Source: Chryseobacterium lacus
GTDB lineage: Bacteria > Bacteroidota > Bacteroidia > Flavobacteriales > Weeksellaceae
DNA: 64,000 bases
Direction of reading: 5' to 3'
Assembly: GCF_003336205.1 (NCBI RefSeq)
Contig: NZ_QPIE01000002.1
Location: forward strand, 310,001-374,000
Made by a program: the position numbers and the translations under genes. The notes under the pieces are model-generated. The model saw only the letters and a program-made list of their open reading frames with translations, was not told where the DNA came from and did not search any database. This document shows positions 1-64,000 of the stretch, in pieces. How positions within the stretch are numbered: the first letter of the stretch is position 1; each line of letters begins with the position of its first letter.

Positions 1-1542
1 GCAACCGGAAAAGGAACCATTTGCAATATGGGTGCAGAAATTGGTGCAACCACTTCTACTTTCGGTTATGATGATGCCATGAGAAGATATCTTTCAGCAA
101 CCGGAAGGCAGGATGTAGTGGAGGCTGCAGACAAAATTGCGGAACACCTAACCGCCGATCCTGAAGTGTATGCCAATCCAGAATTATATTTTGATCAGGT
201 TATTGAAATAAATCTGAGCGAATTGGCACCTCACTTAAACGGACCTTTTACACCGGATCTTGCTACTCCTGTTTCTGAATTCAGAGCTAAGGCAGAAGCC
301 AATGGATGGCCTTTAGATGTAGAATGGGCGCTGATTGGCTCCTGTACGAACTCTTCTTACGAAGACCTTTCCCGCGCTGCTTCCATCGTAGAAGATGCAG
401 TAGCAAAAGGTGTGAAACCGAAAGCAATCTTGGGAATCAATCCAGGTTCTGAACAAGTAAAATATACCGCCGAAAGAGACGGCTTTATGGATTCCTTCAG
501 GAAATTCGACAATACACGAATATTTACCAACGCTTGTGGACCGTGCATTGGACAATGGGACAGAGAAGGTGCTGAAAAGGGAGAAAAGAACTCTATTATT
601 CATTCCTTTAACAGAAACTTTGCGAAAAGAGCAGACGGAAACCCAAACACGCACGCCTTCGTAGCTTCTCCAGAAATGGTGGCTGCTATAGCGATTTCAG
701 GCAGACTGGATTTCAACCCAATTACGGATTCCCTAACGAACGCATCTGGTGAACAGGTAAAACTGAATGAGCCAACAGGTTCTGAACTTCCGGAAAGAGG
801 ATTTGACGTTGGCGATAACGGATATCAGGCTCCTTCGGAAGACGGATCTGCAGTTCAAGTTATTGTAAATCCCGATTCCGACAGACTTCAACTATTGGAA
901 CCTTTCCAGCCTTGGGACGGAAAAAACATTGAAGGAGCAAAAGTTCTCATCAAAGCTTTTGGAAAATGTACCACCGACCATATTTCTATGGCTGGCCCAT
1001 GGTTAAAATACAGGGGACATTTGGATAATATTTCGAACAATATGCTCATTGGTGCCGTGAATGCCTACAATATGGAAACAAATCACGTGAAAAACCAACT
1101 GACGGGAGAATACGGCGAAGTTCCTGCGGTACAAAGAGCTTATAAAGCAGCCGGAATTCCTTCCATTGTGGTCGGTGACGAAAATTATGGTGAAGGTTCT
1201 TCGAGAGAACATGCAGCCATGGAGCCAAGGCATTTGGGTGTATCAGCGGTTTTGGTGAAATCTTTCGCAAGAATCCACGAAACCAACTTAAAGAAACAGG
1301 GAATGCTGGGGTTAACTTTCGAAAACAAAGATGATTACGACAAAATTCAGGAAGACGATACAGTCAATTTCCTGGATCTGGATCAGTTTGCGGTCGGAAA
1401 ACCATTAACGTTGGAATTCGTTCATGCAGATGGAAGCAGAGATATTGTGGTTACAAACCATACTTATAACGACCAGCAAATCGGATGGTTCAAAGCCGGT
1501 TCTGCACTGAATTTGATTAAGCAAATGCAAATGGGCAACTAA
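1..1542 (+). CDS. acn: aconitate hydratase, C-terminal part (5' end outside window)
   Basis: TCA-cycle enzyme that isomerises citrate to isocitrate through cis-aconitate using a [4Fe-4S] cluster in the cytoplasm. The reading frame is open from base 1, so the gene starts before the window and 513 residues are visible. The cluster ligands are present: [10 protein letters not shown] near fragment residue 116 and ACGPCIGQW near residue 178. The swivel domain carries [13 protein letters not shown] and [12 protein letters not shown], typical of the substrate-binding C-terminal domain, and the frame ends in a normal stop. The sequence resembles the roughly 750-residue mitochondrial-type aconitase more than AcnB; this is from motif memory. 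A strong terminator follows, so it is the last gene of its transcript. Confidence 0.95.
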
Positions 1543-1567
1543 GAAAAATTAGAATTTTTTAAATACC

Positions 1568-1603
1568 AAATCCTTCAGGCTCTGCTCTGGAGGATTTCTT
1601 TTT
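1568..1603 (+). terminator. rho-independent terminator after aconitase gene
   Basis: An 11-bp stem (1568-1578 with 1587-1597, one G-T pair) and 8-nt loop are followed by CTTTTT. It sits 26 bases after the aconitase stop codon and ends that transcript. Confidence 0.8.
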
Positions 1604-1730
1604 GAAGATCTTGTATTGTTCCATTGAATAATATAAGGTTTATTAAAGATTACCTTAATTTTTCATTAAAAATAATATTTTTTAAAATGAGGAAATTCGT
1701 ATTTCTTTGTAACAAAAAACAGAAATCACT

Positions 1731-1747
1731 GTCTAATAGTTTTAGAC
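1731..1747. promoter_or_regulatory. inverted repeat GTCTAA-N5-TTAGAC upstream of receptor gene
   Basis: A perfect 6-bp inverted repeat with a 5-base spacer ends 10 bases before the ATG of the outer-membrane protein gene. The position fits an operator or a 5'-leader element. No candidate regulator gene is adjacent, so its role is inferred only from position and symmetry. Confidence 0.4.
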
Positions 1748-1757
1748 TTTAAAGAAC

Positions 1758-3920
1758 ATGAAACTCCACAAAATTACCGCTGCATCCTTATTTTTAATTT
1801 CAAATTTCTGGTTTTCTCAGGAAAAACCCAAAGTTGAAAAGGAAACCAAAATAGAGGAAGTCACCATTATCAAAACAAAAAAAGCGGTTGAACAAAAAGC
1901 TGACAGAACGATTTTTGATTTCTCGGAACAACCACATTTGAACAGCGGAACTGTAATGGAAGGCGTGAAAAAACTTCCGGGATTGGTGGTGACCGACATT
2001 GCGGGTATGATGTATCAGGGAAAACCGCTGGACGTTTATATGGACGGCCGCCCGCTAAATATCAGTTCCAACGAACTGAACGGTTTTCTGGAAGGTATGC
2101 CGGCCAACGCCGTGGAACGAATTGAGATCATTACCCAACCGGGCGCAGAATTTCCGGCTACTTCCGGCGGAGCGATCATGAACATCATCACGTCCAAATC
2201 GGCGAAAAATTATCTTTCCGCAACGTATTCAGGGAATTACAATTTCACCAATTACGACAAACTTCGCAGCCGCACTAATAATTCTCTGAACCTGAATGCC
2301 AAAAATAAATATTTCGGTTGGCAACTGAATATCGGCCAAAATTATAGAGAAAGTATGATGGCAACCAATATTGATGATCTTTCCGCTACAAATACGGACG
2401 GAAGAAGGCGCGGTTATTTCGCAAAAGGCGCGCTCACCTTTGATATGGGCCTAGACAGACTGCTTTTGAATTACGATATTTACCAAAATGATAACAGCAG
2501 CCACATCCTGAGTACTGGAAGATATTTCGGAATGCCTTATCTTTCCGATGACGATTCGGAATCCAATAGTTTGCGTCAGGATGCCGTCGCCACTTATCAA
2601 AAACGTTTTGATGATCCTTCCAAAAAGCTCGATTTCAAATACAATTTCACCAGTTCTGTTTCAGATTTCAATCAGGCCAACCGTTTGCAAAACCTGAACG
2701 TACTGGAAAACAAGTCGACAATGAATATTTCAACTTTTAAAATTGATTATTCCCAACCTTTGCAGCTTCTGGACGAAGGGAAAATAAGCATCGGGGGATT
2801 GTATGACCATCAACATTTGGAAACAGAAAGCCGCGGAATTACCAATCTCAATTACCGGAGACAAACTGCCGCTACCTATCTGGAACTGCAGGCTAAACTG
2901 AATAAATTTGATTTTATCTTAGGAACCCGAGCCGAAGATTACGACATTTCCGGGACTACGAGATCTTCATTAAATGCTACCGAAGAAAAACTACATCCGT
3001 TTAAAAAATTCAGGCTTTTCCCCAATGCGAGTATTCAGTATAATTTTATGAATCAGGTTTATCTTGCTTTGAATTATAACAAAAAAATAAGTTTGCCCGG
3101 AATTTCTTCGCTCAACCCGAACAACGTCACATATCAAAATCCGAATTCTGTAACTACTGGAAATCCAAACCTACAGCCTACAATTTTTGATAATTTTGAA
3201 GCCAAAATTTCTGCCTTCGATTATGCTTTCGTGGGATACAGCATGAATGTTGCCAACAATCAGGTAGTGCAAATGGTGACCCGCGAAACTATGACCGATC
3301 CTATCACCGGACTTTCCAACGATTACATCGTGAACAGAAATATGAATGTTTCGGAAGTGCGAATTCATAATTTTAATGTCGGGCTTCCCATTCCGTTCAT
3401 GATTTTTACAAAACCTTTCAGCGAGATCATGAAGTTTGATTTTAATCCCGATAAAATCAATTTTATGTACCTGTACGCAGCATATCAGAAGCACGAACTT
3501 CCTGATCTGGATACCAAAGGTTTTTGGCTGTTCAATATCATGTCTCAGGTGATTCTCCCGAAAGATATTAAACTGGTAGCCAATTACTCTCTAATTCCTA
3601 CGGGTGCCAATTATTATTATTTTGAAACCGTAAAACCCATCGGAAACTCAATAGACATTACCTTTTCTAAAAAATTCATGAACGACAGGCTGAATGTTTC
3701 CATTTTTGCCAACGATATTCTGAACGGCCAACAAATGGTATTGCGCTCTTTAGCACAGCAGCCTTATCCGGTTCTGGGAAATAAATACGACAGCAGAAGT
3801 TTCGGAATTTCAGTGAATTATAAAATTCCAACAAAAAATAAACTGGCGAAAGAAGCGCCCAATTTGCTGAATCAGGAGAAGAAAGAAGAAAATGGCGGAA
3901 TCATCACTCCGGCGCAATAG
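1758..3920 (+). CDS. outer-membrane beta-barrel protein, TonB-receptor-like
   Basis: This 720-residue protein starts with a signal peptide (charged MKLHK, hydrophobic stretch, probable cleavage around residue 20, WFSQ). A plug-like domain follows at about residues 50-160, with VMEGVKKLPGL and VERIEIITQPGAEFPATSGG, the usual pattern of TonB-dependent receptor plugs. The remainder is rich in alternating aromatic and polar strands and fits the OMP_b-brl_3 barrel family common in Bacteroidota. The cargo cannot be told from sequence. It has no adjacent SusD gene, so a glycan SusCD pair is unlikely. The gene stands alone between the aconitase terminator and a convergent minus-strand operon. An inverted repeat lies just before the start. 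An N-terminal carboxypeptidase-like domain is not evident. Confidence 0.85.
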   Translation: MKLHKITAASLFLISNFWFSQEKPKVEKETKIEEVTIIKTKKAVEQKADRTIFDFSEQPHLNSGTVMEGVKKLPGLVVTDIAGMMYQGKPLDVYMDGRPLNISSNELNGFLEGMPANAVERIEIITQPGAEFPATSGGAIMNIITSKSAKNYLSATYSGNYNFTNYDKLRSRTNNSLNLNAKNKYFGWQLNIGQNYRESMMATNIDDLSATNTDGRRRGYFAKGALTFDMGLDRLLLNYDIYQNDNSSHILSTGRYFGMPYLSDDDSESNSLRQDAVATYQKRFDDPSKKLDFKYNFTSSVSDFNQANRLQNLNVLENKSTMNISTFKIDYSQPLQLLDEGKISIGGLYDHQHLETESRGITNLNYRRQTAATYLELQAKLNKFDFILGTRAEDYDISGTTRSSLNATEEKLHPFKKFRLFPNASIQYNFMNQVYLALNYNKKISLPGISSLNPNNVTYQNPNSVTTGNPNLQPTIFDNFEAKISAFDYAFVGYSMNVANNQVVQMVTRETMTDPITGLSNDYIVNRNMNVSEVRIHNFNVGLPIPFMIFTKPFSEIMKFDFNPDKINFMYLYAAYQKHELPDLDTKGFWLFNIMSQVILPKDIKLVANYSLIPTGANYYYFETVKPIGNSIDITFSKKFMNDRLNVSIFANDILNGQQMVLRSLAQQPYPVLGNKYDSRSFGISVNYKIPTKNKLAKEAPNLLNQEKKEENGGIITPAQ

Positions 3921-3989
3921 ATATTTGACATTTCAACAGTTTCTGTTCTATGATTATTTTTAATATAATTGTAAAACTAAACTTCTGAA

Positions 3990-4394
3990 ATGAATCGAAT
4001 TTATTTTAAATATCTTTCGGTGGCTTCCGCAGTATTGGTCATCATTTCAATAATTCTTGAGATAAATATTTTGACCATCATTTCACTTCTGGTAACCTTC
4101 TTATTAGCCGTAGTTTTACAATTTAAAAGAGAAAAGAAAGCTGAAATAACGAAATTAATTTCACTCACACGCTTTCCAAAGCGGATCGTGCTGAGGAACC
4201 GGAGCAGTAATTTCAACAGGTTCTTTGGTAACGGGATGAATAAACCCCAGCGTTCGGGCATGAAGAGAAATACTTCCGTCAGGATTGGAACGCGGCGCAC
4301 CATATTTCAAATCTCCCTTTACAGGAACGCCAATTTTGGAAAGCTGCGCCCGAACCTGATGGTGCCGTCCTGTTTCAAGATCAACTTCCAATAG
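3990..4394 (+). CDS. possible small membrane protein, 3' half antisense to the pseudouridine synthase gene
   Basis: The first 50 codons encode a plausible small membrane protein with two hydrophobic segments (about residues 9-23 and 27-43) and then a basic stretch. After about codon 57 the frame runs antisense through the end of the convergent pseudouridine synthase gene, and the translation becomes arginine- and asparagine-rich without clear character. Either a short membrane protein has acquired a read-through tail after losing its stop, or the whole frame is chance. No family was recognised. It starts 69 bases after the receptor gene. Confidence 0.3.
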   Translation: MNRIYFKYLSVASAVLVIISIILEINILTIISLLVTFLLAVVLQFKREKKAEITKLISLTRFPKRIVLRNRSSNFNRFFGNGMNKPQRSGMKRNTSVRIGTRRTIFQISLYRNANFGKLRPNLMVPSCFKINFQ

Positions 4395-4853
4395 CTGATA
4401 ATTTTCCAAAGTTCGAATGATTTGATACGTTAAAACCGCTTCTTTTGCACCTTCGGTCTCTTTAGGAAAAACGACCGATTTATTATTTTTCTCATTTTTT
4501 CTGAGGAAATGCGTCAGTTTCTGGGTTTGAGGAATCATTTCTTTCGGAACAATAGCCCAATAGGTTTTCTTAATTTCCCGGTTTTTCACCATCTGCGTAA
4601 GTCGGGAAAGTGCCTTGGAAGTTTTGGCATACATCACCAATCCGGAAGTAGGCCTGTCGATTCTGTGAACCAATCCCAAATAAACATTTCCGGGCTTGCT
4701 GTCGCGGATTTTTATAAAATTTTTAATAGAATCCAGCAATGGTTCGTCACCGGTTTTATCTCCTTGCACCAGCTGTCCGGCTTTTTTATTAATGACCATA
4801 AGATGATTGTCTTCATAAACAATCTGATGGCTGCTAAATTGTGTATCGTACAT
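4161..4853 (-). CDS. RluA-family RNA pseudouridine synthase
   Basis: Converts specific uridines in rRNA or tRNA to pseudouridine. The 230-residue protein has the catalytic motif HRIDRPTSG near residue 64, the RluA/RluC form of HRLDxxTSG with the catalytic aspartate. It ends with the conserved TGRHHQVRAQLSKIG and a KYG/SLHARTLGF segment. No N-terminal S4 domain is present, so it is of the short RluA/TruC-like type; the target nucleotide cannot be assigned. It is the last gene of a minus-strand group (Crp/Fnr regulator, panB, small membrane protein, this gene) with a 12-base gap to the gene before it. Confidence 0.9.
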   Translation of the reverse strand: MYDTQFSSHQIVYEDNHLMVINKKAGQLVQGDKTGDEPLLDSIKNFIKIRDSKPGNVYLGLVHRIDRPTSGLVMYAKTSKALSRLTQMVKNREIKKTYWAIVPKEMIPQTQKLTHFLRKNEKNNKSVVFPKETEGAKEAVLTYQIIRTLENYQLLEVDLETGRHHQVRAQLSKIGVPVKGDLKYGAPRSNPDGSISLHARTLGFIHPVTKEPVEITAPVPQHDPLWKACE

Positions 4854-4865
4854 TTCTCGAAAAAA

Positions 4866-5195
4866 CTATTGCTGTCTCGGAATTCTGGGCCTATTAAAAA
4901 TAGAAATCACAACACCTGCTAACAACCCGATGGTTTTCATCGCATCAAAACGGCTGTCTGTAGGAATAAGAGCACCGATAATACAAAGTGCTGCAGACAA
5001 ATACATTGGATAGATGAAATTGCGGTTAGAAAGTGTGGGCGCCATTAGAATAAAACTGATTCCAATTAAAATAAAGAAAATTTTCTGGTATAGAAATTCA
5101 TTAATTTCGGGAGAAAAGAAGTTGAACCAGCCCGCAAGCAGACAGACAAGTGCGACCAGAGAAATGATGGCTTGTAGAGTTTGTTTATTTTTCAT
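4866..5195 (-). CDS. small four-helix membrane protein of unknown function
   Basis: The 109-residue protein has four hydrophobic segments (about residues 10-26, 38-54, 62-80 and 86-100) and ends in a short basic tail. No family was recognised. Its ATG begins at the base directly after the panB stop codon, with no spacer, and its stop lies 12 bases before the pseudouridine synthase start. This argues for cotranscription and translational coupling with panB. There is no signal peptide, so an inner-membrane protein is expected. Confidence 0.75.
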   Translation of the reverse strand: MKNKQTLQAIISLVALVCLLAGWFNFFSPEINEFLYQKIFFILIGISFILMAPTLSNRNFIYPMYLSAALCIIGALIPTDSRFDAMKTIGLLAGVVISIFNRPRIPRQQ

Positions 5196-6011
5196 TTAAT
5201 AACTTTCATTTTCATTAGGAAACCGTACTTCTTTCACGTCCTGTACATATTGCGCTACAGCTCCCGTAATTTCTGCATACAGATTCAGGTATCTTCTCAG
5301 GAATTTCGGGGAAAAATCTTTGTTCATGCCCACCATATCGTGATACACCAGAACTTGTCCGTCACATTCGGAACCGGCTCCGATTCCGATGGTAGGAATA
5401 GAAATACTTTCCGAAACTTTTTTAGCAAGATGGGCAGGTATTTTTTCGAGAACTAAAGCGAAACAGCCTAATTCTTCAACCAGCTTTGCATCTTTCAGAA
5501 GTTTTTCGGCTTCATCATTTTCTTTTGCGCGCACTTTGTACGTCCCGAACTGGTAAATAGATTGCGGCGTAAGGCCCAAATGTGCCATCACGGGAATTCC
5601 TGCATTAACAATTTTGCGGATGGAATCTTCTATTTCTGCACCGCCTTCTATTTTTACGGAATGGGCACCACCTTCTTTCATCATGCGAACTGCAGATTCC
5701 AAAGCTTTTTCCGGATTACTTTGATACGTTCCAAAAGGAAGATCGGCAACTACCAAAGCTCTTTCCACTCCGCGAACAACACATTGGGTATGATAAATCA
5801 TTTGATCTAGTGTGATGGGAAGTGTTGTTTCAAAACCGGCCATCACATTGGCGGCAGAATCACCGACAAGAATGGCATCAACTCCACCGGCATCCAACAT
5901 TTTAGCAGTCGTGAAATCATAAGCAGTAAGCATGCTAATCTTCTCCTTATCAAATTTCATTTTCCGCAGCGTCTCTGTGGTGATTTTTTTGATTTCAGAA
6001 TGTACCGACAT
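5196..6011 (-). CDS. panB: 3-methyl-2-oxobutanoate hydroxymethyltransferase (ketopantoate hydroxymethyltransferase)
   Basis: First committed step of pantothenate and CoA synthesis: transfers a hydroxymethyl group from methylene-tetrahydrofolate to alpha-ketoisovalerate. The 271 residues match the usual family length. Diagnostic segments are MLTAYDFTTAKMLDAGGVD, ILVGDSAANVM with the metal-binding Asp, MAHLGLTPQS, and IGIGAGSECDGQVLVYHD. It lies 33 bases downstream of the Crp/Fnr regulator gene and abuts the small membrane protein gene with zero spacing, so it is likely the second gene of a four-gene operon. No other pan genes are in the window. Confidence 0.95.
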   Translation of the reverse strand: MSVHSEIKKITTETLRKMKFDKEKISMLTAYDFTTAKMLDAGGVDAILVGDSAANVMAGFETTLPITLDQMIYHTQCVVRGVERALVVADLPFGTYQSNPEKALESAVRMMKEGGAHSVKIEGGAEIEDSIRKIVNAGIPVMAHLGLTPQSIYQFGTYKVRAKENDEAEKLLKDAKLVEELGCFALVLEKIPAHLAKKVSESISIPTIGIGAGSECDGQVLVYHDMVGMNKDFSPKFLRRYLNLYAEITGAVAQYVQDVKEVRFPNENESY

Positions 6012-6044
6012 TATTTTAAATTAATTTTGGGAAATAAAGGAAAA

Positions 6045-6758
6045 TCAAAGTGTTACGTGTCCCAGTTTGATGAGTTTTTCGTGATTCAAAATCTTTATAT
6101 TTCTTCCTTCTGTTTCTATAAGGCTGTCCTGTTTGAATTCGGAAATAAGACGAATGGCACTTTCAGTTGCGGTACCGATAATATTGGCGATTTCTTCTCT
6201 TGTTAATGAAATATTAATGAAACCTTCCGGATCTGTTCCCAATTTCTGTTCCAGAAGAAGGAGAATCTCGGCGAGTCTTTCGCGAACGGTTTTTTGAGCA
6301 AGAAAAGTAATGGTATTGGAACTTTCTCCCAATTCGAAAGCTACTTTCTGGAGCATGACAAAGGACAATTTTCCGTCTACTTCCAGAAGATGCATGAAGA
6401 GATCGGAAGGAATCATCAGCGCTTCAATATCCGTCATGGCTTCCGCTTTTGCCTGAAAATTTTCACCACATAACAATGAACGATACCCGATCATGTCTCC
6501 ATCTTTTATAAATCTAAGGATTTGCTCTTTTCCGTAAGCACCAAGTTTTGAAAGCTTGGCGGTTCCGTTCTCAATATAAAAAACCGTTCTTGGGGTTTCC
6601 TGTTCATCGAACATCATTTCGCCTTTTCGAAAACTTACTTTCTCTACAGCATTTTTATAACGTTGAAAATCCTCTTCTGATAATCTTTCTTTAAAAGCTT
6701 CATCATTAAAAATCTGCTTCAGGCTCTGGTCGATCATGATCTGTTTCTCGTGGGACAT
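6045..6758 (-). CDS. Crp/Fnr-family transcriptional regulator
   Basis: The product is 237 residues from the ATG at 6758 (MSHEKQ). A longer frame reaches 6779 but would overlap the promoter region of the divergent ccoI gene. An N-terminal cyclic-nucleotide-type sensor beta-barrel covers about residues 20-110, and a C-terminal HTH_Crp helix-turn-helix contains LTREEIANIIGTATESAIRLISEF. No N-terminal cysteine cluster is present, so it is not a classical [4Fe-4S] Fnr; the ligand is unknown. The divergent position next to the cbb3 oxidase locus suggests, but does not prove, that it controls this low-oxygen respiration locus. It is the first gene of the panB operon. Confidence 0.9.
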   Translation of the reverse strand: MSHEKQIMIDQSLKQIFNDEAFKERLSEEDFQRYKNAVEKVSFRKGEMMFDEQETPRTVFYIENGTAKLSKLGAYGKEQILRFIKDGDMIGYRSLLCGENFQAKAEAMTDIEALMIPSDLFMHLLEVDGKLSFVMLQKVAFELGESSNTITFLAQKTVRERLAEILLLLEQKLGTDPEGFINISLTREEIANIIGTATESAIRLISEFKQDSLIETEGRNIKILNHEKLIKLGHVTL

Positions 6759-6819
6759 TTTTATGACATTTATCAGCAAAAATAGACTTTTTATACCGGA
6801 AAGACAAAGTTATTTGCCC

Positions 6820-6827
6820 TATTTTTG
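6820..6827 (+). promoter_or_regulatory. candidate -7 promoter element for ccoI
   Basis: TATTTTTG fits the Bacteroidota -7 consensus TAnnTTTG. It would place the transcript start about 16 bases before the GTG chosen as ccoI start. No clear -33 TTTG box was found, so activation by the neighbouring Crp/Fnr protein is possible. Confidence 0.45.
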
Positions 6828-6849
6828 TGGGTCAATTTATAATCAGAAA

Positions 6850-9231
6850 GTGTCGGAGAATTGTTTCCATTGCGGGCAAAATATAGAAAAAGAGCGCATT
6901 AGCTTTGATGAGAAGGTTTTTTGCTGTACAGGATGCCAATCGGTGTACGAAATCCTGAACCTGAACAATCTTGAGAACTTTTATGCGATGAATAAAAGTT
7001 CCGGGATACGGCCTGATGACAGCACTCACGAATTTGACTATTTAGACACTGCTGAAATCTTCAATCGGGTTACAGATTTTTCCGAAGGCAACACAACGGT
7101 GGTCACTTTCAAAATCCCTGTGATTCACTGTTCTTCCTGCATTTGGTTATTGGAAAGCCTTTCCACGCTGAATCCTCACATCCGGTTTTCGCAAGTTAAT
7201 TTTACCCGAAAAACACTTCAAGTTTCTTTCAGCCATCAGGAACTGAAACTCAGCGAACTGGCAAAATTCTTAGCAAAATTAGGGTATAAACCGGTGATTA
7301 ATCTGGAAACTGCCGATAAAAAATCGGAAAATCTGGATAAAACACTTTTGATAAAACTGGCCATCGCAGGATTTGCTTTCGGAAACGGAATGTTTTTCAG
7401 TTTTCCGGAATATGCCAATGAAATTCTAGGCCTGAACGACTATTGGATGGACCGGTATAAAAATCTGTTTCGTTTCATCATGTTTTTGTTGGCAACGCCT
7501 GTTGTTTTCTATTCCGCATCAGATTATTTCAGATCAGCTTTGTTTGGTTTAAGAAATAAAATTATCAATATTGACGTTCCCATCGTTCTGGGAATCATTG
7601 TTTTGTACGGAAGAAGTATTTACGAAGTGGTTACCGATTACGGCCCAGGATATTTCGATACACTTTGCGGCCTGTTGTTTTTCATGCTCTTAGGAAAAAT
7701 ATTTCAGAAAAGAACTTACAGCGCACTTTCTTACGATCGGGATTATAAATCCTTCTATCCTATTGCCGTTACGAAAGTTGATTTCAACGGAAAACAGGAA
7801 AACATTCTTCTTTCAGAACTATCTGTGGGAGACCGTATTATGGTGCGAAATCAGGAGATTATTCCGGTAGATGGTATCCTAATTAGCGGGGAAGGAAATA
7901 TTGACAATAGCTTTATCACGGGAGAAAGTTCCACAGTTCCCAAGAAAGCAGGCGATAAAATTTTTGCCGGCGGAAAACAAACAGGTTCGGTACTGGAACT
8001 GGAAGTTATTAAAAATGTAGATCAAAGTTACCTTACCCAATTATGGAATAAAGAGGCTTTCAAAAAACACGAAACCGGACTGGATACACTGACCAATAAA
8101 ATAAGCAAGTATTTCACCATCATTATAATAGGAATAACCATAGCTGCCGGAATTTACTGGAGCACTGTGGATTTTGAAAAAATGTTTCAGGTGGTTTCTG
8201 CCATTTTGATTGTAGCTTGTCCTTGCGCATTGGCACTGTCCGCACCGTTTACTTTGGGACATATTATGAGAATTCTCGGAAGGAATAAATTCTATGTGAA
8301 AGATACCCTGACGATCGAGAAACTGGCAAAAATACAAACCATTGTTTTTGATAAAACCGGAACCATTACTCATAACAAAAGATCAGACGTTCATTATGAA
8401 GGAAAAGAAATTGAAGAATTTGATTTTCAGATTATAAAATCGTTGTTGAAAAACTCCAATCATCCTTTATCGAAAGCGTTGTATGAGTTTATTGAAACTG
8501 AAGATAGATATTATCCTGCCGAAGATTTCAACGATATTCCAGGCAAAGGATATTCTGCCAAAGTTCGCGGCGTAAAATACAAAATAGGGTCCGGAAGTTA
8601 TAACGGGCAGGTTTCCAGAAATCATGAAACCGCTGTATATATAAGTAGAAATGAAGAATTTCTTGGAAGATTTATTTTCAAAAACGAGTACCGTTCCGGA
8701 TTGAAGCAATTGTTTTCGAATTTGAACGAATACAAGATTCACATCCTGAGCGGGGACAACAGTTCTGAAGAAAAAAACTTGAGAATTACTATTCCTCGAG
8801 CCACAGGAATGGCCTTCAATCAGGATCCGGAAAGCAAACTGAACTACATAAAAACATTACAAGACAAGGGCGAAAAAGTGGCCATGCTGGGCGACGGACT
8901 GAATGACGCAGGCGCACTGAAACAGAGCGATGTGGGTATTGCAGTAGCGGATGACACCAATTCATTCACCCCTTCTTCGGATGTTATTATGAACGGGCAA
9001 AAAGTCGTGGAACTGAATAAATACCTGAGTCTTACCAAAGATGCGATGACGATTGTAAAGTTCACTTTTGCCATCAGTTTTGCATACAATGTTGTAGGGC
9101 TTTCTATTGCGGTTTTAGGATATATGTCACCGCTTGTAGCAGCGATTTTGATGCCGATAAGCTCCATCACTGTTGTGGCATTTACCTCAGCTGCTACTTG
9201 GTTAAGGAGTAGAAAATATTTCAGTATTTAA
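6850..9231 (+). CDS. ccoI: copper-translocating P-type ATPase for cbb3 oxidase assembly
   Basis: CcoI/FixI-type Cu+ exporting ATPase that supplies copper for the CuB centre of cbb3 oxidase at the inner membrane. I take the GTG at 6850, giving 793 residues, because the protein then begins with the metal-binding module CFHCG...CCTGC seen at the start of family members, and because a promoter-like element lies at 6820. The upstream ATG at 6736 would add 38 atypical residues. An HMA-like domain with CSSC is near residue 93. Membrane helices surround the transport motif CPC (near residue 457), the phosphorylation site DKTGT is near 501, and GDGLND is near 681. It is divergent from the Crp/Fnr gene and followed by ccoS after a 117-base gap. 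Confidence 0.93.
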   Translation: MSENCFHCGQNIEKERISFDEKVFCCTGCQSVYEILNLNNLENFYAMNKSSGIRPDDSTHEFDYLDTAEIFNRVTDFSEGNTTVVTFKIPVIHCSSCIWLLESLSTLNPHIRFSQVNFTRKTLQVSFSHQELKLSELAKFLAKLGYKPVINLETADKKSENLDKTLLIKLAIAGFAFGNGMFFSFPEYANEILGLNDYWMDRYKNLFRFIMFLLATPVVFYSASDYFRSALFGLRNKIINIDVPIVLGIIVLYGRSIYEVVTDYGPGYFDTLCGLLFFMLLGKIFQKRTYSALSYDRDYKSFYPIAVTKVDFNGKQENILLSELSVGDRIMVRNQEIIPVDGILISGEGNIDNSFITGESSTVPKKAGDKIFAGGKQTGSVLELEVIKNVDQSYLTQLWNKEAFKKHETGLDTLTNKISKYFTIIIIGITIAAGIYWSTVDFEKMFQVVSAILIVACPCALALSAPFTLGHIMRILGRNKFYVKDTLTIEKLAKIQTIVFDKTGTITHNKRSDVHYEGKEIEEFDFQIIKSLLKNSNHPLSKALYEFIETEDRYYPAEDFNDIPGKGYSAKVRGVKYKIGSGSYNGQVSRNHETAVYISRNEEFLGRFIFKNEYRSGLKQLFSNLNEYKIHILSGDNSSEEKNLRITIPRATGMAFNQDPESKLNYIKTLQDKGEKVAMLGDGLNDAGALKQSDVGIAVADDTNSFTPSSDVIMNGQKVVELNKYLSLTKDAMTIVKFTFAISFAYNVVGLSIAVLGYMSPLVAAILMPISSITVVAFTSAATWLRSRKYFSI

Positions 9232-9310
9232 AGAGCTTGCAGCGTCTTATTTAGATAGATTTTAAATTACCCTTATTTTGGGTTTAGTGATTAATATCAT
9301 TATTTTTCCT

Positions 9311-9318
9311 TAAATTTG
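9311..9318 (+). promoter_or_regulatory. candidate -7 element before ccoS-ccoNO
   Basis: TAAATTTG matches TAnnTTTG exactly and lies 30 bases before the ccoS ATG, inside the 117-base gap after ccoI. No well-spaced TTTG was found upstream. It may give a second transcript for the oxidase subunits. Confidence 0.4.
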
Positions 9319-9348
9319 GGGTCTTATATATTTTAATTTTGCATTGCT

Positions 9349-9555
9349 ATGGAATTACTCTATTTGATGATCCTTTGCAGTGTTTCTTTAGCGGTAATAT
9401 TTTTAATTATCTTTATTTATAACGCCAGAAAAGGACAGTTTGATGATGATGAATCTCCAGCAGTCCGGATCTTGTTAGATAAAGATAATCCTGATGAAAG
9501 AGACGAACAGGGAGAAGAAAAAGATAGAAAAAAGAAAAAGATAATTAGTGATTAG
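9349..9555 (+). CDS. ccoS: cbb3-type cytochrome oxidase assembly protein CcoS
   Basis: A 68-residue protein with one N-terminal membrane helix (about residues 4-26) followed by a YNARKGQFDDDESPAVRIL segment that is the hallmark of CcoS, then a charged, lysine-rich tail. CcoS is needed for cofactor insertion into cbb3 oxidase. It lies between ccoI and ccoNO, and only five bases separate its stop from the ccoNO ATG, indicating one operon. Confidence 0.9.
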   Translation: MELLYLMILCSVSLAVIFLIIFIYNARKGQFDDDESPAVRILLDKDNPDERDEQGEEKDRKKKKIISD

Positions 9556-9560
9556 ATACT

Positions 9561-11822
9561 ATGGAAACACAAAAGTTTAGTTATGATAACAGTATAGTTC
9601 GAGCGTTTCTTTATGCTACCGTCGTTTTTGGTATCGTAGGATTTCTGTTTGGGCTTACTGCTGCATTAATGTTATTTTACCCTGAACTTCCTGAATATTT
9701 TCTGGGAACCGATGATGATACGATCAAAAGTTTAGCTGCCGGAAATATTGAAGGATTGATCAATTCCCAAGGAGCTTTTGGTTTCGGAAGGATCAGGATG
9801 ATTCATACCAGCGCGGTAATTTTCGCATTTGTTTGTAACGGTTTCTTTGCTGGAGCTTATTATTCAATACAAAGATTGTTAAAAACCAGAATGTGGAGCG
9901 ATACACTTTCTTGGATTCATTTCTGGGGCTGGCAATTGATGATTGTAGCTACGGTGATCACTTTTTTCATGGGAATCAACACTTCCAAAGAATACGCAGA
10001 ACACGAATGGCCTATCGATATTCTGATCACGGTAGTTTGGGTAATCTTCGGGATTAATATGTTCGCTACCATAGCAGTCCGCAGAGTCCGACATTTATAT
10101 GTAGCTATCTGGTTCTACATTGGAACCTGGGTTGCGATTGCGATGCTGCATATTTTCAACAACTTGGAAGTTCCGCTTACCTTTACCGGCTGGAAATCCT
10201 ACTCTGCTTATGCGGGAGTGAAAGACGCCTTGGTACAGTGGTGGTACGGTCATAATGCCGTAGCATTCGTACTTACAACACCAATTCTTGGGTTGATGTA
10301 TTACTTCCTTCCCAAAGCCGCAGACAGACCTGTTTTCTCTTATAAACTTTCCATTATTCACTTTTGGTCATTAATTTTCGTCTATATCTGGGCTGGACCT
10401 CACCATTTACAATATACTGCACTTCCTTCATGGGCGCAGGCCTTGGGAACAGGATTCTCCATTATGCTAATCGCTCCTTCGTGGGGTGGAATGCTGAACG
10501 GACTTCTAACATTGAGAGGTGCCTGGGATAAAGTAAGAGAAAATCCGGTATTGAAATTCTTTGTAGTTGCGATTACCTGTTACGGTATGGCAACTTTTGA
10601 AGGCCCTATTTTGGCAACAAAGACACTTAATAAAATTGGTCACTTTACCGATTGGGTTATTGGACACGTACATATTGGCGCATTAGGCTGGAACGGTTTC
10701 ATGACCTTCGGGATGATCTACTATCTCCTTCCTATTATGTGGAGAACCAAGCTTTGGTCTGTAAAACTGGCCAACTGGCACTTCTGGCTCGGAACATTAG
10801 GAATTATATTTTATGCCGTTCCTTTATACATTGCCGGATTTACCCAAGGTTTGATGTGGAAACAGTTTAATCCGGATGGAACACTGGTTTATAAACAATG
10901 GTTAGATACAGTAACTGCCATTATTCCTTATTATGTGATGAGATTTGTAGGCGGTCTGTTGTATATCATCGGAGCAATCCTGATGTGTATTAACGTTGTT
11001 GCTACCGTAAGATCAGGATCTTTCCAAAAAGAAGTTCATGCAGAAGCACCTGCTCTTGCTAAAATCAGTAAAAAAAGAAAAGAAGGCGAAGGTGCACACC
11101 TTTGGCTGGAAAGAATGCCAGTTTACCTTTCCATATTGGCTTTTATCGCTGTAGCGATTGGAGGTGCGGTTCAGATTATTCCAACGTTAACAGTGAAGGA
11201 AAACGTTCCTACCATTTCTGCCGTAAAGCCCTACTCACCACTGGAATTGGAAGGCCGGGATTTATATATCAGAGAAGGTTGTAATTCCTGCCACTCTCAG
11301 GTGATCCGTCCTTTCCGCGATGAAGTAGTAAGATTTAACGGTAAAAACGGGCAGTATTCCAAAGCAGGCGAATTTGTTTATGACAGACCTTTCCTTTGGG
11401 GATCGAAAAGAACCGGACCCGATCTTCACAGACAAGGTGGCAAAAACCCAAGTTCTTGGCATTATAAACATATGTATAACCCAAGATCAACTTCCGCAGG
11501 CTCTATTATGCCACGTTATCCTTGGTTAATTGCCAATGATTTGGACAGATCACAAACGGTAGATAAAATACGTTTCATGAAAAATGTTTATGATGTGCCG
11601 TATTCCAAAGCAGAAATAGATTCGGCCACACAATGGGCAGACAATCAAGCAGCGAAAATTGTAAAAGAAATCTTTGATGAAGCACCTGATTTGAAATCGG
11701 CTTATGCTACAAGACCGGAAGGTGAGCTCAATAAAAAAGAGATTATCGCTTTAATTGCTTATCTGCAAAGGCTTGGAACAGATATTAAAACCACTGAAAT
11801 TAAGACAGCAAGTAATAACTAA
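9561..11822 (+). CDS. ccoNO: cbb3-type cytochrome c oxidase, fused subunits I and II (CcoN-CcoO)
   Basis: This 753-residue single chain joins the catalytic heme-copper subunit (about residues 1-480) to the CcoO-type monoheme cytochrome c (about residues 520-745). The CcoN part has the low-spin heme ligand in RMIHTSAVIF, the active-site YGHNAVAF segment, the CuB pair GPHHLQYTALP, and HVHIGALGWNG with heme b3 and b ligands. A basic cytoplasmic linker and one helix (about residues 518-538) precede the periplasmic domain, which has one heme motif CNSCH near residue 574 and the probable axial Met in GSIMPRYPW. It reduces O2 to water and pumps protons with high oxygen affinity. Such fusions are known in Bacteroidota. 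The gene is in line with ccoS, ccoQ and ccoP. Confidence 0.96.
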   Translation: METQKFSYDNSIVRAFLYATVVFGIVGFLFGLTAALMLFYPELPEYFLGTDDDTIKSLAAGNIEGLINSQGAFGFGRIRMIHTSAVIFAFVCNGFFAGAYYSIQRLLKTRMWSDTLSWIHFWGWQLMIVATVITFFMGINTSKEYAEHEWPIDILITVVWVIFGINMFATIAVRRVRHLYVAIWFYIGTWVAIAMLHIFNNLEVPLTFTGWKSYSAYAGVKDALVQWWYGHNAVAFVLTTPILGLMYYFLPKAADRPVFSYKLSIIHFWSLIFVYIWAGPHHLQYTALPSWAQALGTGFSIMLIAPSWGGMLNGLLTLRGAWDKVRENPVLKFFVVAITCYGMATFEGPILATKTLNKIGHFTDWVIGHVHIGALGWNGFMTFGMIYYLLPIMWRTKLWSVKLANWHFWLGTLGIIFYAVPLYIAGFTQGLMWKQFNPDGTLVYKQWLDTVTAIIPYYVMRFVGGLLYIIGAILMCINVVATVRSGSFQKEVHAEAPALAKISKKRKEGEGAHLWLERMPVYLSILAFIAVAIGGAVQIIPTLTVKENVPTISAVKPYSPLELEGRDLYIREGCNSCHSQVIRPFRDEVVRFNGKNGQYSKAGEFVYDRPFLWGSKRTGPDLHRQGGKNPSSWHYKHMYNPRSTSAGSIMPRYPWLIANDLDRSQTVDKIRFMKNVYDVPYSKAEIDSATQWADNQAAKIVKEIFDEAPDLKSAYATRPEGELNKKEIIALIAYLQRLGTDIKTTEIKTASNN

Positions 11823-11847
11823 AATTTCATAACCAAAGAAAAGCATT

Positions 11848-12042
11848 ATGATTCCCCAAAGTTTCAGAGACATATTGTCCAATAGTGAAAACACCGGATT
11901 ATTCCAGACTCTGGCTTTGGTCATCTTTTTGCTCTTTTTTATCGGAATTGTAATTTATGTCTTCAGCAGACCTAAAAAATACTACCGCGAAGAAGAAAAT
12001 GCTCCTTTGGACGATGATCAACCATTTAATTCAAACCATTAA
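11848..12042 (+). CDS. ccoQ: CcoQ-like small subunit of cbb3 oxidase
   Basis: A 64-residue protein with a single membrane helix (about residues 20-40) followed by FSRPKKYYREEENAPLDDD, a pattern typical of CcoQ/FixQ. It lies between ccoNO and ccoP, with four bases between its stop and the ccoP ATG. The role is probably stabilising the oxidase complex. Confidence 0.85.
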   Translation: MIPQSFRDILSNSENTGLFQTLALVIFLLFFIGIVIYVFSRPKKYYREEENAPLDDDQPFNSNH

Positions 12043-12046
12043 CATC

Positions 12047-12928
12047 ATGAAACGAAGAACCCCGGTTTATATTACCATACTGATTATCATTACTATAATG
12101 ATTGTAATATATTACATGTTCATTCAGAGCGGTATTTTCTTCACATCTCCTTACTTTTTGGGAACAGTGGCCATCAGTATTGTACTTGTGCTGATTCATA
12201 ATTCCATTGGCGATCTTATAGAAAATGATAAGTTCAAAAAGCTGACTCCTGAACAACAACTGGAATATCTGGAAACTAAAAAAGTTCCTTATTTTAAAGC
12301 TCTATATAACGATGCATTTAAAAAGCAAAGCAATACAGAGGAAAAGGATATCCTTATCGACCACGGATTTGACGGGATTATGGAGTTGGATAATCAGCTT
12401 CCGAGATGGTGGCTGGGTCTTTTCTGGTTTGGGGTAGCCTATTGTATCATTTATATGATCGCTTATTCATTTACCGATTTTGCTGATCCTACTAAAGAAT
12501 ATGAAATTGAACACAAAGAGCAGATAGCCAGCATTGAGCAGTGGATGAAAGAAACTCCCCCTCCTACGATAGAAAATGCAGTGTACTCTGCAGATAATAT
12601 TGCAGCAGGAGAAGAGGTTTACAGAGCCAACTGTGCTTCCTGCCACAACGACGGAGGAAGAGGCGGTATCGGGCCAAACCTTACCGATAACCACTGGATC
12701 AACCAACCGGAAAAAACCCTGTTCAAAAATATTTTCCACATGGTAGAAAATGGTTCACCCAATAATCCAGCTATGCAACCGTTTGGAAAGAACGGTGTGT
12801 TAACAGGATTTGATATCCAGAACGTGTCCGCTTACATCTATCATATTAATCAGGAAATACAGCCAATAACTCCAGAGCAAGGCGGAGCAGCTCCTCAGGG
12901 CACGCCTGCCAACTGGGAAAAACAATAA
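12047..12928 (+). CDS. ccoP: cbb3 oxidase subunit CcoP with a single heme c
   Basis: Electron-entry subunit of cbb3 oxidase. I use the ATG at 12047, five bases after the ccoQ stop; an upstream in-frame start at 11957 would overlap ccoQ. The 293 residues have an N-terminal helix pair (about 7-27 and 32-46), a cytoplasmic stretch, then the family signature DNQLPRWWLGLFWFG and a further helix. A cytochrome c domain with CASCH lies near residue 196 and a Met-containing NPAMQPFG follows. Only one CxxCH motif is present, whereas proteobacterial CcoP has two. A terminator follows the gene. Confidence 0.92.
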   Translation: MKRRTPVYITILIIITIMIVIYYMFIQSGIFFTSPYFLGTVAISIVLVLIHNSIGDLIENDKFKKLTPEQQLEYLETKKVPYFKALYNDAFKKQSNTEEKDILIDHGFDGIMELDNQLPRWWLGLFWFGVAYCIIYMIAYSFTDFADPTKEYEIEHKEQIASIEQWMKETPPPTIENAVYSADNIAAGEEVYRANCASCHNDGGRGGIGPNLTDNHWINQPEKTLFKNIFHMVENGSPNNPAMQPFGKNGVLTGFDIQNVSAYIYHINQEIQPITPEQGGAAPQGTPANWEKQ

Positions 12929-12946
12929 AAATATTGAACCCTTTTA

Positions 12947-13001
12947 AAAACATAATCCGTGATTAAATCTAACTGAGGAGATAACGGGTTATGTTTTTTT
13001 T
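12947..13001 (+). terminator. hairpin with T-tract between ccoP and ccoG
   Basis: A 14-bp stem (12947-12960 with 12984-12997) around a 23-base loop ends in eight T. It may end the ccoSNOQP transcript or attenuate expression of ccoGH, since ccoG starts only 25 bases later. Confidence 0.65.
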
Positions 13002-13025
13002 CATTTAAAAAAGTGAGATAAAAAA

Positions 13026-14471
13026 ATGTCAGATAATGATAATAATTATAGAGGCGGACAAGGGCAGGTAGTAAACCCTGAAACTTTTCGTGATTCTGTA
13101 GGAACAATGGATCAGTCAGGGAAAAGAAAATGGGTATATCCGCGTAAACCTAAAGGTCGATATACGGATTATAGATACCTTGTCACCCTTATTCTGCTCA
13201 CCATCTATTTCGGGCTTCCCTTTCTAAAAATAAACGGAAACCCCATCTTATTGTTGAATGTGCTCGACAGAGAGTTTTTCATCATGGGACAGCCTTTCTA
13301 TCTTCAGGATTTCTTTATTTTAGCTTTAGGTGCTATCGCTTCTATCGTCTTCATTATTCTTTTTACAGTAGTTTTCGGGAGAATTTTCTGCGGGTGGATT
13401 TGCCCTCAGACAATTTTCATGGAAATGATTTTCCGTAAGATTGAATATGCCATCGAAGGAGACAGAAACAAGCAGATAAGGCTCGATAATCAACCGTGGA
13501 ACACAGAGAAAATCTGGAAAAGGAGCTTGAAATGGTTTATTTATGCGGTGATTTCTATTATTATTACTCATATCATGTTCATGTATATCGTAGGATATGA
13601 GAGAGTATTTGAGATTATGCAGGAAGGCCCGTTCGAGCATCCAACGAATTTTCTGGTGATGATTCTTTTCACAGCAGCTTTTTATTTTGTATTCGCATGG
13701 TTCAGAGAGCAGGTGTGCACATTGGTATGTCCGTACGGAAGGCTTCAGGGCGTGCTGATAGACAAACAGACCATCAATGTTTTTTACGATTTTAAACGCG
13801 GAGAAAACCGGTCCAAATGGAGAAAAGGTGAAGACCGCCGTGCTGCCGGAAAAGGCGACTGTATTGATTGCAACCAATGTGTGGTCGTTTGTCCTACAGG
13901 AATCGACATACGAAACGGGCAACAATTGGAATGCGTAAATTGTACAGCGTGCATCGACGCCTGCGACGAAGTAATGGTAAAAGTAGGCCTTCCAAAAGGA
14001 CTCATTCGTTATGCTACAGAAGATGAAATAGAAAAGGAAATTCCTTTCAAATTTACCAATAAAATGAAAGCCTATTCTGCAGTTTTGATTCTGCTGATAG
14101 GATTTCTTGGATTTCTGCTGTATAACAGAGGTGCAATGGAAGCAAAATTCATTAAACCTGCGGGCACAACCTATCTCGTTCGCGATGGGCAAATAAGCAA
14201 CACCTACAATTATACCTTGCTGAACAAAGGCACTACCAAGAAAACCGTTACTATAAAGGTACTGGAACCCGCACACGGCGAAATACGAGGTGGAAGTAAT
14301 ATCGTGGTTGAAAAGGACAAAATGGCAAAGGGAAGCGTAGCAATCAGTTTCCCGGAAAAAGAAATCAACAAAGCAAAGCAAAATATAAAAATTGGTATCT
14401 ACGATGAAAAAGGTGAACTCATAGATGAGTATGAAACCTATTTCGAAGGACCGTTTAAATTACAGTTTTAA
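13026..14471 (+). CDS. ccoG: cbb3 oxidase accessory protein CcoG (polyferredoxin-type cupric reductase)
   Basis: Membrane protein of 481 residues required for cbb3 oxidase maturation; the family has been linked to reduction of Cu2+. Helices at about residues 55-75, 90-120, 175-195 and 210-230 surround CGWICPQT. Two [4Fe-4S] motifs follow: CIDCNQCVVVCP near residue 279 and CVNCTACIDAC near residue 305. The C-terminal third, after a helix near residue 350, is an Ig-like domain, the usual CcoG architecture. ccoH begins nine bases after its stop. Confidence 0.95.
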   Translation: MSDNDNNYRGGQGQVVNPETFRDSVGTMDQSGKRKWVYPRKPKGRYTDYRYLVTLILLTIYFGLPFLKINGNPILLLNVLDREFFIMGQPFYLQDFFILALGAIASIVFIILFTVVFGRIFCGWICPQTIFMEMIFRKIEYAIEGDRNKQIRLDNQPWNTEKIWKRSLKWFIYAVISIIITHIMFMYIVGYERVFEIMQEGPFEHPTNFLVMILFTAAFYFVFAWFREQVCTLVCPYGRLQGVLIDKQTINVFYDFKRGENRSKWRKGEDRRAAGKGDCIDCNQCVVVCPTGIDIRNGQQLECVNCTACIDACDEVMVKVGLPKGLIRYATEDEIEKEIPFKFTNKMKAYSAVLILLIGFLGFLLYNRGAMEAKFIKPAGTTYLVRDGQISNTYNYTLLNKGTTKKTVTIKVLEPAHGEIRGGSNIVVEKDKMAKGSVAISFPEKEINKAKQNIKIGIYDEKGELIDEYETYFEGPFKLQF

Positions 14472-14479
14472 AATTTATC

Positions 14480-14932
14480 ATGTTAAAAAATTTCACTTGG
14501 GGACACGGAATTGTTGTAGCGCTGGGATCATTCATGATCTTTATCTTGTCGCTGATATGGTATTTTACCTCTACCTGGAAAAATTCAGAACTCATCACCG
14601 ATAATTATTACGAAGAAGAACTGGCGTATCAAAATGTCATTGATGCAAAAAACAAGGCTACTAATCTTAAAGAACTTCCTGTCTATCATCAAAATGAATC
14701 GGGAATTAGCGTCACTTTCCCTTCAGAAATAAATAACTCCAACAGTAAATTCAGGATTGATCTTCACCGTGCTGAAGATCAGAAACTTGATATTATCCGA
14801 GAAATGGAATTAGACCAACGGAATAGTATTTTTATTCCCGCCAAAGTACTAGCGAAGGGCAATTATGTGCTGCGCGTGATGTGGAAAAAAGATAATGAAG
14901 AATATCAGATCGATTATGACCTGATTTGGTAA
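14480..14932 (+). CDS. ccoH: FixH/CcoH family assembly protein
   Basis: A 150-residue protein with one N-terminal membrane anchor (about residues 10-30) and a periplasmic beta-rich domain. The segment YYEEELAYQNVIDAKNKA just after the anchor is characteristic of FixH family members. It assists assembly of the cbb3 oxidase. It lies between ccoG and the DsbD_2-like gene with gaps of 8 and 4 bases, so translation is probably coupled. Confidence 0.88.
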   Translation: MLKNFTWGHGIVVALGSFMIFILSLIWYFTSTWKNSELITDNYYEEELAYQNVIDAKNKATNLKELPVYHQNESGISVTFPSEINNSNSKFRIDLHRAEDQKLDIIREMELDQRNSIFIPAKVLAKGNYVLRVMWKKDNEEYQIDYDLIW

Positions 14933-14936
14933 TATT

Positions 14937-15680
14937 ATGGAAATCGCTCTTATCGTTTCTGCGCTAATTCTGGGGCTGGGTTCCGGGTTTCATTGTATCG
15001 GGATGTGCGGCCCGATTGCCCTTTCCATGGGACTAACGAAGCAGCAAGCGTTGAATTTTCATCTTCAGAATACCACCTACAACTTAGGCAGAATCGTTAC
15101 GTATGCATTCCTCGGAGCAGTTCTGGGAATCGTGGGCGTAGGTTTCAATGTTGCAGGAATTCAACAATATCTCACCGTAGGTGTCGGTATTTTGCTTATT
15201 GTTATGGCATTATTTTCATTCGGAGGAAAAGATTTTGCCTCTAAAATTCCATTTCTGTCCAAATTTCTGCTTTCTATAAAAATAAATCTCGGAAAATATC
15301 TTCAAAAACCTGGTTATTCCTCCCGCTTTATTACAGGAATTCTAAACGGTTTTCTTCCTTGCGGAATGGTGTATATGGCACTCACTGCATCGCTGGCAGC
15401 AGGCGGTGTTTGGCAGGGTGCAGCATTTATGGCGTTATTTGGTTTGGGAACATTTCCTTTTATGTTTGCCGTAGTTTTTTTCGGGAACATGATGAATACA
15501 GCGTTTCGGATAAAAGTTCTGAAAATTATTCCTGTGATGATGATCATTTTGGGCGGCCTCTTCGTACTGCGCGGTTTGGAACTCGGAATTCCTTTGGTTT
15601 CACCAAAAAAAGAAGCGATGCAAGTAATCCACAACGATTCAGAGAATCACCATCAGGGCGATCATTCAAGTTGTCATTAA
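14937..15680 (+). CDS. DsbD_2/TauE-SafE-like membrane protein, probable metal-handling partner of the oxidase locus
   Basis: This 247-residue protein has about six helices and the motif GFHCIGMCGP near residue 18, matching the cytochrome-c-biogenesis (DsbD_2) transmembrane family often annotated as sulfite exporter TauE/SafE. A second GFLPCGMVYMAL motif lies near residue 139, so each half has a Cys-containing re-entrant segment. The tail is histidine-rich (HNDSENHHQGDHSSCH), suggesting metal binding. Proteins of this type often neighbour ccoGHIS genes and are proposed to help copper delivery. Transport of sulfite is not implied by the sequence. A bidirectional terminator separates it from serS. 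Confidence 0.85.
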   Translation: MEIALIVSALILGLGSGFHCIGMCGPIALSMGLTKQQALNFHLQNTTYNLGRIVTYAFLGAVLGIVGVGFNVAGIQQYLTVGVGILLIVMALFSFGGKDFASKIPFLSKFLLSIKINLGKYLQKPGYSSRFITGILNGFLPCGMVYMALTASLAAGGVWQGAAFMALFGLGTFPFMFAVVFFGNMMNTAFRIKVLKIIPVMMIILGGLFVLRGLELGIPLVSPKKEAMQVIHNDSENHHQGDHSSCH

Positions 15681-15794
15681 AAGTTGAAAAAATCAACTAT
15701 GAACCAACATCGTGATTTTTATTCGTGTCAGTCCGTATGTACTATGACACTTCAAACAAAATCCTTTAGAAAAAGCGCAAATCCACTTTAACAA

Positions 15795-15832
15795 AAATTC
15801 CGCACTAAAAAAATAATGCGGAATTTCTTTTT
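15795..15832. terminator. bidirectional terminator between cco locus and serS
   Basis: A 10-bp perfect stem (15795-15804 with 15817-15826), with T-rich sequence on the plus side and A-rich sequence on the other, serves the plus-strand cco operon and the minus-strand serS gene. The rest of the 15681-15794 gap shows no gene. Confidence 0.75.
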
Positions 15833-15847
15833 TCAAATTTATATCTT

Positions 15848-17119
15848 TTAATTGATCATTTCAAGCCTTGCATATTCCGCGATTTTCTTCGGAATTTTAA
15901 TTCCTTCCGGAGTTTGATTGTTTTCCAGAAGCGCTGCCATAATTCTCGGAAGTGCCATTGCAGAGCCATTCAGCGTATGTACCAGTTGGGATTTTCCTTC
16001 ATTTCCTTTATACCGGCATTTCAGTCTGTTTGCCTGGAAAGTTTCAAAATTGGAAACGGAACTCACTTCCAGCCATTTTTCCTGCGCAGCACTCCAAACT
16101 TCGAAATCATAGGTCATTGCTGAGGTAAAACCCATATCGCCGCCGCAAAGACGCAATATCCGGAACGGAAGTTCGAGATCTGTAAGAATTTCTTTTACGT
16201 GTTCCACCATTTCTTCCAAAGCATCGTAGGAATTTTCAGGTTTTTCAATCCGTACAATTTCTACTTTTTCAAACTGATGCAGGCGATTTAAACCGCGGAC
16301 ATGCGCTCCGTAACTTCCCGCTTCCCTTCTGTAACACTGAGAAAAAGCAGTGTTTTTCACAGGAAGTTGTTTTTCATCCAAAATCACATCGCGGTACAGA
16401 TTCGTCACCGGAACTTCAGCCGTTGGAATCAGATACAGATCATCAATTCCAATATGGTACATTTGCCCTTCTTTGTCCGGCAACTGTCCGGTTCCATAAC
16501 CTGAAGCTTCGTTCACAACGTGTGGCGGATTAACCTCTAGATAACCTGCGTCTACATTCTTATCTAAAAAATATTGAACCAATGCCCGTTGAAGCCGAGC
16601 ACCTTTCCCAAAGTAAACTGGAAATCCGGCACCGGCAATTTTCACACCCAGTTCAAAATCTATCAAATTATATTTTTTGGCCAATTCCCAATGCGGAATA
16701 TTTCCCTCGCCAAGTCCTTCTACATCATGAGACTGATACACAATCTCATTATCATCTGCAGAAACTCCGGCTTTCACCTTGTGATACGGAATATTTGGCA
16801 GCAGATAAAGGATATTCTGGAGTTTGGATTCAGATTCTTTCAGCTTACCCTGCAATTCCTGCGAATCTGCTTTATAATCTGCCGTTTTTGCTTTGGCAGC
16901 TTCAGCTTCTTCTCTTTTGCCTTCTTTCATCAACAAGCCGATTTCTCTGGAAATTTTATTCATCTGAGCCAGATTTTCATCGAGATCAAACTGAATCTTC
17001 TTACGTTCATCATCCGCCGATATGGCATCCTCCACAAGATGCAGCTGTGAGAAATTTCTTTTATTTAAGCCTTCCAATACGCGTTCCTTGTTTTCGCGCA
17101 AAAAATTGACCTGTAGCAT
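15848..17119 (-). CDS. serS: serine--tRNA ligase
   Basis: Cytoplasmic class II aminoacyl-tRNA synthetase of 423 residues, the usual length. The N-terminal 110 residues form the charged helical arm that grips the tRNA variable arm. Class II motif 2 is present as SQCYRREAGSYG near residue 264. Motif 3 is present as HTLNGSAMALPRIMAALLEN near residue 383. It stands alone between two intergenic regions, with a candidate promoter element at 17196-17203 and a shared terminator after it. Confidence 0.97.
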   Translation of the reverse strand: MLQVNFLRENKERVLEGLNKRNFSQLHLVEDAISADDERKKIQFDLDENLAQMNKISREIGLLMKEGKREEAEAAKAKTADYKADSQELQGKLKESESKLQNILYLLPNIPYHKVKAGVSADDNEIVYQSHDVEGLGEGNIPHWELAKKYNLIDFELGVKIAGAGFPVYFGKGARLQRALVQYFLDKNVDAGYLEVNPPHVVNEASGYGTGQLPDKEGQMYHIGIDDLYLIPTAEVPVTNLYRDVILDEKQLPVKNTAFSQCYRREAGSYGAHVRGLNRLHQFEKVEIVRIEKPENSYDALEEMVEHVKEILTDLELPFRILRLCGGDMGFTSAMTYDFEVWSAAQEKWLEVSSVSNFETFQANRLKCRYKGNEGKSQLVHTLNGSAMALPRIMAALLENNQTPEGIKIPKKIAEYARLEMIN

Positions 17120-17195
17120 ACGGTTGATTGAGATTAATGTTAAAATTCATGCTGAAGATCAGAATAGCACCTCTGAATTCCGACTCCGAGCATTG

Positions 17196-17203
17196 CAAAA
17201 TTA
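17196..17203 (-). promoter_or_regulatory. candidate -7 element for serS
   Basis: On the minus strand this reads TAATTTTG, matching TAnnTTTG. It gives a leader of about 70 bases. No good -33 box was found, and the element lies directly next to the stop of the upstream lipoprotein gene. Confidence 0.4.
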
Positions 17204-17207
17204 AGGA

Positions 17208-17702
17208 TTATTTGTGGATTTTGATGACGTTAGGCGGGCCATCCTTTTTGGTGAAAACCAACTGATGATTATATAATGCACTGGAAATCTGAAAAAGGTT
17301 CGGGGTATAAGTGTAATTTAGAATCAGTGTGTCACGGGAAACCGACTGCGTGCTGTCATTAATTCGTGAAACCAATTGAAGCGCAATTCGGGAACGGTAC
17401 ATTTTCTTGTCCGCTACAGAATCTGTGAGCAATCTCGTGGCCCCGGCAATGTATTCAATATACGAAATTGTATCGGCATTTTTTTTCAGATTGACCGTAA
17501 CAGGAGCATTGTCAGTGGCGCCATCCACATCATTCATCGAAACAGAAAAATACGATCCGGGAATATTTTTGTTCAGCATATCCTTGCCTAAGGAATCAAT
17601 ATAAAGATGTATAATCTGGTCAATATTCTGCAACGGTTCCTCCTTCCTGCAGGAAGCTACGATGAGGAAAATAAAAATCAGTAGAAAAAATATGTTTTTC
17701 AT
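17208..17702 (-). CDS. lipoprotein of unknown function
   Basis: 164 residues from the ATG at 17702; a TTG three codons earlier is less likely. The start MKNIFFLLIFIFLIVASC is a clear lipoprotein signal peptide with the lipidated Cys near residue 18. The mature part is beta-rich with no recognised domain; it includes a DTISYIEYIAGATRLLTDSV segment. It is the last gene of a minus-strand group with a flippase, glycosyltransferase and HAD hydrolase, 22 bases after the flippase stop, which suggests a link to surface glycan production by context only. Confidence 0.8.
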   Translation of the reverse strand: MKNIFFLLIFIFLIVASCRKEEPLQNIDQIIHLYIDSLGKDMLNKNIPGSYFSVSMNDVDGATDNAPVTVNLKKNADTISYIEYIAGATRLLTDSVADKKMYRSRIALQLVSRINDSTQSVSRDTLILNYTYTPNLFQISSALYNHQLVFTKKDGPPNVIKIHK

Positions 17703-17724
17703 GTTCAGCAAAGATAAAATTTCT

Positions 17725-18993
17725 TCAGGAAAACAAACTTCCGGCTTTTACTTTTTCCAGAAATATCCGTAGTTCAGATTTTGACAGAATGAAATCCTTA
17801 TATCGAAAGTCAGTAATTTGATAAAATTTCCAGAACAAAAGAGCCGAGGAAATGCAGTAAGACACTGTTGTGGCAAAACACGCTCCTAAAATTCCCCATC
17901 TCGGAATACAATACCAAGACAAAAGTATGGTGAAAAATAATCCAACAATTGATTTTATATTTAATATTTTGAGTTTATTAATAGCAGCAAAATAATGTCC
18001 AATAATATTGCTGACCGACATCGCCAGAATGCCAGGAGAAAGAAGGAGAATTATACTTTTAGTCTGATGAAAATCTTCTCCGAAAAAGAAAATGTATCCC
18101 GAAGCAGGAATCAGAAGAAGTACAAAAAGAAACAAAACGGTGATGAGAAAGCTGATCCTGACAGAAATTTTAGTTTTATTAATCGCTAATTGCACATCAT
18201 TAGTATTCAGAACATTGGAATAGAGAATCACTGAAAGGCTTCTGCTGATCGTCCATACCGCTTCAGAAATTGCAACACCCACTGAAAAAATTCCGACACT
18301 GGAAAATCCTTTGAAAAATTCAAGGAAATAAAAGGATAACCGATAATTTAGAAATTGAACAAACGCGCTCAACTGCGTTTTCCAGCCATAACTGAACATT
18401 TTGCCGGCTAAAGATTTGGAAAAAGAAATTCGTGTTCTTTCAAAATTCTTAAAAAGATAAAAAGAACTAATCATAAAAAGTAAAAAATAACACGCAATTT
18501 GCGCTACAAAATACATTTCAATATCCGAAAAGCCCAAAACAAAAACCAATAATACAATAAAAAAGAGATGAATCGCCAGCTGCAGCACCGAAAAAATATT
18601 GAATTTTCTAATATCCTGACTGCCAATAAAAAAACTGATATTGGCGTTATAAAGCGACAATAATACCGAGAGCGCAATGAGAAAAGGCAACACCTCCGCA
18701 GTATGCGGAACCGCACCGAAAAACAACACGATACAAATTCCCACCAAAACAGACCAGCCGTAAGCGAAAAATAAAACCTGTTCTTTAGGGTATTTCGTCA
18801 GAAAATAAGAAACACTTCCGGCAACAAAAATATTGCTGAAAAAACTAATGATTGCCAAATCTGCCGTTACTAGAGAGATCAATCCTTTTCCGTGGCTTCC
18901 CCAGATGTTCGTAGAAAAAATGATAAGTCCGAAGTTGAAAAACAAGATCAGGAATCTGGAAATGACCGTCTGAAAAATCGTCTTTTTCTTCAT
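17725..18993 (-). CDS. oligosaccharide flippase (Wzx/MATE-like polysaccharide biosynthesis protein)
   Basis: Multi-spanning inner-membrane protein of 422 residues from the ATG at 18993, with about 12 to 14 hydrophobic helices and the start MKKKTIFQTVISRFLILFFN typical of the polysaccharide-synthesis exporter family. I chose this start because its ATG overlaps the stop of the upstream glycosyltransferase as ATGA, a coupling arrangement. The predicted role is moving a lipid-linked sugar unit across the inner membrane; the substrate is unknown. No polymerase or ligase gene is adjacent. Confidence 0.85.
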   Translation of the reverse strand: MKKKTIFQTVISRFLILFFNFGLIIFSTNIWGSHGKGLISLVTADLAIISFFSNIFVAGSVSYFLTKYPKEQVLFFAYGWSVLVGICIVLFFGAVPHTAEVLPFLIALSVLLSLYNANISFFIGSQDIRKFNIFSVLQLAIHLFFIVLLVFVLGFSDIEMYFVAQIACYFLLFMISSFYLFKNFERTRISFSKSLAGKMFSYGWKTQLSAFVQFLNYRLSFYFLEFFKGFSSVGIFSVGVAISEAVWTISRSLSVILYSNVLNTNDVQLAINKTKISVRISFLITVLFLFVLLLIPASGYIFFFGEDFHQTKSIILLLSPGILAMSVSNIIGHYFAAINKLKILNIKSIVGLFFTILLSWYCIPRWGILGACFATTVSYCISSALLFWKFYQITDFRYKDFILSKSELRIFLEKVKAGSLFS

Positions 18994-20108
18994 AAAGCGT
19001 TTTCTATAAACTGAACAAAATTTTTCCTGATAAGATCCCAATTATAATATTTTTCATATTCCAGACGTGCGTTCTGCGCATGTTGGCTGTATAATTCAGG
19101 ATTTTGCAGGTAATTTTCAACGATTTTAGCGATGGATTCAGCATCTTCAGGATTTACGAGATGTCCAAATTTAGATACTTCCACATGTTGTCGTGTTGCT
19201 TTCAAATCGCTATAAATCACTGGTTTTCCTGAGGCTGCATAATAAAAAATCTTGATGGGAAGACAATGATGATTTTCCAAATTCATTTCCCTCAAGTCAA
19301 AACAAATGTCTGCCTCGATATACGTTTCTGTAAACTGCTCGAATGCAACAGGCTTTTTAATGATAATATGTTCCCATGAATATCGGGAAAGCAAATCAGA
19401 AAAGTAAGTTTCGTCGGTTTTGGGCGGAGTTCCTATTAATGAAATTTTAACGGTAAGTTGTGGGTTTCGTTTTCTTAATTTATCCGCAGCATTAAAGAAA
19501 TTCTCAATACCCTTTTCTTTTGAAAAAGATCCTGTATAAGCCAGATGAATCTCATTTGGAGTGAGATTTTTGATGCTTTTTCGGATATAAATTTCGTCAG
19601 GATAATATGGCAGAATGAGCCTTTTTTTAAACGGAAAAACATAAGCCAAAGGAAACTTTTTGGTACCCTCACCAAAAATAAAATGCGTACTCAGAAATCC
19701 GGCGTACAACTGGATAAGAAAAAAACGAATCGCGTGGAAAACATTCAATGGAAATGGGAAACGCTGCACCATTCTTTTGGCAGGATACCATTCGGTAATG
19801 TCATAAATAATGCTGTATCTCTTTCTTTTTTTTTGAGAAGCAACCACTGCCAGCGGTTCTGAACAAAGGATGCAATCCGGTTGAAATTTTTCAATCACTT
19901 TCCTTAAAACCTTGATTTTGGCGTCAGTATCCAGATGCAAAACGGGATAGGATTCTATTTCAATACCATTTAAAATTCCTTTAAAATCAGAAGAAAGGCT
20001 GCAAATCTTTACTTCATGGCCGCTTTTGTGAAGTTCTTTAGCCTGATGATGAAAAATTCGGTCGTCATCATATTGGTGTGCGGTGGTGAGGAAAAGAATT
20101 CTGGCCAT
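18990..20108 (-). CDS. glycosyltransferase family 4-like protein
   Basis: A 372-residue GT-B glycosyltransferase with an N-terminal Rossmann-like half (MARILFLTTAHQYDDDRIF) and a C-terminal donor-binding half containing AYTGSFSKEKGIENFFNAA and, near residue 281, PIKIFYYAASGKPVIYSD. It probably transfers a sugar from a nucleotide donor onto a surface-glycan precursor. The stop overlaps the flippase start by four bases, and it begins 24 bases after the HAD gene. The donor and acceptor cannot be read from sequence. Confidence 0.88.
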   Translation of the reverse strand: MARILFLTTAHQYDDDRIFHHQAKELHKSGHEVKICSLSSDFKGILNGIEIESYPVLHLDTDAKIKVLRKVIEKFQPDCILCSEPLAVVASQKKRKRYSIIYDITEWYPAKRMVQRFPFPLNVFHAIRFFLIQLYAGFLSTHFIFGEGTKKFPLAYVFPFKKRLILPYYPDEIYIRKSIKNLTPNEIHLAYTGSFSKEKGIENFFNAADKLRKRNPQLTVKISLIGTPPKTDETYFSDLLSRYSWEHIIIKKPVAFEQFTETYIEADICFDLREMNLENHHCLPIKIFYYAASGKPVIYSDLKATRQHVEVSKFGHLVNPEDAESIAKIVENYLQNPELYSQHAQNARLEYEKYYNWDLIRKNFVQFIENAL

Positions 20109-20132
20109 AATATTTCCTATAAACTGACGGAT

Positions 20133-20825
20133 TTAAAAAATAGCCTTAACTTCTGAAAGTTTGTGGATGACTGTTAAACCTTCAGCTTTATAATGATCAT
20201 TAAAAACATCAAAAAAAATAGTCTTCATTCCAAAAGCCAAGCCGCCCTCCACATCGGCTACCCAATCGTCGCCGATCATCGCTGAATGCGCAACTTCGGC
20301 ACCTGCTTTTTTCAAAGCGTATTCAAAAATTTCGGGATTGGGTTTTCTAATATCAATTTCGTCAGCACTCGTGATGGTTTGAAAATAGTTTTTAATGCCA
20401 GACAGTTCACATTTCCTTACGGTAACTTCAGAAAAACCGTTAGAAAGAACATGAAGCTTGTATTTCTTTTCGGAAAGATATTCCAGAAGCTCGAAGGCAC
20501 CTTCTACCAATTCATTATAATTCAGTATTTCATCCAGAAAATGATGTTCAAATTTTTGGGAAAGTTCTAAATCATCAATACCAAAAAAAAGAAAACTATC
20601 ATAAAACCGATGCTTCCGAAGATGTTCCTTATCAATTTTTCCATCGCGGATTTGCGCCCACAGGTTTTCATTTATGGTATAATATTCCTTATGAAAATCT
20701 TCGAAATTAATAGAGAATTTATCCGAAATCTGCTCGCGTTGATAAAGATCAAAAAGTGTCAAACGGGCGTTTTTCCTGTGATCCCAAAGGGTATTGTCGA
20801 GGTCAAAAAAAATGTGCTGTATCAT
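20133..20825 (-). CDS. HAD-superfamily hydrolase, YjjG-type nucleotidase or phosphatase
   Basis: The 230-residue protein has the HAD motif I FFDLDNTLWDH near residue 6, a helical cap, motif II LHVLSNGFSE near residue 126, and the motif III/IV region with KPNPEIF and MIGDDWVADVEGG. This pattern resembles the YjjG/YfnB family of pyrimidine nucleotidases. Substrate assignment is uncertain. A TAnnTTTG element lies only eight bases before the ATG, so the transcript is nearly leaderless. It may be the first gene of the glycan group. Confidence 0.88.
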   Translation of the reverse strand: MIQHIFFDLDNTLWDHRKNARLTLFDLYQREQISDKFSINFEDFHKEYYTINENLWAQIRDGKIDKEHLRKHRFYDSFLFFGIDDLELSQKFEHHFLDEILNYNELVEGAFELLEYLSEKKYKLHVLSNGFSEVTVRKCELSGIKNYFQTITSADEIDIRKPNPEIFEYALKKAGAEVAHSAMIGDDWVADVEGGLAFGMKTIFFDVFNDHYKAEGLTVIHKLSEVKAIF

Positions 20826-20832
20826 TACAGCA

Positions 20833-20840
20833 CAAATGTA
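20833..20840 (-). promoter_or_regulatory. candidate -7 element, near-leaderless HAD transcript
   Basis: Reads TACATTTG on the minus strand, an exact TAnnTTTG match. It lies only seven bases before the HAD start codon, so the leader would have almost no length. Confidence 0.5.
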
Positions 20841-20845
20841 AATAA

Positions 20846-20980
20846 TTAATTTTTGGTGATGGGAAAGCTTTTGTTTTTTGTTTTCAAAACTTCCACGCTT
20901 TTGGAAAAACTTAGTAAAAAAGCAATGGTTTCTTTTTTTGGTTTGAGGTTTTCTCTTTTTAAAGTGTCATTTTTTTTCAT
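20846..20980 (-). CDS. 44-residue basic micro-protein with KPKKETI core
   Basis: A short frame from ATG at 20980 to TAA at 20846 translates to 44 residues. It starts MKKNDTLKRENLKPKKETIA, then FLLSFSKSVEVLKTKNK, and ends SFPITKN. I recall small hypothetical proteins with this KPKKETIxFLLxFSKS core in many Flavobacteriia, though I cannot search to confirm it. It is strongly basic with one short hydrophobic stretch and has no signal peptide. It lies 39 bases after the ECF sigma gene stop on the same strand and may share its transcript. Confidence 0.65.
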   Translation of the reverse strand: MKKNDTLKRENLKPKKETIAFLLSFSKSVEVLKTKNKSFPITKN

Positions 20981-21019
20981 AGGCAATTACTTACCTTTTT
21001 AAACGCTGAAAAAAAAATA

Positions 21020-21613
21020 TTATTGTCTTGTGAGTGAAATCTGATGTTCCTCAATCATCTTTCGGAGATTGATGAGCGCATAACGCACTCTGCCCAGTGT
21101 TGTATTAATACTGCTGTCGGTTTGCTCGGCAATTTCTTTGAAACTCAGGCCATCAAAAAACCGGAGCTTGATAACTTCCTGCTGATTTTCCGGCAAATAT
21201 TGAAGAAGATTCATCATATCATGATTAATCTGATGAGTAATCAACTGATCTTCAATATTATCAGAAGGTTCTCTCAGGATATCAAAAATAGAATATTCTT
21301 CGTTTTCGTACGTAGTTTCTGAAACTTTGATATGCTTGGATTTCAGCCGGTAATGGTCAATGATGAGATTATGTGCAATTCTTTTAGCCCAAACGTTGAA
21401 TTTTCCTTCTTCGTTATAGCGTCCTTGTTTTAAGGTGACTATAATCTTCATGAAGGCATCCTGAAACAGGTCATTAGCCAAATCCTGATCCAGAACTTTA
21501 TAAAATATAAAGGAAAATATTTCTTTCTGATGCCGTTCTATAAGAGTTGCCAGCGCAGCTTCATTACCATTTTGATACTGCGTAATAAGAGTGCTGTCTA
21601 ATGTAGTTTTCAT
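21020..21613 (-). CDS. ECF-type RNA polymerase sigma-70 factor
   Basis: A 197-residue alternative sigma factor. Region 2 covers about residues 23-92, with LFQDAFMKIIVTLKQGRY and KRIAHNLIIDHYR. Region 4 is at about residues 135-190, with LRFFDGLSFKEIAEQ and a helix-turn-helix ending RVRYALINLRK. No anti-sigma factor or receptor gene sits beside it, so it is not an obvious iron-starvation or SusCD-type sigma. The 177-base upstream gap shows no gene and no clean TAnnTTTG promoter. Confidence 0.93.
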   Translation of the reverse strand: MKTTLDSTLITQYQNGNEAALATLIERHQKEIFSFIFYKVLDQDLANDLFQDAFMKIIVTLKQGRYNEEGKFNVWAKRIAHNLIIDHYRLKSKHIKVSETTYENEEYSIFDILREPSDNIEDQLITHQINHDMMNLLQYLPENQQEVIKLRFFDGLSFKEIAEQTDSSINTTLGRVRYALINLRKMIEEHQISLTRQ

Positions 21614-21790
21614 AACTTTTTCTTCAATATAGTGTTCTTTATCCTTTTGATAGACAAAGGAGTTGTGTGTGGTACAAAATAAACGAAGTAAAAATTATTC
21701 TATAGGCATTTTTCTTTTATGCAGTAAATATAAATAATATTTTTAATATATCTTAAACAATTCTACATTTGCTGGTATTTCCTAATCAAT

Positions 21791-22279
21791 TTAGTTTAGA
21801 AGGTCACGAATCATCACAATGGGCAGATTAATAGTAAAGTTTAAATTAAATCCTTCCAGTTTTTTTCCGTGCAACCCTTCTGTTCCAAGGGGAAATGCGT
21901 AACCACCAGTTAAATCCACGAGTCCGAAAAGGGTAACCCCAACTTTCGGGGCGATATATTGTGTAGTGATTTCAGCACCGCCTAAGAAATAATAAGCGTG
22001 GTTCAAATCGACATTTTTTTCAAAATTAAACAGCACATCTGCCTGAACTTTCGGCATCGCAGCGAACTTTCCGTTTACACTGCCAAATAAACCGGACGCA
22101 CCTATTCTGAAAATAACATCATCATTGTTAAGCAATAACAGCCGACCTCCAATCTCACCAAAACTCTGATTTTGATACACATATCCGACATGAACCAGCG
22201 TATGCGCCGTGAGCTGAGCTTTGGTTAGGCTACTCATCAAAAAAAGTAAAATAATGACAAAAAACAGTTTAAGTTTCAT
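21791..22279 (-). CDS. secreted or outer-membrane beta-barrel-like protein of unknown function
   Basis: 162 residues with a signal peptide (MKLKLFFVIILLFLMSSLTKAQ, cleavage around residue 22). The mature part is glycine-rich with alternating hydrophobic strands such as GGRLLLLNNDDVIFRIG and QYIAPKVGVTLFGLVDL, suggesting a small beta-barrel. It resembles short outer-membrane proteins of Bacteroidota, but I recognise no named family. It is monocistronic, behind the metK terminator. Confidence 0.75.
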   Translation of the reverse strand: MKLKLFFVIILLFLMSSLTKAQLTAHTLVHVGYVYQNQSFGEIGGRLLLLNNDDVIFRIGASGLFGSVNGKFAAMPKVQADVLFNFEKNVDLNHAYYFLGGAEITTQYIAPKVGVTLFGLVDLTGGYAFPLGTEGLHGKKLEGFNLNFTINLPIVMIRDLLN

Positions 22280-22310
22280 GATATAGGATTCATTTATTTT
22301 GGTAAAGTTA

Positions 22311-22349
22311 AAAAAAACTGCTTCACTTTAACGATGAAGCAGTTTTTTT
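22311..22349. terminator. strong terminator after metK
   Basis: A perfect 15-bp stem (22311-22325 with 22335-22349) including A7/T7 flanks and a nine-base loop sits 20 bases beyond the metK stop on the minus strand. Confidence 0.85.
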
Positions 22350-22369
22350 ACTGATCAGAATTCAAAAAA

Positions 22370-23650
22370 TTAAAGGCTGAATTCTTTTTTAATATCTTCC
22401 ACTCTATCGAGTTTTTCCCAGGTGAAAAATTCAAGATCATTTATCGTTTTTTCATTGCTCTTTCCTTTGTTAAAGGTTTTGTCGGAAGTATAATATTCTC
22501 TTCCCATGTGACCGTAGGATGCTGTTTCCAGATAAATAGGATTTCTGAGTTTCAGATTTTGTTCTATAGCAAAAGGCCTTAGATCGAAAAGCTTATTCAC
22601 TTTATGGGCAATTTCGCTGTCGGAAAAATTTACTTTGGAAGTGCCGTACGTATTAATATACAATCCGCAAGGTTCTGCAACACCGATGGCATAAGAAACC
22701 TGAACCAGAACTTCATCTGCAACACCGGCAGCCACCAGATTTTTCGCAATATGTCTTGTCGCATAGGCAGCACTTCTGTCCACTTTGGAAGGATCTTTCC
22801 CGGAAAATGCACCACCACCGTGAGCTCCTTTTCCGCCATAAGTATCTACAATTATTTTTCTTCCCGTAAGCCCTGTATCTCCGTGAGGACCACCAATGAC
22901 AAACTTTCCGGTAGGATTAATATGATATTTAATCTCGTCATTGAAGAGTGATTGGATTTCTGGTTTTTGACGGGATCTTACTTTCGGAATAAGAATATTA
23001 ATAATATCCTGTCTTATTTTTGCGAGCATCGCTTCATCACTTCCGAATTCATCATGTTGGGTAGAAACCACGATAGAATCTATTCTCACAGGTTTATGAT
23101 TATCAGAATACTCAATGGTAACCTGGGATTTCGCGTCAGGACGCAAATATTGAATTGCTCCGTTCTCCTTTCTGAGTGCGGAAAGCTCTTTTAGAATAGA
23201 GTGAGCTAAATCCAAAGCAAGCGGCATATAATTTTCGGTTTCGTTGGTCGCATAACCGAACATCATTCCCTGATCTCCAGCTCCTTGTGCATTTGCCCGG
23301 GTTTCAAAATCCGCATCTTCGCTTACACGGTCAACTCCCTGATTGATATCCGGAGACTGCTCATGAATTGCAGAAATCACACCACAGGAATCTCCATTGA
23401 ACATGTATTCGCCTTTGGTATAACCAATTCCATTGATTACATCTCTTGCAATACTCTGAACATCAAGATAGGCTTTAGATTTTACTTCTCCAGCCAATAC
23501 CACCTGTCCCGTTGTGACCATAGTTTCACAAGCCACTTTGGAAGTGGGATCGTACGCTAAGAAATGATCGATAAGCGCATCCGATATCTGGTCAGCAATT
23601 TTATCAGGATGTCCTTCTGAAACGGATTCAGATGTAAATAAATACGACAT
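22370..23650 (-). CDS. metK: S-adenosylmethionine synthase
   Basis: Makes S-adenosylmethionine from methionine and ATP in the cytoplasm. The 426 residues contain [15 protein letters not shown] near residue 12, [12 protein letters not shown] near residue 121, and the phosphate-binding [19 protein letters not shown] near residue 277, all diagnostic. The length is slightly longer than the E. coli enzyme, as is common in Bacteroidota. It is monocistronic, with a probable SAM-II riboswitch and a full promoter upstream and a strong terminator downstream, consistent with feedback by its own product. Confidence 0.98.
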
Positions 23651-23721
23651 ATTTTTTTATTTTAAATTAAAAATTATGAAGGAAAAAGCTGAAAAAAGAA
23701 ACTGAAGCTAAAATAGAAATT

Positions 23722-23775
23722 GTGTTTTAGCATTTTTTTCCGAGGTTGCAATCAGCTCAAATTTTTCCTCCTTTC
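23722..23775 (-). ncRNA. probable SAM-II (SAM-alpha) riboswitch upstream of metK
   Basis: On the minus strand the segment has the ordered elements expected for SAM-II: GGAGG, an A-rich run with TTTGAGCTGATT, then TTGCAACCTCG, an A-tract, and TGCTAAAA. GAGG (23767-23770) pairs with CCTC (23742-23745) as P1, and AGC in the loop can pair with GCT downstream to make the pseudoknot P2. The SAM-II class binds S-adenosylmethionine and is known from alpha-proteobacteria and Bacteroidota in front of methionine and SAM genes. The 70 bases before the ATG show no terminator, so translational control is more likely. The identification is by eye, and the P1 stem is short. Confidence 0.6.
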
Positions 23776-23781
23776 AAGGGA

Positions 23782-23813
23782 CAAATGTACTGACAATTTT
23801 TTAATTCAGCAAA
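23782..23813 (-). promoter_or_regulatory. metK promoter, TTTG-N20-TAnnTTTG
   Basis: The minus strand has TTTG (23810-23813), 20 bases, then TACATTTG (23782-23789). Both match the Bacteroidota -33 and -7 consensus. The start would lie just before the riboswitch core. Confidence 0.75.
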
Positions 23814-23840
23814 GCAGATCTACGCCACATACTTGTTTTT

Positions 23841-24788
23841 CTACTGCGGTTTTATACTGATATAATCTTCTGGTTTTTCGAAATAATTCAGTTTATTTTC
23901 CACAGATTTCTTTACAAAAGAGGTGAATTCATCAATGATCTTTTGTTTATAAGTGGGTTTATAATAAATAATGCTGATTTCCCGGAAAGGAAAAGGCTTT
24001 CTGAAACGGGAAACTTTTTTGTTCTGCTCTTCGGAAAGCTGATGGGTAGCCATTTCCGGAATAATAGAAATGCCGCCTACTTTATCCACCATTTGTATCA
24101 GCGTATTAATATTAGAAGCCATGAAATCAAGATTTTTTGGCTTCATTGTGTTTTCTTTCAGATGACAAATATTTTCAAACTGCGTTCTCAGACAATTGCC
24201 TTCTTCCAGCAACCAAACTTTATTAACATCAATGGCTTCAGGAACAATATAGCTGTCTTCCTTGGTGATATTTTCTGAAGAATAAATCATCAGTTCTTCA
24301 TTAAAGAGAAAATCCTGATAAAATTCGGAAGCTGCATCGAAAGGCGTAGAAATAATTCCCGCATCCAATTCGCCGGATTTCAAAGACTTAATAATATTTT
24401 CTGTAGTCATTTCTTTTACCTGCATTTCTACTTTTTGATTGATTTGAAGAAAATCAAATATTTCAGTAGGCAAAATGTAAGTGGAAACCGTGGGAATAAT
24501 CCCGAGGTTAATTTTGCCGCCCAATACGTTGTTTAGTAAATCGGCTTTAGTGCGGAGTTCATTTACAGAATCAATGATAGTTTTCGCATGAACGATAATC
24601 TGCGAACCGACATCAGTAGTACGGATAGGATGCGTAGTGCGGTCGAAAATCTTTACATCAAGCTCATCTTCAAGCTTTTGGATCATCGCACTTAAGGTGG
24701 GCTGCGTAATAAAACACGCTTGTGCCGCTTTGCCAAAGTGCTTATATTTATCTACTGCTATTAGGTATTCTAACTGTTGAATGTTCAT
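23841..24788 (-). CDS. LysR-family regulator, OxyR-like
   Basis: The 315-residue regulator starts at the ATG at 24788 (MNIQQLEYLIAVDKYKHFG). An N-terminal winged helix-turn-helix (about residues 1-60) contains ACFITQPTLSAMIQKLEDEL. The effector domain has GIIPTVSTYILPTEIF and DAGIISTPFD. It resembles the hydrogen-peroxide-sensing OxyR group of Bacteroidota. A cysteine in EGNCLRTQFENICHLKE (two Cys spaced by nine) fits the OxyR redox pair. It is divergent from the catalase-family gene with a 112-base shared region, so control of that gene is the simplest inference. Confidence 0.85.
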   Translation of the reverse strand: MNIQQLEYLIAVDKYKHFGKAAQACFITQPTLSAMIQKLEDELDVKIFDRTTHPIRTTDVGSQIIVHAKTIIDSVNELRTKADLLNNVLGGKINLGIIPTVSTYILPTEIFDFLQINQKVEMQVKEMTTENIIKSLKSGELDAGIISTPFDAASEFYQDFLFNEELMIYSSENITKEDSYIVPEAIDVNKVWLLEEGNCLRTQFENICHLKENTMKPKNLDFMASNINTLIQMVDKVGGISIIPEMATHQLSEEQNKKVSRFRKPFPFREISIIYYKPTYKQKIIDEFTSFVKKSVENKLNYFEKPEDYISIKPQ

Positions 24789-24808
24789 TTTATTAATAAT
24801 ATCTATCA

Positions 24809-24816
24809 CAAAGATA
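24809..24816 (-). promoter_or_regulatory. candidate -7 element for the OxyR-like gene
   Basis: Reads TATCTTTG on the minus strand (TAnnTTTG). It is embedded in TATC-N9-GATA dyad symmetry at 24800-24816, which could also be a LysR-type binding site. Confidence 0.4.
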
Positions 24817-24869
24817 AGCTGTTTTTGATAATATGTGTTAAATTTCAGGGTATTATTAAAAGCAATCCC

Positions 24870-24877
24870 TAAATTTG
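24870..24877 (+). promoter_or_regulatory. candidate -7 element for the catalase-family gene
   Basis: TAAATTTG matches TAnnTTTG and lies 23 bases before the ATG at 24901, which supports that start over the ORF start at 24835. The missing -33 box fits an activator-dependent promoter. Confidence 0.5.
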
Positions 24878-24900
24878 TATTTGTTGAAAAAACCGTCGTT

Positions 24901-26265
24901 ATGGACTTTAGAAAAATGACTCCGTCTTCCGATCGTCAGGATGCGTCATCCGATCAAACTACTGTACTTCACGATTTCCTGCTTCGCGAAAATATGGCCC
25001 GCATTGCACGGGAACAAATTCCGGAAAGAGCTGTGTACGCAAAAGGATCCGGAGCTTATGGCACCTTTACTGTTAGCCGCGAACTTTCAGCATACACACA
25101 AGCTAAGCTTTTTTCAAAAGCTGGAAACAGCTGCAAGATATTTACAAGATTTTCAACTCTTGGAAGCGAAAAAGGAAGCCCGGATGCTGCAAGAGACTTG
25201 CGGGGATTTGCTATAAAATTTTATACAGAAGAAGGAAACTGGGATTTGGTGGGCAACAATACGCCGGTTTTCTTTATTAATGACCCAAAAAAGTTTCCGG
25301 ATTTTATTACCAGTCATAAAAAGCTCCCGAAGACTAATCTGAAATGCGCAAATGCAATGTGGGATTTCTACAGTCAGAACCCTGAAAGTCTTCATCAGAT
25401 AATGATGCTAATGTCCGATCGAGGCACTCCGAAAGGTTACAGACATATGAATGGCTACGGATCTCATACTTTTTCAATGATTAATGAAGCGAAGGAAAAA
25501 GTCTGGGTGAAATTTCATCTCAAAACTCAGCAGGGAATTCAGAATTTTTCCCGAGAAGAAGCTATAAGAAATAGCGGAGAACATCCGGATTCAGCACAGG
25601 AAGATCTGTGTGACGCCATCGAACAGGGCATTTTCCCATCATGGATTATGTACATTCAGGTTATGACGGAGGAACAGGCGAAAAATTCTCGCTGGAATCC
25701 CTTCGATGTGACCAAAGTTTGGTTTCAGGACGAATTTCCATTGATAGAAATCGGCAAAATAGAACTTAATGAAATCCCTTCGGATTATTTCAGTCATGTA
25801 GAACAAGCTGCTTTTGCCCCTTCAAACCTTATTCCTGGAATCGGTTTTTCTCCGGACAAAATGTTGCAGGCTAGATTATTCTCTTACCCCGATTCACAAA
25901 GACACAGAATCGGCATCAATGCTGGACAAATTCAAGTTAATCAATCACCTTTTACAGGTAACCAAAATCCCTCTCTTCGTCAAAACGAAATGGATTTTAG
26001 CCAATACATCGCGCTTGAAACCGATGAAGATCATTATACCCAACCCGGACTTCTCTACACTAAAGTAATGAACACTGAGGACCGCAACAGGCTGATTCAT
26101 AACATTATTGAAAGTATGAAAGAAATTAAAGGAAGCCAAAAAGATGAAATCATCAACCGTCAGCTCTGTCATTTTTTCCGCGCGAATATTGAAATGGGAA
26201 TGAAAATCGCAATGGGGCTTCAAATTAATATTGATGCCAACACACTCAGCCATGCCAAAGTTTAA
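24901..26265 (+). CDS. catalase-family heme protein lacking the distal catalytic histidine
   Basis: The 454-residue protein is clearly of the small-subunit catalase fold. It retains RFSTLGSEKGSPDAARD, the distal Asn in GNWDLVGNNTPVFF, and the proximal heme Tyr in RLFSYPDSQRHRIG near residue 326. In place of the catalytic His of the usual PERxxHAKGSGAYG motif it has Tyr at residue 46 (codon TAC at 25036-25038). The alignment across this motif is gap-free. The usual N-terminal GPRGPVLLQD segment is degenerate, and an internal region after QVNQSPF is about 60 residues shorter than in common catalases. The family mechanism needs the distal His, so classical catalase activity is doubtful; a different peroxide or organic substrate, or a heme-binding role, is possible. 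It faces an OxyR-like gene. Confidence 0.9.
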   Translation: MDFRKMTPSSDRQDASSDQTTVLHDFLLRENMARIAREQIPERAVYAKGSGAYGTFTVSRELSAYTQAKLFSKAGNSCKIFTRFSTLGSEKGSPDAARDLRGFAIKFYTEEGNWDLVGNNTPVFFINDPKKFPDFITSHKKLPKTNLKCANAMWDFYSQNPESLHQIMMLMSDRGTPKGYRHMNGYGSHTFSMINEAKEKVWVKFHLKTQQGIQNFSREEAIRNSGEHPDSAQEDLCDAIEQGIFPSWIMYIQVMTEEQAKNSRWNPFDVTKVWFQDEFPLIEIGKIELNEIPSDYFSHVEQAAFAPSNLIPGIGFSPDKMLQARLFSYPDSQRHRIGINAGQIQVNQSPFTGNQNPSLRQNEMDFSQYIALETDEDHYTQPGLLYTKVMNTEDRNRLIHNIIESMKEIKGSQKDEIINRQLCHFFRANIEMGMKIAMGLQINIDANTLSHAKV

Positions 26266-26376
26266 TTGTTATCCATTACATAACTAACAAAGCAGATTCT
26301 CAACTATTTTAATTATCTATTAAATAAAATTTCTTTAATTTGTCAAACAATTGTCAGATTACACTCATAACTTATT

Positions 26377-27144
26377 ATGAATTACGAAAATATAATTATT
26401 GATACCGAACAACACGTGTCGGTGATTACCATCAACAGACCACAATCTCTGAACGCTTTGAACGCAGCCACCATCGCGGAAATCAGCAATGCGCTGGATA
26501 AACTGCAAAGTGAAACTTCCTGTAGGGTTATCATTATTACTGGCGCTGGCGAAAAATCATTTATTGCCGGCGCGGACATTAAAGAATTTGCAGATTTCAA
26601 TGCTGAAAAAGCACAACAACTTGCAAGAAACGGACAGAATTCTTTATTCAATAAAATTGAAAACTTGACAAAACCCGTCATCGCAGCTATCAATGGATTT
26701 GCATTGGGCGGCGGACTAGAACTTGCCATGGCGTGCCACATTCGGTATGCTTCTGAAAATGCAAAACTGGGACTTCCGGAAGTAACATTGGGATTAATTC
26801 CCGGCTATGGAGGCACACAAAGACTGCCGAAACTGGTTGGAAAAGGCTTGGCGAATGAATTAATTTTTTCAGCAAAAATGATCTCTGCAGAAAGAGCTCA
26901 GGAAATAGGACTCGTAAATGAAGTTTTTCCACAGGAGGAATTGCTGGCAAAAACCAAAGCTTTAGCAGAACAAATTTCAAAAAATTCTCCTATGGGAATT
27001 GCAAAAGCAATAGAAAGCGTCAACCTTTCAGATACCGATAAAGGTTTTGAAAAGGAAATCATTTCCTTCGGAGAACTTTTCGAAATGGACGACAAAAAAG
27101 AAGGCGTTGCAGCATTTCTTGAGAAAAGAAAACCTGTGTTTTAA
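26377..27144 (+). CDS. enoyl-CoA hydratase (crotonase family)
   Basis: The 255-residue crotonase has both oxyanion-hole motifs (SFIAGADIKEF and NGFALGGGLELAMACH near residue 107) and the two catalytic glutamates (GGLELA and GLPEVTLGLIPGYGG). It is therefore likely an active short-chain enoyl-CoA hydratase in fatty-acid or amino-acid breakdown. It is not next to the paa cluster and lies 13 bases ahead of the dCMP deaminase gene. The 111 bases before it carry no evident gene. Confidence 0.92.
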   Translation: MNYENIIIDTEQHVSVITINRPQSLNALNAATIAEISNALDKLQSETSCRVIIITGAGEKSFIAGADIKEFADFNAEKAQQLARNGQNSLFNKIENLTKPVIAAINGFALGGGLELAMACHIRYASENAKLGLPEVTLGLIPGYGGTQRLPKLVGKGLANELIFSAKMISAERAQEIGLVNEVFPQEELLAKTKALAEQISKNSPMGIAKAIESVNLSDTDKGFEKEIISFGELFEMDDKKEGVAAFLEKRKPVF

Positions 27145-27157
27145 AATAAATAGTATT

Positions 27158-27580
27158 TTGAAACCAAATAAATTTGATATTGCTTATCTGAAAATGGCTC
27201 GTGAATGGGCGAAACTTTCCTATTGCCACAGAAAACAAGTAGGCGCACTGATCGTAAAAGACCGGATGATCATTTCGGATGGTTATAACGGAACTCCCTC
27301 TGGTTTTGAAAACCAATGTGAGGATGAAAACGGAAAAACGCACTGGTATGTTCTGCATGCAGAAGCCAATGCTATTTTGAAACTCGCAGGATCTACACAA
27401 TCTGCAAAGGATGCTACTTTGTACCTCACCCTTTCGCCGTGTAAAGAATGCAGCAAGCTGGTGCTACAATCCGGCATTTCCAGACTGGTCTATCTTCAGG
27501 AGTATTCTGATGATGACGGTATTTCTTTCCTGAAAAACCATGGAATAGAAATACTAAAAGTTCTGGAAGAAGAACTTTAA
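27158..27580 (+). CDS. deoxycytidylate (dCMP) deaminase
   Basis: 140 residues from the TTG at 27158 (LKPNKFDIAYLKM), chosen because an ATG start would lie in the preceding crotonase gene and family members start near KFDxxYLKMA. The zinc site is complete: HAEANAIL near residue 67 and SPCKECSK near residue 95, with GYNGTPSGF for substrate binding. It converts dCMP to dUMP for thymidylate synthesis. The start codon assignment has moderate certainty. It lies in line with xerD. Confidence 0.88.
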   Translation: MKPNKFDIAYLKMAREWAKLSYCHRKQVGALIVKDRMIISDGYNGTPSGFENQCEDENGKTHWYVLHAEANAILKLAGSTQSAKDATLYLTLSPCKECSKLVLQSGISRLVYLQEYSDDDGISFLKNHGIEILKVLEEEL

Positions 27581-27602
27581 AAAACACAAAGAAAACACAA
27601 CT

Positions 27603-28529
27603 ATGAATTGGGATGAAAAATTAAAAGACTTTGAGAATTTTCTCAGGTTCGAGAGAAACTTTTCCGATAACACCTTGGATGCTTATGTTCGGGATATCCG
27701 GAAACTGAAAGACTACGCCGAAGTTGAACTTCCCGGTATTGGCCCGGACACCATTACTTACACCCAATTGCAGGAATATCTTTTCGGACTATCAAAATTA
27801 AAATTTAGTGAACGTTCACAGGCTCGTTGGATTTCCTCTATTAAAGCTTTTTTCAAATATTTATTAGAAGATGAAATAAGGGAAGACAACCCTTCAAAGC
27901 TTCTCGAAGGCCCAAAACTCGGGCTTTATCTTCCTGATACGCTAAGTCTGGAGGATGTAGAAAGAGTTATCAAAGCGATCAATTTGGATACCGATTTAGG
28001 GTTGAGAAATCAATGTCTTATAGAAGTTTTGTACGGATGCGGACTCCGCGTTTCTGAACTTATTGAGCTGAAAATTTCTAATATTAATTTCAAAGAAAAT
28101 TATCTGAAAGTAGACGGAAAAGGAGGCAAATCCCGTTTTGTTCCGCTGGCCGATTACACAACAAGGCTCATTAGGAACTATATCGACCATGTAAGATCTC
28201 AATATAAAATTAACAAGAAACATGAAGATATTCTGTTTCTGAACAGCCGCGGCTCTTCGATGTCGAGAGTTATTGTTTTTATAATCATCAAAGAACTTAC
28301 AGAAAAGGCGGGCATCAGCAAGAAGATTTCGCCGCATACTTTTCGCCATTCTTTCGCGACACACTTATTGCAGAATGGTGCCGATTTGCGTTATATTCAA
28401 GAAATGTTGGGGCATTCCAGTATCACAACAACTGAAATTTATACACATTTGAAAACCGAAGAACTCCGCGATGTGATTCTGAATTATCATCCACGAAACA
28501 TTACAGAAACAGGATCCAGAATTTCATGA
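27603..28529 (+). CDS. xerD: site-specific tyrosine recombinase XerD
   Basis: Acts with XerC at dif to resolve chromosome dimers. The 308 residues have the N-terminal SAM-like DNA-binding domain and a catalytic domain with GCGLRVSELIEL (Arg), GGKSRFVPL (Lys), HTFRHSFATHLL (His-x-x-Arg), GHSSITTTEIYTH (His and the nucleophile Tyr). The absence of nearby phage genes makes a prophage integrase unlikely. Its stop overlaps the start of the Nudix gene by four bases (ATGA). Confidence 0.93.
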   Translation: MNWDEKLKDFENFLRFERNFSDNTLDAYVRDIRKLKDYAEVELPGIGPDTITYTQLQEYLFGLSKLKFSERSQARWISSIKAFFKYLLEDEIREDNPSKLLEGPKLGLYLPDTLSLEDVERVIKAINLDTDLGLRNQCLIEVLYGCGLRVSELIELKISNINFKENYLKVDGKGGKSRFVPLADYTTRLIRNYIDHVRSQYKINKKHEDILFLNSRGSSMSRVIVFIIIKELTEKAGISKKISPHTFRHSFATHLLQNGADLRYIQEMLGHSSITTTEIYTHLKTEELRDVILNYHPRNITETGSRIS

Positions 28530-29032
28530 GTACATTTCAATACTGTCCCCATTGTGGCCAAAAAACCATCCGTTGGGACAACAGAAAATGGAGTTGCAAT
28601 TGCGGATTTACGCTCTATCACAATGTTGCGGGAGCGGTTGCCGTTATGATCAGACATAAAAATGAAATCCTTTTTACAAAAAGAAATAATGATCCCCACA
28701 AAGACAAGCTGGATCTTGCCGGCGGATTTGTAGATCCTGAAGAAAGTGCTGAGGAAACGTGTAAAAGAGAATTGTGGGAAGAACTAAAGCTGGAAGTAGA
28801 TTTAGCTTCTCTGCGTTATATTTCCAGCCTTCCGAATATCTATCTTTATAAAGGAATAGATTATCACACCCTGGATCTTTTCTTTGAATATGAAATTCCC
28901 GAAAAACCTGAAATTATCCCTGAACTTTCCGAGATCTCTGAAACCCGGTGGATACCCATTCAGGAACTGCGTTTAGAAGATTTAGCATTTGATTCCCAGA
29001 AAAAATTCCTTCAAGATTACCTGAAAATCTAA
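28526..29032 (+). CDS. Nudix hydrolase with N-terminal zinc ribbon
   Basis: The 168-residue protein has an N-terminal zinc ribbon (CPHCGQKTI...CNCG) like NudC-type NADH pyrophosphatases but lacks the extra domain of NudC. The Nudix box is at about residues 70-92, with GGFVDPEESAEETCKRELWEEL matching GX5EX7REUXEEXGU. It hydrolyses nucleoside diphosphate derivatives; the actual substrate is not evident. Translation is coupled to xerD through a four-base overlap. Confidence 0.88.
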   Translation: MSTFQYCPHCGQKTIRWDNRKWSCNCGFTLYHNVAGAVAVMIRHKNEILFTKRNNDPHKDKLDLAGGFVDPEESAEETCKRELWEELKLEVDLASLRYISSLPNIYLYKGIDYHTLDLFFEYEIPEKPEIIPELSEISETRWIPIQELRLEDLAFDSQKKFLQDYLKI

Positions 29033-29035
29033 ATT

Positions 29036-29052
29036 AATCTCAATCTGAGATT
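29036..29052. terminator. weak hairpin between convergent Nudix and tonB-like genes
   Basis: A seven-base stem (29036-29042 with 29046-29052) and a three-base loop are followed by TTATTT. It lies between two convergent genes and may serve either. Confidence 0.4.
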
Positions 29053-29067
29053 TTATTTAAAGAAATT

Positions 29068-29895
29068 TTAAAAAGTAATTCTGTAACTGCCTGTAGACGA
29101 TGTATTCGCTTTTTCGGCTTTTACATATTGTCTTACCCAAGCAAGCGTGGTGGATACCACACAGGCATCCGAGATTCCACCGGAACGTCTCGCTGAGGTA
29201 ACATTCCCTGCTTGATCCACAACATAAGCGATCGTAATACTTCCACTTGCTTCGCAATTATGACTGGGTTGCGAACCACCTCTTCCCATTGTTCCCGGAA
29301 TAAATCCAACAAGTTTTCGGTCGATGCCTATCCGGCTGTCTCCATTTCCATCTCCACCCAACGGATCTCCTGCATTTCCTGTAGTTCCGCTTGTTCCCTG
29401 GCTTCCGGCATTATTTCCCCGTCCGCGGATCAGATTTCCTACAGCGGCTGTTCCTTTTCCGTCGCCTTGTGATTTGGGCGTTGTGGTAGAGGATTTCACA
29501 GATGCTGAAGAAGGTTTATTTCGGACAACGGGTTGCGGAGCAGCTTTTTTCACATTTTCCTTTTTCTCCGTCTTCGGAGTGGTCATACTTATATTATTTC
29601 CAGTAATCACCTTTTCATTTACCGCCGGTGAAGTTATGGCGACAGGTTGGGGTTGCGTCATTTTATCTGAGGAAGCAAAACTTCCTTCCTGGGGAGCAGG
29701 CTCTTCCGTCCCGTCGCCATCCCGGAGATCACCAAAATTGATCAACATGGTGGTAATTTCTTGGGGTGGAATCACAGTTCTTGTAAACTGATAGAAAAAT
29801 ATTCCTAAAAACACCAGTAACGAAAACACAAACGTGATCACCGCACTTTTTCTCCGGTCATTCTGTTCATTTCTCTTATGTTGCAGTGTATACAT
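29068..29895 (-). CDS. TonB-family energy transducer
   Basis: 275 residues: a short cytoplasmic start, one membrane helix (about 19-37), a long spacer rich in Pro, Thr, Ser and Gly, and a C-terminal domain with SHNCEASGSITIAYVVDQAGN that matches the TonB C-terminal fold. It links the ExbB/ExbD proton motor in the inner membrane to TonB-dependent receptors. It is the last gene of an exbB-exbD-tonB group with gaps of 1 and 17 bases. The spacer differs from the Pro-Lys repeats of E. coli TonB. Confidence 0.85.
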   Translation of the reverse strand: MYTLQHKRNEQNDRRKSAVITFVFSLLVFLGIFFYQFTRTVIPPQEITTMLINFGDLRDGDGTEEPAPQEGSFASSDKMTQPQPVAITSPAVNEKVITGNNISMTTPKTEKKENVKKAAPQPVVRNKPSSASVKSSTTTPKSQGDGKGTAAVGNLIRGRGNNAGSQGTSGTTGNAGDPLGGDGNGDSRIGIDRKLVGFIPGTMGRGGSQPSHNCEASGSITIAYVVDQAGNVTSARRSGGISDACVVSTTLAWVRQYVKAEKANTSSTGSYRITF

Positions 29896-29912
29896 TTATT
29901 TAAAAATAGTAT

Positions 29913-30311
29913 TTATTCCTCAGTAATGGTGGCAATCGCTAAATTAAAATGGTGCGTTTCTGCAATTCCCATAACGAAAACCACATCTTTATGAATAGCA
30001 TTTTCATCAGCTCTGATAGTAAAAGAAGGATTTTCATTTCCGTTTAAAACATTTACCAAATGATTTTCCAGCTGTTCTTTGGCTATTTCTTCATCATTTA
30101 CAAAGTATTTGCCATCTTTGGTGATGGTTACCGTTGCGGGATCCTGTGCATTTGCTTGTTCGGAAGTAGCTTTAGGCAGTTTCACATCAATAGCGCTTTG
30201 GCTGATGGCAGAACTGGTAATCATAAAGAAAATCAGCAACAGAAATATAATATCTGTCATGGATGCCATGCTGAATTCCGCACTTACTTTATTTCTCCTT
30301 TTCAACTCCAT
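29913..30311 (-). CDS. exbD: biopolymer transport protein ExbD
   Basis: A 132-residue inner-membrane protein with an N-terminal membrane helix containing SMTDIIFLLLIFFMI, where the Asp in the helix is the proton-channel residue typical of ExbD/TolR, and a periplasmic C-terminal domain with VTITKDGKYFVNDEEIAKE. It works with ExbB and TonB. The exbB gene ends two bases before its start, and the tonB-like gene follows. Confidence 0.93.
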   Translation of the reverse strand: MELKRRNKVSAEFSMASMTDIIFLLLIFFMITSSAISQSAIDVKLPKATSEQANAQDPATVTITKDGKYFVNDEEIAKEQLENHLVNVLNGNENPSFTIRADENAIHKDVVFVMGIAETHHFNLAIATITEE

Positions 30312-30312
30312 A

Positions 30313-31008
30313 TTACAACGGTTTGTTGAGGGTATCTAAAAATTCGTTAACATGAGTTTGTATTTTCAAAACCAGGCGATCGACATTGGTAACCAGAATA
30401 TTATAAAAGAAATACGCTGGAATCCCTACAAATAAGCCGACTGCCGTGGTTGCCATTGCAGTATAAATTCCAGAAGCCAGTAATTTTGGGCTTACCGCTC
30501 CGGTAACATTTGAGATTTCAAAAAATGCCATAATCATCCCGACCACGGTTCCCAGAAACCCTAACATGGGAGCTGCCCCAGCTGCAGATGCAAGAATATT
30601 GAGGTTTTTTTCCAGCTTGGAAACTTCCAGTTGTCCCTGATTTTGCATGGCATTGGAAATATCAGAAATTGGCCTTCCGATTCTGGCCAGCCCTTTTTCT
30701 ATCATTCTTGCTTCAGGAGAATCAATACTTTTACAATAGTCAACGGCGGTCTGTATTTTTCCGTCCTGTATGAAATCCCTAATGTTTTCCAGAAAATTAG
30801 GAGTCGGTTTGGAAGCTCTTTTGATGAAAAAATACCTTTCGAGGAAAATATAAAGTGCCAGAATTCCCAATAGAAAAATAGCAATCATAATGGAATTTCC
30901 CACAATTCCACCGCTGAACAAAACGTCCCAAAGTGAAAAAACATGGATTTCCGGTTCCTGAACCGTGGGTGTTACTGCCGTTGTAATAACCTGTGTACTG
31001 TCCTGCAT
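30313..31008 (-). CDS. exbB: MotA/TolQ/ExbB proton channel family protein
   Basis: The 231-residue protein has three hydrophobic segments (about residues 30-50, 140-162 and 178-202) and the family motif GLFVGIPAYFFYN, with LGFLGTVVGMIMAF before it. It forms the proton channel of the TonB motor. It is the first gene of exbB-exbD-tonB on the minus strand. The 75-base gap upstream shows no obvious promoter. Confidence 0.92.
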   Translation of the reverse strand: MQDSTQVITTAVTPTVQEPEIHVFSLWDVLFSGGIVGNSIMIAIFLLGILALYIFLERYFFIKRASKPTPNFLENIRDFIQDGKIQTAVDYCKSIDSPEARMIEKGLARIGRPISDISNAMQNQGQLEVSKLEKNLNILASAAGAAPMLGFLGTVVGMIMAFFEISNVTGAVSPKLLASGIYTAMATTAVGLFVGIPAYFFYNILVTNVDRLVLKIQTHVNEFLDTLNKPL

Positions 31009-31083
31009 AGTATTGTTTAGTATTTATAGTAACGAAAATCACCTTCCGTTAGTATGATGAAATTATTTACGTTATGATTTTTA

Positions 31084-31545
31084 TTATTCGTCGCCAACTT
31101 CAGGATCTTCATGTTTGAAATGACATTTCAATCTGAAAGGAACCGGTGAGTCCAAACCGGTATAAAAATCACTAATCATCCCTTTCCAAACGAGTTGTAG
31201 AACTTCTTCATCATTAGTATTGAAAGTGAGTTCATTATCATAAAGATATGCGTCCTCATCATCATATAAATCTACTTCTGTGAAGGTGTTTTCATCATCA
31301 TCAGAAATCAGGAAAGTGTGTTCTTCGAGATTTTGCGAATCAATAGGAAAATCAAAAACATTCAGAGAGAGCTGTGGAAAATGATACTGTAATGAGTCGT
31401 CCTCTACATGATCAAGACAGTCATCCGTCTTTATTTCTACTTCCAGAAGATGCTGTTTATTGCTGTAAACTGCTTTGCAGTAAGTATTTGTAATATGATA
31501 TTTTAAGGTCTCGTCGGGGTGATAAATTTTCAAAATCCCTTTCAT
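31084..31545 (-). CDS. acidic protein of unknown function
   Basis: 153 residues, very rich in Asp and Glu, with stretches such as ISDDDENTFTEVDLYDDED and two HYxxT-like His-containing segments. It has no signal peptide or membrane helix and no recognised domain. A full promoter lies upstream, so a regulated independent gene is likely. It is 75 bases ahead of exbB on the same strand. Confidence 0.75.
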   Translation of the reverse strand: MKGILKIYHPDETLKYHITNTYCKAVYSNKQHLLEVEIKTDDCLDHVEDDSLQYHFPQLSLNVFDFPIDSQNLEEHTFLISDDDENTFTEVDLYDDEDAYLYDNELTFNTNDEEVLQLVWKGMISDFYTGLDSPVPFRLKCHFKHEDPEVGDE

Positions 31546-31594
31546 TTTACTTTAAAGAATTGAATGTAAATATTTGATTTTTAAACGCATTGAA

Positions 31595-31624
31595 CAAAGA
31601 TAAAAAATTGCCCGGTTACGCAAA
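31595..31624 (-). promoter_or_regulatory. promoter TTTG-N18-TAnnTTTG for the acidic-protein gene
   Basis: The minus strand has TTTG (31621-31624), 18 bases, then TATCTTTG (31595-31602). Both elements fit the Bacteroidota consensus, giving a leader of about 40 bases. Confidence 0.65.
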
Positions 31625-31705
31625 ACATTTTAGCCGATATTTTGTCTAGCGAAGGGTTGTATGAAGAGAAATTTAAAATTAATTTAGCATAGCAAAAAAG
31701 AAAAC

Positions 31706-33493
31706 ATGAACAACAAGATTCACCTGCTCTTTTTCATATTTGTGACACTGCTCACAGCATGTCAAAAAAAACAAAGTGTAGAAGAAAAAAAACCTTCAGC
31801 AAATATAGACTCGGTTGCGGCAAAATATTATGAACAATATCTAAAATTTTATCCTCTCGAAGCCACGGCTCAGGGAGATGGCAGATACAATGATCAACTT
31901 CCAATAAATATCAGCAAAGATTTTATTTCTGAAGAAATCGCTTTTTATACTTCGGTTCAGGATCTTCTGAAACAGGTGGATTATAAGAACTTAACAGATG
32001 ATAAAAAGGTAATTTTTGATGTGCTCGATTTTACCCTCAAAGATAGAATAGAACGCTACGCCTATCATCCGCAGTATATTCCTTTTACACAATTTGGCGG
32101 ATTGCCGTTAGATTTTCCTCTCTTAGGCAGCGGAAAAGGAAGCCAGCCTTTTCATACTGAAGAAGATTATAACAATTGGTTGCGCAGAATGGAGAAATTT
32201 CCGGCCTGGATGGACACCGCGACCGAAAATTTTCGTCTGGGAATACAGAATAATATGGTTCTTCCTCGAACATTAGTGATGAAAATGATCGCACAATTGA
32301 GAGCTACGGAAATCACTAGCAAAAACCGCAATGAAAACATTTTCTTTGGGCCGCTAAAAGAATTTCCAGCAACAATATCTTCGGCCAGTAGAGAGAAAAT
32401 TTCTGCTTCATATCACGAAACTATTACCCAAAAAATAATTCCGGCTTATACAGCCATGGCAGATTTTCTGGAAAAAGAATACCTTCCAAAATCCAGAAAT
32501 ACAGACGGATACCACGCCATCGCCAATGGAAAAAACGCTTATGCATATCACGCAAAAAGCTGGACTACGACTAATACTGATGTAGAAAAAATCAGGAAAA
32601 TCGGCGAAGAAGAAGTAGCCATGCTGCGTTCGGAAATGGAAAAAGTAAAACTTCAATTAGGATTTCAAGGTACTCTGGAAGAATTCTTGGCTCATCTGAA
32701 AACCGATCCGAAAGCCATGCCTTATCGTTCCTCCAAAGAAGTACTTGCCGCTTTCAACGAAATTATGAAGAAAATAGAACCCAAATTGGGCTCCATGTTC
32801 AGTGTTTTTCCAAAAACGGGTTTTGAAATCCGCCAAACCGAAAAATTTCGGGAAGCAAGTGCAAGTGCAGAATACGTCCAAGGAACACCTGATGGAAAAA
32901 GAGCGGGTATTTTTTATATTCCTATTCCCGATCCTTCCAAGTTCAATATAACAAGTGGTATGGAATCTCTCTTTCTTCACGAAGCGATTCCGGGACATCA
33001 TTATCAGGTTGCTTTGCAGCAGGAAAATGAAAATATTCCAAAGTTCATGCGTTTTGGTTGGTTTGGCGCTTATGGTGAAGGCTGGGCGCATTATTGCGAA
33101 ACATTAGGCCCGGAATTTGATTTGTACACAAATCCTTATCAGAAAATGGGGTATTTGAGTGATCAGATGCTGCGCGCAGTACGCCTTGTGATAGATACAG
33201 GACTTCACACCGGAAGCATGTCCAGGGAACAGGCAATTCAGTATTTTCTGAGCAACGTAGCTTATGATGAAGCCAGCGCAACTGCGGAAATAGAACGTTA
33301 TATGGCAATGCCCGGACAAGCACTGAGCTACAAAATAGGCTCCATAAAAATACGGGAATTACGAAATAAATATGAAGCAAGCCTAGGAAACAAATTCCAC
33401 TTAGCCAAGTTTCATGACGAAATCCTCAGCCAAGGTTGCTTGCCATTATCTGTTCTGGAAAGAAAGATGGAATTATGGGCAAATAAACAATAA
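31706..33493 (+). CDS. DUF885 family lipoprotein, putative zinc peptidase
   Basis: The 595-residue protein has a lipoprotein signal (LFFIFVTLLTACQKK, Cys near residue 19). The DUF885 domain covers the rest, with the HEAIPGHH zinc-type motif near residue 426 and GEGWAHYCETLG near residue 456, the two His/Glu signatures of the family. The family is predicted to be a periplasmic or surface metallopeptidase; a substrate has not been established here. It is a single-gene unit. Confidence 0.85.
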   Translation: MNNKIHLLFFIFVTLLTACQKKQSVEEKKPSANIDSVAAKYYEQYLKFYPLEATAQGDGRYNDQLPINISKDFISEEIAFYTSVQDLLKQVDYKNLTDDKKVIFDVLDFTLKDRIERYAYHPQYIPFTQFGGLPLDFPLLGSGKGSQPFHTEEDYNNWLRRMEKFPAWMDTATENFRLGIQNNMVLPRTLVMKMIAQLRATEITSKNRNENIFFGPLKEFPATISSASREKISASYHETITQKIIPAYTAMADFLEKEYLPKSRNTDGYHAIANGKNAYAYHAKSWTTTNTDVEKIRKIGEEEVAMLRSEMEKVKLQLGFQGTLEEFLAHLKTDPKAMPYRSSKEVLAAFNEIMKKIEPKLGSMFSVFPKTGFEIRQTEKFREASASAEYVQGTPDGKRAGIFYIPIPDPSKFNITSGMESLFLHEAIPGHHYQVALQQENENIPKFMRFGWFGAYGEGWAHYCETLGPEFDLYTNPYQKMGYLSDQMLRAVRLVIDTGLHTGSMSREQAIQYFLSNVAYDEASATAEIERYMAMPGQALSYKIGSIKIRELRNKYEASLGNKFHLAKFHDEILSQGCLPLSVLERKMELWANKQ

Positions 33494-33528
33494 TATTTAT
33501 TTATCTTTATTCAATTGCTTTTTATTAT

Positions 33529-33536
33529 TATATTTG
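33529..33536 (+). promoter_or_regulatory. candidate -7 element for the response-regulator gene
   Basis: TATATTTG matches TAnnTTTG, about 107 bases before the ATG. An AAAGG sequence lies shortly before the ATG and may act as a ribosome-binding site. Confidence 0.4.
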
Positions 33537-33642
33537 CTTTGTTATTTTTAAAATAATAAATGTGATTTTTAATACAATAACATCGTGTTACATTCATTAG
33601 AATTCATGATTAAAATTGATGTATCCCTAAAAAGGTAAAAAA

Positions 33643-33996
33643 ATGAAAATATTCGTTGTGGACGATAATGAAGATATCTGTACTCTGGTTGAAACCTTGC
33701 TGGTTCCGGAAGGTTATTCAGTAACATGCTGTGTAAATCCCATGATCGCCGAAGAAATGATCAGAAAGACAAAGCCAAACCTCATCATTACTGATATGCT
33801 GATGTCGGGGGTAGACGGCCTCACTTTAATTAAAAATCTGAAAACCCGGAAAGCAACAAAAGACATCAAAATTATCCTTATGTCCGCCCATCCTCAAACG
33901 TTAAAACTAGGCAAAGAAGCCGGAGCCGACGATTATCTTGCCAAACCTTTTGAGATTACTGAACTGATTTACAAAGTGAAAAAAATTATTCAGTAG
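33643..33996 (+). CDS. stand-alone response regulator receiver protein
   Basis: 117 residues, a single CheY-like receiver domain. The acidic pocket (VVDDNED near residue 5), the phosphoacceptor Asp in LIITDMLMSG near residue 51, Ser in ILMSAHP near residue 83, and Lys in YLAKPFE near residue 105 are all visible. No DNA-binding output domain and no adjacent histidine kinase exist, so partners are elsewhere. Its 3' end overlaps the convergent nth gene by 11 bases. Confidence 0.92.
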   Translation: MKIFVVDDNEDICTLVETLLVPEGYSVTCCVNPMIAEEMIRKTKPNLIITDMLMSGVDGLTLIKNLKTRKATKDIKIILMSAHPQTLKLGKEAGADDYLAKPFEITELIYKVKKIIQ

Positions 33997-34618
33997 TTTT
34001 TTCTCCGGAAAGCATTCTGCTGATAAAATCTCTTTCTCTATTGCCTCGCGCGGGAGAATATTCCCGGCCGTAAAAAATAATCTGAAGATGCACTTTGTTC
34101 CAAGTATTTTTCGGAAAAGCTTTTTTCGCATCTTTTTCTGTTTCCACCACATTTTTTCCTGAAGTAATTTTCCACTGTGTCAGCAACCGGTGAATATGCG
34201 TATCGACCGGAAATGCAGGATGTCCGAATGCCTGACTAATCACTACAGAAGCAGTTTTGTGACCTACTCCTGGAAGTTCTTCCAGTTCTTCGAAAGTTTG
34301 CGGCACCACGCTGTCATGCTTTTCCACGAGCAATTCCGCCATTCTTTTAAGATTTCTGGCTTTCGTATTGCTCAGTCCTATCTCTTTGATGAGTTCACGG
34401 ATTTGCTCCACCTCCAAAGCAGCCATTTTCTGCGGCGTATCGGCAACAGCAAATAACTTGGGTGTAACTTCATTTACCTTTTTATCGGTGGTTTGTGCGG
34501 AAAGTGCAACAGCAACCAACAACGTAAAAGGATCAGTATGATCCAGCGGAATTGGAGTTTCAGGATATAATTTTTCGAGTTCTCTGAGGATAATTTCGGC
34601 TCTTTGCTTTTTGGTCAT
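33986..34618 (-). CDS. nth: endonuclease III without a [4Fe-4S] cluster
   Basis: DNA glycosylase/AP lyase that removes oxidised pyrimidines. The 210-residue protein has the helix-hairpin-helix ELPGVGHKTASVV (catalytic Lys) near residue 116 and the catalytic Asp in VDTHIHR near residue 138. It contains no cysteine at all, so the C-terminal [4Fe-4S] cluster of E. coli Nth is absent. Its tail has REYSPARGNRERDFISRML instead. I recall this tail as common in Flavobacteriia. It overlaps the response-regulator gene at the 3' end. Confidence 0.92.
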   Translation of the reverse strand: MTKKQRAEIILRELEKLYPETPIPLDHTDPFTLLVAVALSAQTTDKKVNEVTPKLFAVADTPQKMAALEVEQIRELIKEIGLSNTKARNLKRMAELLVEKHDSVVPQTFEELEELPGVGHKTASVVISQAFGHPAFPVDTHIHRLLTQWKITSGKNVVETEKDAKKAFPKNTWNKVHLQIIFYGREYSPARGNRERDFISRMLSGEKTTE

Positions 34619-34638
34619 GTCACTTATAATTCTGATCG

Positions 34639-34646
34639 CAAACGTA
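34639..34646 (-). promoter_or_regulatory. candidate -7 element for nth
   Basis: Reads TACGTTTG on the minus strand and fits TAnnTTTG, 20 bases from the start codon. No -33 box at the usual spacing. Confidence 0.4.
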
Positions 34647-34716
34647 GCATTTTTAAATCAAAATATACCTACACCCTTATTTACCAAAGTAGAAAGACGA
34701 TTCCTTTTAAATTCCT

Positions 34717-34724
34717 TATTTTTG
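34717..34724 (+). promoter_or_regulatory. candidate -7 element for bcp, near-leaderless
   Basis: TATTTTTG lies eight bases before the ATG at 34733, which supports this start over the longer frame beginning at 34604. No clear -33 box. Confidence 0.4.
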
Positions 34725-34732
34725 AAATTAAA

Positions 34733-35188
34733 ATGAAAGATATGTTGAAAGAAGGAGACCAATTACCGGAGTTTGAACTGAAAAATCAGGACGGAAACAT
34801 CATCAAATCTACAGAATTTCTGGGCAATAAACTTGTGATTTTCTTTTATCCGAAAGCCAATACGCCAACGTGTACCGTGGAAGCCTGCAACTTGAACGAT
34901 CATATTTCAACATTGAAAAAGGCAGGATATCAGCTCATTGGAATTTCCGCCGATTCCATAAAAAGACAGAAAAATTTCCATGAAAAATATGGATTTCGTT
35001 ATGATTTGCTTGCGGATGAAGATCAGCAAGTAGTGAATCAGTTCGGGGTTTGGCAGGAGAAGAAAAATTTTGGGAAAACCTACATGGGAATTGTGCGGGC
35101 AACTTTTATTTTCGATGAAAAAGGGATCTGCACAAGAGTGATCGATAAGGTGAAATCTAAAGAAGCCGCAACACAGATTTTGGAATAA
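34733..35188 (+). CDS. bcp: thiol peroxidase of the BCP/AhpC-TSA type (peroxiredoxin Q)
   Basis: Peroxide-reducing thiol protein of 151 residues. The peroxidatic and resolving cysteines are both present in TPTCTVEACNLND, the PrxQ pattern with four residues between the cysteines. The start at 34733 (MKDMLKEGD) gives the standard N-terminus; an upstream frame from 34604 would add 43 unlike residues. With nth next door it may take part in oxidative damage response, though they are divergently transcribed. Its 3' neighbour is convergent, with two bases between. Confidence 0.93.
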   Translation: MKDMLKEGDQLPEFELKNQDGNIIKSTEFLGNKLVIFFYPKANTPTCTVEACNLNDHISTLKKAGYQLIGISADSIKRQKNFHEKYGFRYDLLADEDQQVVNQFGVWQEKKNFGKTYMGIVRATFIFDEKGICTRVIDKVKSKEAATQILE

Positions 35189-35190
35189 AA

Positions 35191-35901
35191 TTAATTTTTT
35201 CTCCGGAGTTTCTGAAGTCTTTTCTTCATTTTCTCTGTCATTTTTTTCTGAATTTCCTTCTGTTCTTCCGCTTTTTTCTTCACGTCTTCCATCTGCTGCT
35301 TCAGCGCATCGTAATGTGGATTATTGGTGCATTCTTTCCCGTACAATTCGAAATAGGTTCCCAGTTCTTTTTCCTGAGTGATTTTCCCGGTTTTTTTATC
35401 AATCCAGACTTCATAATGGTTTTTTTGGAGCGGACATTCTTCTGAAAGCACTTTACCCGCATCCACCACATAAAATGCGCCTGCATCGTAATAATTTGCG
35501 GTATAATCTTTAAATCCAAAATCAATTACATAACCTTCTGCTGCTGCAATAATAGCTGCTTCATCACCGTTATCCACGATTCCTACAAACTGTTTCAAAG
35601 CCTGAAGATCAGTGATCTGAGAGGTGTTTCCGTCTTTAACATAGTTGATATAAAAATATCCTTCCTGATGAGGACCAATTTGGAAACCGTCGAAAGCCGG
35701 CAACATTTCTTCTTTACCCGAAGACTTTACAACGCGGTCTCTTGCATAAACATTGTAGATGAGCGTCCAGGAATCCAGCCGTTCATTAGGAACAATATTG
35801 TTAAGAATGTTTTCCGCATTGCTATAGGACGTTTTCTTCGGTTCTTGCGAAAACAGAAAGCTACCCATCAATAAAAACAAAAATAAAAATATTTTTAGCA
35901 T
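35191..35901 (-). CDS. secreted protein of unknown function with C-terminal coiled coil
   Basis: The 236-residue protein starts with a signal peptide (LKIFLFLFLLMGSFLFSQ, cleavage about residue 19). A globular middle region has no recognised domain but includes SSGKEEMLPAFDGFQIG. Residues about 195-236 are a Lys/Glu-rich helix predicted to be a coiled coil. It ends two bases from the stop of bcp and is probably monocistronic. Confidence 0.75.
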   Translation of the reverse strand: MLKIFLFLFLLMGSFLFSQEPKKTSYSNAENILNNIVPNERLDSWTLIYNVYARDRVVKSSGKEEMLPAFDGFQIGPHQEGYFYINYVKDGNTSQITDLQALKQFVGIVDNGDEAAIIAAAEGYVIDFGFKDYTANYYDAGAFYVVDAGKVLSEECPLQKNHYEVWIDKKTGKITQEKELGTYFELYGKECTNNPHYDALKQQMEDVKKKAEEQKEIQKKMTEKMKKRLQKLRRKN

Positions 35902-35961
35902 AATAAATCTTATCGAAATACTTCTAACAGAACAAAAATACTGCGGGAATATTGTACAGGT

Positions 35962-37047
35962 TCAGATGAATTTATCGCCTTTCTTGAAGTTTTTCAGATC
36001 CTGAATATACTCTTTAATCAGCTGATCATTATTCCGCGGACAAATGAGCAGTGCCTTGTCCGTATCCACAATAATATAATTTTTGAGGCCGTCAATAATG
36101 GCTGCTTTGTTATGATTTTTGAATCGGATAATATTTCCTTTGGAATTGTAAGAAAGAACGTACTTGGAATTGATGGCGTTTCGGGCTTCATCTTTCTCTG
36201 CATTTTCATAAACAGAAGTCCACGTTCCTAGGTCACTCCATCCTAAATCTGCCGGAATCACATACACATTTGTCGCTTTTTCAAGAATTCCGTTGTCGAT
36301 AGAAATTTTATTTACTTTGGGATAAATGGTTTCAATACAGCGTCTCTCACCCTCCGTATTATACTCGCACGAGCTGAAATGTTCCGTCATTTCCGAAAGA
36401 TATTCCGCAAAAGCTTTATAAATGCTTTTCACATTCCAGATAAAAATGCCGGCATTCCAAAGGAAATCGCCACTTTCAATAAAAGTTCGTGCAAACTCCA
36501 GACTTGGTTTTTCCGTAAATGTTTTTACTTTAAATGCGCCTGCGTTTTTTTCCTCTACAAACTGAATATATCCATACCCCGTATCCGGCCTTGTAGGCGT
36601 AATTCCCATCGTGATAAGGTAATCGTTTTCTGCCGCCAACTCAAACGCAAATTCAACTTTTTCCAGAAAAACAGTTTCTTTCAGAATTAGATGATCTGCG
36701 GGAAGAACAATAATATTGGCATCTGGATCAATTGCCGCTATTTTATTCGCCATATAAAGATTGCAGGCTGCAGTATTTTTCATCATCGGTTCACCGACAA
36801 TATTTTCAACAGGAATTTCGGGTAACTGCTGTGCGGTGAGTTCTGTATATTCTTTATTGGTGATAACAAAAATATTTCCCGGAGGCAGAATATTGCTGAT
36901 TCTGTCGTAGGTTTGCTGAATCATTGTTCGGCCGGTTCCCAGAATATCCTGAAATTGTTTAGGAAATTTTTGTGTACTCATGGGCCAGAATCTGCTCCCG
37001 ATTCCTCCTGCCATGATGACACAGTAGTTGCTTGAATTCAACACCAT
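35962..37047 (-). CDS. manC: mannose-1-phosphate guanylyltransferase
   Basis: Makes GDP-mannose from mannose-1-phosphate and GTP. The 361 residues have the nucleotidyltransferase signature MAGGIGSRFWPMSTQKFPKQ near residue 12, a DPDANIIVLPADHLI region near residue 108, and the C-terminal segment WSDLGTWTSV near residue 277. It has no phosphomannose-isomerase fusion domain. It lies one base after sprT-like on the same strand. It supplies GDP-mannose for surface glycan and lipid biosynthesis. Confidence 0.93.
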   Translation of the reverse strand: MVLNSSNYCVIMAGGIGSRFWPMSTQKFPKQFQDILGTGRTMIQQTYDRISNILPPGNIFVITNKEYTELTAQQLPEIPVENIVGEPMMKNTAACNLYMANKIAAIDPDANIIVLPADHLILKETVFLEKVEFAFELAAENDYLITMGITPTRPDTGYGYIQFVEEKNAGAFKVKTFTEKPSLEFARTFIESGDFLWNAGIFIWNVKSIYKAFAEYLSEMTEHFSSCEYNTEGERRCIETIYPKVNKISIDNGILEKATNVYVIPADLGWSDLGTWTSVYENAEKDEARNAINSKYVLSYNSKGNIIRFKNHNKAAIIDGLKNYIIVDTDKALLICPRNNDQLIKEYIQDLKNFKKGDKFI

Positions 37048-37048
37048 T

Positions 37049-37636
37049 TCAACTTAATTTTTTAACTTTTGCCAGCGGCTTGAAAACGTATTTTTTTCCA
37101 GTGCTCAGCCGGGTGCAAAGATAGTTCTTTTTAAGTTTGGTCTCCATCTTGTAATTTTCCTGACGGTAACAGAAAATGGTTCCCTTCTTCAGCGTTTCCA
37201 CAAAATTTCCTTCTTCTCCGTTGTCGGTATGGAAATATTTCACCAATCCTGTACTGGCAGCAAAACTGGCTTTCGGCGACTTTGAAAATTGCAAAATAAC
37301 AGGTTGTAAATCCTTGGAATAAACTGATAAACTGTCCATGAGCATCTTTGCAAATTCTTCCTTCCATTCCCTTCCATGCGGCCGGATTCTGTATCCAAAC
37401 TTTTGAAAAGCAAAAAAATGAGCCATTTCATGGGTGAGGACAAAAAAGAATAATTCCGGAGGCAAAGTAGAGTTGATGGTAATCTGATGCGAATGATCAG
37501 GCATTCTTCGGTAATCTCCGAGCTTTGAACTTCTTTCTCTGGAAATCAAAATTTGAATGGGATGTTGCCCCAACCATTGCTGTAGATAGGGCAAAGAATT
37601 TTCCGGTAAATATTTCTGTAAAAAATGCGCCGTCAT
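37049..37636 (-). CDS. SprT-like zinc metalloprotease-fold protein
   Basis: The 195-residue protein has the SprT-like HEMAH zinc motif near residue 70 in LTHEMAHFFAFQKFG and the distal ligand His in PHGREWKEEF. Family members bind zinc; a peptidase role for the bacterial forms is not established. It directly precedes manC on the same transcript, with no obvious functional connection. Confidence 0.85.
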   Translation of the reverse strand: MTAHFLQKYLPENSLPYLQQWLGQHPIQILISRERSSKLGDYRRMPDHSHQITINSTLPPELFFFVLTHEMAHFFAFQKFGYRIRPHGREWKEEFAKMLMDSLSVYSKDLQPVILQFSKSPKASFAASTGLVKYFHTDNGEEGNFVETLKKGTIFCYRQENYKMETKLKKNYLCTRLSTGKKYVFKPLAKVKKLS

Positions 37637-37690
37637 ATTACACTTTTGCCTTTAGAATAGTGTTTCACAGGAATAAAGATAGAAATAATT

Positions 37691-39040
37691 TTACAAAGCT
37701 ATCGGAATTCCGGCATAGAAATTTAACAGTTTTACGCTGAAAAGATAATTGTATTTGGCTTGCGCTATAGAACCTTGCGCATTCGCATAGTTGTTTCTCG
37801 CTATATTGACATCATAAATGGTGCTTTTTCCCGCAGCGAAACTTTTTTCAGTAAAATCCAGAGCCAGTCTTGAACTTTCCGCCGCTTCCAGGGCAGCCAT
37901 ATAAGTTTCATAGTTGCTTTGCGCATCGAACTGAGCACGCTGCACATTCTGAAGAACTTCCTGCTTTTGAGCTTCCAGATTATTTCTTGCAATATCTTCG
38001 TTTATTTTGCTCTGCTGCACCTGAAGTCTCGTAATTCCTTTGTTAAAAATAGGAATATGGGCGGAAAGGCTGATCTGTTGTCCGAAATTATTTTTGTATT
38101 GCTGAAAAAATCCGGCTTCTTTGATAACATTTCCGGTAAGATCTCTTCCTGTAATATCCGTAACAAGCGAGTTAAAATAAGAAGTTCCCAAGCCTGCACC
38201 TGCAGTTACCGTTGGCCAAAAAGCAGTTTCTACCACTTCTGTTTGTGCTTCGGCAGCTTTGATTCTTGTTTCCGCAGCTTTGATCTGTGGTTGATTTTGA
38301 TATGCAGTTTCGATAATATTTTCGGTGGAATGCAGAGGCGGTTGTGGCACTTCGGGGAGCACTACATTTTCCACATCAAAATTTCTGTAATCCTCTATTC
38401 TTAGTAATTGAGCCAAGGTAAAAAGGCTTCTTTCGGTATTGATTTCCGCATTTTTAAAATTCTGCTTTTCTCTTGCCAGTCCGGCTTCAGCTTCCGCAAG
38501 AACGGTTTGTGGCGTCGCACCTCCTTCTGTGGTTATTCGCGCCCTGTCGTATTGTCTTTGCGCATTCTCCAATGCACTAGCCGAGATCTTCACGATTTCT
38601 CTATTCAGAAGAATTTGAAGATATTGCTGTGCCACCTGAAGTGAAATATCATCCTTCACTCTCAGAAGATCGTACTCAGAAGCTTCAAGGTCAAAAGCAG
38701 TTTTCCTGACATTTTTCTCCAATCTTCCATTATTAAAAAGCAGAACATCAGCACTCAAACTGGTCGTATTGCTGAAATTATCATTTCGCTGCGTAGTTCC
38801 GAAAATATCTCTCCCTTCACCAAAAGAAACTGTATTACCAATGTTTCCGGCTACCGATGGCAGATATTCCCTTTTAGCAATTTGAAGAGAACTTTCCTGC
38901 AATTTTCGGTTATAATCTGAACTGATCACTTGCAAGTTATGAGAAACCGCATAATCCACAGCTTCCTGCAGAGTCCATTTTTTTTGTGCCGATACAGACA
39001 AAAAAGTACCACTCAACACAAGAAACAGAAGCTTTTTCAT
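37691..39040 (-). CDS. TolC-family outer-membrane efflux protein
   Basis: 449 residues with a signal peptide (MKKLLFLVLSGTFLSVSAQ, cleavage about residue 19). Two homologous helical-hairpin halves follow, the TolC/OEP fold with two OEP repeats (roughly residues 20-210 and 225-430). It would be the outer channel of a multidrug or type I export machine. No RND pump or adaptor gene is adjacent, so the partner is elsewhere. Confidence 0.9.
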   Translation of the reverse strand: MKKLLFLVLSGTFLSVSAQKKWTLQEAVDYAVSHNLQVISSDYNRKLQESSLQIAKREYLPSVAGNIGNTVSFGEGRDIFGTTQRNDNFSNTTSLSADVLLFNNGRLEKNVRKTAFDLEASEYDLLRVKDDISLQVAQQYLQILLNREIVKISASALENAQRQYDRARITTEGGATPQTVLAEAEAGLAREKQNFKNAEINTERSLFTLAQLLRIEDYRNFDVENVVLPEVPQPPLHSTENIIETAYQNQPQIKAAETRIKAAEAQTEVVETAFWPTVTAGAGLGTSYFNSLVTDITGRDLTGNVIKEAGFFQQYKNNFGQQISLSAHIPIFNKGITRLQVQQSKINEDIARNNLEAQKQEVLQNVQRAQFDAQSNYETYMAALEAAESSRLALDFTEKSFAAGKSTIYDVNIARNNYANAQGSIAQAKYNYLFSVKLLNFYAGIPIAL

Positions 39041-39117
39041 AGCAATGTTTTAGAAGATTAGACGAAGGTAAATATAAAATGTTACAAATCCTGACAGGGA
39101 TATTTTATTAAAAGAAA

Positions 39118-39125
39118 TATTTTTG
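39118..39125 (+). promoter_or_regulatory. candidate -7 element for folC, near-leaderless
   Basis: TATTTTTG lies 12 bases before the ATG at 39138, arguing for that start rather than the TTG at 39123. Confidence 0.4.
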
Positions 39126-39137
39126 GACTTTTGCAAA

Positions 39138-40376
39138 ATGACTCAGGAACAATATCAAGATGCTATCGAATGGCTCTTTGCTCAAACTCCAAATTATCAG
39201 ACCGATGGACAAAAAGCCTATAAACCCGGATTGCAGAATATTTCTGCGCTGTGTGAATTTTTTGGAAATCCGCAAGACAAAATAAAAACCATCCACATTG
39301 GCGGAACCAACGGCAAAGGTTCTACGAGCAATATGCTGGCATCGGTAATGCAGGAAGCTCGCTATAAAATCGGGCTGTACAATTCGCCACATCTTATTGA
39401 TTTTACTGAACGAATCAAAATAAACGGCAAAAACTGCGATCAAAATTTTGTATACGCATTTATTCAGCAAATGAAAAACCTTCCAAAGGATCTTCAGCCT
39501 TCTTTTTTTGAAATTACCACCGTTATGGCTTTTGAATATTTTTACCGCCAAAAAGTGGATTTCGCTATTATCGAAGTCGGTTTAGGGGGCAGGCTCGACT
39601 CCACCAATATTATCAATCCTCTGGTTTCCGCTATTACCAATGTTCAATTGGATCATCAGGACATTCTTGGCGATACCATCGAAGCAATCGCGAAGGAAAA
39701 AGCCGGAATTATTAAAGAAAATACACCCGTAATCTCCGGTGATGAAAACCTGATAGTGAAAAATATTCTGTCCGAAACTGCGAAAGAAAAAAATGCCGCT
39801 TTCGTTGATGCCACCTTGATTGAAACTTCACTCTCCTCCGATTTAAAAGGAATTTATCAGAAAAATAACATCCGTGTTGTGCTAGCTTTGGTGAAGGAGT
39901 TAAAAAAAATGGGCGTTCAGATTTCAGACATTGATATAGAAAGAGGGCTTCAAAATGTTGGCTCCAATACCAATTTCATTGGCCGCTGGTTTCAGTTCTC
40001 TGAAAAACCGCTCATCATTTGCGACACCGCTCATAATCAGGCCGGACTGGAAATCGTGTTTGAGCAACTGAACGAAATCCCCAAGACAAAACACATGATT
40101 TTGGGGTTCGTGAACGACAAGAAAATTGATGAAGTTTTGAAAATTCTCCCTGGCAATTCCCGCTATTATTTTGTAAAACCCGCTATCAGCCGTGGCCGTC
40201 ATCCGTCGGAATATGAAAAAGAGCTGCAAAATGCCGGAATTCACTATAAAATTTTCGACGATGTACAGTCGGGATATCAAGCTGCAAAACAAGATGTTAA
40301 TGAAAACGAAATGATCTTTATTGGCGGCAGCAACTTTGTAGTGGGAGAATTTTTAGAAAAAAATTTGCAGAACTAA
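39138..40376 (+). CDS. folC: bifunctional folylpolyglutamate/dihydrofolate synthase
   Basis: Adds glutamate to dihydropteroate and folates. 412 residues from the ATG at 39138. The ATP P-loop GGTNGKGSTSNML is near residue 55, followed by the Mur-ligase-type pattern including SPHLIDFTERI and LGGRLDSTN. The C-terminal domain has CDTAHNQAGLE near residue 296. It is followed by a tRNA gene whose promoter overlaps its 3' end. Confidence 0.94.
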   Translation: MTQEQYQDAIEWLFAQTPNYQTDGQKAYKPGLQNISALCEFFGNPQDKIKTIHIGGTNGKGSTSNMLASVMQEARYKIGLYNSPHLIDFTERIKINGKNCDQNFVYAFIQQMKNLPKDLQPSFFEITTVMAFEYFYRQKVDFAIIEVGLGGRLDSTNIINPLVSAITNVQLDHQDILGDTIEAIAKEKAGIIKENTPVISGDENLIVKNILSETAKEKNAAFVDATLIETSLSSDLKGIYQKNNIRVVLALVKELKKMGVQISDIDIERGLQNVGSNTNFIGRWFQFSEKPLIICDTAHNQAGLEIVFEQLNEIPKTKHMILGFVNDKKIDEVLKILPGNSRYYFVKPAISRGRHPSEYEKELQNAGIHYKIFDDVQSGYQAAKQDVNENEMIFIGGSNFVVGEFLEKNLQN

Positions 40377-40394
40377 TATTTCGTTGTATATTTG
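40364..40394 (+). promoter_or_regulatory. tRNA-Val promoter, TTTG-N19-TATATTTG
   Basis: TTTG (40364-40367) and TATATTTG (40387-40394) with a 19-base spacer match both Bacteroidota promoter boxes. The -33 box lies inside the last codons of folC. The tRNA 5' end is 15 bases downstream. Confidence 0.75.
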
Positions 40395-40409
40395 CCGAAC
40401 CAAAAACAA

Positions 40410-40484
40410 GGGTTCTTAGCTCAGTTGGTTCAGAGCATCTGGTTTACACCCAGAGGGTCGGGGGTTCGAATCCCTCAGGACCCA
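40410..40484 (+). tRNA. tRNA-Val (anticodon TAC)
   Basis: A complete cloverleaf: acceptor stem GGGTTCT (40410-40416) paired with AGGACCC (40477-40483), a D-arm, an anticodon stem TCTGG/CCAGA with loop TTTACAC giving anticodon TAC, and a T-arm with GGTTCGAATCC. The 3' CCA is not encoded (the discriminator A is followed by CAA). It is a single gene with its own promoter and terminator. Confidence 0.95.
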
Positions 40485-40486
40485 CA

Positions 40487-40515
40487 AAATCTCAGAGAAA
40501 TCTGAGATTTTTTTT
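40487..40515 (+). terminator. terminator after tRNA-Val
   Basis: A 10-bp perfect stem (40487-40496 with 40501-40510) with a GAAA tetraloop and a T-tract of eight. Confidence 0.85.
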
Positions 40516-40711
40516 GTATTAAATTCAAACCCATTCTAAGAGTCGACCTCGTCTGAGGCGAGATCAGGACCCACAAAAAACTCAATGGAATTGGCCGCAC
40601 TGACTCATCATTTTGAAAACTAAATCGCACTTCCGGGAAGTCAAATCACAAACACTTCGTGCTTTTCAAAAAAGTGAAAATCAAATCAACTAACTTCAAT
40701 AACTTTATCTT
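40516..40711. other. non-coding stretch with tRNA 3'-end relic
   Basis: No gene is seen here. It begins just after the tRNA terminator and contains one repeated piece of the tRNA 3' end, listed separately, preceded by a small dyad (ACCTCG near 40546 and CGAGAT near 40559). The remainder is AT-rich without further structure that I could find. Confidence 0.5.
40564..40578 (+). repeat. 15-bp direct repeat of the tRNA-Val 3' end
   Basis: TCAGGACCCACAAAA occurs at 40475-40489, spanning the tRNA 3' end, and again here, 89 bases downstream. The second copy is preceded by a degenerate hairpin in the position of a T-arm. It may be the remnant of a second tRNA copy or an attachment-site remnant left by a lost integrated element. 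No integrase gene is nearby. Confidence 0.6.
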
Positions 40712-40745
40712 CAAAAAAAAACGCTTCTACCGAAGCAGAAGCGTT
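40712..40745 (-). terminator. clpB terminator
   Basis: A nine-base stem (40720-40728 with 40737-40745) followed on the minus strand by a T-tract of eight lies 24 bases after the clpB stop. Confidence 0.8.
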
Positions 40746-40768
40746 CAAAAAAATTACAATTACATCAT

Positions 40769-43360
40769 TTATTCGGTTTGGCGAAACACCAATCCGCTTT
40801 CTTCAAAATAATCCAGAGTAATGCGGTCGCCGTCATTTACATTTCCGGCCAGAATTTCTTTGGAAAGTTTATTCAGAACTTCCTGCTGAAGGACTCTTTT
40901 CAAAGGCCGGGCTCCGAAACTCGGGTCATAACCCTTGTTCATGATGTACTCAATGGCATCTTCCGTAGTTGTCATCAGAATACCTTTTTTCTCCAGCATC
41001 TTATTGAAACCTCTCAACTGATACTGAACAATTTTTCCAATTTCCTTTCTAGTCAGCGGTTGGAAAAGCACCACTTCATCGATTCGGTTCAGAAACTCCG
41101 GCCGCAGGGTTTGTTTCAGAAGGGTAAAGACTTCCTCTCTAGTTTTTTCAATAACTTCATATCTGTTATCATCTGTCAAATTCTCAAAATTTTCCTGAAT
41201 AAGCTGTGATCCCATGTTGGAAGTCATAATGATGATCGAGTTTTTGAAATTCACTACGCGACCTTTATTGTCTGTTAAACGCCCGTCGTCCAAGACCTGA
41301 AGAAGGGTATTGAAAACATCCGGATGTGCTTTTTCTATTTCATCCAACAACACAACGGAGTAAGGACGACGTCGAACCGCCTCAGTAAGTTGTCCGCCTT
41401 CTTCATAACCGATGTACCCCGGAGGCGCACCTACCAGTCGCGACACGGAATGGCGTTCCTGATATTCGCTCATATCAATTCGCGTCATGTTATTTTCGTC
41501 ATCAAAAAGAAACTCGGCAAGTGCTTTCGCCAGTTCGGTTTTCCCGACTCCCGTGGTTCCCAGAAAAAGAAAACTTCCGATAGGTTTTTTCTCGTCATTC
41601 AGTCCGGCGCGGTTTCTGCGAATTGCATCAGCTACTGCTTCTATTGCTTCTTCTTGTCCTACTACCCTTTTGTGAAGTTCATCTTCAAGATGCAGAAGTT
41701 TTTCTCTTTCACTTTTCAAAAGTTTAGTCACCGGAATTCCAGTCCATTTCGAAATAACTTCAGAAATATGTTCCGCAGTCACCTCTTCTTTAATAAGTTC
41801 GTTTTGACTGTTCTGCATTTCCAACTCCATTTTTTTCAGTTCTTCTTCTTTATTGCGCAGTTTACCGTACTGAATCTCTGCAACTTTCGCATAATCACCG
41901 GCTCTCGAGGCTCGTTCCGCCTCCAGTTTCAGGGATTCTATTTCTTTTTTAATTTGAGTCAGATCCTCAGATTTTTGTTTTTCTTTCAGCCATTTTGCAT
42001 TGATCTCGTTGCGCTCTTCCGAAACCTTGGCAATATCTTCTTTTATATGGTTGATTTGTACTTGGTTACCTTCACGGGAAATGGCGGCAAGTTCGATCTC
42101 CAGCTGCATGAGTTTTCTGTCCAGAACATCCAGCTCTTCAGGCTTCGAATTAATTTCCATTCTGAGTTTCGCTGAAGCTTCGTCGATCAAATCAATAGCT
42201 TTATCAGGTAAAAAGCGGTCAGAAATATACCGTTGCGACTGTTCAACAGCTGCGATAATGGCTTCATCTTTTATCCGAACTTTATGGTGTGCTTCATATT
42301 TATCTTTAATTCCCCGTAAAATCGAAATCGCAGATTCCGTATCCGGTTCTTCCACCATCACCTTCTGGAAACGTCTTTCCAGCGCTTTATCTTTTTCAAA
42401 ATATTTTTGATATTCATTCAGAGTTGTAGCTCCTACTGCGCGAAGTTCACCGCGAGCCAGAGCAGGTTTCAAAATATTTGCTGCATCCATGGCACCTTCA
42501 CCTCCGCCCGCTCCTACAAGCGTATGAATTTCATCGATAAAAAGAATGATTTGACCGTCGGATTTGATCACTTCATTCACCACGGATTTCAGCCTTTCTT
42601 CAAATTCTCCTTTGTATTTGGCACCTGCAATTAACGCGCCCATATCCAACGAATAAAGGGTTTTATCCATCAGATTCTCTGGAACATCTCCGGAGATAAT
42701 TCGGTGTGCTATACCTTCTGCAATTGCGGTTTTACCCACGCCGGGTTCACCGATGAGAATAGGATTGTTTTTGGTTCTTCGGGATAAAATCTGCAACACT
42801 CTTCGGATTTCTTCATCTCTTCCGATGACAGGATCCAGTTTTCCTTCCGCTGCTAGTTCGTTGAAATTTTTCGCATATTTATTCAGGCTCTGATACGTCT
42901 CCTCCGAACTGGCCGAAGTGGCGCGCGATCCTTTTCTAAGTTCTTTTATCGCTGCTTCCAAGGAATTTTTCGTAATTCCCATATCTTTCAATATTTTGGA
43001 AACTTCAGAATTGACTTCAAAAAGAGAGAGCCAAAAATGCTCAATCGTAACGTATTCATCGCCCATCTTTTTAGCGATATTAGGCGCATCCAGCAATATT
43101 TTGTTTGCCGTCTGTGAGAGATAAAGATTGCCCCCTTCCACTTTAGGAAGTTTTTCGATCAACGCGCGGTTTCTTTCTCGTACCAAAGTTACTTCTGCTT
43201 CAGATTTTTTCAGAAGAAACTCAGAAACACTGTCATCTATCTGAAAAATTCCTTCCAAAAGATGCTGTGGTTCAATACTTTGGTTGCCAAATTCCATCGC
43301 AATTTGCTGCGCTTTCTGAATGGCTTCCTGAGATTTTACAGTAAATTGGTTTAAGTTCAT
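40769..43360 (-). CDS. clpB: ATP-dependent disaggregase chaperone ClpB
   Basis: Hsp100 chaperone that, with DnaK, dissolves protein aggregates. The 863 residues have the N-terminal Clp_N repeats (about 1-145), the first AAA+ domain with [10 protein letters not shown] near residue 203, the coiled-coil M-domain (about 400-530) that distinguishes ClpB from ClpA/ClpC, and a second AAA+ domain with [12 protein letters not shown] near residue 604. The length is normal. It has its own terminator. No CIRCE element or clear TAnnTTTG promoter was found in the 271-base upstream gap shared with paaE. Confidence 0.97.
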
Positions 43361-43589
43361 ATTATTTGTATTGTGATGTTTAAAATTTTCCTGAGTAGTG
43401 CAAAAACCTCATCAAATTGCTATAGCCACCACAATAAGGACAATTTTTCCGAAATTAATGCGTTTCATTGATAAATTTACGACATATTTTCCGAAATCAA
43501 CAATCTCATCGGAATATGAATTCAAATATCTGAACTTTTTAAACATTGTCCAAAATAAAAGCCGCCTTTCCGTGTTTTGTATTTTTCTG

Positions 43590-43597
43590 TATATTTG
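43590..43597 (+). promoter_or_regulatory. candidate -7 element for the paa operon
   Basis: TATATTTG fits TAnnTTTG and lies 34 bases before the paaE ATG. A TTTC at 43567-43570 has the right spacing (19) for a degenerate -33 box. Confidence 0.5.
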
Positions 43598-43631
43598 TTG
43601 AATTCACTTCAGGTGATTTTTTATCAAAACT

Positions 43632-44720
43632 ATGCATCATTTTCATCAGCTAAAAACAACCAAAGTAAGCAAGGAAACCAACGATTGCGTTAATATCGCA
43701 TTTGAAATTCCTGAACATTTAAGAAATTTATTCAAGTATAAACAGGGACAGTACATCAATGTGCGCCGAATAGTAGACGGTGAAGATCTGCGCCGTTCTT
43801 ATTCCATTGTTAATGCGCCATCAGAAGGCAACCAGGAAATAGAAATCCTAGTAAAAAACATGGAAGAAGGCCGGGTTTCCTCTTTTCTGAATCACGAAGT
43901 TCAGATAGGCGATCATCTGGAAATACTGGAACCGATGGGCCATTTTTACACCCATCACCATCCCAGCAACCAGAAGACCTACGTTGGTTTGGCTGCGGGA
44001 AGCGGAATTTCTCCTGTGCTTTCCAACCTGAAGGAAGCATTGTATCAGGAACCGGAATCCCGTGCTTATCTCTTCTTCAGCAACAAAAGTTTTGAAAGTA
44101 TTATTTTCCGAAAAGAAATAGATGCACTTGCAGAGCAATTCGGCGGAAGACTGAAAGTTATTTATCTTCTATCAAGAGAAAAACATTACGAAGATGAACT
44201 TTTTGAAGGAAGAATTTCTGCTGAAAAACTGGATCGGCTCTTTGAACGTTTCCCCGAAATTCCTGTTCAGGAAACTACTTTTTTCATCTGTGGCCCGTCA
44301 GAAATGATCAAGGACATTTCAGAATATCTAAAAAAGGACAGGAAAGTACCTTCGTTGCAGGTAATGTACGAATACTACTCGGCACCGGATGATGATGAAA
44401 ATGCAGAAAAGAGCGACGAGTTCAAAGCCATCCCGAATCTGGAAAGCATGGTGACGCTGATCATTGATGATGATGAATATTCCTTTCATCTCAATTCCAA
44501 GAAAAACAGTATCTTAGACCAGGCTCTTGCCGAAAAACTTCCGGTTCCATTTGCCTGCAAAGGCGGCGTTTGCTGTACCTGCAAAGCACAAGTAATGGAA
44601 GGTGAGGTATTTATGGAAAAGAATTTTGCGCTTACGGAAGACGAAGTGGCAAAAGGCTTTGTATTAACATGCCAGTGTCACCCAACTACGAATGTTGTGA
44701 TGCTGAATTATGATGTTTAA
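43632..44720 (+). CDS. paaE: phenylacetyl-CoA epoxidase reductase subunit PaaE
   Basis: Passes electrons from NADPH to the PaaA di-iron centre. The 362 residues have a FAD-binding barrel (about 1-110, LRRSYSIVNAP), an NAD(P)-binding domain (LAAGSGISPVLSNLKE near residue 118), and a plant-type [2Fe-2S] domain with CKGGVCCTC near residue 313 and a final Cys in TCQCHP. The length is normal. It is the first gene of the paa cluster, ahead of paaABCD rather than behind, and overlaps the frame of the small gene that follows only at an alternative start. Confidence 0.95.
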   Translation: MHHFHQLKTTKVSKETNDCVNIAFEIPEHLRNLFKYKQGQYINVRRIVDGEDLRRSYSIVNAPSEGNQEIEILVKNMEEGRVSSFLNHEVQIGDHLEILEPMGHFYTHHHPSNQKTYVGLAAGSGISPVLSNLKEALYQEPESRAYLFFSNKSFESIIFRKEIDALAEQFGGRLKVIYLLSREKHYEDELFEGRISAEKLDRLFERFPEIPVQETTFFICGPSEMIKDISEYLKKDRKVPSLQVMYEYYSAPDDDENAEKSDEFKAIPNLESMVTLIIDDDEYSFHLNSKKNSILDQALAEKLPVPFACKGGVCCTCKAQVMEGEVFMEKNFALTEDEVAKGFVLTCQCHPTTNVVMLNYDV

Positions 44721-44739
44721 CCTATTAAAAAGTACGATT

Positions 44740-44997
44740 ATGACCCAGTGGAAATTTGATTCGATAATTGAAGAAGATAAAGAGCACAAAATAAAAGGGC
44801 TTAATATCTGGAGCCATTACTGGCATTGTACAGACCGAAAAATCGAAGTGAGAGATCCTTTTGAAGGTCAGGTTTATTATTTTAATGAATATGAAATTGA
44901 TGACGGTCCTGAGAAAGTAAGTTTCGTTGCCGGCGAATATGCAAACGGAAAACTGGGACTGTATATCAAAGACGAATTAAGCGGGGAAAAACTTTAA
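44740..44997 (+). CDS. small paa-cluster protein of unknown function
   Basis: 85 residues from the ATG at 44740 (MTQWKFDSIIEEDKEHKIKG). An ATG at 44710 would overlap paaE by 11 bases. The protein is soluble, acidic, and rich in aromatic residues (IWSHYWHCTD, DPFEGQVYYFNEYEIDDG). No domain is recognised. It lies 19 bases after paaE and 38 bases before paaA, so it is probably cotranscribed with the epoxidase and could be an accessory factor, which is inferred from context only. Confidence 0.65.
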   Translation: MTQWKFDSIIEEDKEHKIKGLNIWSHYWHCTDRKIEVRDPFEGQVYYFNEYEIDDGPEKVSFVAGEYANGKLGLYIKDELSGEKL

Positions 44998-45035
44998 TAT
45001 TGGACTCCTAAAACAAAGGAGCCGTAAACAAATTT

Positions 45036-45971
45036 ATGGAGTTACAAAAGTTTTTAGATTACGTACAGGCAGAAAATAAAGTTGAGCCTAAAGATATGAT
45101 GCCGGAGGATTACCGGAAATTGCTGGTACGCCAGATTTCGCAACATGCTCACTCGGAAGTGGTGGGAATGCTTCCTGAAGCCAATTGGATCAGCAGAGCA
45201 CCATCGCTCCGAAGAAAAATGGCACTTCTGGCCAAGATACAGGACGAAGCGGGACATGGTCTCTACCTTTATGCGGCTAGCGAAACTCTTAATGATGGTA
45301 CCATTCGCGCCGACAGAGATTCTACCTACAACGATATGCTGGCCGGAAAAGCAAAATATTCCAGTATTTTTAATTATCCTACACTCAGTTGGGCCGATAT
45401 AGGAGCCATCGGCTGGCTTGTGGATGGTGCTGCCATTATGAATCAGGTGATGCTAATGGGAAATTCCTACGGTCCGTATGCCAGAGCTATGGTGCGGATT
45501 TGCAAGGAGGAATCTTTTCACCAAAGACAGGGATATGAAATTCTGATGACGCTTTGCCGCGGAACCAAAGAGCAGAAAGAGATGGCACAACAGTCCCTGA
45601 ACCGCTTCTGGTGGCCTGCGCTGATGATGTTTGGCCCGAATGACGACGCGTCTCCTAACTCACAGAAATCAATGAACTACCGCGTAAAAAGAGAAAGCAA
45701 TGATGCGCTTCGCCAAAGATTTATTGATGTTACCGTTCCGCAGGCCGAATTTTTAGGTTTGAAGGTTCCCGATAAAAATTTAAAATGGAATGAAGAAACG
45801 CAACATTATGATTTCGGCGAACTTCCCTGGGACGAATTTTATGAAGTTTTAAAAGGAAACGGTCCCGCCAACAAAAAACGCCTCGAAACCAAACGAAAAG
45901 CCCAAAGAGAAAACGCTTGGGTTAAGGAAGCGGCGATTGCATTTGCGGAGAAATTGGAATTAGAAAAATAA
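45036..45971 (+). CDS. paaA: ring-1,2-phenylacetyl-CoA epoxidase catalytic subunit PaaA
   Basis: Di-iron monooxygenase that adds an oxygen atom across the ring of phenylacetyl-CoA. The 311 residues include ferritin-like helices with [16 protein letters not shown] near residue 66 and [16 protein letters not shown] near residue 156, the two ExxH iron-ligand pairs. Substrate-loop sequence [14 protein letters not shown] is near residue 198. It is followed after 11 bases by the T9SS repeat-protein gene instead of paaB. Confidence 0.96.
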
Positions 45972-45982
45972 AAAAGAGATAT

Positions 45983-48946
45983 ATGAAAAAAATTTACTTA
46001 GCTTTTATATTTAACCTATTATTGAGTCCAATTTTTGCTCAAAGTATTAATTCAACGATGTTAGAAACCAATTTTGGTGGAGATAGTGAACCAGATCATT
46101 TGACAAGAGTTGGAAATAAAATTTTTTTCTCGGCCAATGTATATAATGACAGGGAATTATATGTTAAAGATAACTTGAATACTAAACCACGTCTTGTAAA
46201 AGATATAAATTCTAACAACAGTTCAATTGACAGTGGATGTTTTTTTAAAGAACTTAATGGAGTGCTACTTTTTACTGCTGATTCTAATTTAATTGGCAGT
46301 GGCAATTATTATCAACAACTTTGGAGAAGTGATGGGACTGAAAGTGGAACCTACCTTTTGAAAATTATTAATCCTAACTACCATACTAGTATTTCAAATT
46401 CGATAATTCTTGGAAGCAAGATGTTTTTTACTAGTTATGTCAACAATTCGAATGATTTGTGGGTAACCGATGGGACAGAGGTTGGGACTAAAATCGTAAA
46501 AAAAATTAATCCAAACGGTAACTCGAATGTATTGCATCCATTTATTTTTAACAATGAAATTTATTTTCTTGCAAGTGATGGTATAACTGGGACTGAACTG
46601 TGGAAAACTGATGGGACAGAAATTGGAACAACGCAAGTTCTTGATTTTTACGTCGGTTCTAATAGCGGACTGAATCTAAAGCCAATTGTATATAACAATA
46701 AAATTTATTTTATTGGAAAACAAAATAATATTCTACAAGGTTTGTGGAGTTTCGATGGAACGCAAACGCAATTAATTAAGAATTTTTCAAATATTTATCA
46801 TTTCGATGCAGTGAATGTTCAAAATAAAATAATGTTTTGTATAAATACATCTTCAGGTCTTCAACTTTGGACTAGTGATGGAACACCTGCAAACACCATT
46901 ACTTTATTCACAAATCCACCATATTCATCTGTTGCTGGTTACAATCCTTTAAGAGTTTTTAATAATAAGCTATATTTTGAAGCCTCAGATTCTTCTTTCA
47001 ACCAATCTTATTGGACTTCGGAAGGAACGGCAGCGACTACAGTTAACTTATCATCATATATTCCTTTGTTGTCGAACACCACTATCGTTGCAGAATCCTC
47101 TGAAAATTCATATTTGTTTTTCAGAAAGAATAATAATTATAATGAACATTATATTTCTGATGGGACAACAGCAGGAACTAAACTCGTATCAGATATTAAT
47201 TTAACATCTAATTATACAGGATATAGTTTAAATGCTTTTGAGTATAATAACACTTTAGTGTTAAATGGTGAAAATATAAAAAATGGAATTGAACTTTTTA
47301 ACTATAATTTTTCAACTAATACTTCAACACTTTTAGATGATTTAAATCACAGAGGAAGTTCAGATATTGATGCCAGTATTTCCTTAAATAATAATTTAAT
47401 TTACTTTGGAAATGGATTCAAAGAAGGAATGGAAGTGTTTAAATCAGACGGAACATTGTCCAACACTAAAATAATTAAGGATATGAATGTTGGAGGCTAT
47501 TCAACAGTTTATGGAGGCGATGATAATTATTTTTTTAAAAATGGTAATAAGGCTTTTTTTAGATGCAATGTTGGAAGTGGGTTTGAACCTTGTGTAACTG
47601 ATGGCACTGAAGCAGGAACATATTTAATAAAAGATTTAAGTCCATATAATCAAGGATCATTAAATGTCAATCCTTTTTATATGGCATTAAATAATAACAT
47701 TACACTTTTTGGAGCAGACGATGGCTCAACTGGCACAACTGGTGCAAGTAGACTTTGGAGAACTGACGGAACTGTTGTTGGAACTTACAAGATACATGAT
47801 GTTCAGGTGGTTAATGTTGGTACTAATGGAGATTTTGATTATGCAAACTTTAACGGGAAGGTTTATTTTACAGGATATGATAGCAATAACATTTATTCAA
47901 TTTGGGAAACAGATGGAACAAATGTAGGGACACAAATTTTTAAAACATATTATAATTCAGTAGGTCAAAATGAGATTCCGAGAATAATAAATGTTGTAAA
48001 TAACAAACTAATAATTGTTGTAAATGATAAAACAGCCAATGGACAATATTTTCAGGATTATTGGTCAACAGATGGTTCAGCTTCCTCGTCAGTAAAATTT
48101 GCTAGATATAGAAAAAATGCTGAATATGGTAGTGGGATAAATACCAGTAATACAATAGTTTTTAATAACAAGTTGTATTTCTATACTTGGATTTTTGATG
48201 GGACATATCCGACCGACGCTTACAAATTATATATGACAGATGGAACAGTTTCGGGAACAAATCTGTTTTCGAATTTAGTTTCGAATTGCTGCGGAATGGA
48301 TATTAAATTTACTTTATGTGGAAATAATATTTATATTTTGCGAGGTAAGCTTTATGTTACTGATGGAATAAATCAACCAGTTGCATTGGATAATGCCACT
48401 CACAATTTTAAGGATTTTAATTGTGTTAACAATAACTTGTTTTTCTTAAATAGTCAATATCAGGATTACAAAATATGGACATCTAACGGAACAGTTTTAG
48501 GAACCTATCCATTCACTTTGTATGCAAATGGACATTTAATTGGTAATGAAGAATCAATTTATAAACTTGTCTCAACAGAAGATAAATTATTTTATCTCGC
48601 CAACTTTTACAATACAGATGTATTGAAAGAATCTGGTGCTGAAATATTTATTGTAGATATAAACAATCTAGGATTAGCAAATGAAGAAGTTATTCAAAGT
48701 CATGATACTGGTTCTAGTTTTGTTGTTTTTCCAAACCCTGTTAATGAAGAATTCAATGTTCAAAGCAAGAAAGGAGAAAAAATAAAAGAGTTGAATGTTT
48801 ATGATACTTCTGGGAAGCTTGTTTTGAGACGTTTCTTTGATGATTATCAAGTAAAATTAAATTTGAACAATATGCTGCAAGGAGTATATTTTGTGACAAT
48901 AAAGTCTGAAAGTCAAATTTTTACGAAAAAAATTATAAAAAAATAA
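45983..48946 (+). CDS. T9SS-secreted protein with SDGT-type repeats, inserted between paaA and paaB
   Basis: The 987-residue protein has a signal peptide (MKKIYLAFIFNLLLSPIFAQ, cleavage about residue 20). About 15 repeats of the form LW(R/K/T)(S/T)DGTxxGT are spread over roughly residues 110-860, which fits an ELWxTDGTxxGT beta-propeller-like domain family. The last 75 residues (VFPNPVNEEF through QIFTKKIIKK) are a type A sorting domain for the type IX secretion system, so the protein is exported to the cell surface or medium. The gene is visibly AT-richer than its neighbours: one 60-base row (46021-46080) has 19 G+C against 30 in a paaA row (45181-45240). It looks like an acquisition. Its function is unknown. 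Confidence 0.9.
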   Translation: MKKIYLAFIFNLLLSPIFAQSINSTMLETNFGGDSEPDHLTRVGNKIFFSANVYNDRELYVKDNLNTKPRLVKDINSNNSSIDSGCFFKELNGVLLFTADSNLIGSGNYYQQLWRSDGTESGTYLLKIINPNYHTSISNSIILGSKMFFTSYVNNSNDLWVTDGTEVGTKIVKKINPNGNSNVLHPFIFNNEIYFLASDGITGTELWKTDGTEIGTTQVLDFYVGSNSGLNLKPIVYNNKIYFIGKQNNILQGLWSFDGTQTQLIKNFSNIYHFDAVNVQNKIMFCINTSSGLQLWTSDGTPANTITLFTNPPYSSVAGYNPLRVFNNKLYFEASDSSFNQSYWTSEGTAATTVNLSSYIPLLSNTTIVAESSENSYLFFRKNNNYNEHYISDGTTAGTKLVSDINLTSNYTGYSLNAFEYNNTLVLNGENIKNGIELFNYNFSTNTSTLLDDLNHRGSSDIDASISLNNNLIYFGNGFKEGMEVFKSDGTLSNTKIIKDMNVGGYSTVYGGDDNYFFKNGNKAFFRCNVGSGFEPCVTDGTEAGTYLIKDLSPYNQGSLNVNPFYMALNNNITLFGADDGSTGTTGASRLWRTDGTVVGTYKIHDVQVVNVGTNGDFDYANFNGKVYFTGYDSNNIYSIWETDGTNVGTQIFKTYYNSVGQNEIPRIINVVNNKLIIVVNDKTANGQYFQDYWSTDGSASSSVKFARYRKNAEYGSGINTSNTIVFNNKLYFYTWIFDGTYPTDAYKLYMTDGTVSGTNLFSNLVSNCCGMDIKFTLCGNNIYILRGKLYVTDGINQPVALDNATHNFKDFNCVNNNLFFLNSQYQDYKIWTSNGTVLGTYPFTLYANGHLIGNEESIYKLVSTEDKLFYLANFYNTDVLKESGAEIFIVDINNLGLANEEVIQSHDTGSSFVVFPNPVNEEFNVQSKKGEKIKELNVYDTSGKLVLRRFFDDYQVKLNLNNMLQGVYFVTIKSESQIFTKKIIKK

Positions 48947-48957
48947 AAGAAGATTTA

Positions 48958-49239
48958 ATGAGCAACTTAGAAATGTGGGAAGTTTTTATCCAAACTAAAC
49001 CCGGACTTTCCCATAAACACGCAGGAACGGTACAAGCAGCAACCGCAGAAATGGCTTTGCAAAATGCGAGAGATGTCTATACACGACGAAAAGAAGGAAC
49101 CTCGATTTGGGTGATTCCGGCAAAATATGTTGTAACTAGTGAAGGAATGGACAAAGAAGCATTCTTCGATCCAGCTGATGACAAACTCTACCGTCATCCT
49201 ACTTTTTATCAAATTCCTAATGATGTGAAAAATATGTAA
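48958..49239 (+). CDS. paaB: phenylacetyl-CoA epoxidase structural subunit PaaB
   Basis: A 93-residue subunit. WEVFIQTKPGLSHKHAGTVQA and RKEGTSIWVIPA are signature segments of PaaB. It bridges PaaAC dimers in the epoxidase complex. It starts 11 bases after the T9SS gene stop and lies 66 bases ahead of paaC. Confidence 0.94.
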   Translation: MSNLEMWEVFIQTKPGLSHKHAGTVQAATAEMALQNARDVYTRRKEGTSIWVIPAKYVVTSEGMDKEAFFDPADDKLYRHPTFYQIPNDVKNM

Positions 49240-49305
49240 AAAAGCTTTCTTTCATCAGCCATCGGTCATCACCGAAGCAGATCAACGAAAGCCGAAAACA
49301 AAATT

Positions 49306-50046
49306 ATGAAGAATTATATCTTAAAATTAGCCGATGATACCCTGATTATGGGACAGCGCCTTGCAGAATGGTGCGGAAAAGGACCTTATCTGGAGGAAGA
49401 TATTGCCCTCACCAATATTGCGCTGGATTATTTGGGACAAAGTTCCAACTTTTATAAATATGCCGCTCAATTACAGGGTGAAAATAAAACAGAAGACGAT
49501 CTGGCTTTTCTGCGTTACGAACATGAATATCTGAATGCCCATCTGGTAGAGCTTCCTAATGACGATTATGCTCAAACCATTCTGAAAGTGTATTTCTTTT
49601 CTGTGTATCAGAGTCTGCTTTATTCAAAACTCTCTGATAGTGCTGATGAACAACTGTCCGCTTTGGCGCAGAAATCTTTAAAAGAAGTGAAATATCATTA
49701 TACTCATGCTGCTACCTGGGTAAAAGTTTTGGCTGCAGGAACAGAGGAAAGTACCTCGAGAATTCAGAAAGCTCTTGATAACCTTTGGGAATACACCGGA
49801 GGTTTGTTCGATGAAGTAAAAGACGAAACTGAACTGGTTGCCTTAAATTTAATTCCCGACTCTACAACACTGTACGGCGACTGGAAAAGAAAAGTTGCTG
49901 AGGACTTTCAAAATTTCAGCCTCGAAATACCTGCTTCAGATTTTATGCAAAAAGGCAGCAGAACAGGATACCACACCGAATATTTCGGATACATCCTTTG
50001 TGAATTGCAGTACATGCAACGCGCATATCCGGGCTGTGAATGGTAA
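49306..50046 (+). CDS. paaC: phenylacetyl-CoA epoxidase structural subunit PaaC
   Basis: A 246-residue ferritin-like scaffold without a full iron site that stabilises PaaA. Typical segments are ADDTLIMGQRLAEWCGKGP near residue 8, LDYLGQSSNF near residue 46 and KYHYTHAATWVKVLAAGTE near residue 129. Its C-terminus is close to that of known PaaC (GYHTEYFGYILCELQYMQRA). It runs into paaD after a short gap. Confidence 0.94.
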   Translation: MKNYILKLADDTLIMGQRLAEWCGKGPYLEEDIALTNIALDYLGQSSNFYKYAAQLQGENKTEDDLAFLRYEHEYLNAHLVELPNDDYAQTILKVYFFSVYQSLLYSKLSDSADEQLSALAQKSLKEVKYHYTHAATWVKVLAAGTEESTSRIQKALDNLWEYTGGLFDEVKDETELVALNLIPDSTTLYGDWKRKVAEDFQNFSLEIPASDFMQKGSRTGYHTEYFGYILCELQYMQRAYPGCEW

Positions 50047-50092
50047 AACTAAACAATATAATTCCTTTAAATATTACATTGAGAAACTGACA

Positions 50093-50557
50093 TTGATTGA
50101 TTTAAAAAAAATATTATCCCAAATTCCAGATCCTGAAATTCCGGTGATCAATATTGTGGAACTGGGCATTGTCCGTGAGGCGAAAATGGTGGCTGAAAGT
50201 GAAGCGGAAATCATTATCACACCTACGTATTCTGCCTGTCCTGCGATGTATAATATTGAAGAGGATATCATTAAACTTTTCAAAGAAATGGGAATTACGG
50301 CAAAAGTAATTACGGTTATTTCCCCGCCGTGGACTACGGATTGGATCACGGATGAAGCAAGAGAAAAATTACGAGTTTACGGCATCACACCACCGGAAAA
50401 AGGCGCCGATAAAGATCATTTGAACAAGCCAAAACCCTGCCCCAGATGCGGTTCAGAAAACACGAAGCAGATCAGCCGTTTTGGGTCCACACTCTGCAAA
50501 GCGAGCTACCAGTGTAATGACTGTTTGGAACCTTTCGACTATTTCAAATGTCATTAG
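50093..50557 (+). CDS. paaD: PaaD, epoxidase Fe-S/maturation-related protein (DUF59 type)
   Basis: 154 residues from the TTG at 50093, chosen since it gives the expected start (L)IDLKKILSQIPDPEIPV. A longer frame from 49895 overlaps paaC. The N-terminal MIP18/DUF59 domain contains DPEIPVINIVELGIV, and the C-terminal zinc ribbon has CPRCGSENTKQISRFGSTLC then CNDC. PaaD is thought to help Fe-S or di-iron centre insertion into the epoxidase. It sits last of the five epoxidase genes. Confidence 0.9.
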   Translation: MIDLKKILSQIPDPEIPVINIVELGIVREAKMVAESEAEIIITPTYSACPAMYNIEEDIIKLFKEMGITAKVITVISPPWTTDWITDEAREKLRVYGITPPEKGADKDHLNKPKPCPRCGSENTKQISRFGSTLCKASYQCNDCLEPFDYFKCH

Positions 50558-50593
50558 TTTTCTTTAACTTTATATAATTAAAAAAATAATAAG

Positions 50594-51406
50594 ATGGCAA
50601 ATTACGTCTACTCACAATTCGACATGGAATCCAGAATGAATGGCCGGCTGAAGATCGCCTGGCTCAATCAGCCTGAACGAATGAATCCATTAACCAAACC
50701 CCTTCTTCTGGAACTCGCAAGTTTTATAGAATTCTACAGCCGTAACGAAGATACGCGGTGCATCGTTATCGCGGCAAAAGGAGACGTGTTTTCTTCAGGG
50801 CAAAATGTAAATTTTGAAGATACTGATACTAAAAATCAGGGTTCACCAAGAGAAGTGAAAAGACTGGTTACCGATTATTACAACCCGCTTATTTCCGCCA
50901 TTCGGTATGCAAGAAAACCCGTTATCGCTTTGGTAAATGGGCCTGCATCCGACACAGCCGCTAATATTGCTTTGGCCTGTGATATTACTTTAGCTGCAGA
51001 TACAGCATATTTTGCCCAGATTTTTTCTCAGATCGGACTAATTCCTGATGCCGGCGGAACGTATTATTTACCTAAAAATATTGGAATGCAAAAGGCTGCT
51101 TACCTCGCATTTACAGGAAAAAAAGTCTACGCGAAAGAAGCCGAACAAATGGGAATGATTGCGGATGTTTTTCCAAAAAACGAATTTGAGGAAAAAGCTT
51201 TTCAAGTCATTGAAGATATTGTAAACATGCCTACCCAAGCGTTGTGGCTCACCAAAAGAGCTTTCAGAAAAAGCCACGACAACAGGCTGAACGAACAACT
51301 GAGGCTGGAAAGTGAATATCAAAGTATGGCTGCTGCTTCAGAAGATTATGCAGAAGCCATAGAAGCGCACTACCAAAAAAGAAAAGCCATGTTCAAAGGC
51401 AGATAA
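50594..51406 (+). CDS. PaaG-like crotonase with an altered oxyanion-hole motif
   Basis: 270 residues, closely similar to the next crotonase. It keeps the first hole motif FSSGQNVNF and the isomerase Asp in QIGLIPDAGGTYYLP, but the second, usually GxAxGAG or GGG, reads NGPASDTAANIALACD near residue 114. This removes the glycine whose backbone NH stabilises the thioester enolate. Activity on epoxy-phenylacetyl-CoA may be changed or lost; alternatively it could bind a partner or a different thioester. It follows paaD by 36 bases and is ended by a terminator, so it is a distinct unit with the epoxidase. Confidence 0.85.
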   Translation: MANYVYSQFDMESRMNGRLKIAWLNQPERMNPLTKPLLLELASFIEFYSRNEDTRCIVIAAKGDVFSSGQNVNFEDTDTKNQGSPREVKRLVTDYYNPLISAIRYARKPVIALVNGPASDTAANIALACDITLAADTAYFAQIFSQIGLIPDAGGTYYLPKNIGMQKAAYLAFTGKKVYAKEAEQMGMIADVFPKNEFEEKAFQVIEDIVNMPTQALWLTKRAFRKSHDNRLNEQLRLESEYQSMAAASEDYAEAIEAHYQKRKAMFKGR

Positions 51407-51429
51407 TTTTTTGAACTTTTTTAGAATAG

Positions 51430-51458
51430 CGGTTTCCGAAAATGGAGGCCGTTTTTTT
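51430..51458 (+). terminator. terminator after first PaaG-like gene
   Basis: An eight-base stem (51430-51437 with 51444-51451, two G-T pairs) and a T7 tract. It splits the paa cluster after the epoxidase group. Confidence 0.7.
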
Positions 51459-51534
51459 GTGGATTTAAAATTGAGTTGATCTGAATATCGTCTAATTGTT
51501 GTATTTTCGTCAGGTTACAAAATATTTTTAAATT

Positions 51535-52335
51535 ATGATTACTCAACTGGACATCGAATCCCATTTTGATGGTAAACTGATGATTGCTTATCTCAATAAC
51601 GATAAGACCATGAATGCGCTTAACAGGCCGACACTGAAGGATTTACAGAACTTTTTCATTTATTGCAACGAAGACGACAACGTTCGCGTAGCCGCAATTT
51701 CCGGAAGAGGCCGCGCTTTCTGTTCCGGCCAGGATCTCGCTGCCGCATTTGCAGATCGGGATGAGAAAAATGATATTTCCATCGTTAAAAAGCTCGTTAC
51801 CGATTTTTATAACCCGCTCGTTTTGGAAATCACGCGTTGCAGAAAACCGGTAATCTCTTTGGTGAATGGTCCTGCAGTAGGCGCCGGAGCTATGCTCTCA
51901 CTCATCTGCGACTTTGCCTTAGCTTCAGAAAAAGCGTATTTTTCCCAGGCATTTTCCGGCATCGGCTTAATTCCGGATACCGCTGGAACTTATTTCCTTC
52001 CAAAACTATTAGGACGGCAAATGGCCAATTATCTTACTTTTACAGGCAAAAAACTATATGCTGAAGAAGCCAAAAACTTAGGATTGATCGCAGAGGTTTT
52101 CAGCGAGGAAGAATTTATGACTAAATCCATGGAAATCCTTGAAAAGCTGTCAGAAATGCCAACATCCGCATTCAAATTTACTAAACAGGCTTTTGCAGAG
52201 TCTTATGATAACACCCTGAAACAGCAGCTTCGCTTGGAAGCAGAACTTCAGCAGCGCGCAGCCAACACGGAAGATTTCAGTGAAGGTGTTGCCGCATTCT
52301 TAGAGAAGAGAAAACCCGTTTATAAAGGGAAATAA
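51535..52335 (+). CDS. paaG: 1,2-epoxyphenylacetyl-CoA isomerase
   Basis: 266-residue crotonase that converts the ring epoxide to an oxepin-CoA. It has the intact oxyanion-hole motifs FCSGQDLAAAF and NGPAVGAGAMLSLICD near residue 111, and SGIGLIPDTAGTYFLPKL with the catalytic Asp seen in PaaG. It is a paralogue of the gene before it, sharing LVTDFYNPL and KPVISLVNGPA. It has its own upstream space with a weak -7 element (TATTTTCG at 51502-51509) and is followed by a terminator. Confidence 0.9.
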   Translation: MITQLDIESHFDGKLMIAYLNNDKTMNALNRPTLKDLQNFFIYCNEDDNVRVAAISGRGRAFCSGQDLAAAFADRDEKNDISIVKKLVTDFYNPLVLEITRCRKPVISLVNGPAVGAGAMLSLICDFALASEKAYFSQAFSGIGLIPDTAGTYFLPKLLGRQMANYLTFTGKKLYAEEAKNLGLIAEVFSEEEFMTKSMEILEKLSEMPTSAFKFTKQAFAESYDNTLKQQLRLEAELQQRAANTEDFSEGVAAFLEKRKPVYKGK

Positions 52336-52355
52336 CAATATTCATTTTAGTTTAC

Positions 52356-52389
52356 AGATAGTTTTGGGGTTTCCAAAACTATCTTTTTT
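52356..52389 (+). terminator. terminator between paaG and paaH-like gene
   Basis: A 12-bp perfect stem (52356-52367 with 52373-52384), loop GGTTT, and six T. A TATCTTTA at 52391-52398 could be a promoter for the next gene. Confidence 0.8.
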
Positions 52390-52404
52390 GTATCTTTAGC
52401 GTTT

Positions 52405-53538
52405 ATGAAAAACATTGGAATTATCGGTTCCGGAACCATGGGAATCGGCATAGCACAGGTAGCTGCATCATCCGGCTGCAAGGTTTATCTTTATGATGCC
52501 AATATCGCTCAGACTGAGAAATCTCTTGGCGCACTGCGGTCTACACTTGCAAAACTTGTGAATAAACAAAAGATAACACAGGAAGAATCTGACGGGATTA
52601 TCGGCCGTATTGTTTCATGTGTATCACTTTCGGAATTTAAGAATTGCGATTTGGTGATTGAAGCCATTATCGAAAATGCAGAAATTAAAAAGAAAGTTTT
52701 TGCCGAGGTTGAATCTACAGTTTCCGAAAACTGCATTATCTCGTCGAATACTTCTTCCATTTCCATTACCTCACTTTCGGCGGATTTGCAGCATCCGGAA
52801 AGATTTATCGGAATTCATTTCTTCAATCCTGCTCCGCTAATGCCTTTGGTAGAAATCATTCCGGGGCTTTTAACGAAGAAAAGTTTAGACTTCGAAATAT
52901 CAGAATTAATGAAATCCTGGAAAAAAATTCCAGTGATAGCGAAAGATATACCCGGGTTTATTGTCAACAGGATTGCAAGACCGTTTTATGGTGAAGCACT
53001 GCGAATAGTGGAAGAAAATATCGCTACACCGGAGCAGGTAGATGATGCGATGAGAACGCTTGGAAATTTCAGAATGGGACCTTTTGAACTGATGGACCTG
53101 ATTGGAATAGATGTAAATTTTGCAGTAACCACCACGGTTTACAAAGATTATTTCCACGATCCGAAATATAAACCTTCTCTCCTGCAACAACGAATGAGCG
53201 AGGCCAGACTTCTGGGCAAAAAAACGGGAAAAGGATTTTACGATTATGCTGAAAGTGCGGCGAAACCGGAACCTTTGAAAGATGAAAAATTGTACAAAGA
53301 AGTTTTCATGCGAATTATTTCCATGCTCATTAACGAAGCTGTAGAAGCGAAAAGACTAAAAATTGCCAGCGACGAAGATCTGGAAATGGCAATGCAGAAA
53401 GGCGTAAACTACCCGAAAGGTTTGTTAGCCTGGGGAGCAGAAATTGGGTATGATAAAGTTTCTGACACGTTGCAGAATTTGTATAATAAATATCAGGAAG
53501 AAAGATATCGACAAAGTCCGGCATTACAGAAAGCATAA
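52405..53538 (+). CDS. 3-hydroxyacyl-CoA dehydrogenase (PaaH-type)
   Basis: Oxidises 3-hydroxyadipyl-CoA to 3-oxoadipyl-CoA in the lower phenylacetate route. The 377-residue protein has the NAD-binding GSGTMGIGIAQVAASSG at residue 7, IGIHFFNPAPLMPLVEII near residue 134, and IPGFIVNRIARP, typical of this family. At 377 residues it lies between the single-domain (about 285) and the PaaH (about 475) lengths, with an added second C-terminal domain segment. It follows the terminator of paaG and leads to paaI. Confidence 0.88.
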   Translation: MKNIGIIGSGTMGIGIAQVAASSGCKVYLYDANIAQTEKSLGALRSTLAKLVNKQKITQEESDGIIGRIVSCVSLSEFKNCDLVIEAIIENAEIKKKVFAEVESTVSENCIISSNTSSISITSLSADLQHPERFIGIHFFNPAPLMPLVEIIPGLLTKKSLDFEISELMKSWKKIPVIAKDIPGFIVNRIARPFYGEALRIVEENIATPEQVDDAMRTLGNFRMGPFELMDLIGIDVNFAVTTTVYKDYFHDPKYKPSLLQQRMSEARLLGKKTGKGFYDYAESAAKPEPLKDEKLYKEVFMRIISMLINEAVEAKRLKIASDEDLEMAMQKGVNYPKGLLAWGAEIGYDKVSDTLQNLYNKYQEERYRQSPALQKA

Positions 53539-53585
53539 AATCAAACTGCGGGTTTGTTAAATAATTAAACTTTACATTAAAAATC

Positions 53586-53999
53586 ATGTCTCCTTTCGAA
53601 ATTGCTCAATATATGCTCAATCAGGATTATTTCTCACAGTGGATGGGCATTAAACTGATTGAAGTTCGTGAGAAATACTGCCTTATTGAAATGCCTGTGA
53701 AACAGGAAATGATTAACGGGCTGAAAACGGCTCACGGAGGAATTACTTTTGCCTTTGCCGATTCTGCTCTCGCATTTTCATCTAACAATACAAACGATGC
53801 TTCTGTTGCATTGAACTGTACCATAAATTTCACAAAAGCGGTGAAAATGGGAGATACTTTGACAGCTGAAAGCATCCTGATTGCGGACACCAGAAAAACT
53901 GCTGTGTATGACATTCAGATAACAAATCAAAAAAAGCACTTGGTAGCAAGTTTTCGGGGAACCGTGTATAAAATAGACAAGAAAGTAACGGAGTTGTAA
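53586..53999 (+). CDS. paaI: PaaI-family hydroxyphenylacetyl-CoA thioesterase
   Basis: 137-residue hot-dog-fold thioesterase. The catalytic region is HGGITFAFADSALAFSSN near residue 51. It hydrolyses misplaced or toxic phenylacetyl-type CoA esters, releasing CoA. It lies 47 bases after the dehydrogenase gene and 57 bases before paaZ. Confidence 0.92.
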   Translation: MSPFEIAQYMLNQDYFSQWMGIKLIEVREKYCLIEMPVKQEMINGLKTAHGGITFAFADSALAFSSNNTNDASVALNCTINFTKAVKMGDTLTAESILIADTRKTAVYDIQITNQKKHLVASFRGTVYKIDKKVTEL

Positions 54000-54056
54000 C
54001 TATGAAATCTAAAAAATTATTGCTCTGAATCTTAAAGACAACCAAAATTAAAAAAA

Positions 54057-56549
54057 ATGAAATTAAAAAATTATATAGCCGGAAACTGGATCGAAGGTTC
54101 CGGTGAAGGAATAAAACTTTTGAACGCTGTAAACGGTGAACTGGTTGCGATATCCGATACCGAAGGGATTAATTTTGAAGAAGCACTGCATTACGGAAGA
54201 ACGGTCGGGTACAAAAATCTGTCTGCAATGACCTTCTATGACCGCGGTGAAATGCTCAAAAAAATCGCACTTTACCTTCTGGAAAGAAAGAAAAAATATT
54301 ACGAACTTTCCTATAAAACCGGAGCTACGCATGTCGATTCCTGGGTGGATATTGAAGGAGGTTTCGGTACATTTTTCACTTATAGCGGACTGGCAAAAAG
54401 AATGTTGCCCAATACTCCTTTTTGGGTAGATGGCGAAATACAGAAAATATCCGCCAACGGAACACATCTCGGAACGCATATTCTAACGCCTAGCGAAGGT
54501 GTTTCAGTTCAAATTAATGCATACAATTTCCCTGTTTGGGGAATGATGGAAAAACTCTCCACTTCTTTGTTGGCTGGAGTTCCCAGTGTTATAAAACCTG
54601 CAACTCCCGGTTCTTACCTCACTCAGGCTGTATTTCAGGATATGATTGAAAGCGGGCTGCTCCCGGAAGGTGCGCTGCAGTTGGTAGCAGGCGAGCCGGG
54701 GAATATTCTTGATTACGTACAGGATGGCGATTCCGTATTATTTACAGGTTCGGCTTACACGGGCAGAAAATTAAAATCCTTGCCTTCTATCGCCGGAAAT
54801 GCGGTACGTTTTAATATGGAGGCCGATTCTCTGAACGCTTCTATCCTTGGATTAGATGCAAAACCCGGAACACCGGAATTTGATTTATTCATTAAAGAGG
54901 TTCGCAACGAAATGACCACAAAAGCCGGACAAAAATGTACCGCAATCCGAAGAATCATCGTTCCGGAACATCTGGTTGGCGACGTTCAGAATGCGCTGTC
55001 AAAAGCTTTGGATCAAACTAAGATTGGAAATCCGCTGAACAGAGAAACCAGAATGGGTGCGATTGTCGGAAAAAAAGAACTGGAAGTTCTGAAAGGAAAA
55101 ATAAATCAGCTGAAATCTGAAACTGAACTTATCTACGACGGTCAGCATGAATTGCTGGACGCTGATTTTGAGAGTGGCGCATTCATGTCGCCAAAAGTAT
55201 TTTACAACGATCAGCCTTTTGAAAAAAATATTTCACACGAAGTGGAAGCATTTGGACCTGTGTCCACTTTGATGCCGTATAAAGATGCTGAAGAAGCTGC
55301 GGCTCTGGCAAAGCGCGGAAAAGGAAGCTTGGTAGGCTCCATTGTTTCTCACGATGAAAAATTTGTGGCGGAAACCTCATGGAAAATGGCTTCTGCACAC
55401 GGAAGAATTTTTGTTCTAAACCGTGATAATGCGAGGGAATCCACGGGTCATGGATCTCCGTTGCCTACATTGATGCATGGCGGCCCGGGAAGAGCAGGTG
55501 GTGGCGAAGAAATGGGCGGACTGAACGGACTGCATTTCTTTTTGCAAAAAACAGCCATTCAGGGATCTCCGGATATCCTCACTGCGATTACTAAAATTTA
55601 TACTCAAGGTGCAGGTAAAAAATATAGCGACAAACATCCGTTCCAGAAATATTTTGAAGAAGTAGAAATAGGTGATTCACTGGAAACCGCCGGAAGAACA
55701 GTAACAGAAGCCGATATTGTTAATTTTTCTAATGTTTCCTGGGATCATTTTTATGCACATACCGATGCAACAAGCTTAACTGGAACCATTTTCGATCAAC
55801 CGGTTGCGCACGGCTATTTCATATTATCGGCTGCAGCCGGCCTCTTTGTTTCAGGGAAGAAAGGCCCTGTAATTGCCAATTACGGACTTGAAAATGCAAG
55901 TTTCTTCAAACCGGTTTATGCCGGAGATACTATTACGGTTTATTTGACTGCCAAAGAAAAAATCAACCGCGGTGTGAAGGGCAGAAATATTCCTTCAGGC
56001 GTTGTGAAATGGTTAGTAGAAGTCGTTAATCAGCGGGAAGAAGTGGTTTGTGTGGCCACTATATTAACTTTGGTTGCAAAACAATCACCGTTTTTGGATC
56101 TGAAATTTAATACAGTTCGAAAATTATTGAACGGATTATCAGAAAACTCGGAAAGAAAATTCGGAATTATGTCGCCTCAAATGATGGTGGAGCATTTGGA
56201 AGAAGTCGTGCGGAAAGGCCTTGAAATCACGGATGCAAAAGACTTTGAGCAAATACCTGAAGAGCAAATAGAAAAACTTCAGGATTGGCTGTATACAAAT
56301 AACAAAATTCGCCCTGGCGCACAATATCCTCTTTTAAAGGAAGGCGAAACCCCTGTTCTGCGTCATAAAAATTTAGATATGGCAAAAGAGGCACTTTTAA
56401 ATTCTTTAAAGGAATTTCAGATTTATTATCGGGAAAATCCTCATGCTCACCATTATCATACAAAATTCGGAATGTTAAACAAAGAGATGTGGGAACTGTT
56501 TCAGAGAAAGCATTTTACGCATCATTTTGAACAGTTCGGATTAATATAA
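54057..56549 (+). CDS. paaZ: PaaZ ring-opening enzyme with extra C-terminal DUF1569/DinB-like domain
   Basis: Bifunctional enzyme that opens oxepin-CoA and oxidises the aldehyde. The 830 residues comprise an aldehyde dehydrogenase domain (about 1-510), with active-site Cys in GQKCTAIRR near residue 298 and Glu in FNMEADSLN, and a MaoC-type hydratase domain (about 535-675) with WDHFYAHTDATSLTG. Beyond residue 681 an extra 150 residues resemble DUF1569, a DinB-like four-helix metal fold, with SPQMMVEHLEEV, HAHHYHTKFGMLNKEMW and FTHHFEQFG. E. coli PaaZ is about 681 residues and lacks this tail. The role of the extra domain is unknown. Confidence 0.92.
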   Translation: MKLKNYIAGNWIEGSGEGIKLLNAVNGELVAISDTEGINFEEALHYGRTVGYKNLSAMTFYDRGEMLKKIALYLLERKKKYYELSYKTGATHVDSWVDIEGGFGTFFTYSGLAKRMLPNTPFWVDGEIQKISANGTHLGTHILTPSEGVSVQINAYNFPVWGMMEKLSTSLLAGVPSVIKPATPGSYLTQAVFQDMIESGLLPEGALQLVAGEPGNILDYVQDGDSVLFTGSAYTGRKLKSLPSIAGNAVRFNMEADSLNASILGLDAKPGTPEFDLFIKEVRNEMTTKAGQKCTAIRRIIVPEHLVGDVQNALSKALDQTKIGNPLNRETRMGAIVGKKELEVLKGKINQLKSETELIYDGQHELLDADFESGAFMSPKVFYNDQPFEKNISHEVEAFGPVSTLMPYKDAEEAAALAKRGKGSLVGSIVSHDEKFVAETSWKMASAHGRIFVLNRDNARESTGHGSPLPTLMHGGPGRAGGGEEMGGLNGLHFFLQKTAIQGSPDILTAITKIYTQGAGKKYSDKHPFQKYFEEVEIGDSLETAGRTVTEADIVNFSNVSWDHFYAHTDATSLTGTIFDQPVAHGYFILSAAAGLFVSGKKGPVIANYGLENASFFKPVYAGDTITVYLTAKEKINRGVKGRNIPSGVVKWLVEVVNQREEVVCVATILTLVAKQSPFLDLKFNTVRKLLNGLSENSERKFGIMSPQMMVEHLEEVVRKGLEITDAKDFEQIPEEQIEKLQDWLYTNNKIRPGAQYPLLKEGETPVLRHKNLDMAKEALLNSLKEFQIYYRENPHAHHYHTKFGMLNKEMWELFQRKHFTHHFEQFGLI

Positions 56550-56555
56550 TGGTAT

Positions 56556-57242
56556 ATGAACTTCGGAGAAAAAGTAGTAGTTTTCAATCAAAACCTGAAA
56601 TATCATGGGAAACTTCCAAAAGATTTTCAGGTGATGAATCCGTTCCTGGACAATCCGGAAACGCTGCTGGTCATGAAGCAATTTTATGACAAATTCTACG
56701 GTGATAACAGAAGTAGAAAATTTGTTATCGGAATCAATCCGAGCCGTCATGGAGCGGGCGTTACCGGCGTTCCTTTTACCGATACCAAAAGATTGGAAAG
56801 TGCTTGCGGAATCAGAATGGAATCTGCACGAACACATGAAGTTTCTTCGGTTTTTCTTTATGAAATGATTGAAGCTTACGGTGGTGCAACAGCGTTTTAC
56901 AAGGATTTTTATATCAATTCCCCTTTTCCCCTGGCCATTACACGAAAAGGAAAAAACGGAATTTACGTGAATGCCAATTATTATGACGATAAAGAACTGT
57001 TTACCGCAGTAGAGGATTTTATGGTGGAATCGTTGATAAAGCATATCAGTTTGGGGTTAGACACCTCTGAAGTTTTTGTTCTGGGTGTTAAAAATGCTGC
57101 TTTTCTGAAAAAAATAAACGACCGCGAAAAACTGTTTGATCAAATGACGGTTCTGGAACATCCGAGATACATTCAACAGTATAAATCAAAAGAAAAAGAA
57201 TTTTATATTGATAAATATTTATTGGCATTTAATCAGAAATAA
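56556..57242 (+). CDS. SMUG2-like uracil-DNA glycosylase family protein (DUF4918)
   Basis: The 228-residue protein contains VIGINPSRHGAGVTGVPFTD near residue 57, matching the SMUG2 subfamily motif I, and FVLGVKNAAFLKKIN near residue 169. The family removes uracil or related lesions from DNA. The start is the ATG six bases beyond the paaZ stop, so it is translationally close to paaZ and cotranscribed. No link between base repair and phenylacetate breakdown is known to me. It might protect DNA from reactive epoxide intermediates, but that is speculative. Confidence 0.8.
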   Translation: MNFGEKVVVFNQNLKYHGKLPKDFQVMNPFLDNPETLLVMKQFYDKFYGDNRSRKFVIGINPSRHGAGVTGVPFTDTKRLESACGIRMESARTHEVSSVFLYEMIEAYGGATAFYKDFYINSPFPLAITRKGKNGIYVNANYYDDKELFTAVEDFMVESLIKHISLGLDTSEVFVLGVKNAAFLKKINDREKLFDQMTVLEHPRYIQQYKSKEKEFYIDKYLLAFNQK

Positions 57243-57276
57243 ACAAGAATGAATTGTCCCCATTAATAAAAAAATT

Positions 57277-58044
57277 ATGACACAACCTTTCGTTACCTCA
57301 GAAATCAAAAGCCGAATTGCTGAAATTACTTTCGGTACTCCGAAGAGCAACTCGCTTCCCGGACATATTTTAGAACAACTTGCCCAAACCATTTTAGAGG
57401 AAGGAGCAAAAAAAGAAGTGAAAGCAATCCTTCTGAAATCACAGGGTGAAAAAGCCTTTTGTGCCGGAGCTAGTTTTGATGAACTATTGGACATCACTGA
57501 GCTGGAGACTTCAAAAGAGTTTTTCGGGGGTTTTGCTAAAGTTCTGAATGCTATGCGAACTTGCGGGAAAATTGTTGTGGTGCGGGTTCAGGGAAAAACT
57601 ACCGGCGGCGGTGTAGGTATTGCCTGTGGTGCCGACTACTGCTTCGCAACCAACGATGCTTCTTTAGCCTTAACGGAACTGAATTTGGGAATCGGGCCTT
57701 TTGTCATTGGCCCTTTTGTGGAAAGAAAAATAGGGAAATCGCAATTTGCCGCTATGGCCATCGATGCCGATTTCAGATCTGCAAAATGGGCGGAAACTCA
57801 CAACATTTATCATTCGGTGTCGTCAAATATCGATGAGATGGACGCTCTACTGGAGCAGTTTCTCAACACGCTTTCCGGGCGGAGTGACGATGCACTCGCC
57901 CTGATAAAAAAAGTATCCTGGGAAGGAACTGAACATTTCGAACACCTGATGCCGGAACGTATTTATATGAGTGCCAGCCTGATTCTGGAAGATACAGCAA
58001 AAGAAAATATCCAAAAAATAAAAGAGCGTTTGCGGACGAAATAA
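57277..58044 (+). CDS. enoyl-CoA hydratase/isomerase family protein
   Basis: 255-residue crotonase with the oxyanion-hole motifs FCAGASFDEL and QGKTTGGGVGIACGADY near residue 107, and TELNLGIGPFVIGP near residue 130. One catalytic Glu position is kept and the second region is changed (PFVIGPFVERK instead of PGxGGT). It is a candidate for the PaaF-type 2,3-dehydroadipyl-CoA hydratase step, which the cluster needs, but another substrate is possible. It ends the cluster before a strong terminator. Confidence 0.82.
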   Translation: MTQPFVTSEIKSRIAEITFGTPKSNSLPGHILEQLAQTILEEGAKKEVKAILLKSQGEKAFCAGASFDELLDITELETSKEFFGGFAKVLNAMRTCGKIVVVRVQGKTTGGGVGIACGADYCFATNDASLALTELNLGIGPFVIGPFVERKIGKSQFAAMAIDADFRSAKWAETHNIYHSVSSNIDEMDALLEQFLNTLSGRSDDALALIKKVSWEGTEHFEHLMPERIYMSASLILEDTAKENIQKIKERLRTK

Positions 58045-58073
58045 TTACCTTATCCGTTGCTAAAATGAACAAT

Positions 58074-58100
58074 AAAATCCGTCTAAAAAGGCGGATTTTT
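58074..58100. terminator. bidirectional terminator at the end of the paa cluster
   Basis: An 11-bp stem (58074-58084 with 58089-58099), AAAA loop, flanked by T and A tracts. It also lies right after the convergent methyltransferase gene's stop. Confidence 0.85.
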
Positions 58101-59701
58101 TATGCTTTCAACATATTAATTGTTACTGTAGCCAACTCGGAATCAGGGAATTTCTTAAACAAATTTTCATCTGCAGTCAGGCCTACTTCTGCGCAAATTT
58201 TTTGAAAAACTTCTACCTCAACAATATACTGATCTGAAAAACCGTGCGTTGCATCATAGGCCGTCGCTGCAGTTTCGCCCAGATGCTGACTCGTTATTTC
58301 CGGATCCAGCGTATGTAATTCTATGACGAGAAGTCCGTTCTTTTTAATATAGGGAAGCCATAAGCTGAGGTGCTCTTTCAGATTTTCTTCCACCAATGTA
58401 TTGGAAATTCTCTTTCCACGAAACGCAAAAGCACCTGTAGAAGAGGAAATTCGTTTCGGATTCTTATTTTGTGGTTCTTTCCAAATTCGGTTGTGATCCA
58501 GAAAAGTGCGGATATTCAATAAATCCGAAAGGTCAATATCATAACTTTGATTTAAATCTTTGGCCAGCTGATCGGGATTTCCAATATCTCCCCATATCAC
58601 TTTTGCCCAGATATCGTTGCTGATGAGATTCGCTCTGGTCACATTTAAAGCTGCCTGATTATAATCGGCACCTACGAGAAATAACGGATAATCTTCCAGC
58701 ATTTTGCCTCGAAGTGTATGTCTTTCAATAGTCTCAAAAATATGTTGAATAAATGCACCATTGCCACATCCCATATCCAGAATTCCTTTCGGTTGCAAAT
58801 AAATGGGCTGATTGAAAATAGAAATGATAAAATCCGTAACCATCTTAAAATAAGCAGCATGAGCACCGCCACTTCCCCACACATTCATCTTTCGGTCAAC
58901 ATGAATTTCATCCTCATTTTCACTGATTGATCTCAGCTTTTCGGGATTTCTAAACAACAGATCATCCATCCTTCGAAACATCGGAAGATAGGAAACCGTA
59001 ACACCATAAGAAGTTGCACGCCGTGCAAAATAAAGTCCTGCTTCTGTAAATTTGAAGGTACTGTTGCTTTTTGTAAACCATCCTAAATGGGTAAGAAAAT
59101 CCAGTATTTTTTCAAAATGATCAGGATCCCGGTGAAATTCTCCGGCCTGAAAAGAAGATTCCATGAAATATTTGTGAAACATTCCCTTCATTCCTAGCTG
59201 AACGATCAACGGTCCGGCAATACAGCCCTCCAGATGTTTCAAAACCTGCCTTTCAACATCGTTATGAAGAGGTTCTTCTGATAAAGTTAACCCAAAATTA
59301 TTGTTGTACTCTCCAAACAAATGCAGATGTGTTTCAAAACAGGATGAATCAAAATTTTGAAAATCTGCAGAAATGGAGTGATGCAGAAATGGAATTACTT
59401 TCTCATACATCGGAATTAATTCAATAAAAAATCTCGTTTTTTCGCTCGCAGAAACCCTTACAATATCCTTTGCGTGTTCTACTTCATAATTCAAAAATCC
59501 CTGCGAAGCTAAAGTTCGGAGCGCAACATTCAAATACCCTTCATTGGACGGAAAATGTTCTGAAATTTCCTGTAATGTGACAGTTTCATGATCCAAAATA
59601 AATTGTAGAATATTTTTCTTGTGTAGAGCAACAGCAATTGGTGCCGTTACAATTCCGTCCAAATGTTTGAATATAGTACTCCGTAAATCTCTTTTATCCA
59701 T
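58100..59701 (-). CDS. class I SAM-dependent methyltransferase with duplicated N-terminal module
   Basis: The 533-residue protein has two related N-terminal modules, KHLDGIVTAPIAVAL (near residue 12) and KHLEGCIAGPLIVQL (near residue 155), each followed by a winged-helix-like stretch. The methyltransferase domain starts near residue 300 with ILDMGCGNGAFIQHI and VGADYNQAALNVTR, the SAM-binding motif I and acidic loop. The arrangement resembles O-methyltransferases that dimerise by a winged helix, but the duplication and length are unusual. It is convergent to the paa cluster and separated by a terminator, so a link is not implied. The substrate is unknown. Confidence 0.82.
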   Translation of the reverse strand: MDKRDLRSTIFKHLDGIVTAPIAVALHKKNILQFILDHETVTLQEISEHFPSNEGYLNVALRTLASQGFLNYEVEHAKDIVRVSASEKTRFFIELIPMYEKVIPFLHHSISADFQNFDSSCFETHLHLFGEYNNNFGLTLSEEPLHNDVERQVLKHLEGCIAGPLIVQLGMKGMFHKYFMESSFQAGEFHRDPDHFEKILDFLTHLGWFTKSNSTFKFTEAGLYFARRATSYGVTVSYLPMFRRMDDLLFRNPEKLRSISENEDEIHVDRKMNVWGSGGAHAAYFKMVTDFIISIFNQPIYLQPKGILDMGCGNGAFIQHIFETIERHTLRGKMLEDYPLFLVGADYNQAALNVTRANLISNDIWAKVIWGDIGNPDQLAKDLNQSYDIDLSDLLNIRTFLDHNRIWKEPQNKNPKRISSSTGAFAFRGKRISNTLVEENLKEHLSLWLPYIKKNGLLVIELHTLDPEITSQHLGETAATAYDATHGFSDQYIVEVEVFQKICAEVGLTADENLFKKFPDSELATVTINMLKA

Positions 59702-59753
59702 GTTTTAAAGATATTCATTTTTAAAATACCTGAGCAAAATAAATATTTAAAAA

Positions 59754-59800
59754 TTTGGAAGAGATGAAAATTCTATTAACTTTGCAAATCAAAGTACTTT
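59754..59800 (+). promoter_or_regulatory. promoter with overlapping operator ACTTTG-N5-CAAAGTACTTT
   Basis: TTTG (59754-59757), 19 bases, TAACTTTG (59777-59784) make a consensus promoter. The -7 box is within an inverted repeat ACTTTG (59779-59784), N5, CAAAGT (59790-59795), continuing into the palindrome AAAGTACTTT (59791-59800). Binding here would block the promoter. The same operator recurs at 60783-60804. Confidence 0.7.
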
Positions 59801-59802
59801 AA

Positions 59803-60420
59803 ATGGAAACTAAAAATTATCACGATGACCTGTCACACATCCGTTCGATGATGGAACGTTCCTCACGGTTTATTTCCCTGAGCGGGCTTTCCGGAGTATT
59901 TGCCGGAACGACAGCATTAGCAGGAGCTGTGTATGTTTATTTTATTTTAAAAAGAGAGAGCATCAATTATTTTGAAGGAAAAGCTAATACGTTTTCACCG
60001 GAACTGATTCGCGAATTGTTCATCGTGGGTTTGACGATTCTAATCGTAGCTGTTTTCTTCGGATATTTTTTCACTTCCCGGAAAAGCAAAGCATATCAAC
60101 TGAAAATTTGGGACGCTACTACAAAAAGACTGTTGCTCAATTTTTTAGTTCCTCTGGTTGCTGGCGGAATTTTCTGCATAGCACTTTTTTATCACCAGTT
60201 ATTTGTTTTAGTAGCTCCAGCCACGCTCATTTTCTATGGACTGGCTTTGGTAAATGCCTCAAAATACACGCTGACAGATGTACAAAATCTTGGCTATTTT
60301 GAAATTGCTTTAGGTTTACTTTCCTTATTTTTTGTAGGTTGGGGTTTGGTTTTCTGGGCATTTGGTTTTGGGATTTTACATATTGTGTATGGACTGATCA
60401 TGCATAAAAAATATAAATAG
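59803..60420 (+). CDS. membrane protein of unknown function
   Basis: 205 residues with five hydrophobic segments (about 25-45, 72-92, 108-125, 128-145 and 160-190) and a short cytoplasmic start METKNYHDDLSHIRSMMERS. No known family is recognised. It shares its promoter with the winged-helix regulator 57 bases downstream and carries an operator just upstream, so it is likely autoregulated along with that regulator. Confidence 0.75.
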   Translation: METKNYHDDLSHIRSMMERSSRFISLSGLSGVFAGTTALAGAVYVYFILKRESINYFEGKANTFSPELIRELFIVGLTILIVAVFFGYFFTSRKSKAYQLKIWDATTKRLLLNFLVPLVAGGIFCIALFYHQLFVLVAPATLIFYGLALVNASKYTLTDVQNLGYFEIALGLLSLFFVGWGLVFWAFGFGILHIVYGLIMHKKYK

Positions 60421-60476
60421 ATCCTTCACAATTATTTACATTTTAAAAAAAATCAAACAATCTCTAAATTAATTTC

Positions 60477-60761
60477 ATGATTTCACAACTCAATAAAGAA
60501 TTCGAAAGCCGCGTCAGACTGGGCATTATGTCCGTTCTGATGGTGAACGACTGGGTTGATTTTAATGACATGAAACAACTTCTGGAAGTGACGGACGGAA
60601 ATCTTGCCAGCCATAGTTCTGCACTGGAAAAATCCGGATTTATTGAAATCAAGAAAGCATTTGTAGGAAAAAAAACAAGAACTTCATACAGGGTAACACA
60701 AGCCGGAAGAGCTTCCTTCACGGAACATTTGAACGCTCTGGAAAAACTTCTGAAAAAATAA
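60477..60761 (+). CDS. winged-helix transcriptional regulator (HTH_34-like)
   Basis: A 94-residue DNA-binding protein whose entire length is a winged helix-turn-helix. It reads RVRLGIMSVLMVNDWVDF, TDGNLASHSSALEKSGF for the recognition helix, and KKTRTSYRVTQAGRASF for the wing. It resembles the HTH_34/ArsR-MarR-like repressors found in many Flavobacteriia. Two copies of a palindromic operator flank its gene, so it probably represses both its own operon and the next. The ligand, if any, is unknown. Confidence 0.85.
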   Translation: MISQLNKEFESRVRLGIMSVLMVNDWVDFNDMKQLLEVTDGNLASHSSALEKSGFIEIKKAFVGKKTRTSYRVTQAGRASFTEHLNALEKLLKK

Positions 60762-60782
60762 CACTCTTTTTTTTAAATATTT

Positions 60783-60804
60783 ACTTTGAAACACAAAGTA
60801 CTTT
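60783..60804 (+). promoter_or_regulatory. second copy of the ACTTTG-N5-CAAAGTACTTT operator
   Basis: ACTTTG (60783-60788), N5, CAAAGT (60794-60799), continuing to AAAGTACTTT (60795-60804). The match to the first copy is complete in the paired positions. A TTACTTTG at 60781-60788, one mismatch from TAnnTTTG, suggests a promoter inside the operator. The next ATG is 16 bases downstream. Confidence 0.7.
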
Positions 60805-60819
60805 ATAAATTTAAATATT

Positions 60820-61107
60820 ATGAAAACCATCAACAAGGCTATTATCATTTATTCTGTTGCAGCCATTATATTGGCAACTCCATTTGTGGCGATGCAGTTT
60901 ACCTACCAAGTAAAATGGAATTTATCAGACTTTATTATTGCAGGAATTTCACTCTTCTTCACAGCATTTTTGATTGACATTATCCTTCTCAAAGTAAGTA
61001 CCGATTCCAGAAAATTCATCTACATTTCTATTGTTTTGGCTGTTCTTTTTCTCATTTGGGCAGAGCTAGCAGTTGGTGTTTTCGGGACACCCTTCGCAGG
61101 AAATTAA
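60820..61107 (+). CDS. small membrane protein of unknown function
   Basis: 95 residues with three hydrophobic segments (about 8-24, 37-57 and 65-85), ending in VFGTPFAGN. No family is recognised. It starts 16 bases after the second operator copy, leads an operon with the DUF4153 gene after 15 bases, and is therefore likely controlled by the winged-helix regulator. Confidence 0.75.
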   Translation: MKTINKAIIIYSVAAIILATPFVAMQFTYQVKWNLSDFIIAGISLFFTAFLIDIILLKVSTDSRKFIYISIVLAVLFLIWAELAVGVFGTPFAGN

Positions 61108-61122
61108 TTTTTAAAAATTACA

Positions 61123-62499
61123 ATGATGAAAAAACATCAGCTCATCCTCATGTGCACCGCGCTCTTCATTGTCTTGTTTTATCAGCAGGACATGGGAATA
61201 AATTTCGGGATTCTAGGAAGTTCTTTCGCAGTTCTCACCTATTTTTATACAAGAAAAATCAACAGAAACAGAACATTTTTAATAATTTTTGCACTCACCA
61301 TTTTGTCTGCGATTTCATGGATGTGGTATGCCGATTTTCCATCGTTTTTGTCACTGATCATTTCAATACTCATCTTAACATTGAAATCTAAAAACAGAAA
61401 CATGAAGCCATTGTTCGTAATCCCTGTTTTTGTAACCAACGGATTTACGTTCATCTGCAGAGTATTCAGTTTCGATAAATGGCTTCCGAAAATAAACACA
61501 GGAAAAGTTTTTCCAAAACTATTGGCATTGTTTTTTTTCCCTCTCATTTGCTTATCCATTTTTTTCGGAATTTATGCATTGGGAAGTGAGAATTTCGCGG
61601 AGCTGTTCAAAAATTACGAACTGGATTTCGATGTTTGGCAGTTTATCATTCTGGCTTGTCTGGGCTTCTTCCTTGCTTTTAATTACTGGCATTTCGCCGT
61701 CGAACGGTATCTTTATAAAAATCACCATTTTCTCAACGATAGCTTCAGAAAAGAACAGAAAGTTGTGAAACCCACTTACCGTTTTCTGGGAATTGAACTT
61801 GAGCGAACCGGCGGTGTCATTACTTTTATGCTTCTGAATCTCCTGTTACTTTTTTTCATCGCGACGTATAATTATGAACAGTTTTATGCATCCTCCAAAC
61901 TCCCGCACCGGTTGTCGGAAGATACACATGAACGGGTTTACGCTGTAATTATAAGCATTGTAATGGCTGTTTTTGTGATCATGTTTTATTTTAAATCGTC
62001 TTTCAATTTTGATCCTGAATCACGACTGTTAAAAATTTCTGCGCAAGTCTGGCTTTTGCTCAACGGGGTTTTGGTAGTTTCAGCGCTTGCAAAAAATACG
62101 GAATATGTTCTCGAACTCGGGAGCACGTATAAAAGAATCGGGGTTTTTGCCTTTTTAATATTATGTATGGCAGGATTGTTTTATACTCATCTCAAAATTA
62201 AAAACCAGAGAACCAACGCATATCTTATCAACAGAATGTTCTGGTATTTTTACGGAATGATTTTAGCTTCCAGTTTCGTCAACTGGGGAAATTTGGCGAC
62301 AATTTATAATATTGAAAATGGAAAAGGAGATTTTTATTTTCTGAATTCCCTCCGTTATAACCATAAAACTTTGATGGATAAATTTCCTGAAGAAGCAAAT
62401 AATTCAGAACTCAAAGAATATATAAAATCTGAACAAGAGAAATCTTTCCTTTCAAAAACTTTGTATTGGCAAACCATCGACATTAATAAATTTAAATAA
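61123..62499 (+). CDS. DUF4153-like membrane protein
   Basis: 458 residues with about 10 hydrophobic helices, few polar loops and no signal peptide. The pattern, including LGIELERTGGVITFMLLNL and a WGNLATIYNIENGKGDFYFLN tail, matches my recollection of DUF4153/DUF4173 proteins. Function unknown; inner membrane expected. Its stop overlaps the next ATG (TAATG) by one base, so translation is coupled to the lipoprotein gene. Confidence 0.75.
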   Translation: MMKKHQLILMCTALFIVLFYQQDMGINFGILGSSFAVLTYFYTRKINRNRTFLIIFALTILSAISWMWYADFPSFLSLIISILILTLKSKNRNMKPLFVIPVFVTNGFTFICRVFSFDKWLPKINTGKVFPKLLALFFFPLICLSIFFGIYALGSENFAELFKNYELDFDVWQFIILACLGFFLAFNYWHFAVERYLYKNHHFLNDSFRKEQKVVKPTYRFLGIELERTGGVITFMLLNLLLLFFIATYNYEQFYASSKLPHRLSEDTHERVYAVIISIVMAVFVIMFYFKSSFNFDPESRLLKISAQVWLLLNGVLVVSALAKNTEYVLELGSTYKRIGVFAFLILCMAGLFYTHLKIKNQRTNAYLINRMFWYFYGMILASSFVNWGNLATIYNIENGKGDFYFLNSLRYNHKTLMDKFPEEANNSELKEYIKSEQEKSFLSKTLYWQTIDINKFK

Positions 62500-63029
62500 T
62501 GAAAAAACTGTGGATTCTCATTCCTCTGATAACGCTCTCGTGCAACACCAAACAAGAAACAATAAGCAGTCAGTTTACAACGGATGCAGACCTAGCCATT
62601 CCACTTTCTGCAGATGTGTCTCACGAGAAACTTCCGGACAGTATCATCAACAATTCTCCCGGCGTTCAGGAAGTGTTGCGCGAAGGAATTATGCGCGAAG
62701 TAAACGGCAATCAAATTGTCCGAACTGTAGATGCGGCAGATTTTCCGGCTACGCTGGGCGAAGAATTCATCAATAATGATCAGGAATTAATAATCAAAAT
62801 AAGAAACTTTAAAAATAAACAACTTTCCGTGGCGGTTGTTCCGGAGTTCAAAGAAATGAATATCCGAATCAATCAAATAAAACTTGCTGACGGAAAACTG
62901 GACGGCCCGATGGGCAGAGAAGTAGTTGGTTATCCTGTACACCATCCGGGAGAAATCTGGGTTACGATTGCAAAGAGCAATATGGCATCTGGAGAAGCTT
63001 CCGGAAATTTTTCAGTGAAACTTCAATAA
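62499..63029 (+). CDS. lipoprotein of unknown function
   Basis: 176 residues. The start MKKLWILIPLITLSCNTKQ has a lipoprotein signal with Cys near residue 15. The mature part is a beta-rich domain that includes EEFINNDQELIIKIRNFKN and VVGYPVHHPGEIWVTI. No known domain is seen. It is translationally coupled to the DUF4153 gene by a one-base overlap. Confidence 0.78.
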   Translation: MKKLWILIPLITLSCNTKQETISSQFTTDADLAIPLSADVSHEKLPDSIINNSPGVQEVLREGIMREVNGNQIVRTVDAADFPATLGEEFINNDQELIIKIRNFKNKQLSVAVVPEFKEMNIRINQIKLADGKLDGPMGREVVGYPVHHPGEIWVTIAKSNMASGEASGNFSVKLQ

Positions 63030-63115
63030 TTTGCTTATCTTTTATAAATCCTAAAGGTAATCAAGCCTTGTAAAAAGTTTGGTATATTTTATGTAAAAAT
63101 CAAAAAAAAATCAAA

Positions 63116-63625
63116 ATGAAAAATGTCTTTTTATCAGCGGTTATTGCTACTGCTACCTTAGCAAGTTGCTCCACAGTTTCATCCATTATGCAGAATACAT
63201 TTCCTTATTCTGCCACAATTATAGTAACCCAGGGATCGCCTGCCAATACCCAGCTTTCAGCAATAGGTGTAGGCAACAGTATCAACCAGCTTTTTGGTTC
63301 GTCCGCCAACGTGAGAGATATCCGGCTGAGTTCTGCTACGCTTTCCGTTACTTCAGGAAATCAAAGCATGGGCGTATTTAAAAGTGTAAAAGTGTATCTT
63401 TCCTCAGGCAGTTCAGAAGTTTTGGTAGCATCTAGAACAAATATTGCGGATAACATTGGAAACACCCTTTCTTTAGACCTCAATAGCAGCCAAACACTGG
63501 ACAACATTATGAAATCCGGAAATACAGTTCAGCAGCGGATTGTGTATGAATTAAAATCTTCACCTACTTCCGATATGAACGTAAAAAGTTCGATGAGTTT
63601 CAGCAGTGTTCCTGTAACCAACTAA
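63116..63625 (+). CDS. lipoprotein of unknown function, serine- and threonine-rich
   Basis: 169 residues. MKNVFLSAVIATATLASC is a lipoprotein signal with Cys near residue 18. The mature sequence is very rich in Ser, Thr and Asn and predicted to be beta-structured. It has no recognised domain. A 86-base gap separates it from the previous gene, and a terminator follows. Confidence 0.78.
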   Translation: MKNVFLSAVIATATLASCSTVSSIMQNTFPYSATIIVTQGSPANTQLSAIGVGNSINQLFGSSANVRDIRLSSATLSVTSGNQSMGVFKSVKVYLSSGSSEVLVASRTNIADNIGNTLSLDLNSSQTLDNIMKSGNTVQQRIVYELKSSPTSDMNVKSSMSFSSVPVTN

Positions 63626-63630
63626 TTTAT

Positions 63631-63655
63631 AAAAGCCTTTCCTGAGGCTTTTTTT
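63631..63655. terminator. bidirectional terminator between lipoprotein and dtd
   Basis: An eight-base stem (63631-63638 with 63645-63652) with A4 and T-rich flanks serves the two convergent genes. Confidence 0.75.
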
Positions 63656-63661
63656 ATGTAA

Positions 63662-64000
63662 TTATTGCTTGGTTTTGCTGTCCATAACAATGGTTACCGG
63701 ACCGTCATTCAGCAAAGAAACTTTCATATCAGCTCCGAAAATACCACTTTCAGTCTTCAATCCGGATTTTGATATTTCATTTTTAAAATATTCAAACAAA
63801 GGAATGGCCTGTTCGGGTTTTGCCGCTTTGGAAAAACCTGGACGGTTCCCTTTTTTGTACTCTGCAATAAGGGTAAACTGACTGATAAAAAGGATCTCTC
63901 CCTGAATATCCTGAACCGAATGATTCATTTTCCCTTCTGCATCGCTGAAAATTCTCAGATTCAGAATTTTCTGCACCAGCCAATTCGCATCGCTTTCATC
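63662..64000 (-). CDS. dtd: D-aminoacyl-tRNA deacylase, C-terminal part (5' end outside window)
   Basis: Removes D-amino acids wrongly attached to tRNA. The frame stays open through base 64000, so about 112 C-terminal residues are seen. They include KILNLRIFSDAEGKMNHSV, the catalytic SQFTL motif near fragment residue 41 and the cis-proline motif GNRPGF near residue 53. The GTG-like internal start at 63976 is not the true start. It is convergent to the previous lipoprotein gene with a shared terminator. Confidence 0.92.
   Translation of the reverse strand, partial: DESDANWLVQKILNLRIFSDAEGKMNHSVQDIQGEILFISQFTLIAEYKKGNRPGFSKAAKPEQAIPLFEYFKNEISKSGLKTESGIFGADMKVSLLNDGPVTIVMDSKTKQ

Follow-up and report, generated by a model that had tools for sequence, protein, structure and literature searches.

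Catalase is a textbook enzyme, and its distal histidine is taken as indispensable. The title of PDB entry 3hb6 reads 'Inactive mutant H54F of Proteus mirabilis catalase', and the H128N variant of Escherichia coli HPII is called inactive in the account given in PMC9687031. For Pseudomonas aeruginosa KatA, PMC3963858 calls the distal His essential for activity and also describes a role of the protein in nitric oxide protection, which by analogy makes non-catalatic roles for the heme of a catalase plausible. The gene considered here lies in a stretch of 64,000 nucleotides of DNA from Chryseobacterium lacus, referred to as the window, and encodes a protein of the catalase fold that has Tyr where the catalases have this His.

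The catalase-fold gene of the window

The gene and the codon concerned are:

24901..26265, + strand: catalase-fold gene, Tyr replacing the distal His; open frame, 454 aa; PF00199 at 3.8e-161 and PF06628 at 1.7e-14
25036..25038, + strand: TAC codon for Tyr46 at the distal-His position; ungapped in alignment to KatA structures, Tyr also in the congener G001

The frame is free of stops throughout, from the ATG at 24901 to 26265. A GTG at 24835 lies upstream of the promoter-like TAAATTTG (24870-24877), therefore the ATG is the better start. The catalase motif of the window protein is PERAVYAKGSGAYG. In an alignment of solved catalases that is ungapped through the region, Tyr46 stands opposite the distal His of Helicobacter pylori KatA, and residues 22-345, the core, align without a gap to 63 other KatA-type proteins. 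The substitution of Tyr for the distal His, as first described in the initial annotation, is therefore confirmed. The ortholog in G001, which is 95% identical and comes from a separate assembly, likewise has Tyr, which makes sequencing error very unlikely as the source. Nor has another His taken over. The only His residues of the window protein that are absent from all of the His orthologs are at 24, 139 and 228, and none of these fits the distal place.

The window protein has both the Catalase and the Catalase-rel domains of a clade 3 monofunctional heme catalase, with the distal Asn and Ser (Asn119 and Ser85) and the proximal Tyr and Arg (Tyr329 and Arg325) in place, but at the position of the distal catalytic His of the PF00199 clade 3 catalases it has Tyr46. 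Its predicted model matches human and bacterial catalases, for example 4e37 (Z 54.6, rmsd 1.7 over 393 residues). AlphaFold confidence at the distal motif is low, as it also is for a canonical KatA model, and the prediction is of no help for the distal pocket. On its sequence, the window gene is KatA by descent and, by the distal His that defines the enzyme, would not be a catalase in function. It should be borne in mind that a Pfam domain search labels such genes as catalase.

Distribution of the loss among relatives

The comparison covered 64 KatA-type proteins, second catalases and large catalases being left out, and 52 of them have His at residue 46. In the other 12, here called His-less, it is Tyr (the window genome G000, with G001, G003 and G113), Phe (G093, G130 and G018), Asn (G109, G121 and G066), Ser (G179) or Gly (G005). 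Relatives with Tyr at this position, raised in the initial annotation as something an alignment might reveal, thus do exist. What goes beyond that annotation is that the loss is shared with other genera of the family and sits in the ordinary katA locus. As read from the predicted proteins, distal His loss at one orthologous locus is common to at least five genera (g1, g3, g5, g18 and g26). One His protein, that of G006, is cut by a contig end and is excluded from the counts of intact His proteins, which number 51, and from the catalase trees.

A total of 145 distinct catalase frames, including 80 loci from other bacteria, contained only these 12 His-less cases, with L063 cut by a contig end. 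A further 40 catalase loci and 18 family loci, some of which repeat counted genomes, revealed no more losses and all have His. Of 395 genomes searched outside the family but within its order, 16 have a match at 1e-150, and the 17 matching loci all have His. The 12 are a lower bound, with 320 family genomes searched and residue-level reading for part of them. No description of His-less catalase-like proteins was found in the open-licence literature searched. In another family of the order, two catalase genes lie head to tail (L257 and L258, G322:C1:2879187-2882245), the second match having one in-frame TAA.

The heme pocket and the wrapping loop

The residues and the linker referred to in this section are:

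25153..25155, + strand: codon of the distal Ser85, kept in 12/12 His-less and 51/51 His proteins
25255..25257, + strand: codon of the distal Asn119, kept in the window; kept in 5/12 and lost in 7/12 His-less proteins
25873..25887, + strand: proximal heme ligand motif Arg325 to Tyr329 (RLFSY), kept; both residues in 12/12 His-less and 51/51 His proteins
25942..26016, + strand: shortened linker in the wrapping-loop region, about 33-36 residues missing; 22 residues against 41-44 in intact His orthologs, and from the alignment with H. pylori KatA

Apart from the distal His, the heme pocket of the window protein is as the initial annotation had it, with RFST, GNWDLVGNNTP and RLFSYPD all intact. All 12 His-less proteins retain R43, R83, S85, R98, D99, F132, R325, Y329 and R336, which include the heme contacts (R43, R83, S85, F132, R325, Y329 and R336) and with them the propionate arginines. 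The roles of these sites are assigned, as a working assumption, through human catalase numbering (P0001 + 29), by which Val87 is taken to be human Val116. We also take Val87 to be the same site as V111 of a described V111A catalase variant. The His-less proteins have replaced Val87 in 11 of 12 cases, and 9 of the 11 replacements are bulkier (L, F or M).

It is decidedly unlikely that the His-less proteins still consume peroxide, with Tyr, another residue or water supporting slow formation of compound I in what would be a peroxidase or a hydroperoxide-converting enzyme. The intact heme site with Ser85, joined in the window protein by Asn119, is what such an enzyme would have, and a change of the channel residue Val87 would suit it too, the V111A variant being reported in PMC9687031 to gain peroxidatic activity. 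However, the bulkier side chains found in most of the replacements would narrow the channel, and the residues at position 46 are chemically unlike one another (Y, F, N, S and G). With five different residues there, and Asn119 lost from 7 of the 12, the proteins do not share any one new distal chemistry. Judged on these residues, a heme-binding role without new catalysis would fit at least as well as the repurposed enzyme.

The N-terminal arm motif is degenerate, as the initial annotation had seen, but its estimate of an internal shortening of about 60 residues is too high. Compared with the 495 aa ortholog of G081, the window protein lacks 41 residues, 8 of them N-terminal and about 33 in the linker that follows the proximal Tyr; against H. 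pylori KatA the linker deletion is 35 residues. The linker has 22 residues in the window protein, compared with 41 in 50 of the 51 intact His orthologs and 44 in the other one. The window protein thus lacks the full N-terminal arm and wrapping loop of a clade 3 catalase. Of the His-less proteins, 11 are shortened in the wrapping-loop region (linkers of 10-30), and G066 has the full 41.

The 51 intact His proteins have 177 invariant residues in common, of which G066 keeps 175 and the other 11 His-less proteins 119 to 148. Since G066 has Asn46 with all else intact, the His appears to have been lost first. This suggests that the distal His goes first in the erosion of these proteins.

The full-length KatA of G066 (locus L184) has H48 as well as N46 (VVNAHG). 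Two g21 genomes have H48 together with H46 (VVHAHG; L288 and L289), therefore His in place of Lys48 occurs as natural variation.

The katA locus and its upstream elements

The usual gene order in the family is had-sig-porT-metK-oxyR / katA-ech-dcmp-xerD-nudix, with oxyR adjacent to the catalase gene in 60 of the 64 loci laid out. The window gene is in the canonical KatA position with the same neighbours, and is therefore the syntenic ortholog, in place, of the family's ordinary OxyR-linked KatA. On its 5' side are:

23841..24788, - strand: oxyR, divergent; start at MNIQQLEYL, the ORF listing beginning at GTG 24809; C-x8-C redox cysteines
24800..24816, + strand: TATCTATCACAAAGATA, inverted repeat conserved between oxyR and katA, probably an OxyR site; recognised by eye in many extracted gaps
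24870..24877, + strand: TAAATTTG, promoter -7-like element, present in 10/10 His-less loci with the oxyR-katA gap extracted

The OxyR-like neighbour that had been noted is a real divergent oxyR. Its C-x8-C pair is kept in all 60 aligned OxyR proteins, including 11 of 11 beside His-less genes. The ten His-less gaps are those other than G066 and G018, the latter having no oxyR there. The role of TAAATTTG as a promoter element is presumed from what is generally held of Bacteroidota promoters. By eye, the TATCTATnACAAAGATA box is well defined in the window but degenerate in both G003 and G121. Taken together, the neighbouring oxyR, whose product has the redox cysteines, and the conserved box upstream would place the gene in the OxyR regulon.

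The TATCTATnACAAAGATA box and the TAAATTTG element (window positions 24800-24877) recur across the loci of the family and may serve as an OxyR operator and promoter. Among the His-less forms the most diverged is that at L183 in G018 (Phe46, Gln119 and Asn189), where no oxyR was found in the locus and metK and ech flank the gene. A new partner gene was looked for gene by gene at six His-less loci, in other genera and in g26, and none was seen; the neighbours are those of the canonical katA.

Number of origins

The His loss has at least two origins, and up to about seven by the neighbouring genes. On the neighbour-gene tree the 12 fall in about seven lineages, with 7 state changes of which 5 are forced by starred branches. 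A single clade of all 12 is rejected on these genes (p-AU 1.9e-6), as is one of the six from genus g26 (p 5.5e-87) and, weakly, one of the two from g5 (p 0.02). The evidence on origins is in conflict, with the neighbouring genes indicating many and the catalase sequences preferring one clade for the 11 short proteins. Only 2 changes are needed on the catalase tree.

It is possible, if doubtful, that the 11 short genes go back to one origin, their coding sequence having been swapped into the same locus of other genera, with G066 apart, as it is from the other His-less proteins in every tree. This would concern the history of the genes and is compatible with a heme protein as their function. When one His-less set at a time was added to free quick trees, g1, g26A, g26B, G005 and G018 were placed beside G012/G014/G040 (support 82-93), G003 near that corner and G066 beside G025, so that five of the seven sets go to one corner of the tree and not to their own relatives. 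Under LG+F+G4 with all 63 rows included, grouping the 11 short proteins in a single clade gives a fit as good as that of the free tree; forcing g26A, g26B, g1 and G005 to their own relatives, with G003 and G018 free, is rejected (p-AU 0.015). Changes such as Ala129 to Pro are shared by 9 of the 12 His-less proteins, against 1 of the 51 with His. Signature sites do not favour own relatives over others (g1 5 vs 9, g26A 2 vs 2, g26B 0 vs 1 and G005 5 vs 8), although this count is also wrong for G066 (8 vs 11).

However, most of the His-less rows in the first catalase tree have branches of 0.6-2.65 changes per column, against a median end branch of 0.09. With branches as long as these, long-branch attraction and convergence are live concerns for the catalase trees, and such rows with shared channel changes are readily joined by tree programs. 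When a single set (g26A, g26B, G005 or g1) was constrained to group with its own relatives, the likelihood was 8-16 units above that of the free quick tree (p-AU 0.67-0.82). The rejection of one clade by the neighbouring genes also stands against a single origin, as does the variation between lineages in residue 46 and in linker length. The upstream gap of each of the six g26 rows is closest to that of another g26 row; the gaps of G000, G001, G003 and G005 are uninformative. Spread on plasmids was considered as well, and no plasmid record has a close relative, all 540 matches being below 60% identity. Repeated loss in place, with at least two origins, is regarded as the probable history.

Selection and other catalases

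The frames are open in all 12 His-less genes. In a neutral simulation of the window gene, 0.95% of copies are stop-free after 0.09 substitutions per site, corresponding to one G000/G001 lineage, and 0 of 2000 after 0.18, the whole G000/G001 path. By likelihood fit, dN/dS is 0.20 for G000/G001 (0.10 in the core, LR against 1 of 44) and 0.25 for G093/G130 (0.13 in the core, LR 17.5). In 14 pairs of His orthologs it is 0.012-0.041. Four older His-less pairs give 0.017-0.044 with synonymous sites saturated, fits with dS above about 3 being rough. Six within-lineage pairs of His-less proteins have a core distance, relative to that of metK and oxyR only (one G001 neighbour gene being truncated), of 3.3-3.8. 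In 1128 His pairs the median of this ratio is 0.71, the 95th percentile 1.17 and the maximum 3.32. The rate of evolution of the His-less proteins is about five times that of true KatA, which implies that some of the constraint has been relaxed. The His-less genes are under purifying selection; the constraint on them is weaker than on catalase but still considerable.

The window genome (2.38 Mb) has one further heme catalase, in which the His and the other catalytic residues are intact. Compensation by KatG or Mn-catalase does not apply, since no KatG was found in G000 and Mn-catalase was found in 0 of 63 genomes. Another heme catalase is present in 11 of the 12 His-less genomes, some of which also have KatG. 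Counting another heme catalase or KatG as a backup, 11 of 12 His-less and 43 of 51 His genomes have one, and a link between His loss and backup is not significant (Fisher p = 1). In G003, a 2.0 Mb genome that is 99% complete, the Tyr form at L172 (4985-6379) is the only PF00199 protein found, and neither KatG nor Mn-catalase was found. On this gene content the G003 species should be catalase-negative.

The faster evolution, the dN/dS of 0.20-0.25 above that of the His orthologs, and the other heme catalase in nearly all of the His-less genomes are what would be seen if the gene had become redundant once another catalase was present, was relaxed and is now on its way out. Such slow decay is nevertheless unlikely. 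Open frames in every case and core values of 0.10 and 0.13 argue against it, as does the old split of G113 and G130, which have a dN/dS near 0.03 that is rough with synonymous sites saturated. In addition, the heme contacts are perfectly conserved, the backup is equally common in genomes that kept the His, and G003 still keeps the gene where no backup was found. The initial annotation had argued against simple decay, and these results uphold it.

Function of the His-less proteins

The conservation of the heme contacts under selection, coupled with the loss of the distal His, suggests that the His-less proteins do something other than H2O2 breakdown. The best reading is of a heme-binding, OxyR-linked "para-catalase" that would have lost fast H2O2 dismutation and been kept for another role, to which a probability of a little under 0.6 is given.

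The following steps are proposed. The family's ordinary OxyR-linked KatA would have lost its distal His in place, and the parts that interlock the tetramer would have eroded; the N-terminal arm motif and the wrapping loop are affected in the alignments, with a presumed effect on structure. Given the full conservation of the proximal residues, the catalase barrel most likely still folds and binds heme through Tyr329 and Arg325. Compound I would most likely form too slowly for catalase action. Since the H-to-F and H-to-N forms are reported inactive, the Tyr form is by analogy also expected to be without fast catalase activity, with its heme held on the conserved proximal side. The retained OxyR, box and promoter element make it probable that the gene is expressed under OxyR control, and selection would keep the protein for a role that needs bound heme and not fast H2O2 dismutation. 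A first guess is a protein made in oxidative stress that holds heme or reacts slowly with peroxide or another ligand.

A fuller account can be given tentatively, in which an OxyR-controlled catalase has become, in place and on more than one occasion, a heme protein with a new function that is not catalatic, the His being lost first and the tetramer interlock next. This function might be, for example, to hold heme, or to bind peroxide, NO or another ligand and so signal or buffer in oxidative stress. Nothing points to one specific new function, there being no new partner gene at the six loci and no shared new distal residue.

Loss of the His from the same locus of several genera, where all heme contacts are kept and the frames are under purifying selection, would be a natural experiment on the roles of catalase beyond H2O2 removal.

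Comparison with known catalases

The closest known system is the oxyR-linked clade 3 KatA. The window gene shares with it the locus, the neighbours, the promoter box, the predicted fold, the Catalase-rel domain, the proximal Tyr and Arg, the propionate arginines, and the distal Ser and Asn. It differs in the distal Tyr for His, the degenerate N-terminal arm motif, the absence of about 33-36 wrapping-loop residues, and changes at Val87 and Pro100.

Catalase-negative Staphylococcus aureus provides a second parallel, in that a katA missense change is described there with loss of activity, which is also expected here. In the S. aureus descriptions, however, the loss is at the level of isolates, whereas the His-less state is shared across species and is under purifying selection.

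The engineered H54F of P. mirabilis (3hb6) and H128N of E. coli HPII, as described, have the same position replaced with the fold kept. Both of these replacements also occur in nature, H-to-F in G093, G130 and G018 and H-to-N in G109, G121 and G066. The engineered proteins are laboratory mutants of otherwise normal catalases, whereas the natural forms, except for G066, have many further changes and are maintained by selection.
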